From the NCBI GenBank assembly GCA_029820295.1, contig JALGVA010000095.1:1-34603 (forward strand): 34,603 bases of DNA. The letters are read 5' to 3'. The translations under genes were made by a program, and so were the position numbers. The notes beneath the pieces are model-generated. The model did no database searches. It was not told where the DNA came from and worked only from the letters and a program-made list of their open reading frames with translations. How positions within the stretch are numbered: position 1 is the stretch's first letter; the number at the start of each line of letters is the position of its first letter. Origin of the DNA: Candidatus Zipacnadia bacterium (GTDB lineage: Bacteria; Armatimonadota; Zipacnadia; Zipacnadales; UBA5352). Shown here one piece after another: positions 1 through 34,603 of this stretch.

Positions 1-110
1 ATGACCTGGGCTCGATCGCGGCCTGCAAGGAGGCCGGGTGCGTGCGGCTCGAAGGCCGCGACTACGTGGTGGCCGACGGCGACATCCTGCAGATCCGTTT
101 CAGCCGGTAG
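1..110 (+). CDS. ychF: YchF/OLA1-type GTPase, C-terminal end (partial)
   Basis: Only the last 35 codons are in the window, reading from base 3 to a TAG at 108-110. The peptide contains KEAGCVRLEGRDYVVADGD followed by ILQIRFSR. This matches the end of the TGS domain of YchF, where the family reads like 'G-x-x-R-x-E-G-K-D-Y-x-V-Q-D-G-D-x-x-x-F-R-F'. YchF is a cytosolic P-loop ATPase that associates with ribosomes. The nucleotide-binding domain lies outside the window, so the call rests on the C-terminal signature alone. The gene converges on the lipoprotein gene at 197-802, with a strong hairpin between them. Confidence 0.82.
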   Translation, partial: DLGSIAACKEAGCVRLEGRDYVVADGDILQIRFSR

Positions 111-141
111 CGCGGCGCCCGTGCGGTGGGTCCCGGCATGA

Positions 142-170
142 CCGCGCCCGCGCGGGGGGCGCGGGCGCGG
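142..170. terminator. GC-rich hairpin between convergent genes
   Basis: A perfect 12-bp stem (CCGCGCCCGCGC at 142-153, its complement at 159-170) encloses a five-G loop. It sits 31 bp after the ychF stop and 26 bp beyond the end of the convergent lipoprotein gene, where a bidirectional terminator would be expected. There is no U-tract on either side, so intrinsic termination is inferred from position and stem strength only. Confidence 0.6.
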
Positions 171-196
171 AGGACGACCCGGCTCAGGCGCGCAGT

Positions 197-802
197 TCAC
201 CACACGAGCAGATCGTAGCGGGCCGTCCTGCGGCCGTAAGCGTGCACCGCCACGATGAACCGGCCGCGCCCGCCGAAGCGCCCGGCGTAGAAGCTCCCCA
301 CCTGCTCATCCCGGGTTCCGATGCTGTAGCCCACCAGCTTGAGCGAGTTCCACCCGTTCAGCGGCCGCAGCGGCGAGAACACATAGAGGTCGGGGTCGCC
401 GCCCTCGTCGGCCACCACCACATCGGTCAGGGCCCACGCGCGCCTCAGGTTGCACTCGTACCACTGGACCCGGCCGGGCCGGCAGCGCTGGTTGTAGCGC
501 CAGCGGCCCAGTCGCAGCGGGGTCATGTAGCTCGCGGGCGTCATGGCCTGCTCGCCCACCGCATCAGGCACAATCATCCCCCCGGAGAGAAACTCGGGGA
601 GCGGCTTCCCGGCCGCGGTGAGATCGGCCTGGAGCTGCTCCAGGGTCGGCGCCGCCGTGATGGGCTGGCCGCGCTCCTGCGCGGGCGCGGATGGTTCGTC
701 GCCACCGCCGCCGCATCCCGCCAGGAAAACGACCGCGAGCGACACTGATGCCGCGACCACCGTCAGGCGCCGCACGTCTGCCGGTCCGCATGTGCTCCGC
801 AT
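197..802 (-). CDS. Small lipoprotein, possibly with a PPC-like beta domain
   Basis: A 201-residue protein with a clear lipoprotein signal: basic N-region with R11 and R12, a hydrophobic stretch, then the lipobox LAGC with the acylated Cys at residue 30. A Gly-rich linker follows. The mature part is about 170 residues. Its second half (DPDLYVFSP, then GRFIVAVHAYG and YDLLVW near the end) resembles the strand pattern of bacterial pre-peptidase C-terminal (PPC) domains. I regard that resemblance as weak. The ATG at 802 is chosen because GGAG lies about 8 nt upstream; an in-frame start 20 codons further up has no such site. It is transcribed from the minus-strand promoter at 848-875, which two palindromes overlap. 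The precise function is unknown; a regulated envelope protein is the safest statement. Confidence 0.72.
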   Translation of the reverse strand: MRSTCGPADVRRLTVVAASVSLAVVFLAGCGGGGDEPSAPAQERGQPITAAPTLEQLQADLTAAGKPLPEFLSGGMIVPDAVGEQAMTPASYMTPLRLGRWRYNQRCRPGRVQWYECNLRRAWALTDVVVADEGGDPDLYVFSPLRPLNGWNSLKLVGYSIGTRDEQVGSFYAGRFGGRGRFIVAVHAYGRRTARYDLLVW

Positions 803-834
803 CGTCGTCAGCTCCTCTCTCTCGCCGCCGCAAC

Positions 835-880
835 TACTACTGCCGGTAGTATACAGCATCATCTACTATTGTCAATAGTA
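835..880 (-). promoter_or_regulatory. Sigma-70-type promoter with two palindromic operators
   Basis: On the minus strand TTGACA (870-875) and TATACT (848-853) are separated by 16 bp, a near-consensus promoter for the lipoprotein gene with a leader of about 38 nt. Two palindromes of the same form, TACTA-N7-TAGTA, lie over it. TACTACTGCCGGTAGTA at 835-851 overlaps the -10, and TACTATTGTCAATAGTA at 864-880 covers the -35. The second extends to a 19-bp palindrome at 863-881. Paired dyads over a promoter are typical of repressors. The half-site recalls BlaI/MecI operators, although those are usually 16 bp rather than 17. The divergent MFS gene starts 111 bp beyond and could share the control. No regulator gene is adjacent. 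Confidence 0.7.
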
Positions 881-991
881 GACACAAGGTTACGCCCCCG
901 ATGCGGTCCCGGACGCGAGGAGGAGGCCACCGCTCGCGCGCGGCGAAGCTTCCCGGCCGGTACATCCCTGGACGACCTGCGAGGAGCCCCC

Positions 992-1180
992 ATGCAGCCG
1001 GCCGCCGACACACATCGCACTGAGCTGTCCACGCGCGCGCACGTGCTGCTGCTGTCGGGGAGCTTCCTGCTCATCTTCATGGGGGCGGGCGCTCAGCAGG
1101 CCTCGCTGGTGCCCTACCTGGAGGAGTTCACCGACTGGAGCAAGCTGCACCGCTCGCTGGTCATCGCCACAGTCGCATGA
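992..1180 (+). pseudogene. MFS transporter, N-terminal fragment (frameshifted from the next entry)
   Basis: Starts at ATG 992 with GAGGAG five bases upstream. It encodes 62 residues containing a first transmembrane helix (around VLLLSGSFLLIFMGAGA) and the start of a second (SLVIATV) before a TGA at 1178-1180. The continuation of that second helix is found in the next frame from 1177, where MTIFRLGNVYLL resumes an MFS-like sequence. One missing base near 1175 would join the two into a transporter of about 402 residues. The signal is a frameshift, real or from assembly, not an independent small protein. Confidence 0.65.
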
Positions 1181-2199
1181 CCATCTTCCGCCTCGGCAAC
1201 GTCTACCTGCTGCGCCGCTGGCCGCAGTGGAAGTGCAGCCTGGTGGGCGCCTCGACCTACGTGTTCTTCACCCTCGCCATGCTCGGCCTCTACTGGGTGC
1301 CCAGCTACCCGCTGGCGCTGCTGGCGGCGGCCATCTGGGGCTGGGGCGGCGCGGCCATGTGGATGGGCACCACCATGCAGATCCTCTCCCTGGCCGACCG
1401 CGCCAAGCGGCACGGGACCGGCATGGGCGTGCTCTACGCCGCCACGCACCTGGGCTGGGCGCTGGGCGTGATCGTGCTGGGCACCATCTTCGAGTTCGGC
1501 CAGCCCTGGGGCCTGACCTGGCTGGTCTACGACGCCGCGGCGATCATGTCGCTGCTCGGCCTGGGGATCATGGCCTCGCTGCCGCGTCCGGACGAGCCGC
1601 TGCCGGAGATGCCCACGTGGGGCGCGCTGGTCGCGATCATGTCGCGCGCCAAGGCGCAGATCGCGGCCTTCCTGCTCTTCGCGGCCTCGCTGGCCTTCGG
1701 CTTCATGCTGGGCAGCTTCACCGACTTCGTCGAGAACGTCCACGGGGCGCAGTGGCTGTGGATCACCACCGCCTTCTACCCGTTCGCGCGCATGGTGCTC
1801 AGCTTCGCCTCGGGCGTGATGAGTGAGCGGCTCAGCCACGGCACGGTGCTCGCGGTGGGCTTCTTCGGCGGGGCGGCGGGGATGGCGCTGCCGCTGGCCA
1901 TCGCGCATCCGGCCGCGCTCGCGGTCACGGCCCTGATGCTGGGGCTGCTCAACGGGGCGGTGCCGGTGGTGAGCACGGCGCTGATCGGCGCCTCGGCGGA
2001 GCAGAAGCGCCGGCCGCTCACCTACGGGGCCATGTTCACCTGGCGCGACCTGGGCGTGGTGACGGCGACGGTCCTGGGCGGCATCCTGGGCCTGAAGACC
2101 GGCAGCATGACCGTGACCTTCGAGGTGTTCGCGCTGGTGTTCGCGGCATGCGGCGTGGTCTCGCTGGTCCTCAACCGCTACGCCGAGCAGGAGCTGTAG
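1177..2199 (+). CDS. MFS transporter, main part
   Basis: A 340-residue, strongly hydrophobic protein with about eleven predicted membrane spans. It belongs with the 62-residue fragment at 992-1180 to give the usual 12-span, roughly 400-residue major facilitator. Basic loop residues follow the second span (RRWPQWK), and a longer polar loop at about residues 130-155 (RPDEPLPEMPTW) separates the two six-helix halves. The substrate cannot be told from the sequence. The fragments overlap by ATGA, so reinitiation is formally possible. A half-transporter beginning inside helix 2 is unlikely to work, however, so I treat this as one gene with a frameshift. It runs convergently into the secretin-like gene, 39 bp away. 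Confidence 0.72.
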   Translation: MTIFRLGNVYLLRRWPQWKCSLVGASTYVFFTLAMLGLYWVPSYPLALLAAAIWGWGGAAMWMGTTMQILSLADRAKRHGTGMGVLYAATHLGWALGVIVLGTIFEFGQPWGLTWLVYDAAAIMSLLGLGIMASLPRPDEPLPEMPTWGALVAIMSRAKAQIAAFLLFAASLAFGFMLGSFTDFVENVHGAQWLWITTAFYPFARMVLSFASGVMSERLSHGTVLAVGFFGGAAGMALPLAIAHPAALAVTALMLGLLNGAVPVVSTALIGASAEQKRRPLTYGAMFTWRDLGVVTATVLGGILGLKTGSMTVTFEVFALVFAACGVVSLVLNRYAEQEL

Positions 2200-2238
2200 C
2201 ACACGCCGGAAGGCGGGGCGGCACGTCGCCCGTGTCTT

Positions 2239-3141
2239 CTACCGCCCCGGCATGGGCGTGCGGTGCAGGCCGCGGGTATGCTCGCGGGCGATGCGGTGCG
2301 CGCGCCCGCGAGCGCGCCGGTCGATGGTGTCGGCGGTCACCAGCAGCACGGTCATGCGGTCGATGCTCCCCACGCGCGGGATCACGCCCACCGCGACCGT
2401 CTGTCCGGGGAAGGCGACGTACTGCACCGTGGCCGAGGGTCGGCGCGCGCTCTCGCCGGCGCAGCGCAGGCTCACCTGCACGGTGATCAGCCCGGTCTCC
2501 CCCACCAGCGCCGCCAGCCGCAGGCCCGCCTGGCCCGACGGCATGGTGTGCTCGCACTGGAAGGTCACGACCCCCGCCAGCCCCTGCCGCTCGACGAAGC
2601 GCGGCTCGTAGGTCATCTCGGCTACGCCCTCGGCGATCATCTCATCGACCTCATTGAGGTCCACGTAGGGGTTGACCACGATCACGCAGTCGTCGGCGAA
2701 GTCGGGGGCGACGGGGCACAGCCGGGCGACATCCAGCGCTTCGGCTGCGGGGTCGAGCGTCGAGCCGTCCGGCATCTCCACCATAATCGGCGCGCGCGGC
2801 TCGCTCAGCAGGCGTTGGGGCTGCGTGGTCTCGACCGAGATACATGACAGCGAGATGCTGGCCGCGGTCGCCACGTCAAGGCTGTCGATGAGCGCCTCCA
2901 GCCGGTCCAGCGCCACGCTCTCGCCCACCAGCAGCAGGGCGTTCTCGTCGCCGAGCACCCTGATGCGGCGCACATCCCCGGGCTCGACCTCGCCCAGCTC
3001 GCGCTGCGACAGCTTCCAGTAGAGCCAGCCCGCCACGGCGCGGGCGTCGAGGTACTCGAGCGGGATGGTGACGCGGTGGTCCGTAGCCCCGTAGCGCGAG
3101 GCGGCGAGCAGATGGCGGAGGGCCTCAAGCTTGTCGGGCAT
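2239..3141 (-). CDS. Secretin-like domain protein lacking a signal peptide
   Basis: A 300-residue protein. Its first 90 residues have the pattern of a secretin N1-type (NolW/STN-like) domain: VTIPLEYLDARAVAGWL, then RIRVLGDENALLLVG, then LIDSLDVA. The last third contains a stretch typical of secretin beta-domains (FPGQTVAVGVIPRVG, then MTVLLVTADT). A full pore domain is not obvious and there is no signal peptide, which is odd for a secretin relative. The C-terminus is strongly basic. ATG at 3141 is preferred over a GTG at 3150 because AGGAGG lies 8 nt before the ATG but directly against the GTG. The downstream partner could be the transformation/pilus machinery or something unrelated. I can support the fold resemblance but not a role. 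Confidence 0.6.
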   Translation of the reverse strand: MPDKLEALRHLLAASRYGATDHRVTIPLEYLDARAVAGWLYWKLSQRELGEVEPGDVRRIRVLGDENALLLVGESVALDRLEALIDSLDVATAASISLSCISVETTQPQRLLSEPRAPIMVEMPDGSTLDPAAEALDVARLCPVAPDFADDCVIVVNPYVDLNEVDEMIAEGVAEMTYEPRFVERQGLAGVVTFQCEHTMPSGQAGLRLAALVGETGLITVQVSLRCAGESARRPSATVQYVAFPGQTVAVGVIPRVGSIDRMTVLLVTADTIDRRARGRAHRIAREHTRGLHRTPMPGR

Positions 3142-3317
3142 GGGGCGCACCTCCTCGGCCGGTCGGCAGTGCCATCCGCCGCGGTCGCGAGCGTCCTCGC
3201 AGACGCGAAGCCATCCGACATCCGGCGGCGCCGGGACGCTTCGGGGAACCGGCGATCACCCCGACGCCGCGAAGGTCGTCTCGTCAGTCAACCACGGTGC
3301 GCGACGTGCGATCGCGT

Positions 3318-4550
3318 CTATCCCTCTTCTATCCTGGCCGCAACCTGCTCCACCCGAAACGGGATCAGGCCGGCATCTTCGCCGTTGATGGTCAGCGCGC
3401 ACTCGTAGTCACCGGGCGCGAACGTCTGCGAGCGCGACGGGTAGAAGGTCACCGCCAGCCGCTTCTCCCCCGCCACGCGCAGCAGCCGTCGCCCGACGAT
3501 GCCGTCCGGGCCCTGCCGCACGCTCACCCCCACGATGGTGTTGGGCGGCGCATCCTGCACGTGCACGAAGACCAGGAGCTGGCCCATGTCCGCGCCGAAC
3601 AACTGGCCGACGTTGAGGAGCTGGTTATCGGCATCGAGCCCGGTCGCCAGCCTCGCCTCGCGGATGGGAGTGCCCGGGACGATGCGCGGCGGCGGGAGGG
3701 GCGTGATGACCGGCGGCACGTCCGCCGGCCCGACGCCGCCGGTGAAGTCAGGCAGCGGCCGCTGCTGGGGGATCGGCCCGGTGCCCGCGGGGATCTCATA
3801 GGCCTCGCGCAGCACCGTGATGGTCTGCCCCGCAACCATGTACTTCTCGGCCGCGTACTTGTCGTCATCCACCGCGCGCACGCGCCGCAGCGCGCTCCTG
3901 GCGCGGATGTGGATGTTGCTCGGCGGCGGGCCGCAGGCCGGGTTACGGTAGGTCCTCACGCGCTCGATCAGGGCGCGTTGGGCGTTCTCCTCGACCTCGG
4001 CGAAGCGCCGGTCGGACATGGCGCGTACCGCGTCGAAGATCGCCACGATCTCGCGCACCAGTGGCACGTCGTGCTCGGGCAGTCCGTGGCTCTGGAATAA
4101 CAGCGCGCCGTCCACGGCATCGGGATGGGCATCGCGCCACCACTGCGGCACCTTGCTCGGCGCCACCGCGCGCGGAAGCTGCCGGCGGAAGTTCTCCTTC
4201 CACTGCCCGATGAGCGCCCGGGTGGTGGTGCCCACTGCGTCCTCAGAGTAGGCCTGGATGAGCATGGTGTCGCCCACCGCGAGCGTCCAGCGCCCGCCGG
4301 ACTGATAGGTCTTCATGTTCGGGCCGTCGTGCTCGCGGCTGAAGATGTCGTCGAGTTCGTAGCTGAGCGCATCGACGACGCGCTGGGAGATCTTAGCCTC
4401 CCGGGCATGGAGCGACCCGAAGTCCCCGCCGGTGCGTATGCGCGCCACCACGCTGTTGGCGACGACGATGTTGGCGTAGTCCTGAGCCACGGCCATTCCG
4501 GCCGCAGCCGTGAGGGCTGCGATGGTTGCTGCGATTCTGAGCTTCGACAC
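3318..4550 (-). CDS. Exported protein with an MscS N-terminal-like domain, function unknown
   Basis: A 410-residue protein starting at GTG 4550 with a classical signal peptide (hydrophobic residues 5-21, probable cleavage after AVA-Q). The first mature ~120 residues follow a pattern seen in the periplasmic N-terminal part of some MscS-type channels and relatives: VVARIRTGGDFGSLHAREAKI, then WTLAVGDTMLIQAYSEDA, then an amphipathic helix. The protein has no membrane channel, so it would be a soluble or envelope-associated relative. A Pro-rich linker (around residues 260-300) leads to a C-terminal domain of about 110 residues rich in beta strands, with LAVTFYPSRSQTFAPGDYECALTI near its end. It lies 176 bp upstream of the secretin-like gene on the same strand. 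Longer in-frame starts (to 5063) would run through the leuA T-box and are rejected. Confidence 0.62.
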   Translation of the reverse strand: MSKLRIAATIAALTAAAGMAVAQDYANIVVANSVVARIRTGGDFGSLHAREAKISQRVVDALSYELDDIFSREHDGPNMKTYQSGGRWTLAVGDTMLIQAYSEDAVGTTTRALIGQWKENFRRQLPRAVAPSKVPQWWRDAHPDAVDGALLFQSHGLPEHDVPLVREIVAIFDAVRAMSDRRFAEVEENAQRALIERVRTYRNPACGPPPSNIHIRARSALRRVRAVDDDKYAAEKYMVAGQTITVLREAYEIPAGTGPIPQQRPLPDFTGGVGPADVPPVITPLPPPRIVPGTPIREARLATGLDADNQLLNVGQLFGADMGQLLVFVHVQDAPPNTIVGVSVRQGPDGIVGRRLLRVAGEKRLAVTFYPSRSQTFAPGDYECALTINGEDAGLIPFRVEQVAARIEEG

Positions 4551-4791
4551 GGTACCACTCGCCTCTGTCTCGGCCCGGCCGGCGGGCCGGTCTGGAATCG
4601 TGCGCAGACTCTTAGACTCCCACCCCCTGCTGAGGGTTCCGCGCGGGCGGGATTCATGCGTCGGCGCCGAGCTTCGACGCATCTGCGCGGACTCCCCCTC
4701 GGCAGGGCCGGCGACGTCCTCACCTTCCCCGGCCGCTCTGCCTGGACCTGCGCACCGCGAGCGTCTCGCAACGGACCGCCGCCTGCGCCCC

Positions 4792-4821
4792 TTGACAGAT
4801 CGTCCGCCGCGCCGGTATACT
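4792..4821 (+). promoter_or_regulatory. leuA operon promoter
   Basis: TTGACA (4792-4797) and TATACT (4816-4821) with an 18-bp spacer, directly upstream of the T-box leader. Transcription would begin near 4828. The region from 4551 to 4791 between the divergent exported-protein gene and this promoter shows no gene and no further structure I can name. Confidence 0.75.
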
Positions 4822-4827
4822 TCCGGC

Positions 4828-5195
4828 ACAATCGGTCGGAGCGCACGGATGTGCGCCAAAGACTGTGATGGGGAGTAGTACGCGGGTACGCGGACCCGAG
4901 AGAGTCGCCCGGTGATCGCCTGACGCACGCGATCCAGGCTGGAAGGCGATGTCCGCACTCCGCCGAACTGGCCCCGGAGTCGCGCGCGGAACCGCGCTCG
5001 CCCGCAAGGTGAGCGCTCAGTAGGTGGCGCCGGAGCTTCCACCGTTACCAGGGAAGACGGCATCGCAGGCGAACGGGCCTCGCCGTGCCGGATGAGTGGG
5101 TTGTGCCGGGCGATGATGCCCCGCGCAGCCAGGAAGAGTGGTACCGCGGACGGCCCTGTGGCCCCCGTCTCTTCGGAGACCGGGGGCTTTGTGCG
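4828..5195 (+). promoter_or_regulatory. T-box riboswitch (leucine), leuA leader
   Basis: The leader carries the T-box core GAGTGGTACCGCG (5137-5149). The UGGU in it (5139-5142) can pair with the ACCA end of an uncharged tRNA with discriminator A, as tRNA-Leu has. It is followed by a strong terminator. Upstream, GGAGTAGTA near 4871 and the GAGAGAG at about 4900 resemble conserved stem I elements. Further on, a GAA-CTG-GCC segment places CTG (4968-4970) where the specifier codon is expected, giving tRNA-Leu(CAG). When that tRNA is uncharged the antiterminator would form and leuA would be read. The leader is longer than many T-boxes. The T-box core and the match to a leucine gene are what I see; the specifier position is inferred. 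Confidence 0.85.
5161..5193 (+). terminator. T-box regulated terminator
   Basis: GCCCCCGTCTC, loop TTCG, then GAGACCGGGGGC (5161-5187, one bulged base), followed by TTT. It lies 12 nt after the T-box core, in the right place to compete with the antiterminator. The U-run is short, as is common in GC-rich genomes. Confidence 0.8.
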
Positions 5196-5228
5196 TTCTG
5201 CGCATTCCTGTCGCGAGGAGGTGGCCGC

Positions 5229-5354
5229 ATGGACGACGCTGACCTTGACCTGTCCCTGCCAACGCGGGCCGGCGGCCCGGTGCCGGCCGCCTTCCCGCGA
5301 CGACCCGGCACCGGCACGCAGCTTGCAACCCAGTTCCGGAGGAGCGAACCATGA
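5229..5354 (+). CDS. 41-residue small ORF, translationally coupled to leuA
   Basis: Between the T-box terminator and leuA there is a small ORF with a very good ribosome-binding site (AGGAGG at 5216-5221, 7 nt before ATG 5229). It ends in TGA at 5352-5354, which overlaps the leuA ATG (5351) as ATGA. The peptide begins MDDADLDLSLPTRAGG and then becomes Pro/Arg-rich; it has no hydrophobic segment. Three of its first ten codons are Leu (CTT, CTG, CTG), so it could act as a leucine-sensitive leader peptide or simply couple ribosome traffic to leuA. I do not recognise the sequence. Chance is possible in GC-rich DNA, but the ribosome-binding site and the exact coupling argue for translation. Confidence 0.5.
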   Translation: MDDADLDLSLPTRAGGPVPAAFPRRPGTGTQLATQFRRSEP

Positions 5355-6913
5355 GCCGACAGATTATCATCTTCGACACGACCCTGCGCGACGGCGAGCA
5401 GGCGCCCGGCGCCAGCATGGACACCGCCGCCAAGATGCAGCTCGCCCGCCAGCTCGCGCGTATGAACATCGACGTCATCGAGGCCGGCTTCCCGATCTCC
5501 TCACCCGAGGACTTCGAGGCGGTCAGCGCCATCGCGAAGGAGATCGAGGGGCCGACCATCGCCGGCCTCTCCCGCGCGCTGCCCAGGGACATCGAACGCT
5601 GCTGGGAGGCGGTGCAGCACGCGCAGAAGCCGCGCATCCACACCTTCATCGGCACCTCCAAGGTGCACGTCGAGCGGCGCTTCCACAAGACCGAGGCCGA
5701 GGTGCTGCAGATGGCGGTCGATGCGGTCAGGCTCGCGACCAGCCTGTGCGACGACGTCGAGTTCTCCGCCGAGGACGCCATGCGTACGCGGCTGGAGTAC
5801 CTGCGCGATGTGGTCGAGGCAACCATCGAGGCCGGGGCGAAGACGGTCAACATCCCCGACACCGTGGGCTACGCTACGCCCTGGCAGATGTACGACACCA
5901 TCAGCTACCTGTTCGAGCACGTGCCCAACATCGACCGGGCGGTCATCAGCGTGCACTGCCACGATGACCTGGGCATGTCGGTCGCGAACTCGCTGGCGGC
6001 GGTACGCGCCGGCGCGGGCCAGGTCGAGTGCACCATCAACGGTCTGGGCGAGCGCGCGGGCAACGCCTCCCTCGAGGAGATCGTCATGGCCCTGCGCACC
6101 CGCAAGGACGAGTTCGACGCCGACACCACAGTCAACACGCAGGAGATCATCGCCACCTCCCGCCTGGTGTCGATGCTCACCGGCTTCGTGGTGCAGCCCA
6201 ATAAGGCCATCGTGGGCGCGAACGCCTTCGCGCACGAGGCGGGCATCCACCAGCACGGCATGATCCAGGACCGCCAGACCTATGAGATCATGCGGCCCGA
6301 GGACGTCGGCCTGACCGAGTCGCAGCTCACGCTCGGCCCACGCTCGGGCAAGCACGGCCTGCGCGCGCGCCTCGAGAACCTGGGCTACCAGATCGCCGAC
6401 GAGGAGATGGACGAGGTCTACGAGCGCTTCGTCGCCATGGCCGACAAGAAGCGCCGCATCTACGATGAGGACCTGCACGTGATCATGCGCCAGGCGGTCA
6501 CCGAGACGGTCGCGCAGGTCTGGCACCTGGAGCGCGTGCAGTCGGTGACCGGCTCGGAAATGACGCCGATGGCGCTGGTGACCATGCGCCGCAACGGTGG
6601 CACGCACACGCGCACGGCCACCGGCAACGGGCCCGTGGACGCGGTCTACAACGCGATCACCGAGATCGTGGACCTCGAGCTGGAGGTCGCCGACTACAGT
6701 GTGCGCAGCATCACCCAGGGCCGCGACGCCCTCGGCGAGGCCACGGTGCGGGTGCACTGGGACGGTAACGAGGCGGCGGGCCAGGCGGCCAGCCTCGACG
6801 TCATCCAGGCGAGCGCGCAGGCCTTCGTGAGCGCGATCAACTCGCTGCTGCTGCGCGACCAGGCCCGCCGCACGAGCGAGGGCGAGGACGTGACGGACGG
6901 GCACGTGTTGTAG
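5351..6913 (+). CDS. leuA: 2-isopropylmalate synthase
   Basis: 520 residues, normal for the long, feedback-regulated form. It condenses 2-oxoisovalerate with acetyl-CoA, the first committed step of leucine synthesis. The DRE-TIM barrel opens with FDTTLRDGEQAPG (residues 8-20), carrying the catalytic Arg and the metal-binding Asp. The metal-binding HCHDDLGM motif is at residues 202-209, and NGLGERAGN follows. The HEAGIHQHG segment marks the second part of the active site. Residues from about 400 to 510 form the LeuA dimer/allosteric domain that binds leucine. The start has GGAGGAG 7 nt upstream. Control is by the T-box leader and probably by coupling to the small ORF before it. Homocitrate and citramalate synthases are relatives, but the leucine T-box favours LeuA. 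Confidence 0.95.
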   Translation: MSRQIIIFDTTLRDGEQAPGASMDTAAKMQLARQLARMNIDVIEAGFPISSPEDFEAVSAIAKEIEGPTIAGLSRALPRDIERCWEAVQHAQKPRIHTFIGTSKVHVERRFHKTEAEVLQMAVDAVRLATSLCDDVEFSAEDAMRTRLEYLRDVVEATIEAGAKTVNIPDTVGYATPWQMYDTISYLFEHVPNIDRAVISVHCHDDLGMSVANSLAAVRAGAGQVECTINGLGERAGNASLEEIVMALRTRKDEFDADTTVNTQEIIATSRLVSMLTGFVVQPNKAIVGANAFAHEAGIHQHGMIQDRQTYEIMRPEDVGLTESQLTLGPRSGKHGLRARLENLGYQIADEEMDEVYERFVAMADKKRRIYDEDLHVIMRQAVTETVAQVWHLERVQSVTGSEMTPMALVTMRRNGGTHTRTATGNGPVDAVYNAITEIVDLELEVADYSVRSITQGRDALGEATVRVHWDGNEAAGQAASLDVIQASAQAFVSAINSLLLRDQARRTSEGEDVTDGHVL

Positions 6914-6950
6914 CGGCGAGCTACGGGTGACGGCCTCGAGCTACGGCAAA

Positions 6951-6986
6951 GGCAACGGCAGCGGCGGAAGCGTCGCCGCCGTTGCC
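6951..6986 (+). terminator. Hairpin after leuA
   Basis: GGCAACGGC...GGCGG (6951-6967) can pair with CCGCCGTTGCC (6976-6986), 37 bp after the leuA stop. There is no U-tract. It could terminate leuA transcription or be part of the GTTGCCG repeat family seen at 6997, 11714 and 19517. Confidence 0.4.
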
Positions 6987-6996
6987 ACCATCGCTC

Positions 6997-7023
6997 CCTT
7001 CGTTGCCGCCGTTCCGGTATAAT
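6997..7023 (+). promoter_or_regulatory. Repeat element ending in a -10 box, upstream of the M48 gene
   Basis: A 22-bp sequence at 6997-7018 (CCTTCGTTGCCGCC followed by GTTCCGGT) occurs again exactly at 19517-19538 before rpsF. Here it runs straight into TATAAT at 7018-7023. No good -35 is visible at the right distance. Transcription from this -10 would start near 7030, only about three bases before ATG 7033, implying a leaderless mRNA. Confidence 0.5.
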
Positions 7024-7032
7024 GCGTGTGTG

Positions 7033-8910
7033 ATGGACATCTCGAGGACGACGCGGCGGCCGATGCGGGCGCTGATCATCCTGGCGCTGGTCGCCGCCTG
7101 TGCTCCGGCCTCCGCCGGCGTCGAGACCGACCTCGAGCAGGGCATCGGCGACTTCCTTGCCCGCGGGTTCATCGCCCAGCGCGGCCGGCTCAGCCAGCCC
7201 CCCATCGACGAGTGGATCGCCCGCATGGGTGATGAGCTGCTCGAGCATACGCCGCGCCGCGACCTGCGCTACCGCTTCATCGTGCTCGACAGTCCCGAGG
7301 CCAACGGCTTCGCGCTGCCCGGCGGCTGGGTGTTCCTGACCGCCGGGCTGCTCGAGACCGCCCGCAGCGATGACGAGATCGCGGCCGTCATGGCCCACGA
7401 GCTGGGGCACCTGGCCGACCGCGACTTCCAGCGCATGACCGCGCGCGGCCTGCTGTGGCTGGGCGTGGTCGAGCTGGTGCGCGACGGCGGCCGCGACGAT
7501 CTCGTGCCGCTCGTGCAGGGCGCGGCGCTGGTCAACATTCTCCGTCACAGCCGCCGCCAGGAGGCGCAGGCCGATGACGTGGGGGCGGCCATCGCCTGGG
7601 ACGCGGGCTACGACCCGACCACGCTGATCGACTTCCTTGGCACCGAGCCCGGCTGGTCCTACCTCGAGACCGTCTTCGCCACGCATCCGCATCCCGGGCG
7701 CCGGGGAGAGTGGATCCGCGAGCGCGTGGCGCAGCTTCGCGCCGATGACCCGGAGGGTGCGCTCGACGTGGCACGCTCCCTGCTGCGGCGGGGGCGGGCG
7801 ACGCAGGCGCGGCGGATGCTCGAGCAGCCGCTGGGCGGCGCCCTGGAGGTGCAGCGGGTGGCGCTGCTGGCGCGCGTCGAGGCGCTGGCGACGGAGCGCA
7901 CCCGGGACGGGTCGGCGCCGGCGGCGCTGAGCGACGCCGAACTCGCGGCGCTGGTGTCGGCGCAGGCGAGGATCGACCAGGCGAGGGAGCGCGACGAGGA
8001 GACGCGGGCGGAGGCCTGGCGCCGGCTGCGCGCCATGTGGGATGACGCTCAGATCGAGCGTGCGCTCCTGGTGGCCCAGGCCTTCGACCCGGAGCTGACG
8101 GACGTGGCCTACCTCGCGCTGCTGGCGCAGACCGTGGACCTGATGCACCGGGCGGCGCGCGGCGGGAACCTGGTGGCGCGCACACTGTCCCTCCGCGCCG
8201 GTGTCGCCGTAGGGGCGCGCGCGCTGGCGGGCGAGCTTTCACGCGCCGGTTGTGCACCGGAGGAGCTGCCGGTGCTGCAGGCCACCGCGGCGGCGGCAGT
8301 CGCGCTGAGCGAGGGCATCGCCGCTGAGGGCGCGGTCGAGGTGTCCGGGCTGGCGGGCCTGGCGGCGGAGTACCACGAGGCCGCCCGCATGGTCGCGCCG
8401 CTGCTGCTGGAGCTGGCGAGCGCGGGCGAGGGCGACCCGATGGGCCGGCTGGTCTTCAGCCGCTTCATGATCACCCAGGCGCAGGTGACGGCGCTGGCCG
8501 CGCGCATCGCACGGCTCGATGCCGCCTGTGACACGCTGGCCGCCGACACCTGGCGCGCGGCCATCGACGTCTATCGGCTGCGCCTCAACGTGGCGGGCGT
8601 AACCGCGCCTCCGGGCGCGCGGCCCGCGCTGCTGTGCGCGCTGGCCCGCCGCGCCGGCTCGTCCGCGGGCCGCCTCAAGGACGCCTGGCGCGCAACCGGC
8701 GCGCTGGGCGACGCCGTAGTCGATCAGCTCGCCTGCCGGCTCGTGCCTGATGGGCGGGAGTTCGGCTCCGCGTTGCGCTCGACACAAATTGTCATACGCT
8801 TAAGTTTTCTTGACGCGAAGGAGCAGGACGCCGGCGGGCCGAAGGGGAAATCCACTTGCGAGGGGGCCGATACGGTTGCGCTACGCGGTGCTGTCGGACA
8901 TCCACAGTAA
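7033..8910 (+). CDS. M48-family zinc metallopeptidase with C-terminal helical region
   Basis: 625 residues. An N-terminal signal sequence (hydrophobic residues 12-27) sends the enzyme to the periplasm or outside. The M48 zinc site is complete: HELGH at 122-126, with E177 of QEAQADDVGA as third ligand. The family includes BepA/YfgC, which helps fold or degrade outer-membrane proteins, and the architecture (peptidase then long Ala-rich helical tail, about 240-600) is BepA-like. ATG 7033 has no ribosome-binding site but lies 9 bp after a TATAAT, which suits leaderless translation. ATG 7063 is the alternative, with AGGA some 15 nt upstream. The last ~45 residues change character and overlap the next gene, so the natural end may be earlier. 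Confidence 0.85.
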   Translation: MDISRTTRRPMRALIILALVAACAPASAGVETDLEQGIGDFLARGFIAQRGRLSQPPIDEWIARMGDELLEHTPRRDLRYRFIVLDSPEANGFALPGGWVFLTAGLLETARSDDEIAAVMAHELGHLADRDFQRMTARGLLWLGVVELVRDGGRDDLVPLVQGAALVNILRHSRRQEAQADDVGAAIAWDAGYDPTTLIDFLGTEPGWSYLETVFATHPHPGRRGEWIRERVAQLRADDPEGALDVARSLLRRGRATQARRMLEQPLGGALEVQRVALLARVEALATERTRDGSAPAALSDAELAALVSAQARIDQARERDEETRAEAWRRLRAMWDDAQIERALLVAQAFDPELTDVAYLALLAQTVDLMHRAARGGNLVARTLSLRAGVAVGARALAGELSRAGCAPEELPVLQATAAAAVALSEGIAAEGAVEVSGLAGLAAEYHEAARMVAPLLLELASAGEGDPMGRLVFSRFMITQAQVTALAARIARLDAACDTLAADTWRAAIDVYRLRLNVAGVTAPPGARPALLCALARRAGSSAGRLKDAWRATGALGDAVVDQLACRLVPDGREFGSALRSTQIVIRLSFLDAKEQDAGGPKGKSTCEGADTVALRGAVGHPQ

Positions 8911-9613
8911 CCTCGTCGCGCTGGAGGCCGTGCTCGCCGACCTGGCCGATCAGCCGATCGACCGCTACCTCTGTCTCGGCGACATCGTCGGTTACGGCGC
9001 GCGGCCCAACCAGTGCTGCGATGTGATTCGTGAGCTGGGTGCGATGAGTGTCCGGGGCAATCATGACGAGGCCGCGGTGGATGTCATCAAGGCAGAGTGG
9101 TTCACCGCTCCCGCGCGCGCCTGTATCCTGTGGACCGCCGAACAGCTCCGCGATGACAACGTCGAGATGCTGCGCTCGCTGCCCCCCGTGGAGGTCGTGG
9201 ACGACCGCGTCACCATCTGCCACGGCTCCATCCCCGACCCCGACCACTACACGGTCAGCCCCGCCGACGCCCTGATCAGTCTCGCCGTCATGAGCACCAG
9301 CATCGCCTTCTTTGGTCACACCCACTACTCCGAGTGGTTCATCGGCAGCGACGATGGCCGGCTCCCGTCCGAGCACCCCACCCCCGCCGGCGGGCGCCTG
9401 CGCACCGGCAACGGACACCTCTACCTGGTCAACCCCGGTGCGGTCGGGCAGCCCCGCGACGGCAACGAGCTGGCCAGCTACGCGGTGTACGATGACGAGG
9501 CCGGCGAGGTGACCATTCGCCGGGTCAGCTACGACATCGCCAAGACCGCACAGCAGATGAAGGACGCCGGCCTGCCCGAGGCGATGTATGCCAGACTCTG
9601 GCTGGGAGTGTGA
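8876..9613 (+). CDS. Calcineurin-like metallophosphoesterase (YfcE/MJ0936 type)
   Basis: 245 residues with all metallophosphoesterase signatures in order: SDIHSN near the start, GDIVGYGA, GNHDE and FGHTHYSEW. These ligand residues bind two metals and hydrolyse phosphodiesters or phosphate esters. The short single-domain form is close to bacterial YfcE/MJ0936 phosphodiesterases of unknown physiological substrate. The family core begins at LRYAVLSDIHSN, so TTG 8876 with GAGGGGG upstream is taken as the start. An in-frame TTG at 8810 would add 22 unlikely residues. It overlaps the M48 gene by 35 bp, suggesting coupled expression. Confidence 0.88.
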   Translation: MRYAVLSDIHSNLVALEAVLADLADQPIDRYLCLGDIVGYGARPNQCCDVIRELGAMSVRGNHDEAAVDVIKAEWFTAPARACILWTAEQLRDDNVEMLRSLPPVEVVDDRVTICHGSIPDPDHYTVSPADALISLAVMSTSIAFFGHTHYSEWFIGSDDGRLPSEHPTPAGGRLRTGNGHLYLVNPGAVGQPRDGNELASYAVYDDEAGEVTIRRVSYDIAKTAQQMKDAGLPEAMYARLWLGV

Positions 9614-9631
9614 GGATTCCGTCTAGTCTCG

Positions 9632-9649
9632 CCCGATATCGGGTATAGT
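9632..9649 (+). promoter_or_regulatory. Palindrome next to a -10 box before the small BON-like gene
   Basis: CCCGATATCGGG (9632-9643) is a perfect 12-bp palindrome immediately followed by TATAGT (9644-9649). It lies between the phosphoesterase stop and the small gene. A repressor bound there would block the -10. No clear -35 is visible, so promoter activity is uncertain. Confidence 0.35.
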
Positions 9650-9699
9650 ACACCGTAGCTTTCTCCAGAACCGTCGCGTGGCGTCAAGAGGTGAGGCGG

Positions 9700-9942
9700 A
9701 TGCCGCTGGAGGACAAGGCCGCGAGACTGCGGGTCATGCGCGAGATCGCCAAGTTCAATGTGGACACGACACGTCTGGACGTGAAACTGATCAACAGCGT
9801 GGTGTACATGGGAGGACGCATTTCGCGCATTCGTGCCCCTGGCGCCCCGGACAACCTGCGCAAGGTCCTGGACGAGATGGAAGAGGTCATCCGGGGGCTG
9901 CCGGGAGTCAACGACCTGGTCATGGAAGTGGCGATCGACTGA
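9700..9942 (+). CDS. Small BON-like domain protein
   Basis: 80 residues, soluble, no signal peptide. The pattern LDVKLINSVVYMGGRISRI, a helix (LRKVLDEMEEVIRGL), then PGVNDLVMEVAI matches the strand-helix-strand layout of BON domains, in which a 'G-x-V' strand is followed by a helix ending in 'GV-x-x-V'. The ATG at 9700 is chosen because the GAGGTG at about 9688-9693 then has normal spacing; a GTG at 9691 would overlap it. Its last 23 bases overlap the end of the convergent rqcH gene. The role is unknown. Confidence 0.65.
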   Translation: MPLEDKAARLRVMREIAKFNVDTTRLDVKLINSVVYMGGRISRIRAPGAPDNLRKVLDEMEEVIRGLPGVNDLVMEVAID

Positions 9943-11662
9943 GGTCCACCACGATGGTCCGCGCATTGCGGTAGTAGGCGAGCCCCGGCCGGCCCCGCCG
10001 GGGCTTGGTCACGTTCTTGGCCAGTGTGCAGTCAACCTCGACCTTGCTGTCCCGCCGCCGGCTGCTGAGCGCCGCCGCCAGCCGCGCCGCCTCCTCGATG
10101 CTCCTCTGCGGCACTTCGTCGGGCCGCGAGTCGGTCCTGAGGACCACGTGCGGCCCCGCCGCGTCCTTGACGTGCAGCCACAGATCATCGCCCTGCGCCG
10201 CGCGCAGCACCTCGTCGTTCTCGGTGCCGCTTCGCCCGTAGAGCACCGGATAGCCGTCGGAGGTCTGCGTGGTGCGCGGGCCGCGGCGCTCCGCCGATGG
10301 CCGCGGCCTGTCGGCCCCGGGCGCCGGCAGGTAGCCCTCCCGCACCAGCTCCTCTTCGATGGCCGCGAGGTCGTCGAGCGTCTCGGCCAGCTCGACCTGC
10401 GTGCCTACCTGACGCACGTATTCCAGCTCATGCCGGGCCGCCGCCAGCAGCCGTGGCGCCATCTCCCTCAGGCGGGCGCCCTTCTTGTAGCGCTTGAAGT
10501 ACGCCTGCGCGTTCTCCAGCGCCGAGTACTCGGGGTCGAGCGGGATGGTCAGCTCGCCCTCAGCCTCGAAGCGCGGCAGCGTCACCTCGTTCACGCCCTC
10601 GGGCACATCGTGCAGGTAGGCCATCAGCAGCTCACCGCGCTCGCGCAGCAGCTCGGCCTGCTCGGCGACCTCCACCGCCTCGCGCCGCTTGTCCAGCACG
10701 CGCTCGGCCTTGCGCTCGCCCTCGCGCACCGCCGCCAGCAGGCGCGCCCGCGCCTGGCGGATGGCCTGCGCCCGGGCGCTGTTGGCCTGCAGCTCTTCGA
10801 TGGCACCGCTCAGCGACTCAACGCGCTCGCGCCGCCGTCCGACAAGGTGCGCCGCCTCGATGGGCCACGCCAGCTCCGGCTCCCGGCCGGCCTCGTCGAA
10901 GTACACCCACGCGGGCCCGGGCCGCGCCGCCTCTACCGGGATGGCGTGAAGCGCCTCCGCGACACGCTCCGCCCAGCCGTCGGGCTGCTCGCGCAGGGCC
11001 GCGTCGCCATCGACCTGCGCCCGCGCGCACACCTCGGCGATGAACTCGTCGCTGCCACCGTGGTAGGTCGAGCGCAGCCAGCGGCCGAGCGGCTGATCGG
11101 CGACCGCCGCGGCGGCGGCGCGCATCTGCGCGGGATCGGCCTGCCACGGCGGCACGCGGCCGAACTCGGGCGGGGGGACGTAAGCCAGGCCGGGCAGCGT
11201 CTCGCGGTAGCGGTTGGTGCGCACGGTCACGTGTCGGCCGGCCTCGACGATGCGCTCGTCCTCGTCGATGAGCACCAGGTTGCTGTGCCGCCCCATCAGC
11301 TCGGCGATGAGCGTGCGGCGCGACTGCGGCCCGAGCTGCTCGCAGTTGGACAGGCGCACGTGGACGATGCGGTCGAAGTCGATCTGCTCGATGGCGTCGA
11401 TGCGCGCGCCGCGAATCTGCCGGCGCAGTACGCTGCCGAAGCGCTCATCGCGCAGCACGGGCTGGGGCAACTCCCGGGCGAGGTGGATGCGGCCGAACTC
11501 CGCGGACCAGTCGATCAGCAGCCCGCCCCACGGCCCGGAGCGCCCCAGTTCGAGGGCGATCAGGTCGTGGCGCGCCTGGATGATGCGGCGGATGGGAGCG
11601 CCGACGGCGAACTCCGCCGCCTCGGCCACCAGTCGCGCCAGAGATGTGCTGTCCACGGTCAT
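9920..11662 (-). CDS. rqcH: NFACT-family protein, RqcH/Rqc2 homologue
   Basis: 580 residues, the family's usual length. In bacteria RqcH binds stalled 50S-peptidyl-tRNA complexes and adds C-terminal alanine tails that mark the nascent chain for degradation; older annotation calls it fibronectin-binding protein (FbpA). The N-terminal NFACT-N region contains the GRHSNLVLID segment, typical of the family. A long Arg/Glu-rich coiled coil covers about residues 270-420, and the FKRYKKGAR motif is near 390. The NFACT-R domain near residue 490 has DDLWLHVKDAAGPHVVLR, and YYRNARTIVVDLS is close to the end. ATG 11662 has only a weak AGG upstream. Overlap with the convergent gene is 23 bp. Confidence 0.93.
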   Translation of the reverse strand: MTVDSTSLARLVAEAAEFAVGAPIRRIIQARHDLIALELGRSGPWGGLLIDWSAEFGRIHLARELPQPVLRDERFGSVLRRQIRGARIDAIEQIDFDRIVHVRLSNCEQLGPQSRRTLIAELMGRHSNLVLIDEDERIVEAGRHVTVRTNRYRETLPGLAYVPPPEFGRVPPWQADPAQMRAAAAAVADQPLGRWLRSTYHGGSDEFIAEVCARAQVDGDAALREQPDGWAERVAEALHAIPVEAARPGPAWVYFDEAGREPELAWPIEAAHLVGRRRERVESLSGAIEELQANSARAQAIRQARARLLAAVREGERKAERVLDKRREAVEVAEQAELLRERGELLMAYLHDVPEGVNEVTLPRFEAEGELTIPLDPEYSALENAQAYFKRYKKGARLREMAPRLLAAARHELEYVRQVGTQVELAETLDDLAAIEEELVREGYLPAPGADRPRPSAERRGPRTTQTSDGYPVLYGRSGTENDEVLRAAQGDDLWLHVKDAAGPHVVLRTDSRPDEVPQRSIEEAARLAAALSSRRRDSKVEVDCTLAKNVTKPRRGRPGLAYYRNARTIVVDLSRSPLP

Positions 11663-11713
11663 TGCAGATCAGCCTGTCGGGTGGTCGCGGCGCGATGGAA
11701 GCCCGCGCCGTCT

Positions 11714-11763
11714 GTCGTTGCCGTCTGCCGTTGCCGGTAGCTGGTAGCTGGTAGCTGACAGCT
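11714..11763. repeat. Short intergenic tandem repeats
   Basis: CGTTGCCG occurs twice (about 11715-11736). Then GGTAGCT is repeated three times (11736-11756), followed by GACAGCT. The block fills the gap between the thioesterase stop and rqcH. The GTTGCCG core also appears in the elements at 6951-7018 and 19517-19538. Confidence 0.6.
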
Positions 11764-12172
11764 ATATGTCCGCGTCTATGCGCATGAGCTTCGCGGTGCC
11801 CTCGGCGATGAGCGTGCCGTCGGCGTCCACGATGTCACCCTCGGCGTGGTAGAGCGGCGGGCGCGACCTGGTTATACGCGCGCGCACCCGCAGCGGCACG
11901 CCGATCCTCGCGGGCTGGCGATAGCGCACGTTCAGCTCCGCGGTGGCGACGGGCTCGCCGTTGCGGCTGAGCATGTCGTTCATGGCCTCGTCCAGCAGGA
12001 TCGCCAGCACCCCGCCATGGACGATGCCCGCCCAGCCCTGGTGGACGCGCTGCGGGGTGAAGTCGGTGAGGTACCACTCGCCCTCCCAGCGGAACTGGAG
12101 GTGCAGCCCGTGCGGATTGTGCTCGCCGCACGCGATGCACCAGTTGTCGTCGGCCCACGTTGCCTCGGTCAT
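11762..12172 (-). CDS. PaaI-type hotdog thioesterase
   Basis: 136 residues in the hotdog fold. It has the N-terminal CIACGEHNPHGLHL typical of PaaI/YiiD-like acyl-CoA thioesterases, then GWAGIVHGGVLAILLDEAM. In that segment the HGG turn and the Asp/Glu on the central helix form the active site. The third conserved block (TAELNVRYRQPARIG) is also present. Such enzymes hydrolyse acyl-CoA thioesters; the substrate is unknown. ATG 12172 has AAGGAG 8 nt upstream. It lies 20 bp after the dinG stop on the same strand, so the two genes are probably cotranscribed although their functions are not obviously linked. Confidence 0.85.
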   Translation of the reverse strand: MTEATWADDNWCIACGEHNPHGLHLQFRWEGEWYLTDFTPQRVHQGWAGIVHGGVLAILLDEAMNDMLSRNGEPVATAELNVRYRQPARIGVPLRVRARITRSRPPLYHAEGDIVDADGTLIAEGTAKLMRIDADI

Positions 12173-12192
12173 CACCGGTGCTCCTTCATCGC

Positions 12193-14940
12193 TCACGCGC
12201 GGGCCAGCCAGCGCTCGGCCTCGCGCAGGCACTCGTCGAACTCACCGACCTGCAGCCGCCCCTGCGGGATCGAGTCCAGGAAGCGGCGCCCGTAGCTGCG
12301 GGTGAGCAGCCGGTTGTCGAGCACGAAGACAACGCCCTGGTCGCTGGTCGAGCGCACCAGCCGGCCGAAGCCCTGCTTGAAGCCCAGGACGGCTTCGGGG
12401 ATGTAGTAGTCGCTGCCGCCCTCGCGCTCGCGCTCGGCAGCCAGCTCGCAGCGCGCGGCCACAATCGGGTCGGTGGGCACGGCGAAGGGCAGCTTGACGA
12501 TCACCACGCAGCGCAGCGCCTGGCCGGGCACGTCCACGCCCTCCCAGAAGCTCTTGAGGCCGTAGAGCACCGCGTTGTCACGGTCGCGCAATTGCTGCAG
12601 CAGCCACGAGCGCGGGCCCGACAGGTACTGGCACAGTGGCGCGAGGCCCATGTCGGCCAGCCGGTCGCGCGTGGCCTCGAAGACCCGCTCCATCTGCGCG
12701 CGCGCGGTGAAGAGCACCAGCAGCCCGCCCCCGGCGACTCTGGCGATGTCGAGCAGCCCATCGGTCAGCGCCTCGCTGCGCCCCTCCTCGCCGCGCGTGG
12801 GCATGTCGTGCGGGACGCACAGCAGGAGCTGCTCGGGATACGAGAACGGTGAGGGCACCACCAGCTCGCGCACCTGGAAGTCGTCGCCATCGAGCCCCAG
12901 CCGCTGGCGCATGTAGGCGAAGCCGCCGTCGACGGTCAGCGTTGCCGAGGTCATGATCACCGCCGCGCGCTGCTCGTAGACCGCGCGCTGCAGCGCCGGG
13001 CCGACGTCGATGGGCGCGGCGCACAGCCGCCACAGCTCGCCCCAGGAGCGCCGCACCGTCTCCGCCCACGCCACGTAGCCCGCGCCGGGCTCGTCGCCCG
13101 TCACCGTGGTCAGCGCCTGCGCCAGCTCTCCCGTCGCCGCGCGGGCCCCGGCCGCCTCCATGGCCAGGTCGGCCTCGCGCGAGCCGCGCTCGCCCTCCTC
13201 ACCCAGCACCTCGGCGATCTCCCCCAGCGCGTCGTCGGCCACGGTGAGGATGTCGCGCACGAACTCGACCGCCTCGCCCACCGCCTGCCACTGCGGCGAG
13301 GCGTAGACCCGGCCGTCCAGGCGCAGGCGCGCCCGCCCGGCCTGAGCCTCGGGGTCGAGCGCCACGCACAGGTCGATCACCGCCGCGCCGAGCTGCTCGG
13401 CCGCGCCGTCGAAGGCATCCACGGCCGTGAGCAGCCGTTGCCTGGGCTGGCGGATGTCGCCCGCCTTGCCCGCGCCGCCGTCGGACAGGTATGCGCTCAG
13501 GCCGTCGAGCACGCCGCGCCGGCGGGGCGCCGAGCCGAGCGTCCGGCGCAGCTCGGCGATGGTGAAGTTCGAGACCTCGTAGCCGAGCTGGTCGGTCGCC
13601 ACCGACTCGAGGTTGTGCGCCTCGTCGAAGATGATGCGGCTGGACCTGGGCAGCACGTCGAACTGCGTGTCCGCGAGGGTGAGCGCGTGGTTCGAGACGA
13701 TGATGTCGGCGTTGCGGGCGATGGCCCGCGCCACGCGCATGGGGCAGGCGCGCGCGTGCTGGCAGCCCGGCCCCAGGCACAGGGCGCGCTCGGAGCGCAC
13801 CCGGCTGATGAGCCGGTGCAGGCCGCCGAAGACCTGATGCGCCTCCGACGGGATCATGTCGAGGTCGCAGCTCTCGCTCGCCGCCAGCCACGACACCAGG
13901 TAGGCGGCGGCGCGACGCTCCTCGTGCAGCAGGCCCATCTGCGCCTCGCGCACCGCGGTGATGAAGCGCCGCGCGCAGACGTAGTTGCTGCGCCCCTTGA
14001 GCAGCGCCGCGTCGAAGTCAACGGCCATGGTGGCGCGCAGCAGCGGCAGGTCCTTGTCGAGGAGCTGCTCCTGCAGGTTCTTGGTGTTCGTGGACACCAC
14101 GACCGGCTCGGCGTTCGCGCGCGCCCACAGGATCGCCGGGGCCAGGTAGGCCAGCGACTTGCCCACTCCCGTCCCCGCCTCGACCATCAAGACCCCGCCG
14201 CCGTCGAGCACCTCGCCCACCGCCCCGGCCATCTCGATCTGCCCCGGCCGGTGCTCGTAGTGCGCCAGCGCACCCGCGATGGGCCCGTCGGCCTCGAGGA
14301 GCTGTGTCGCCAGGCTCGCCGGGGACAGCTCCAGCTCGATGCGGTCGCGCCGGCGCGGGGCCGGAGCCCTGGGACGGCCGGCTATGAGCATCTCCAGCGC
14401 CGCCGCCTCGAGGGCGGGCGCCTTCAGGTCATTCCACGGCAGCCAGTCGAATTCCGGGTCGGCGGCGAGCAGCTCGCGCGCCAGCGACAGCGCCGGCGGC
14501 GCCAGCTCCTGCAGTCGCGCGGGCAGCGCGGCGGCTACTCGCCGGCACAGCTCCGCGCCCGCCTCGGCATCCGCGGCCGCCTCACCGTCACCGGTCACGC
14601 CCAGCGCTCCGGCCACGCCTGCGAGTGTGCAGTCGCGCTGCGTGGGCAGGGCGATCAGCGACGCGGCCAGCAGGTCGCGCAGGCGGTCGCGCGCCCCGGC
14701 CGCCGCGTCCGCCACCTGTGGGCGCGACAGCAGCGCGGCTGTCGCCCGCGCGTCGTACACCAGGATGCGCTCCGCGTCCAGCTTACGCGTGAGCCCCAGC
14801 AGCAGCTCATCGATCTCCGCGGGTCGCGCCGTGGCGGCCCAGGTGACGCAGCACTCGCACGCCCCGGTTACGTGCAGGCGCGTGCCGGCGCCGTCGGAGC
14901 ACAGGTACAGCCAGGCGTGCGTTCGGGGGTCGGCGCTCAT
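12193..14940 (-). CDS. dinG: DinG-type Fe-S DNA helicase with degenerate N-terminal domain
   Basis: 915 residues. The superfamily 2 helicase core follows the XPD/DinG plan. Walker A EAGTGVGKS is near residue 255, then STNTKNLQEQLL. An iron-sulfur region with Cys at about 321 (CARRF) and 357, and CLGPGCQHARAC at about 384-395, is followed by the DEAH box FDEAHNLESV near 440. The C-terminal motifs are present (FTARAQMERVF, then FWEGVDVPGQ, then QGFGRLVRS). It would unwind DNA with 5' overhangs, D-loops or R-loops. Residues 1-200 occupy the position of the DnaQ-like exonuclease of Bacillus DinG. I cannot find the DxE and HxxxxxD acidic set, so this part is probably inactive. ATG 14940 has GGAG just upstream. 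Confidence 0.88.
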   Translation of the reverse strand: MSADPRTHAWLYLCSDGAGTRLHVTGACECCVTWAATARPAEIDELLLGLTRKLDAERILVYDARATAALLSRPQVADAAAGARDRLRDLLAASLIALPTQRDCTLAGVAGALGVTGDGEAAADAEAGAELCRRVAAALPARLQELAPPALSLARELLAADPEFDWLPWNDLKAPALEAAALEMLIAGRPRAPAPRRRDRIELELSPASLATQLLEADGPIAGALAHYEHRPGQIEMAGAVGEVLDGGGVLMVEAGTGVGKSLAYLAPAILWARANAEPVVVSTNTKNLQEQLLDKDLPLLRATMAVDFDAALLKGRSNYVCARRFITAVREAQMGLLHEERRAAAYLVSWLAASESCDLDMIPSEAHQVFGGLHRLISRVRSERALCLGPGCQHARACPMRVARAIARNADIIVSNHALTLADTQFDVLPRSSRIIFDEAHNLESVATDQLGYEVSNFTIAELRRTLGSAPRRRGVLDGLSAYLSDGGAGKAGDIRQPRQRLLTAVDAFDGAAEQLGAAVIDLCVALDPEAQAGRARLRLDGRVYASPQWQAVGEAVEFVRDILTVADDALGEIAEVLGEEGERGSREADLAMEAAGARAATGELAQALTTVTGDEPGAGYVAWAETVRRSWGELWRLCAAPIDVGPALQRAVYEQRAAVIMTSATLTVDGGFAYMRQRLGLDGDDFQVRELVVPSPFSYPEQLLLCVPHDMPTRGEEGRSEALTDGLLDIARVAGGGLLVLFTARAQMERVFEATRDRLADMGLAPLCQYLSGPRSWLLQQLRDRDNAVLYGLKSFWEGVDVPGQALRCVVIVKLPFAVPTDPIVAARCELAAEREREGGSDYYIPEAVLGFKQGFGRLVRSTSDQGVVFVLDNRLLTRSYGRRFLDSIPQGRLQVGEFDECLREAERWLARA

Positions 14941-14982
14941 GTCGCTCCATGTGACACGGCAACTGCTGCACACAACGCAAAG

Positions 14983-15006
14983 CGGCAGCCCGGAGCCGGG
15001 CTGCCG
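14983..15006 (-). terminator. Terminator of the SSB-like gene
   Basis: CGGCAGCCCGG, AG, CCGGGCTGCCG: a perfect 11-bp inverted repeat beginning 28 bp after the stop of the minus-strand SSB-like gene. Read on the minus strand it is followed by CTTTGCGTT, a weak U-rich stretch. It separates that gene from dinG downstream. Confidence 0.7.
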
Positions 15007-15033
15007 CGAAGTGCGCCTGTCACGAGCGGGCCG

Positions 15034-15504
15034 TTAACCGTTGACAGATTCGACCGCGTCGCTGCCGTCCGGGACCCCGTTCTCTTTGATCGCCTGCCCG
15101 ATCATCGACACCGCCGCGAGCAGCAGGTCCTCATCCCACACATCCTGCTTGAGGCCCGACAGATGGTCAGTGCGCTCAGCCACTTCGCCGCCGGTCTTAC
15201 GGATGTACTTGGCCTTGACGATGGTCATGTGCTCCCGGCACCCGTGGCTGTTGTAGCTTTCCTTGTTCAGGGTGCCCACGATCATCAGACGCGTTCCCGC
15301 CGTAACGTTGTCCATGACCCACTGACCCAGCTCCTGCCATGCGTCCACCAGGAACAGGTCCGAGACGGGCTCGCCATTCGCCCGCAGGAAGGGCCGGTCC
15401 ACCTCGAAGCTGAACTCGGCCTTCACCTGGCCGGACGACTTCTGGCGAAGCGCCGGCTCACGGGTGGAGAAGCCGGTCAGGGCCACGAAGTTGAGATCCG
15501 CCAC
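15034..15504 (-). CDS. SSB-family OB-fold protein (short paralogue)
   Basis: 156 residues. The first 110 match the bacterial single-stranded DNA-binding OB fold: LNFVALTGFSTREPALRQ, SGQVKAEFSFEVDRPF, VDAWQELGQWV, GTRLMIVGTLNKESY, and VKAKYIRKTGG. The C-terminus is a short helical region ending ESVNG. It lacks the acidic Asp-Phe tip that recruits repair proteins, unlike the SSB at 20341-20826. This points to a specialised paralogue. GTG 15504 is chosen because GGGAGG lies 9 nt before it and the OB fold starts right there; further upstream in-frame codons run into the promoter. It has its own promoter and terminator. Confidence 0.8.
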   Translation of the reverse strand: MADLNFVALTGFSTREPALRQKSSGQVKAEFSFEVDRPFLRANGEPVSDLFLVDAWQELGQWVMDNVTAGTRLMIVGTLNKESYNSHGCREHMTIVKAKYIRKTGGEVAERTDHLSGLKQDVWDEDLLLAAVSMIGQAIKENGVPDGSDAVESVNG

Positions 15505-15622
15505 AACACCACACCTCCCACAGTCACGCCGAAGCCCGGCTGAAGGGAAGAGACCACACCAAGCCCCGCCGCATCGACAACAGAAGACGGCCACGGCAGA
15601 TCGCCGCGCCCCACGGGTCAGT

Positions 15623-15650
15623 ACTATAGCACGGCAGGAGGTTAAGTCAA
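15623..15650 (-). promoter_or_regulatory. Promoter of the SSB-like gene
   Basis: On the minus strand TTGACT (15645-15650) and TATAGT (15623-15628), 16 bp apart. This gives a leader of about 110 nt before GTG 15504. The rest of the 282-bp gap (15505-15786) to the divergent UPF0280 gene shows no gene. Confidence 0.65.
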
Positions 15651-15786
15651 GCGCACGGGGGCCGGCGGGAGGAATCGTTGCATTCACAATCACTTAAGCT
15701 GCGTCAGCCATCGGGTGCTCGCCAGAGGGCCTCTCCGCCACCCACTCTGGACCGCGGGCCCGTGGGGGGTGAGACCTGCGCGCGCG

Positions 15787-16524
15787 ATGAGCGCCTATGA
15801 GCCCAGACGCTATCGCCGGCTCGCCGGCGCCGCCGACCTGGTCGCCTGCCAGGTGGCGGTGGGCGAGACCGACCTGATGGTGCTGGCGGCGCGGGACCTG
15901 CGCGCCGAAGCGCGTGCCGCGGCCCGCTCGGCTCGGAGCCGGATCGAGAGCCATCTGGCCCTGCATCCCGAGATGCTCGATGCGCGTCTCCCGTTGCCCT
16001 CGCCGCCCGATGCGCGCGGCATCGTGGCGGCGATGTACGACGCGGGGCGGGCGGCGGGCACCGGCCCGATGGCGGCGGTGGCCGGCGCCGTGGCCGAGGC
16101 CGTGGCGCGCGTCCTTGCGGACCACAGCCGGGAGGTGGTGGTCGAGAACGGGGGCGACCTCTTCCTGATCACCGCCTGTGAGCGTGTCGTGGGCATCGAC
16201 GCGGGCGGGCCGCCCTGGGGGCACAGGCTTGCCCTCGTGGTGCCGCCGGGCGAGCGCGCCGTCTGCACCTCATCGGGCACCATGGGCCACTCGGCCAGCG
16301 GCGGGCGCGCCGACGCCGCGGTGATCGTCGCGCCCTCGGGCGCACTGGCCGATGCCCTGGCGACGGCGGTGGCCAACCGTGTCGGCGCGCCCGATGATGT
16401 CGCGGCGGCGGTCGAGTGGGCGAGCACGCGCGAGGGCGTTGAGCACGTGGTGGTCATCTGCGGCGAGACCATGGGCGCCTGGGGCGCGCTGGAACTGCGG
16501 CGCCTGGCGGATCGCGCCGAGTGA
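15787..16524 (+). CDS. UPF0280 / ApbE-like superfamily protein
   Basis: 245 residues. The sequence fits the UPF0280 family: YRRLAGAADLVACQVAVGETDL at the start, GPMAAVAGAVAEAVA around 93-107, VENGGDLFL, then VCTSSGTMGHSASGGRADAAVI. The last block resembles the T-x-S-G motif of ApbE flavin transferases, with which UPF0280 shares a fold. Biochemical function is not established for the family. A flavin or nucleotide-linked role is an inference. ATG 15787 has only a GGGGTGAG about 11 nt upstream. The gene ends 5 bp before the ZIP remnant. Confidence 0.85.
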   Translation: MSAYEPRRYRRLAGAADLVACQVAVGETDLMVLAARDLRAEARAAARSARSRIESHLALHPEMLDARLPLPSPPDARGIVAAMYDAGRAAGTGPMAAVAGAVAEAVARVLADHSREVVVENGGDLFLITACERVVGIDAGGPPWGHRLALVVPPGERAVCTSSGTMGHSASGGRADAAVIVAPSGALADALATAVANRVGAPDDVAAAVEWASTREGVEHVVVICGETMGAWGALELRRLADRAE

Positions 16525-16529
16525 GATGA

Positions 16530-16730
16530 CACCGCGCCGACGCGCTCACCACCCTGGGGATCGCGATTCACAACTTCCCCGAGGGCCTGGTGGTGCTGTC
16601 GCGAGCGGTGGAGTCGCCGAGCCTGGGGATGCTGCCCACCGCCCATCGCTACGGTCAGGAGCACGCCGCAACTGTTGGTGTCTTCGCCGGGATGGCGGTC
16701 ATGGCGGCGACGCTAGTGATGCTGCGCTGA
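16530..16730 (+). pseudogene. Remnant of a ZIP-family (ZupT-like) metal transporter
   Basis: Reading from 16530 to TGA 16728-16730, the 66 codons include LGIAIHNFPEGLVVLSRAV, the metal-binding HNFPEG motif of ZIP helix 4. Directly after SPSLGM comes LPTAHRYGQEHAATVGVFAG and MAVMAATLVML, which resembles the last loop and last helix of ZupT. The helices between (about 5 to 7) and everything before helix 4 are missing, and no start codon is usable because an in-frame TGA lies at 16527. It is a decayed gene with both a 5' loss and an internal deletion. Confidence 0.72.
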
Positions 16731-16824
16731 GCCAGCAAGCTGCCGGATAGTCACTCATAACGCGATTCTCAAGTATGATGGATTTACTCGGTGTGTTATT
16801 CACCTCACACCGGAAGCGCCGCTC

Positions 16825-16853
16825 TTGACCCCTGCGCCGGCTTGGCCTATAAT
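16825..16853 (+). promoter_or_regulatory. Promoter of the Ala/Glu-repeat membrane protein gene
   Basis: TTGACC (16825-16830), 17-bp spacer, TATAAT (16848-16853): a strong sigma-70-type promoter. A 7-bp inverted repeat (CGGTGTG at 16789-16795, CACACCG at 16806-16812) lies just upstream and could be an operator. Transcription would start near 16860. Confidence 0.72.
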
Positions 16854-16859
16854 GGGCTG

Positions 16860-17067
16860 TGCGCAGGTCCTGGACAGGCCTGTGGAGAATGCGCGAACAT
16901 CCGCTCCGCATCAGACCGGGAGCGTTCAACTGACGGCCTGCCGGCCGACGGCCTTATCCTGACCATAGCGGTCGGATCACGGCTCTGCATTCGGCAGCGC
17001 GACTGCGCAGGTCCTCGCGCGAGCTGCCGGCACCCCGAGCATCACCACTTCCGAAAGGGGTCGTCTG
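16860..17067 (+). other. Long 5' leader, about 208 nt
   Basis: The leader between the promoter and ATG 17068 has no convincing ORF. It contains TGCGCAGGTCCT twice (16860-16871 and 17004-17015). The length allows an RNA regulatory element, but I recognise no known class. GAAAGGGG lies about 8 nt before the start codon. Confidence 0.4.
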
Positions 17068-18009
17068 ATGTCCAGCGAAGAGCGCGATGACATGGTGGAG
17101 GACCAGTCCTCGGAGGAAGCCACCGACGAAGTCGAGGACTATGAGGAGATCTACGACGTAGAGGAGACCGAGGAGGAGGCCGCCGACAGCATCGACTATG
17201 ACGCCGGCGGTTCCCGCCGCAGGGGCAGCAGCGCCGGCATCTGGGTGATCATCATCCTGGTGATCGCCGCCCTCGCCGCCCTGGCGGCGAACCAGGTCAT
17301 GCAGAAGAGGGCCGCGGAGGAGCGCGAGCAGCAGGCGCAGGCGCGCAAGCAGATCCGCGAGCGCTCGGTCCAGTTGATCGCGGAGGATATCGGCGAGGCG
17401 GAGGCTGCTCTGCAGGCGGGCAACCTCGGCCGCATGCTCGAGGTGCTCACGCGCATGGATGAGCAGCTCAAGATCCAGGCCGATTCCGCCAACCAGGCGG
17501 GCGACACTGAAGAGGCCCAGCGTATCGCCGCCATGCGCAAGCCCATCCAGAGCACGATCAACCAGGTCCAGGCCGAGTACGAGGAAGTGCGGGCCCGGAT
17601 GGAGGCCCTGGAGGCGGCCGCCGCCGAGAACATGCAGTCGGTGCGCCGTGTCTTCGCCGGCTACCGGCTCCCGGAGAGCCCGCTCGGCGCCGAGCAGCCC
17701 GCGGGCGATGAGGAGGCCGCCGCCGGCGAAGAGCCTGCCGCCGGCGAAGAGCCTGCCGCCGGCGAAGAGCCTGCCGGTGACGAAGCGGCTGCGGGCGACG
17801 AGGCCGCCGCCGGCGAGGAGGCCTCCGCCGAAGAGGCCCCGGCTGAGGAGGCCCCCGCCGAAGAGGCCCCGGCTGAGGAGGCCCCCGCCGAAGAGGCCCC
17901 GGCTGAGGAGGCCCCCGCCGAGGAGGCGGCCGAAGCGGCCGGGCCGGAGAGTGACGTCGTGGTCGCTCCACCCGAGGGGGAGCCCGCCGGCGTCCCCCCG
18001 GGCAACTGA
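17068..18009 (+). CDS. Single-pass membrane protein with acidic head, coiled coil and Ala/Glu repeats
   Basis: 313 residues. Residues 1-48 are strongly acidic. After a short basic patch (SRRRGSS), one membrane helix (about 57-74, IWVIIILVIAALAALAA) follows, giving an N-in, C-out topology by the positive-inside rule. Residues 78-200 are helical and probably coiled coil, rich in Glu, Gln and Arg. The rest is low-complexity, with AAGEEP units and then EEAPA units encoded by tandem DNA repeats, ending in a Pro/Gly-rich tail. No catalytic motif is visible. The layout suits a spacer or scaffold in the envelope. Function is unknown. Confidence 0.75.
   Translation: MSSEERDDMVEDQSSEEATDEVEDYEEIYDVEETEEEAADSIDYDAGGSRRRGSSAGIWVIIILVIAALAALAANQVMQKRAAEEREQQAQARKQIRERSVQLIAEDIGEAEAALQAGNLGRMLEVLTRMDEQLKIQADSANQAGDTEEAQRIAAMRKPIQSTINQVQAEYEEVRARMEALEAAAAENMQSVRRVFAGYRLPESPLGAEQPAGDEEAAAGEEPAAGEEPAAGEEPAGDEAAAGDEAAAGEEASAEEAPAEEAPAEEAPAEEAPAEEAPAEEAPAEEAAEAAGPESDVVVAPPEGEPAGVPPGN
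17719..17772 (+). repeat. Three 18-bp tandem repeats in coding sequence
   Basis: GCCGCCGGCGAAGAGCCT repeats three times without mismatch (17719-17736, 17737-17754, 17755-17772), encoding AAGEEP. Exact identity, including third positions, suggests recent duplication. Confidence 0.9.
17821..17930 (+). repeat. 30-bp tandem repeats in coding sequence
   Basis: Three near-identical 30-bp units (17821-17850, 17851-17880, 17881-17910) and a partial fourth encode (A/S)AEEAPAEE-type repeats. Units 2 and 3 are identical; unit 1 differs at one base. Copy number is likely to vary between strains. Confidence 0.9.
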
Positions 18010-18177
18010 GCCGGGAGCTGTCACGTTGTGCTCGCATGTGTGGGGCGCGATCCCGCCGAGGGGCAGGATCGTGCCCCGTGTTCATGGCCCTGATGGCCGA
18101 CACGCCACCCGCACCCGCATCCCCGACGTTAGTGGCGGATGTGGCATGCCTCACCGGATCGTGAGGACAGCCCGCAG

Positions 18178-19497
18178 ATGAGTTCTGCCAGCAAGAAGGC
18201 CACCAACCTGATCACCAAGCTACGCTCCAAGAGTTCGGCCTCGCGCGAAGCCGTCATAGCGGAGCTGGTCGAGCTGGGGCCGGCGGCCGTCACACCGCTG
18301 ATCAATGCGCTCACCCACAAGGACTACAAGGTGCGCATGGCCGTGGCTGAGGCCCTGGGCCTGTTCCGGGATGAGCGCGCCATCCCGCCGCTGATCGAGG
18401 CGCTCAGCGATTCGAGCAAGAACACCCAGGAGGCGGCCGCGGGCGCGCTGGCGGAGATCGGCGATGCCGCGGTGCCCGCGCTGCTCGACGCGCTCATCGG
18501 CAGCGACCAGGCGGCGCGCAAGTGGGCCGCCGAGGCGCTGGGGAACATCGGCGACTCCTCCGTCGCCCAGGAACTGATGAAGCGGCTCAACGACCCCAAC
18601 GTCGAGGTGCAGCGAGCCGCGGTGACCGCGCTGGGCGACCTGAAGAGCAAGCGCGCCATCGACCCGCTCATCGACGTGCTGCAGGACGACAACGTGGAGC
18701 TCGCCAAGGCCGCCGCCGAGGCGCTGGGCAAGATCCGCAGCGAGGTCGCCATCCATCCGCTCATCGGCGCCCTGCGCTCCCCCAGCATCGACGTGCGCAA
18801 GGCCGCCGCCGAGTCGCTGCGCCAGGTGGGCAGGGCCGCGGTGCCGGCGCTGGTGGATGCCGTGCGCGACGGCGACGCGCTCATGCGCCGCTGGGGCGTC
18901 GAGGTGCTGGGCGAGATCGCCGACGAGCGCGCCCTCGACGTGCTGGTCGACTCGCTGAACGACGAGGACGAGCGCGTGGTGCGCTACGCGGCGGTGGCGC
19001 TGGGCCGGCTGGGCAAGGAGTCCAGCATCAAGTACCTGGCGCCGCTGCTCAAGCATGAGAACAAGGACATCCGCTACGCCGCCGTCGAGGGCCTGTCCGG
19101 CACGTGCAGCTACAGGGCGGTGGAGCATATCGCCGCCTGCCTCAGCGACGAGGACTGGGTGGTGCGCATGACCGCCGCCTGCGGGCTGGGCGAGATCGGC
19201 AGCCGCACGTGCGTCGAGCCGCTGCTCGAGGCCCTGCGCGATCGCGAGTGGAGCGTGCGCCGCCACGCCGCCATCTCGCTGGGGCGCGTGGGCGTAAAGA
19301 AGCGCGCCATCGACGCGCTGCTGGAGATGCTGCACGACCCCAAGGAGCTGGTGCGCTCGGCCGCGGCCGAGGCGCTGGGCGAGCTGGGCGACGAGAGCGC
19401 CATCGAGCCGCTCGAGGCGCTGCTGAGCGACGACGACCCCAAGGTGCAGGCGGCGGCCGAAGAGGCGCTGATGGAGCTGGGCTACGAGTTCGAGTGA
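18178..19497 (+). CDS. HEAT-repeat (PBS lyase-like) protein
   Basis: 439 residues made almost wholly of ~31-residue HEAT repeats. Each follows the pattern 'hydrophobic-PLI-x-AL-x-D-x-x-x-x-VR-x-x-AAxALGxIGD', for example AIPPLIEALSDSSKNTQEAAAG and VAQELMKRLNDPNVEVQRAA. About 13 repeats can be counted. Such solenoids bind proteins or act as lyases and scaffolds for tetrapyrrole attachment; here no further domain indicates the partner. A short basic N-terminus (SKKATNLITKLRSK) precedes the solenoid. ATG 18178 has GAGGA some 10 nt upstream. No signal peptide, so it is cytosolic. Confidence 0.88.
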   Translation: MSSASKKATNLITKLRSKSSASREAVIAELVELGPAAVTPLINALTHKDYKVRMAVAEALGLFRDERAIPPLIEALSDSSKNTQEAAAGALAEIGDAAVPALLDALIGSDQAARKWAAEALGNIGDSSVAQELMKRLNDPNVEVQRAAVTALGDLKSKRAIDPLIDVLQDDNVELAKAAAEALGKIRSEVAIHPLIGALRSPSIDVRKAAAESLRQVGRAAVPALVDAVRDGDALMRRWGVEVLGEIADERALDVLVDSLNDEDERVVRYAAVALGRLGKESSIKYLAPLLKHENKDIRYAAVEGLSGTCSYRAVEHIAACLSDEDWVVRMTAACGLGEIGSRTCVEPLLEALRDREWSVRRHAAISLGRVGVKKRAIDALLEMLHDPKELVRSAAAEALGELGDESAIEPLEALLSDDDPKVQAAAEEALMELGYEFE

Positions 19498-19516
19498 GGC
19501 GCGCCATCTGCCGACG

Positions 19517-19552
19517 CCTTCGTTGCCGCCGTTCCGGTCGTTGTGGTATAAT
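19517..19552 (+). promoter_or_regulatory. rpsF promoter within the shared 22-bp repeat element
   Basis: The 22-bp element at 19517-19538 is identical to 6997-7018. It supplies TTGCCG (19523-19528) as -35, and TATAAT is at 19547-19552 with an 18-bp spacer. Transcription would begin near 19559, giving a leader of about 115 nt for rpsF. Confidence 0.65.
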
Positions 19553-19595
19553 CCGCGGACGTTGGCCGGGCCGTGGACAATCAGGCATTGTCACC

Positions 19596-19667
19596 ATGCG
19601 CGTTCGGCCCTTCCTGCTGTGCGCTGTACGGGTGCGCGCAGCCATCCAGTCCGAGGGAAGGAGGTGA
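19596..19667 (+). CDS. Possible 23-residue leader ORF before rpsF
   Basis: ATG 19596 opens an ORF beginning MRVRPFLLCAVRVRA that ends in TGA at 19665-19667. That stop lies inside the rpsF ribosome-binding site (AAGGAGGTGA, 19658-19667). A ribosome ending there would occlude or feed rpsF initiation. It has no clear ribosome-binding site of its own, so translation is doubtful. Confidence 0.2.
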   Translation: MRVRPFLLCAVRVRAAIQSEGRR

Positions 19668-19673
19668 GCTCGA

Positions 19674-20198
19674 ATGAGCGAGCCAACCCTGTACGAAGCG
19701 ATGTATATCCTCGACCCCTCGCTGCCCGAAGACGAGGCGGCCGAGTTGATGAACAGCTTCGAGGAGGTCGTGCGCGAGGGCGGCGGCGAGGTCGTGGGCA
19801 CGCGCGACTTCCGCACCCGCCGTCTCGCCTACGTCATCGACGGCCACACCCATGGCGCCTACAAGCTGCTGTACTTCCACGGTGAGGGCGAGGTCGTCGA
19901 GGCGCTCCGCAACGACATGGCGATGCGCCAGCCGGTGATCCGCTCCCGCGTCTTCGTCGCCAACCCCCAGGCCATCGTGGGCGGTCCGTCCGAGGAGGAA
20001 GAGGCGGCCGGGGCCGAAGAGGCCGTGGCGGCCGAGGAGCGCGCAGAGGCCGCGGAGGCGGCGGCGGAAGAGGCCCCCGAAGTGGAGGAGGCCCCCGAAG
20101 TGGAGGAGACCGCCGAGGCTGAGGAGACCGTCGAGGCCGAAGCGGCCGACGAGTCGGCCGGGCCCGAAGAGCAGCAGGCGCCGGAAGAGGGCGAGTGA
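19674..20198 (+). CDS. rpsF: 30S ribosomal protein S6 with long acidic tail
   Basis: 174 residues; residues 1-103 form the S6 domain (YEAMYILDPSLPEDEAAEL, then RRLAYVIDGHTHGAYKLLYF, and ends SRVFVANPQAIVG). S6 normally has about 95-135 residues and binds 16S rRNA with S18 in the platform. Here about 70 more residues, nearly all Glu and Ala with Pro and Val, follow. This tail echoes the Ala/Glu repeats of the protein at 17068. The start is fixed by AAGGAGGTGA 6-7 nt upstream. Next comes ssb, as in the common rpsF-ssb-rpsR order, but rpsR is absent. Confidence 0.95.
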   Translation: MSEPTLYEAMYILDPSLPEDEAAELMNSFEEVVREGGGEVVGTRDFRTRRLAYVIDGHTHGAYKLLYFHGEGEVVEALRNDMAMRQPVIRSRVFVANPQAIVGGPSEEEEAAGAEEAVAAEERAEAAEAAAEEAPEVEEAPEVEETAEAEETVEAEAADESAGPEEQQAPEEGE

Positions 20199-20262
20199 GG
20201 CCGTCCCCGCGTGGGGGCGAGACGTGACCCCGCCGGGCGGCCATGGTCTACCCGGCATTGGC

Positions 20263-20288
20263 TAGCGGAGGGCTCCGGCCCTCCGCTA
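20263..20288 (+). terminator. Hairpin between rpsF and ssb
   Basis: TAGCGGAGGG, loop CTCCGG, CCCTCCGCTA: a perfect 10-bp stem. No U-tract follows (TGTCGT), so it may attenuate or stabilise mRNA rather than end transcription fully. ssb starts 52 bp further on. Confidence 0.5.
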
Positions 20289-20340
20289 TGTCGTACCGGG
20301 GTGCCCGCGCACCGAAGCGATGCGAGGAGGCCGGAGACTC

Positions 20341-20826
20341 ATGATCAACAACGTCGTGCTGGTCGGCAGGCTTGGGAATGACCCGGAGTTGACCTACACC
20401 CAGAGCGGCACCGCCATCGCCAAGTTCCGCATCGCCGTCAACCGCCCGCCCCGACAGGGCTCCGATCAGGAGGAGACCGACTGGCTGAACGTCGTCACCT
20501 TCGGACGCACCGCCGAAACGTGCGCCCAGTACCTCGACAAGGGCGCGCTGGTGGGCATCGAGGGCCGCGTTGAGTCGAGCACCTGGGAGCGTCAGGATGG
20601 GACCAAAGGATATGCGGTGAACATCAACGCCTTCCGTGTGCAGTTCCTCGAGACTCGCCAGGAGCGCGAGCGGCGCCAGGCCGGCGGCGGTGGCGGACGT
20701 CCGCAGGGCGCTCCCCCGCCGGGGCAGCAGCAGCGCCCGGCGCAGGGCCCGCCGCCCCAGGAGGGAGCCCCGGAGAACATCGACTGGGCCATGGACGAGG
20801 AAGAGGACCCGTTCGGCGATCAGTGA
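20341..20826 (+). CDS. ssb: Single-stranded DNA-binding protein
   Basis: 161 residues, the typical length. The OB fold spans about residues 1-110: NNVVLVGRLGNDPELTYTQSG, then FRIAVNRPP, DWLNVVTFGRTAETCAQYL and GALVGIEGRV. A Gly/Pro/Gln-rich linker follows and the protein ends DEEEDPFGDQ, an acidic tip of the kind that recruits repair and replication proteins, with DPF close to but not at the very end. It is the replicative SSB; the paralogue at 15034-15504 lacks this tip. ATG 20341 has GAGGAGG 9 nt upstream. Confidence 0.95.
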   Translation: MINNVVLVGRLGNDPELTYTQSGTAIAKFRIAVNRPPRQGSDQEETDWLNVVTFGRTAETCAQYLDKGALVGIEGRVESSTWERQDGTKGYAVNINAFRVQFLETRQERERRQAGGGGGRPQGAPPPGQQQRPAQGPPPQEGAPENIDWAMDEEEDPFGDQ

Positions 20827-20853
20827 CGCGTAGTGGTGGAGGCGGATGGTGAG

Positions 20854-21834
20854 ATGGCCAACGGGAAGAAGCGCACGGTCGCGGTGGGCGTGGACCTGGG
20901 CGGCACCACCTTCAGCGTGGGGCTGGTGGCGCCGGGGGGCGAGCTGATCGCCGAGCAGTCGCACGACACGCCGCGCTCCGACGACGAGCCACTGGCGCTC
21001 GCGGCGGCGGCATCGGCAGTGGGCGGACTCATGGAGCAGGCGGCGATCAAGCCCGACCAGCTCCTGGGCGTGGGCCTGGGCATCCCCGGGCCGGTCGATC
21101 CGGCCGCCGGGATCATCCGCCGCGCGCCCAACCTGCCCGAACTCGACGGCGTGAACGCCGTCGAGGCGATGGCCGAGGAGATCGACGCGCCGGTCCACAT
21201 CGCCAACGACGCCTACTGCGCTACGCTGGCCGAGCTGCGCTGGGGCGCCGGGCGCGATGTCGAGAACCTGGTCATGTTCACCCTCGGCACCGGCGTGGGC
21301 GGTGGCATCGCCCTCGACAACGAGGTGCGCCGCGGCCCGCACGGGATCATGGGCGAGGTCGGGCACATCATCGTCGAGCCCGGAGGCCGACGCTGCGGCT
21401 GCGGCAACCACGGCTGCCTCGAGGCCATGGTCGGCCGCGACGGCATGGTGGACCGGGCCATCCGTCTCATGGAGCAGGGCCGCACCAGCGTGCTCAGCGA
21501 GCGCGGCGGGCGCAGGCACGAGAAGCTCTCCCCGAAGATGATCGCCGACGCCGCGCACGAGGGCGACCAGGTTGCGCTCGAGGTCATGGCCACCAGCGGT
21601 CACTACCTGGGCGTGGCGCTGTGCAGTTGCATCGTGCTTGCCGATCCCGACCTGATCGTCCTCGGCGGCGGCATCGCCGCGGCGGGCGATGTGCTCTTCG
21701 AACCGATCCGCCGCACGGTGCGCCATCGCTCGCTGATCAGCGGCTTCGACGTGGACCGGATCGTTCCCGCCGAGCTGGGCAACCAGGCGGGGATGTTCGG
21801 CGCGGCGGCGCTGGTCTTCGACGCGATCCAGTAG
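20854..21834 (+). CDS. ROK-family sugar kinase (glucokinase-like)
   Basis: 326 residues. The ATP-binding DLGGTTFSVG begins at D14. The conserved zinc motif CGCGNHGCLEA has Cys at 181, 183 and 188, with His171 of GHIIVE nearby. The Gly-rich phosphate segment reads GVGLGIPGPVD, and the catalytic Asp lies in IANDAYCATLAELRWGAG. This set is characteristic of ROK kinases that phosphorylate glucose or related hexoses; transcriptional ROK repressors have an added N-terminal helix-turn-helix, which is absent. ATG 20854 is preferred to the GTG at 20833 because the core begins just after it. It follows ssb by 27 bp. Confidence 0.92.
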   Translation: MANGKKRTVAVGVDLGGTTFSVGLVAPGGELIAEQSHDTPRSDDEPLALAAAASAVGGLMEQAAIKPDQLLGVGLGIPGPVDPAAGIIRRAPNLPELDGVNAVEAMAEEIDAPVHIANDAYCATLAELRWGAGRDVENLVMFTLGTGVGGGIALDNEVRRGPHGIMGEVGHIIVEPGGRRCGCGNHGCLEAMVGRDGMVDRAIRLMEQGRTSVLSERGGRRHEKLSPKMIADAAHEGDQVALEVMATSGHYLGVALCSCIVLADPDLIVLGGGIAAAGDVLFEPIRRTVRHRSLISGFDVDRIVPAELGNQAGMFGAAALVFDAIQ

Positions 21835-21838
21835 CAGG

Positions 21839-21883
21839 TTGCGCCGCGCACCCATTTCGGGTACACTTGAACCCGAAATGGGT
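21839..21883 (+). promoter_or_regulatory. Promoter and palindromic operator overlapping the MNT start codon
   Basis: TTGCGC (21839-21844) and TACACT (21862-21867) with a 17-bp spacer. A perfect 13-bp inverted repeat, ACCCATTTCGGGT (21850-21862) and ACCCGAAATGGGT (21871-21883), has an 8-bp centre and spans the -10, the expected start of transcription and the ATG at 21878. The arrangement is that of an autoregulated toxin-antitoxin operon. The mRNA leader would be only about four bases. Confidence 0.72.
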
Positions 21884-22582
21884 ACGAACCCGACGGCCAG
21901 CGACTCGGTAGGCACGACGCTCTTCGGGAGCGTGCGCGGTCAGGTGCTGGGGTTGCTCTACCGCAGCCCCGAGCGCGACTACTATCTGCGCGAGATCGTC
22001 GAGCGGCTGCGATCGGGCCACGGCGCCGTGCAGCGTGAGCTGGCGCGGCTCGAGGCCTGTGGCCTGATCACGAAGCGCCGCCGCGGCCGGCAGGTGTTCT
22101 ACCAGGCGAACCAGGACGCTCCGGTGTTCCCGGAGTTGCGCGCGCTGCTTGTCAAGACCACGGGCATCGCCGACGTGCTGCGCACGGCGCTGGCGCCGGA
22201 CGCGGACAGGATCGATGTCGCCTTCATCTTCGGCTCGATGGCGGCGGGCACCGACGATGAGCACAGCGATATCGACGTGATGATCATCGGGGATCTGGGC
22301 CTGTGGGACCGCTCAAGCTCGTTCCTTGAGGTCCAGCTTGAACTGGGCCGTGAGGTGAACCCGGTCTTCTGGCCGGCATCACGTCTTCGGGAGAAGCTGG
22401 CTGAGGGGCAACCGTTCGCGCGCAACCTATTGCGGGAACCCAAAGTGTTCATCGTCGGGGGCGAAGATGAACTTCGACGGGTTGCTCGGCAAGGGGCGCA
22501 TGTGACCGGCTCAGGTGGCGAAGGAAAACATCGCCCTGCTGACCTCGCGAGCGCGGCTTCATCTGGCCGACGCGACGGTTGA
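21878..22582 (+). CDS. Winged-helix / MNT-type nucleotidyltransferase (antitoxin-like)
   Basis: 234 residues. Residues 15-80 form a winged helix-turn-helix (YYLREIVERLRSGHGAVQREL, then LEACGLITKRRRGRQVFYQ), typical of ArsR/MarR-like DNA binders. Residues 108-200 are a minimal nucleotidyltransferase: FGSMAAGTDDEHSDIDVMI holds the G119-S120 and D131-x-D133 metal-binding motifs. MNT proteins AMPylate their HEPN partner in MntA-HepT systems; the DNA-binding domain would also let it repress its own promoter. The HEPN gene follows and overlaps its last 68-115 bases. The C-terminal ~35 residues look low in similarity to the family and may just be read-through of the overlap. Confidence 0.82.
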   Translation: MGTNPTASDSVGTTLFGSVRGQVLGLLYRSPERDYYLREIVERLRSGHGAVQRELARLEACGLITKRRRGRQVFYQANQDAPVFPELRALLVKTTGIADVLRTALAPDADRIDVAFIFGSMAAGTDDEHSDIDVMIIGDLGLWDRSSSFLEVQLELGREVNPVFWPASRLREKLAEGQPFARNLLREPKVFIVGGEDELRRVARQGAHVTGSGGEGKHRPADLASAASSGRRDG

Positions 22583-22904
22583 GGCGACATCGCTCGATGG
22601 GCGCTTCGCTGCGGCCTATCATGCCGCGCTGAACCTGGCGATGATTCCGCTGGTGGCCTCCGGCTTCCGCTCCCGGGGCGCCGGGCATCACGTTACCGTC
22701 GTCGCGGCGCTGGGGCCGGCCGAGGATGACTTTGCGCGAGCCCTCGACAGATGCCGGGCGAAGCGCAATGAAGCGCTCTACGATAGTATCAACGTGGCAA
22801 CCGAGAAAGATGTGCTGCGCCTGATCGAGGCCACGAAGCAGTTCGAGGCGCGCGTTCTGGCCTGGCTTGCCGAGCACCATCCGGACCTCCTGCCCGAACC
22901 GTGA
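22467..22904 (+). CDS. HEPN-domain protein (toxin-like), interrupted near its start by TGA
   Basis: From 22515 (GTG) an uninterrupted 129-residue frame runs to TGA 22902-22904. It has the HEPN pattern: helices with LADATVEATSLDGRFAAAYHAALNLAMIPLV, then RCRAKRNEALYD, where the R-N-x-x-x-Y-D replaces the usual R-x4-6-H. In the same frame, ATG 22467 opens MNFDGLLGKGRM and meets TGA at 22503-22505, 12 codons before resuming PAQVAKENIALL. MNF-like starts are common for this family, so the TGA may be a nonsense mutation of CGA. Otherwise the true start is GTG 22515, with the ATG unused. HEPN proteins paired with MNT are RNases. I keep it as a gene with a question mark over the start. Confidence 0.68.
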
Positions 22905-22970
22905 CCAAGTCGTCGCACCTTCGCGCGCCGGTGAGCGTCGGTAGAGGTGTGGAACGCTGCAGGGAACCAA

Positions 22971-23038
22971 TTGGCGGCGATCGGTTGTCCAATAGACTAA
23001 CATGCGCCAATCACCAGCCCGAGGTCCGAGAACTCGGG
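22971..23038 (+). promoter_or_regulatory. Possible mfd promoter and leader hairpin
   Basis: TTGGCG (22971-22976) and TAGACT (22993-22998) are 16 bp apart. CCCGAG (23018-23023) and CTCGGG (23033-23038) form a small hairpin in the leader. The rest of the gap between the HEPN gene (22904) and mfd shows nothing else. Confidence 0.45.
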
Positions 23039-23090
23039 CGTGTGGCATATGCGCCCGCGCCTGCGCTCCCGGCGCCCGGGGCGCACCATC

Positions 23091-26000
23091 ATGACCAGAG
23101 AGATATCCGGCGGGCTCTACGATAGACTGGAGGCGTCCGAGGAGTTCGCGGCGCTGACCGAGCGCGTTGAGGCGGCCATTCCCGTCTCCGTGACCGGTGT
23201 CAGCGGCGCGGGCTCGGCGCTGCTGGTGGCCGGGCTGTGCGCGCGCGGCGGCACGGCGCTGGTGGTCACGTATAGCGACGAGCGCGCCCGCCGCCTCGCC
23301 GATGACCTGCGCGCGCTGTTGGGCGACTCCGCCGAAACCAGCGCCGACGCTGAGGTGCTGGTCTACCCTTCGATCGCCTCCGCACTCTACGACGGCGTCA
23401 CTCCGGACCGGCTTGAGGTCGCCGACCGGCTGACCGTGCTGGAGCGCCTGAGCGCCGGCCATCGTATCATCGTGGTGGCGTCGGTGCAGGCGCTGATGCT
23501 GCAGACCATCCCCCGGGCGGCCATGGAGGCGGCGCGCCGCGAAGTAGCCGTCGGCGACACCATCGATCGCGACGACCTGGCCCGCGCTCTGGCGGACCTG
23601 GGCTACGAGCACGTTGACCTGGTGGACGATGTCGGCCAGTTCTCGGTGCGCGGCGGCATCATCGACATCTCCCCGCCGACCATGTCGGGCCCGGTGCGCA
23701 TTGAGCTGTTCGGCGACGAAGTCGAGTCGATCCGCTTCTTCAGCGCCCAGACGCAGGTGTCGCTGGGCGCCATCGAGCGCGCGGGCTTCGGCCCCGCGGG
23801 CGAGATCCTGCTCACGCGCGATGCCGTCGATCGCGCGCTGCCGCAGATCAAGCGCGCCTTCCGCAGGGAACTCGACCGGCTGATGGCCGACGACAAGCGG
23901 CGCGAGGCCGACCGGCTGCGCCAGCGCCGCGATGAGGACCTGGAGCTGCTCGACCACCTCCGCCCGGCCGACACGCTGGTGCACTACCTCCCCTACGTCT
24001 ACTCCGAGCGCGCGACCCTCGGCGACTACCTGCCGGACGACTGCCTGGTGGTGGTCGATGAGCCGGTGCGCATCGCCTCACACGGCGAGGGCTTCGAGAG
24101 CGACGTCCAGGACAGCTACCGCAGCGGCGTGAAGCTCGGTCGCCATCTGCGCCTGCCCGAGACCGCGTGCATCCCGTTCGCACAGCTCTGTCAGACGCAC
24201 CTGTCGGTGCCGCCCGACCTCGAGGGCGAGCGCCGCATCGTCTACCTGGGCATGCTGCGCCGCGAGGTGCCGTGGCGGCCGGACACCGAGACGCTGAGCT
24301 TCGCGACGCCACCGGTGGACAGCTTCGGCGGCAAGTTCGACCTGCTGGTCGAGGGCATCCAGCAGTGGCAGCGCGCGGGCGAGCACCTGCTGATCTGCTC
24401 AGGCGAGCCCGAACAGGCCGCCGACGCCCTGCGCGGGCGCGGCATCGGCGAGATCTCGGTCGCCAACGGCCGGCTCACACTCGAGCGCGGCAAAGTCAAG
24501 GTTGCGGCGCTGGAGCTGTCCGGCGGCTTCAAGCTGCCCTCGGCCGACCTGGTGGTGATGACCGGCGCCGAGATCTACGGCTGGCGCAAGGTGCGCCGGC
24601 CCACGGAGCCGCGCTACCGCCGAGGCTTCTCGTTGACCTCGCTCCAGGAGCTGGACGAGGGCGATCTGGTGGTGCACATCAGCCACGGCATCGGCCGCTA
24701 CACAGGACTTTCGAAGCAGACCATCGGCGACATGGAGCGCGACTACCTGGTCATCGAGTACTCCGGCGGCGACAAGATCTACGTGCCGGTGACCCAGCTC
24801 GACCGCGTGCAGCGCTACGTCGGGCCCGGTGGCGGCGAGGCCCCGATGGACGCGCTCAAGGGCAAGCGCTGGGAGCGCGCCAAGAAGAGAGCGCGCGCCT
24901 CCACGCGCATGCTCGCGCGCGAGCTGATGAAGCTCTACCGGGAGCGCGAGCGCGCCCGGGGCTTCGCCTTCAGCGAGGACTCGCCGTGGCTGACCGAGCT
25001 GGAGGACTCGTTCCGCTACGAGGAGACCGCCGGGCAGTGGCAGGCGATCACCGACATCAAGCGTGACATGCAGACCGATCGCCCGGCCGACCGCCTCATC
25101 TGCGGCGACGTGGGCTTCGGCAAGACCGAGGTCGCCATCCGTGCCGCCTTCAAGGCGGTGCTTGACGGCAAACAGGTGGCGGTGCTCTGCCCCACCACGG
25201 TGCTGGCGCATCAGCACCTCAACAGCTTCCAGGAGCGGCTGGGGCGCTACCCCGTCGAGATCCGCATGCTCAGCCGCTTCCGCAGCCCCGCCGAGCAGCG
25301 CAAGACCGTCGAGCAGCTCAAGGCGGGCACCGTGGACATCGTCATCGGCACCCACCGGCTGCTGGCCTCGGACGTGGGCTTCAGCGACCTGGGACTGCTG
25401 ATCATAGACGAGGAGCAGCGCTTCGGCGTCGAGCAGAAGGAGCGGCTTAAGCAGCTTCGCACCAACGTGGACGTGCTCACGCTCACCGCGACGCCCATCC
25501 CGCGCACGCTCAACATGGCGCTGTCGGGCATCCGCGACATCTCGGTGATCAACGACCCACCCGCGGGGCGCCTGCCCATCCGCACCTTCGTACGCGAGCG
25601 TGACGAGGACCTTATCCGCGAGGCGATCCTGCGCGAGCACGAGCGCAACGGCCAGGTCTACTTCGTACACAATCGTGTGCAATCGATCGGCCACGTGGCC
25701 GCGCAGGTGCAGCGGCTTGTGCCCGAGGCCACCGTGGCGGTCGCGCACGGGCAGATGGACGAAGACGAGTTGGAGCAGGTGATGATGGCGTTCTACCGCG
25801 AGGAGTTCGATGTCCTCGTGTGCACCACCATCATCGAGAACGGGCTGGACGTGGCCAACGCCAACACCATCATCGTCGACGACGCCGACCGCATGGGCCT
25901 TGCGCAGCTCTACCAGCTCCGCGGGCGCGTCGGCCGCGCCAGCCGCCAGGCCTACGCCTACCTGCTCTACAGGTACCCCGATCGCATGACCGAGGAGGCC

Positions 26001-26738
26001 GAGGAGCGCCTGCAGGCCATCGAGGAGTTCAGCGAGCTGGGCAGCGGCTTCAAGGTCGCGCTGCGCGACCTGGAGATCCGCGGCTCGGGAGACCTGCTCG
26101 GCGCCGAGCAGAGCGGCCATGTGAGTGCGGTGGGCCTCGACCTGTACGCGCAGATGCTCGCCGACTCGGTGCGAGCGCTCAAGGGCGAGACCGTGGGCGA
26201 CGAGGACGAGGAGCACCCGTCCCTCGACCTGCCGCTCGAAGCGGTCATCCCGGCCGACTACGTGCCCGGTGAGAAGCATCGCATCACGCTCTACCGCCGG
26301 CTGTCGTCGTCGTGGGAGATCGACGAGGTGGACGCGCTCGCCGAGGAGATCGTGGACCGCTACGGGCCCATGCCCGTGCCGGTGCAGAACCTCATCGAGA
26401 TCGCGCGGCTGCGCATCGGCTGCCGCGAGGTGGGCATCGTGGACGTGCGCGCGCGCACCGGCCGCGTGCACGTGCGGCTGAGCAAGGCCGTGGCGCTCTC
26501 GCGCCGCGAGCGTCTGATCCTCTCGGAGATCTACCGCGACACCGTGAAGGGCAAGCGCCGCGACGGCACGCCCGCGCTGGCCCGCCCGACCTTCGACGCC
26601 ACCAACATTACCTTCGCCTACTCCGCGCGCGAGCCCGACAAGGTGCTCGCCGGCCTGCGGGAGATCATGAACCGGCTGCGCGACCGCCGCGAACATGCCC
26701 GCGGGCGTGGGCGTGAGGCCGTGGGTGAAACGGCATGA
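23091..26738 (+). CDS. mfd: Transcription-repair coupling factor
   Basis: 1215 residues, close to the family size. Mfd removes RNA polymerase stalled at lesions and recruits UvrA. The N-terminal region carries the UvrB-like domain (FSVRGGIIDISPP, then VRIELFGDEVESIRFF). The RNA polymerase-interacting CarD-like domain has LVVHISHGIGRYTGL and DKIYVPVTQLDRVQRY. The translocase has Walker A GDVGFGKTEVA at about 672, Walker B DEEQ at 773-776, TATPIPRTL near 800, and RGRVGRASR. The TRCF C-terminal domain ends the protein. ATG 23091 lacks a good ribosome-binding site; upstream in-frame starts at 23040 and 23049 are possible. It overlaps ricT by ATGA. Confidence 0.97.
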   Translation: MTREISGGLYDRLEASEEFAALTERVEAAIPVSVTGVSGAGSALLVAGLCARGGTALVVTYSDERARRLADDLRALLGDSAETSADAEVLVYPSIASALYDGVTPDRLEVADRLTVLERLSAGHRIIVVASVQALMLQTIPRAAMEAARREVAVGDTIDRDDLARALADLGYEHVDLVDDVGQFSVRGGIIDISPPTMSGPVRIELFGDEVESIRFFSAQTQVSLGAIERAGFGPAGEILLTRDAVDRALPQIKRAFRRELDRLMADDKRREADRLRQRRDEDLELLDHLRPADTLVHYLPYVYSERATLGDYLPDDCLVVVDEPVRIASHGEGFESDVQDSYRSGVKLGRHLRLPETACIPFAQLCQTHLSVPPDLEGERRIVYLGMLRREVPWRPDTETLSFATPPVDSFGGKFDLLVEGIQQWQRAGEHLLICSGEPEQAADALRGRGIGEISVANGRLTLERGKVKVAALELSGGFKLPSADLVVMTGAEIYGWRKVRRPTEPRYRRGFSLTSLQELDEGDLVVHISHGIGRYTGLSKQTIGDMERDYLVIEYSGGDKIYVPVTQLDRVQRYVGPGGGEAPMDALKGKRWERAKKRARASTRMLARELMKLYRERERARGFAFSEDSPWLTELEDSFRYEETAGQWQAITDIKRDMQTDRPADRLICGDVGFGKTEVAIRAAFKAVLDGKQVAVLCPTTVLAHQHLNSFQERLGRYPVEIRMLSRFRSPAEQRKTVEQLKAGTVDIVIGTHRLLASDVGFSDLGLLIIDEEQRFGVEQKERLKQLRTNVDVLTLTATPIPRTLNMALSGIRDISVINDPPAGRLPIRTFVRERDEDLIREAILREHERNGQVYFVHNRVQSIGHVAAQVQRLVPEATVAVAHGQMDEDELEQVMMAFYREEFDVLVCTTIIENGLDVANANTIIVDDADRMGLAQLYQLRGRVGRASRQAYAYLLYRYPDRMTEEAEERLQAIEEFSELGSGFKVALRDLEIRGSGDLLGAEQSGHVSAVGLDLYAQMLADSVRALKGETVGDEDEEHPSLDLPLEAVIPADYVPGEKHRITLYRRLSSSWEIDEVDALAEEIVDRYGPMPVPVQNLIEIARLRIGCREVGIVDVRARTGRVHVRLSKAVALSRRERLILSEIYRDTVKGKRRDGTPALARPTFDATNITFAYSAREPDKVLAGLREIMNRLRDRREHARGRGREAVGETA

Positions 26739-28024
26739 CCGACGCCCCCCAGCCCCGCGATGACTGGCACATGGAGATCGGTGTCAGCTTCCGACATAAT
26801 CCGAAGATATACAGCTTCGTCGCCACCGGCACACGCCTGAGCATCGGCGACAAGGTCCTGGTCCGCACCGAGAAGGGCGTGGACATGGGCGAGGTGATGG
26901 AACTCAGGGGCCGCATCGAGTCCGAGCGTGCCGAGGAACTCATGCCGGTGGTGCGCAAGGCCACCGCCGACGACCACCAGCACATCGCCGAGCAGCAGAA
27001 GCGCGAGAAGCAGGCGCTCAAGATCTGCGCCGAGGCCATCGAGAAGCACGGCCTGCCCATGAAGCTCATCGACGCCAACCTGAGCTTCGACAACACGCGG
27101 CTGGTGTTCTTCTTCAGCGCGGACGGGCGCGTGGACTTCCGCGAGCTGGTGCGCGACCTGGCGCGCACTTTCCGCATGCGTATCGAGCTGCGCCAGATCG
27201 GCGTGCGCGATGAAGCCAAGCTGCTGGGCGGCCTGGGCCCGTGCGGGCGGCGACTGTGCTGCAAGACCTTCATGCGCGAGTTCGAGCCGGTGGGCATCCG
27301 CGTCGCCAAGGACCAGGGCCTGGCGCTCAATCCCAGCAAGATCAGCGGCCTGTGCGACCGGCTGATGTGCTGCCTGCTCTTCGAGCACGACACCTACTGC
27401 GCGCTGCGCGCGGAGCTGCCCGAGCGCGGCGACCGCGTGCGCACCGAGCACGGGCCGGGAACCGTGCGCGAGGTCGCGCTGCTTAAAGAAGAGCTGCGCG
27501 TTGCCCTCGATGACGGCACCGAGACCATCGTGCCCGCCTCAGAGGCCGGCCCGCTCACGGCCGAGGCCGAGGCGGCCGACGGGGCGCATGAGCCCGCCGA
27601 GCGACGCGAGCCGCGAGATGCGCGGAGGCGGTCCGGCGCCGGCGGCGAACAGGAACCGCCCGCGAAGCAGGCCGAGCAGCGTGCCTCCGCTGAGGGCGAG
27701 CCCCAGCGTTCGAAGCGGAGCGGCCGCTCACGACACCGCCGCCCGCGGCGCAGGCGGTCGTCGAGCGGCGGGCAGCAGGAGCAGCAGGGCCGACAGCAGC
27801 CGCAGCAGAGCGGTGGGCAGCAGGGGCAGCAGGGGCAGCAGGGGCAGCAGAAGCAGCAGGCCCGGCAGCAGGACGGCCGGCCGGGCTCCGGCAAGAAGCG
27901 CTCGTCGCGCCGGCGCAGGGGTGGGCGACGCCGTTCGCGCCGCAAGAGCAGCGGGCAGGGCGGGCAGTCCGAGCAGGGCGGCGGACAGTCGAGACAGAGC
28001 CACGATGACGGAGGTAGCACCTGA
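26735..28024 (+). CDS. ricT: PSP1-domain protein, RicT/YaaT homologue
   Basis: 429 residues. The PSP1 domain (about 1-230) has VGVSFRHNPKIYSF-like start and GDKVLVRTEKGVDMGEV. The Cys-rich segment GPCGRRLCCKTF has C170, C175 and C176, and LCDRLMCCLLFE has C207, C212 and C213. These are the residues that bind iron-sulfur clusters in Bacillus RicT, part of the Ric/Y complex acting on RNase Y. After about residue 280 the protein is unusually long: acidic, then Arg-rich, a Gln/Gly-rich repeat at about 345-375, and a Lys/Arg/Ser-rich end. Most family members stop near residue 275. The start overlaps mfd by ATGA and fmdB follows with one base between. GC-rich codons give no sign of transfer. Confidence 0.9.
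   Translation: MTDAPQPRDDWHMEIGVSFRHNPKIYSFVATGTRLSIGDKVLVRTEKGVDMGEVMELRGRIESERAEELMPVVRKATADDHQHIAEQQKREKQALKICAEAIEKHGLPMKLIDANLSFDNTRLVFFFSADGRVDFRELVRDLARTFRMRIELRQIGVRDEAKLLGGLGPCGRRLCCKTFMREFEPVGIRVAKDQGLALNPSKISGLCDRLMCCLLFEHDTYCALRAELPERGDRVRTEHGPGTVREVALLKEELRVALDDGTETIVPASEAGPLTAEAEAADGAHEPAERREPRDARRRSGAGGEQEPPAKQAEQRASAEGEPQRSKRSGRSRHRRPRRRRSSSGGQQEQQGRQQPQQSGGQQGQQGQQGQQKQQARQQDGRPGSGKKRSSRRRRGGRRRSRRKSSGQGGQSEQGGGQSRQSHDDGGST
27815..27850 (+). repeat. Four 9-bp tandem repeats in ricT
   Basis: GGGCAGCAG four times in a row (27815-27823, 27824-27832, 27833-27841, 27842-27850), encoding Gly-Gln-Gln units in the C-terminal tail. Confidence 0.9.
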
Positions 28025-28025
28025 G

Positions 28026-28259
28026 ATGCCCATCTACGAGTACGAGTGCGGCTCGTGCGGGACGGTCTTCGACCTGATGGTGAACCGCTCGAAGGCGAAG
28101 CAGAAGCCGCCGTGCGCGAGCTGCGGCAGCAAGCGGACGCAGCGCATCATGTCCGGCTTCTTCGGCCGCCGCGCCTCGAACGACGGCGGCGAAAGCGGCA
28201 GCGTCGGCTCCGCCTGCGCCGGCTGCACGGCATCGAGCTGCGCAGGCTGCACCAAGTAA
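28026..28259 (+). CDS. FmdB-type zinc-ribbon protein
   Basis: 77 residues beginning MPIYEYECGSCGTVFD, the standard FmdB opening, with a second CASCG pair about 20 residues later, forming a zinc ribbon. A Ser/Gly-rich linker leads to a second Cys group at the end (CAGCTASSCAGC), also seen in many family members. It is thought to be regulatory; function unproven. It starts one base after the ricT stop. Confidence 0.9.
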   Translation: MPIYEYECGSCGTVFDLMVNRSKAKQKPPCASCGSKRTQRIMSGFFGRRASNDGGESGSVGSACAGCTASSCAGCTK

Positions 28260-28322
28260 CCGATCGTCGCGCGGGCTTCGGGCCCGCCGGTGCCGGTACG
28301 CAACACGCCCGGGGAGAGAACG

Positions 28323-30287
28323 ATGGCGAGCGACAGCGCGCAGGACCAGGTCGTCTACATCACCACGCCGATCTACTACGTGACCGCCAAGCCGCACATC
28401 GGCACCACCTACACCACGACCGCGGCCGACGCGCTGGCACGCTACCATCGCCTGCGCGGTCGCGAAGTGCTGTTTGCCACGGGCAGCGACGAGCACGCGC
28501 AGAAGGTCGTCCGTGCCGCCCAGGCGGCCGGCCTCGACCCCCGTGCCTTCACCGACCGCGTGGTCACCGCCTACCTCGATGCCTGGGACCGCATGAAGAT
28601 CTCCTACGACCGGTTCATCCGCACCAGCGAGCCCGAGCACGTGGAGGTCGTCAGTCACGTCTTCGCGCGGCTGCTGGAGAGCGGCGACATCTACAAGGAC
28701 CGCTATGAGGGCTGGTACTGCGTGCCGTGCGAGACCTACTTCCCGGAGGATGAACTGCTCGAGGGCAATCTGTGCCCCGACTGCCACCGGGAGGTCGAGG
28801 TGCTCACCGAGGAGGCGTACTTCTTCCGCGCATCCCGCTACAGCAACGACCTGCTCCGCGAACTCGAAGCCAATCCCGAGCGCATCAAGCCCGACAGTCG
28901 CCGCAACGAGGTGCTGTCGTTCATCCGTCAGGGGCTGCAGGACAGTTGCGTGAGCCGCAGCAATCAGGGCTGGGGGGTGCCGGTGCCCGGCGACGAGGAG
29001 CACGTGGTCTACGTCTGGTTCGATGCGCTCATCAACTACCTCACCGTCGCCGGCTACACCGTGGACGACGCCAAGTTCGCGCGCGTGTGGCCGCCGACGA
29101 TCCAGCTCATGGGCAAGGACATCATGACGCGCTTCCACGGCAGCATGTGGCCCGCGATGCTCATGGCGCTGGGCGTGGAGCTGCCCGAGCTGCTGTTCGC
29201 GCACGGCTTCTGGGTTGCCGCCGGTGGAGAGAAGATCAGCAAGTCGCGCGGCAACATCGTGGACCCCTGGGATGCGGTCGAACTGCTGGTCGAGGAGTCA
29301 GGCTGCACGACCGATGTCGCGGTGGACGCGGTGCGTTACTACCTGTTCCGCGAGGTCACCTTCGGGCTCGACGGCACCTTCTCATCCGGGGGGCTGCTGG
29401 CGCGCTTCAACGCCGACCTCGCCAACGACCTGGGCAACCTGCTCAACCGCACGCTGCCGCTGGTGGAGCGCTTCCTCGAGGGCAGCATCGAGACCCCCGG
29501 CCCGGGGGCGGGGGAGCTGTCCGAGGACGTGGCCCGCGCGGTCGCGCGCGCGGAGGAGGGCTACGAGACCCTCGACCTGCGCGGCATGCTCGAGGGCATC
29601 TGGGAGCTGCTCGCATCGGCCAACAAGTTCGTGGATGAGCGCGCCCCGTGGGACCTGCACAAGGCCGGCAAGAAGGTGGAGCTGGCCGCCGTGCTCTACG
29701 ACGTGGTGGACACCATCCGCGTCGTCGCGCTGATGATCGCGCCGGTGATGCCCACGGTCGCCGAGGAGATCTGGCGCCAGCTCGGCCTCGAGGACCTGGC
29801 CCTGGAGATGCGCTGGGACGACTGCCAGGCGGGCAAGCTCCCCGCGGGCGCGAGCGTGCGCCGCGGGCGGCCCATCTTCCCGCGCATCGATCTCGACCGC
29901 GTGCGCCAGCGCAGCGCCGCCCGCGCGCAGCAGGAGGAGGCCGCCCGGCGGAAGGAAGAGGGCATGATCAGCTTCGACGAGTTCAAGAAGATGGACCTGC
30001 GCATCGCGCGGGTCGTGGACGCCGATCCGGTCGAGGGCGCCGACAAACTGCTCAAGCTGACGGTTGACTGCGGCGAGGACGAGCCGCGCCAGGTGGTGGC
30101 GGGCATCGCCGAGACCTTCTCGCCGCGGGAGCTGATCGGCGAGAGTGTGGTGCTGGTGGCCAACCTCGAGCCGGCGGAGATCCGCGGCGTGCAGTCGCAG
30201 GGGATGATCCTCGCCGCCGGCGAGAAGCAGCCGCTGGCTCTGATCGTGCCTGATCGTGACGTCGAGCCGGGGGAAAAGGTGCGCTGA
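28323..30287 (+). CDS. metG: Methionyl-tRNA synthetase with C-terminal tRNA-binding domain
   Basis: 654 residues. Class I signature HIGT (KPHIGTTYTTTAADAL) near residue 23, and KISKS at 304-308. A zinc knuckle has C133, C136, C151 and C154. The anticodon-binding helices follow, then an EMAP/Arc1p-like tRNA-binding OB fold from about 545 to the end (KKMDLRIARVVDADPVEGADK, then VQSQGMILAA). It charges tRNA-Met and initiator tRNA. ATG 28323 has GGGGAGAG just upstream. It is 63 bp after fmdB and 31 bp before the HD-GYP gene, probably in the same operon. A separate T-box is not seen here. Confidence 0.96.
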   Translation: MASDSAQDQVVYITTPIYYVTAKPHIGTTYTTTAADALARYHRLRGREVLFATGSDEHAQKVVRAAQAAGLDPRAFTDRVVTAYLDAWDRMKISYDRFIRTSEPEHVEVVSHVFARLLESGDIYKDRYEGWYCVPCETYFPEDELLEGNLCPDCHREVEVLTEEAYFFRASRYSNDLLRELEANPERIKPDSRRNEVLSFIRQGLQDSCVSRSNQGWGVPVPGDEEHVVYVWFDALINYLTVAGYTVDDAKFARVWPPTIQLMGKDIMTRFHGSMWPAMLMALGVELPELLFAHGFWVAAGGEKISKSRGNIVDPWDAVELLVEESGCTTDVAVDAVRYYLFREVTFGLDGTFSSGGLLARFNADLANDLGNLLNRTLPLVERFLEGSIETPGPGAGELSEDVARAVARAEEGYETLDLRGMLEGIWELLASANKFVDERAPWDLHKAGKKVELAAVLYDVVDTIRVVALMIAPVMPTVAEEIWRQLGLEDLALEMRWDDCQAGKLPAGASVRRGRPIFPRIDLDRVRQRSAARAQQEEAARRKEEGMISFDEFKKMDLRIARVVDADPVEGADKLLKLTVDCGEDEPRQVVAGIAETFSPRELIGESVVLVANLEPAEIRGVQSQGMILAAGEKQPLALIVPDRDVEPGEKVR

Positions 30288-30318
30288 TGCGAGAGCGACA
30301 CGAGCGTGGGGGCAACCT

Positions 30319-31860
30319 GTGAAGCTACGAGGCCGACGCAGAACCGCACTGCAGACGGTGCCCATCGTGCTGGCGGTGGTAGTCATCACCGTGCTGGTGG
30401 CGCTCACCGGCACCGACAGCATCGCGGTGCACTTCTACTACGTGCCGATCATCTACGCCGGCTTCATCTTCGGCGACTTCGGAGCCATCGTGACGGCCGT
30501 GGCCGCGGCTGTCGCGTGTGGACCGTGGATGCCGGCCAAACTGGTGGCCGAGGGCACTGAAACCGTGCGCGTCGCGCAGACCTGGTGGGACATCGGCCTG
30601 CGCACCGGCATCTTCTACGTCATGGGCATATTCGCCTCACGCGTGTCGTGGGCGATCGAGCGCCGCGCCACCCAGATGCGCACGCTCTATGAGGTCTCGC
30701 GCACCGTCTCATCGTCGCTACGCATCCGTCGGGTCCTCGACACCATCGCCCAGCAGGCCATCTCGGTCATGGATGCCCGCGCCTGCTCCATCCGCCTGCT
30801 CGACCCCGAGGGCGTTGAGCTGGAGCGCGCTGCGTCCTCGGGCCTGAGCGCGGAGTACTGGAACAAGGGCCCGGTTACGGTGGCCGACAGCCCCCTGGAT
30901 CGGCGCGTGCTGGCCGGCGAGACCGTGGCGGTCCTCGACGCGCAGACCGACCCGCTCTTCCAGTACCCGCAGGCGGCGCGCCAGGAGGGCCTGACCTCGG
31001 TGCTCAGCCTGCCGCTGCGTTCGCGCGACGATGTCCTGGGCGTCATGCGCATCTACGCCCACCGCAAGCGCAGGTTCCACGAGGACGAGGTCGAGCTGCT
31101 CAGGGCATTCGCCAACGCCGCCGCCATCGCCATCGAGAACGCCGAACTCTACGAGGAGAGCCGGCGCGGCTACTTCGAGACCATCCGCGCGCTGACCATC
31201 GCCATCGAGGCCCGCGACTCGGCGACCTACAGCCACTCCGAGCGCGTGACCGAGCTGGCCGACGAGCTGGCCGTGGAGCTGGGCATGAGCGAGGCCGAGC
31301 GCGAGATCCTGCGCTTCGGCTGCATCCTGCACGACATCGGCAAGATCGGCATCGAGGAGCGCATGATGGACGCGCGCGACACCGACGATGCCGCGCACAT
31401 CTTCTACCGCATGCATCCGCTCATCGGCCGCTCCATCCTGCGCCCGGTCACCTTCGCCCGGGAGTTCACGCCCATCGTCGTGCACCACCACGAGCGTTGG
31501 GACGGCTCAGGCTTCCCCGAAGGGCTGGAGGGTGAGGACATCCCGCTGATGGCGCGCCTGGTGGCGGTCGTCGACTCTTACGAGCGCGCGGTCAACCCCA
31601 CCGAATCACCCATGCCCATCAGCCCCGAGGAGGCCCTGCGCGGCATCGTGCGCGGCGCCGGCACCGCCTACGATCCCAAGATGGTCGCGGCCTTCGAGCG
31701 CGTCATGCGGCGGCGCTTCGAGGAGGGCCTCGACGATCCCGAGCCCGTGGGCGTGGGGCCCGAGATCGATATCGACGCCCTCATCGAGGAGGCCATCAAC
31801 GGCCTGTCGCTGCGCGACCCCGCCGACGACAACGCCTCGGCGGAGGCGGGGGAGGAGTGA
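30319..31860 (+). CDS. Membrane-bound GAF/HD-GYP signalling protein
   Basis: 513 residues starting at GTG 30319 with GGGGG 6-7 nt upstream. Residues 10-115 hold about three to four membrane helices in a MASE-like sensor region. A GAF domain covers about 130-290 (LRIRRVLDTIAQQAI, then VLSLPLRSRDDVLGVMRIY, AFANAAAIAIENAELY). The HD-GYP phosphodiesterase follows: HSERVTELADELA, HDIGK at H338-D339, and HHHERWDGSGFPEGL at 389-403. GYP reads GFP (G398-F399-P400), a tolerated variant. It would hydrolyse cyclic di-GMP in response to a membrane or small-molecule signal. The next gene begins 4 bp later, so it is cotranscribed with the transglutaminase-like gene. Confidence 0.92.
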   Translation: MKLRGRRRTALQTVPIVLAVVVITVLVALTGTDSIAVHFYYVPIIYAGFIFGDFGAIVTAVAAAVACGPWMPAKLVAEGTETVRVAQTWWDIGLRTGIFYVMGIFASRVSWAIERRATQMRTLYEVSRTVSSSLRIRRVLDTIAQQAISVMDARACSIRLLDPEGVELERAASSGLSAEYWNKGPVTVADSPLDRRVLAGETVAVLDAQTDPLFQYPQAARQEGLTSVLSLPLRSRDDVLGVMRIYAHRKRRFHEDEVELLRAFANAAAIAIENAELYEESRRGYFETIRALTIAIEARDSATYSHSERVTELADELAVELGMSEAEREILRFGCILHDIGKIGIEERMMDARDTDDAAHIFYRMHPLIGRSILRPVTFAREFTPIVVHHHERWDGSGFPEGLEGEDIPLMARLVAVVDSYERAVNPTESPMPISPEEALRGIVRGAGTAYDPKMVAAFERVMRRRFEEGLDDPEPVGVGPEIDIDALIEEAINGLSLRDPADDNASAEAGEE

Positions 31861-31864
31861 CGTC

Positions 31865-33394
31865 ATGCACGCCCGACTCCGAGCGCTCATCCCCGTAGCG
31901 GCGGCGCTGATCGTGTTCACCCCCGCCTGCGCCACGCTGACCGTGGCGCCACCCACCCCCGAGGAGCTGGCGCAGTTGGTCGGCATCGAGTGGTACCGCG
32001 TTCAGGTGATGGGCCGGCCCAACGGCTACGCCTGCATCGAGACCGAGGTGCTGGACACCCCCGACGGGCCGCGACTGCGCGTCACCGAGGACGTGAAGAT
32101 CCTCATCGCCCTCGCGGGCCGGCGGCTGGAGGCATCGAAGCATCAGGTCAGCGTGTTCGGCGAGGACCTGCGCCCGGTCACCATCGAGCTGGACAAGAAC
32201 GAGATGGGCCGGGCCTCGCACCTGTCCGCGCACCTGGAGGGCGACACGCTCACCGTCGAGAGCGGCTCGGCAGAGCCGGGCGCGCCGCCGCCCGCGGTCA
32301 AGACCATCGACGTGCCCCCGGACCTGTCCTCCGATCTGGCCATCGCCATCGGAGTCGTGCGCGGCGAGCTGGACGTGGGCGACGGCCTGGAGTACTCCGT
32401 GTACGACGCCGAGCTTGACCTCATCGATCGCCACGTGGTCACCGTGGACCGGCGCGAGCCGCTCGACGGCGTCGATGCCCTGGTGATCTCCGCACGCAGC
32501 GAGAGCCTGGACATCGATGTGCTCAGTTGGGTCGATGACGCCGGGGTGATGCTGCGCCAGAGCGTGCCGGGGCTCATGGACCTCACCCTCGACCGCGTAA
32601 GCGAGGAGGAGGCGCTGGCGAGCCTCGTGCCCTTCGAGCTGGACAACAGGGTCGCGGTCGAGCACCATCTGCCCATCGTGCGCAGCCTCGCCGACGTGAT
32701 GCTGCGCGTGCGTCGCGCCGCCGGACCAGCGGACGAGCTGATCCCGGTCAGCGACCGGCAGAGCGTGGTGCCCGAGGGCGAGGACGCGCTGGTGACCATC
32801 CACCGCGAGCGGCCGCCCGACGCCGGCCTGCCGCTGCCCATCACCGGCGAGTCGCTGGCCGAGTACCTGCAGCCCACCCGGGCGGCGCAGTCCGACGACC
32901 CGCGCATCGTGGACACCGCGCGCGAGATCATCGGCGATGAGACCGACGCCTGGGGCGCGGCGCAACTGCTGTGTGCCTGGGTGCACCGCTCCATGCACAA
33001 GGTCTCCAGCGAGCCGCGCCCGATCACCGCGCTCGAGATCCTCGACGCCATGCGCGGCGACTGCACCGAGCACGCCATCCTGCTGGCCACGCTGGCGCGC
33101 GCCGTCGGCCTGCCCACGAAGCTGGTCACCGGCCTGGCCTACGTCGGCGGCGGCTTCGGCTATCACGCCTGGACGCAGGTCTACGTCGGCCGCTGGGTGG
33201 AGATGGACCCGGCGTGGGGCGAGATGACCGCCGACGCCGGGCACCTGATGATCTACGCCAGCGCGCTGGATGACGCGTCCTACGCCCGCGCCGCGCTCGC
33301 CACCGGCCGCACCATCGGCGCCATCGAGATCGATCTGCTCGGCTACACCGCTGCCGACGGCCGCAAGGTCCGCTTCGGGGAGGAAGCGCCATGA
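31865..33394 (+). CDS. Exported transglutaminase-like protein
   Basis: 509 residues with an N-terminal signal (hydrophobic residues 8-21; the TPAC at 17-20 is not a good lipobox). The first ~370 residues are an unrecognised beta-rich region. The C-terminal transglutaminase-like domain has the Cys-His-Asp triad in its usual order: C400 in RGDCTEHAILLATLARAVG, H434 in YHAWTQVYVG and D448 in VEMDPAWG. Such domains are proteases or crosslinkers of the envelope. Neighbours: the HD-GYP gene 4 bp before, and an ATGA overlap with the next gene. Confidence 0.88.
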   Translation: MHARLRALIPVAAALIVFTPACATLTVAPPTPEELAQLVGIEWYRVQVMGRPNGYACIETEVLDTPDGPRLRVTEDVKILIALAGRRLEASKHQVSVFGEDLRPVTIELDKNEMGRASHLSAHLEGDTLTVESGSAEPGAPPPAVKTIDVPPDLSSDLAIAIGVVRGELDVGDGLEYSVYDAELDLIDRHVVTVDRREPLDGVDALVISARSESLDIDVLSWVDDAGVMLRQSVPGLMDLTLDRVSEEEALASLVPFELDNRVAVEHHLPIVRSLADVMLRVRRAAGPADELIPVSDRQSVVPEGEDALVTIHRERPPDAGLPLPITGESLAEYLQPTRAAQSDDPRIVDTAREIIGDETDAWGAAQLLCAWVHRSMHKVSSEPRPITALEILDAMRGDCTEHAILLATLARAVGLPTKLVTGLAYVGGGFGYHAWTQVYVGRWVEMDPAWGEMTADAGHLMIYASALDDASYARAALATGRTIGAIEIDLLGYTAADGRKVRFGEEAP

Positions 33395-34603
33395 GACACG
33401 TGACGGCCGCGCTGCTGCTGATCGCCGGCGCCGCTGCGGGCTTCTGCCAGGACCCGCCCCCCGAGCCCCCCGCGCCGCCCCTTACGCCCCGGGTCGGGGA
33501 GAGCGAGGCGCAGGGGGAGGGCCAGGTGGTGATGATGACGGCGCGCTGGCCCGGCCGCGACGACATGTCCAACACCGCCTTCCGCGTCTTCAGCGACCAG
33601 GCGCTCACCGAGCTGGTGGACGTCTTCCCCGCCGGCGGCGCCGGGGGCTCGGCCATCATGGCCCTGCGCCCGGGCGAGTACTACGTGATGGCCGTGGTTG
33701 ACGCCAACGGCAACGGGCAGGCCGATCCGGGCGACGGCTTCGGCTTCTACGGCGTCACCGACCTGTCCCCCGAGTCCCGTCCGCAGCCGCTCGTCGTGCG
33801 CGATGATGCCATCAACGCCGGCAGGATTACCATCCTCATGACCATCGGCGAGGACGGTCGGCTCGTCCCCATCGCTGAGGCCATCGCCGCCGCGGATGGC
33901 TACGTGGCCGGCTCGGTCGTCGGCGCCGCGGCGCCCCTCTTCATCCTGCTCGTGCCGGTCGACGAGGCAGGCCACCCGGTCGCGGTGCTGGCGGACGAGG
34001 AGGGCGCGTGGCGCGCAACCGCCTCGCCCGGGCAGTACCGCCTGTGCGCGCTGTCCGACGCCAACGCCGACGGCATCCTCGGCGCGGGCGATCCCATCGC
34101 GCTCATCGGCTTCGGCGAGGACGAGCCCCTGACCGTAAAGCCGGGTGAGGAGCTGGCCGTCACCCCGCCGGCCCTCTCCCCTGCCGCCGAGCCGCCGGCG
34201 GGCATCCCGCCCGTCTGCGCCGGGCGCGTCACCGGCATCACGCCGCCCGAGGGCGCGATCATCCAGGTCGCGTTCTGCACCGATGCCGCGCTGCGCCGGC
34301 AGGCCTTCGCGGTCGCCGCCGATGCCTCAGGCCGCTTCGTGGCCGCGGCGGCGCCGGGAGCGTACTACCTGCGCGCGACCGTGGACCAGGCGGGCGACGG
34401 CACCCTCGGGGCCGGTGACATGCTCGGCTTCTACGGCGTCGCCGACCTGATGGGCGGCGACACGCCCCAGCCGCTGGCCATGGTCGCCGGCGCGCTGCGC
34501 ACCGACGTGACCATCGCCATCACCGCGCGCATCGGCGAGGACGGCCGCCTCACCACCTACACCGCACCCGACCCGGATACCACCGCACCAGGAGACGCAG
34601 CAG
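33391..34603 (+). CDS. Exported repeat protein, 3' end outside the window
   Basis: Reads from ATG 33391 (overlapping the previous stop as ATGA) to the end of the window, at least 404 codons. A signal peptide (hydrophobic residues 5-17) is followed by a Pro-rich linker. Three modules follow, marked by YYVMAVVDANGNGQADPGDG (about D104), YRLCALSDANADGILGAGD (about D223) and YYLRATVDQAGDGTLGAGD (about D332), spaced 119 and 109 residues. Each ends near FGFYGV or its equivalent. The D-x-N-x-D/N-G pattern resembles calcium loops, and the whole recalls DUF2141-type or carboxypeptidase-regulatory beta-sandwich modules. It is likely to be a secreted or surface protein. Confidence 0.75.
   Translation, partial: MRHVTAALLLIAGAAAGFCQDPPPEPPAPPLTPRVGESEAQGEGQVVMMTARWPGRDDMSNTAFRVFSDQALTELVDVFPAGGAGGSAIMALRPGEYYVMAVVDANGNGQADPGDGFGFYGVTDLSPESRPQPLVVRDDAINAGRITILMTIGEDGRLVPIAEAIAAADGYVAGSVVGAAAPLFILLVPVDEAGHPVAVLADEEGAWRATASPGQYRLCALSDANADGILGAGDPIALIGFGEDEPLTVKPGEELAVTPPALSPAAEPPAGIPPVCAGRVTGITPPEGAIIQVAFCTDAALRRQAFAVAADASGRFVAAAAPGAYYLRATVDQAGDGTLGAGDMLGFYGVADLMGGDTPQPLAMVAGALRTDVTIAITARIGEDGRLTTYTAPDPDTTAPGDAA

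Follow-up and report, generated by a model that had tools for sequence, protein, structure and literature searches.

A cytosolic nucleotide signal paired with a periplasmic cysteine protease is the general idea of the Lap system (LapA/LapD/LapG; PMC3032545, PMC4359373), whose receptor LapD is a HAMP-GGDEF-EAL protein (PMC13090378). The Dvh system of Desulfovibrio vulgaris brings together DvhD, an HD-GYP protein whose HD motif is degenerate (SQ) and which carries PAS and periplasmic dCache domains, the transglutaminase-like cysteine protease DvhG, of the BTLCP type, and the large adhesin DvhA; a gene for a secretion system is part of the same operon (PMC13090378). Individual parts of the locus considered here also have described counterparts, namely EipB of Brucella (DUF1849; 6ntr), which serves envelope integrity in the periplasm and is encoded in a conserved neighbourhood of envelope genes (PMC10787603), and the GAF/HD-GYP protein PmGH of Persephonella marina (4mcw; PMC4159591).

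With Dvh, the Candidatus Zipacnadia cluster shares an operon of an HD-GYP membrane protein, a transglutaminase-like Cys-His-Asp enzyme and a putative surface protein, and with Lap the general idea only. It differs from Dvh, as that system is described, in an intact HD motif, a GAF domain, the lack of an evident periplasmic domain, an enzyme of DUF3108 type, a repeat protein of ∼406 amino acids rather than a large adhesin, and a D-Ala-D-Ala ligase gene (ddl) as the next gene (PMC13090378). No LapD-type HAMP-GGDEF-EAL receptor was found in the cluster, and no secretion genes among the Pfam-identified neighbouring genes. A first-pass annotation of this DNA had known of no described system with this exact composition; as an HD-GYP protein is able to replace LapD in Dvh, the composition is not without precedent, and that claim gives way to a system of the same ingredients with many differing details (PMC13090378). 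A search of a limited set of literature found no paper on this Zipacnadia cluster, and a term search of a Zipacnadia paper (PMC10290634) found transglutaminase, c-di-GMP and peptidoglycan unmentioned. The cluster is real, kept across much of this uncultured class and envelope-linked, combining known parts in a new variant whose function is predicted.

The DNA analysed (the window; 34,603 nucleotides) is the entire contig C164 of the source genome (5.63 Mb, 98.6% complete), with the features of its distal end collected in Table 1. Pfam identifies mfd, a PSP1-domain gene and a small zinc-ribbon gene 5' of metG. The 4-bp or ATGA spacing previously claimed for the three genes following metG applies from the HD-GYP gene onwards, with 4 nt before the transglutaminase gene and a 4-nt ATGA overlap between the latter and the repeat gene; the distance from metG to the HD-GYP gene is 31 nt. 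The window ends with its contig, so that the last two codons before the stop of the repeat gene are missing. The source genome has one close ddl gene, at the extreme end of the 4,982-base contig C135, and the final 10 bases of C164 equal the initial 10 of C135 in reverse reading. Joined in frame, the two contigs extend the repeat protein by Gly-Glu and a stop, two codons past 34603, with the ddl start 2 nt on, exactly as far away as it is in G001, G004, G005, G006 and G008. The join is likely because the frame fits and the same order is found in relatives, the 10-base overlap being weak by itself; through contig C135 and the order in relatives, the gene beyond the window's end, which the first-pass annotation had left to be found, is probably ddl, here encoding a standard ligase (Pfam PF07478).

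Table 1. Features at the distal end of the window (positions on contig C164)
Feature	Position	Strand	Basis
metG, methionyl-tRNA synthetase, upstream housekeeping neighbour	28290..30287	+	Pfam tRNA-synt_1g 1e-94
GAF/HD-GYP protein with N-terminal membrane segments (GTG start at 30319; stop codon ends at 31860)	30319..31860	+	HD_5 1.1e-27, GAF_2 5.7e-20; hydropathy
GAF domain	30724..31137	+	Pfam; residues 138-275 of the 515-aa reading starting at 30313
HD-GYP domain with HD and HHExWDGxGFP motifs but no RPYR	31201..31680	+	Pfam, alignment
Transglutaminase-like enzyme, membrane-anchored or exported (predicted), N-terminal DUF3108/EipB-like domain	31865..33394	+	
DUF3108/EipB-like beta-barrel domain (residues 35-247)	31967..32605	+	structure model, fold match, Pfam in relatives
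Transglut_core	32915..33211	+	Pfam 2.6e-19
Triad codons C400, H434, D448	33062-33064, 33164-33166, 33206-33208	+	25/25 alignment
Repeat protein (predicted exported), three CnaB/carboxypeptidase-regulatory-like domains (ATG start at 33391)	33391..34603, open at end	+	model, fold matches
Calcium-loop-like DANGNGQADPGD, domain 1	33700..33735	+	sequence
Calcium-loop-like DANADGILGAGD, domain 2	34057..34092	+	sequence
Loop DQAGDGTLGAGD, domain 3	34384..34419	+	sequence

Conservation was assessed in 41 genomes of the order, source genome included. The HD-GYP gene is found in all 41, with metG immediately 5' in 39 and cut by contig ends in the other two (G035, G037). A full-family transglutaminase (E<=1e-20) is present in 31/41, a looser cut-off (E<=0.001) giving 35/41 with a surplus of short domain matches; it adjoins the HD-GYP gene in 30 of the 31, the pair being split by contig ends in G023, and the nearest possible enzyme start lies 4 nt past the HD-GYP stop in 8/10 genomes of the family. 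Each of the 23 genomes featuring the repeat gene also features the enzyme (23/23); the repeat gene is directly 3' of the enzyme gene in 17, follows one intervening TIM-barrel gene (Pfam AP_endonuc_2) in four, and lies elsewhere, accompanied by ddl, in two (G035, G036). The enzyme occurs without the repeat gene in 8/31 genomes: five of genus g9, where ddl is immediately 3' of the enzyme gene, and three of g13, where a radical SAM gene follows. Neither gene is found in ten genomes (genera g8 and g19), whose HD-GYP gene is still 3' of metG where the contig permits. Where the contig continues, ddl follows the repeat gene in 16/20 genomes, at 2-3 nt in 7/8 measurable genomes of the family; as the next gene it was not found in genomes with the TIM-barrel insertion, nor in g13. 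Two genomes of two further families of the class (G286, on two contigs, and G287) have the same order, TIM-barrel gene included. Elsewhere this order was not seen: around the HD-GYP homologues of two other genomes of the class (L107, L108) and five of the phylum (L109-L113), no match to metG was found in the stretch retrieved. A protein search of named genomes identified six loci with enzyme homologues (37-71% identical), four in Candidatus Zipacnadia and two in Armatimonadetes, which places the window in this part of the phylum Armatimonadota.

Recurrence in relatives argues that the order is not due to chance; a Fisher test of enzyme against repeat gene (23/8/0/10; p 3.9e-5) treats genomes as independent and is set aside because the absences cluster in few clades. 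The set of three genes proposed in the first-pass annotation is upheld as conserved and tightly spaced beside metG, recurring in much of the order and in two more families of the class; enzyme and repeat gene are contiguous in 17 of the 23 order genomes having the repeat gene and apart in two of them, and the set is incomplete in the 8/31 enzyme genomes that have no repeat gene. In seven g8 genomes and G033, a methyltransferase gene follows the HD-GYP gene in the place of the enzyme gene; at these loci (L080-L084, L087-L089), an RMKL-like methyltransferase and a ∼760-aa protein with no Pfam match replace the enzyme.

The enzyme belongs to the Transglutaminase-like superfamily (PF01841) by its core match and its Cys-His-Asp triad, which is invariant across the aligned relatives, incomplete or frame-broken ones being left out. 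In its structure model (mean pLDDT 88.4), a domain resembling a beta-barrel occupies the N-terminal part, and a transglutaminase core is also present. Residues 35-247 match EipB (6ntr) with Z 16.9 and rmsd 3.0 over 199 aligned residues (VIA-align), and Pfam DUF3108 is detected at E<=0.01 in 6/25 family members, with no sequence match to DUF1849 (EipB) listed for the family. Residues 275-497 match 3isr, a putative cysteine protease of Cytophaga hutchinsonii, with Z 18.8 and rmsd 3.5 over 205 aligned residues (profile E 3.5e-13), a likeness of the catalytic half that does not cover the DUF3108-like half. The catalytic domain also aligns with LapG (Z 9.5, rmsd 3.1, 134 aligned) and TgpA (Z 9.8), and shares its core fold with the pseudomurein endoisopeptidases PeiW and PeiP (Z 8.1). 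No Pfam match to Peptidase_C93, the LapG/BTLCP family, was found at E<=1. The predicted fold of the N-terminal domain resembles that of EipB, which is described as a barrel alone (PMC10787603), whereas here the barrel is fused to a transglutaminase core. A hydrophobic segment at residues 7-25 is evident by hydropathy and, as the first-pass annotation had proposed, both the enzyme and the repeat protein look exported, judged by eye and by hydropathy from their N-terminal hydrophobic stretches.

Three further Transglut_core proteins are encoded in the source genome, and the enzyme family extends to 181/291 of the Armatimonadota genomes searched (E<=1e-20). Relatives outside the class adjoin atpC, PIN-TRAM or dapF (L118, L115, L119, L121; one or two loci each): in G245 the gene is immediately before dapF (DAP epimerase, a wall-precursor gene), and in G265 it is followed by a different type of GGDEF-HD-GYP gene. 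With this breadth and these other neighbours, neither the HD-GYP protein nor the repeat protein appears to be needed by the enzyme. Since Ddl belongs to the ATP-grasp enzymes, an Anbu-type operon, which combines a transglutaminase with an ATP-grasp protein (PMC5666114), was weighed as well; this identity was rejected, Ddl being a standard ligase (PF07478) and the enzyme seemingly exported.

For the HD-GYP protein, hydropathy indicates hydrophobic segments at residues 11-29 and 44-67 with only a short loop between them, and no evident periplasmic output domain of the Dvh/Lap type. Motifs were counted in 37 aligned sequences of >400 aa, outside of which fall G037 and G038 (<400 aa) and G018 and G019 (not called by the ORF script). 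The HD motif and HHExxDGxG[YF]P are present in 37/37, with the Tyr of GYP replaced by Phe in all. The closely matching PmGH (4mcw; E 3.6e-33) has the same GAF and HD-GYP arrangement, and seven of its eight metal ligands are kept here (H306, H338, D339, H366, H390 and H391 in 37/37; D419 in 36/37); the E185 position is Ala in 27/37, and the equivalents of D183 and K225 are retained. Differences from PmGH are this mostly Ala position, Phe for Y285, added membrane segments and the absence of R314/K317, the guanine-binding residues of the RPYR/K motif (PMC4159591), found in 0/37; the GGDEF-HD-GYP of G265, taken as a control, carries NRPYRK. In PmGH, R314A and K317A leave activity largely intact and E185A lowers it without abolishing it (PMC4159591), so that the missing RPYR speaks against confident naming and not against activity.

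The HD-GYP enzyme is, from these residues, probably live, with c-di-GMP as a candidate substrate. The source genome has one HD_5 match, one response-regulator diguanylate cyclase (GGEEL), two weak GGDEF matches and no match to PilZ; no GGDEF match better than 1e-30 is found in 10/41 order genomes, all ten of which keep the HD-GYP gene and three of which (G005, G016, G027) are >=90% complete. The earlier label of c-di-GMP phosphodiesterase is consistent with the metal site, and is at odds with the absent guanine motif, the ten genomes with no strong GGDEF match and the lack of a PilZ match in the source genome. A defence role was also discarded, PADLOC matches to the HD domain being only weak Cas3-HD ones. 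In HD-GYP homologues outside the order (L106-L113), Asn replaces the last metal-ligand Asp (VVNAYD type), which suggests a branch whose metal site is changed or inactive.

The repeats of the ∼406-aa repeat protein, recognised in the first-pass annotation, are genuine: its model (mean pLDDT 79.8, pTM 0.58) consists of three beta-sandwich domains with fold matches of up to Z 10.5, each domain having an aspartate-rich loop (DANGNGQADPGD, DANADGILGAGD and DQAGDGTLGAGD), two of them of DxNxxG type. Residues D104 and D115 of the domain 1 loop are invariant (10/10), and the loops may bind calcium. DUF2141 (PF09912), the only Pfam hit, scores 21.0 bits against the source protein, below the cut-off of 24.4, and is matched at E<=0.01 in 7/10 aligned members, with 34.4 bits for a class relative in L106. 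A sortase/CnaB pilin identity was dismissed, the fold matches being mostly single-domain and generic (Z 7-10). The distribution of the two genes does not call for the further proposal of an enzyme acting on the repeat protein, since eight of the 31 enzyme genomes have no repeat gene and two of the 23 with both carry them apart. In G001, of the same genus, the repeat gene (L033 330-1527) is spread over two frames and is therefore broken or misassembled there. Domain 1 matches 3e8v, part of a protein of the transglutaminase family from Bacteroides, with Z 8.9, a hint only.

The favoured reading, held at about even chances, is that the last genes of a conserved operon-like row form an envelope-maintenance module linked by co-expression. 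The exported enzyme would use its DUF3108/EipB-like barrel to hold a substrate of the envelope, which its Cys-His-Asp core would cut or re-link; the repeat protein would be an accessory beta-sandwich protein, probably calcium-stabilised, in the same compartment; Ddl would provide D-Ala-D-Ala for new wall; and the membrane GAF/HD-GYP enzyme would lower a cyclic dinucleotide inside the cell. Co-expression would connect signal and enzyme, as no domain of the HD-GYP protein evidently reaches into the periplasm. Support comes from the HD-GYP/enzyme adjacency (30/31, and two further families of the class) at 4-nt spacing (8/10), ddl after the repeat gene (16/20 and the source genome), the enzyme's presence wherever the repeat gene occurs, the conserved triad (25/25), the EipB-like N-terminal fold (PMC10787603) and the dapF neighbour in G245; against it stand the other neighbours of the enzyme outside the class and an HD-GYP gene that stays by metG without the enzyme. 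The main rival, rather unlikely in our estimate, is a slowly changing housekeeping row of three separate jobs, its order due to descent and to shared transcription from the metG region. As a rough baseline, all called ORFs of the window were compared with the region past mfd of 15 relatives, several of these regions being short at contig ends: ribosomal protein S6 (rpsF) is matched in 15/15, ssb in 13/15 and a ROK gene in 11/15 (names by Pfam), giving the row rpsF, ssb, ROK kinase, mfd, PSP1, zinc-ribbon, metG, HD-GYP, transglutaminase-like, repeat and ddl. With rpsF, ssb and ROK in it, retention of the cluster may reflect a stable housekeeping block, and the step from kept order to joint function is weakened for three genes within mostly unrelated housekeeping genes, where the HD-GYP gene follows metG even without the enzyme, the repeat gene may be missing, and a TIM-barrel, radical SAM or methyltransferase gene may intervene or substitute. 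Further upstream, however, one ORF matched once (G021) and the 17 called ORFs upstream of ∼18000 have no match in any of the 15 relatives, several of them represented by short stretches, so that the row is more held together than its surroundings; the presence of the enzyme in every order genome with the repeat gene (23/23) also speaks against separate jobs.

A switch of the Lap/Dvh kind, in which the HD-GYP protein would read c-di-GMP and free or block a transglutaminase-like protease cutting a calcium-loop surface protein off the cell, is very unlikely: the three ingredients are those of Dvh (PMC13090378) and the catalytic domain aligns with LapG, but the HD motif is intact in 37/37, whereas DvhD is degenerate (SQ) with a periplasmic dCache domain (PMC13090378), only short loops separate the membrane segments, Peptidase_C93 is unmatched at E<=1, RPYR is absent from all 37 sequences, and the ∼406-aa repeat protein is no giant adhesin and is missing in 8/31 enzyme genomes. 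With Dvh's dead receptor, sensor domain and giant adhesin missing here, the co-expressed envelope module is favoured. Very improbable as well is an enzyme acting on peptidoglycan peptides, or tying the repeat protein to them, and travelling with ddl for that reason, to which the placement of ddl directly 3' of the enzyme gene in the five g9 genomes, its 2-3 nt distance from the repeat gene in 7/8 family genomes, the dapF neighbour and the PeiW/PeiP core fold would lend weight. Ddl works in the cytoplasm, however, away from a seemingly exported enzyme, Z ∼8 may be merely a common arrangement, and ddl was not found as the next gene in genomes with the TIM-barrel insertion, nor in g13. A further proposal, in our judgement improbable, is a third, independently assembled nucleotide-linked envelope-processing system, where an HD-GYP enzyme of altered nucleotide specificity would control, with the DUF3108-fused transglutaminase, how a small CnaB-like envelope protein stabilised by calcium is cut or cross-linked to the wall, keeping pace with the wall precursors supplied through ddl.

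Should the cluster work as a single unit, it would connect nucleotide signals with the processing of the envelope in a phylum whose genetics are little developed, and would suggest what the transglutaminase family matched in 181/291 Armatimonadota genomes does; if not, the locus shows how easily a tidy operon invites a story, with the repeat protein and the HD-GYP gene each separable from the enzyme. As a minor observation on the enzyme's N-terminal region, residues 22-246 match chain Xh of 9fqr, a bovine sperm axoneme structure, with Z 18.5.
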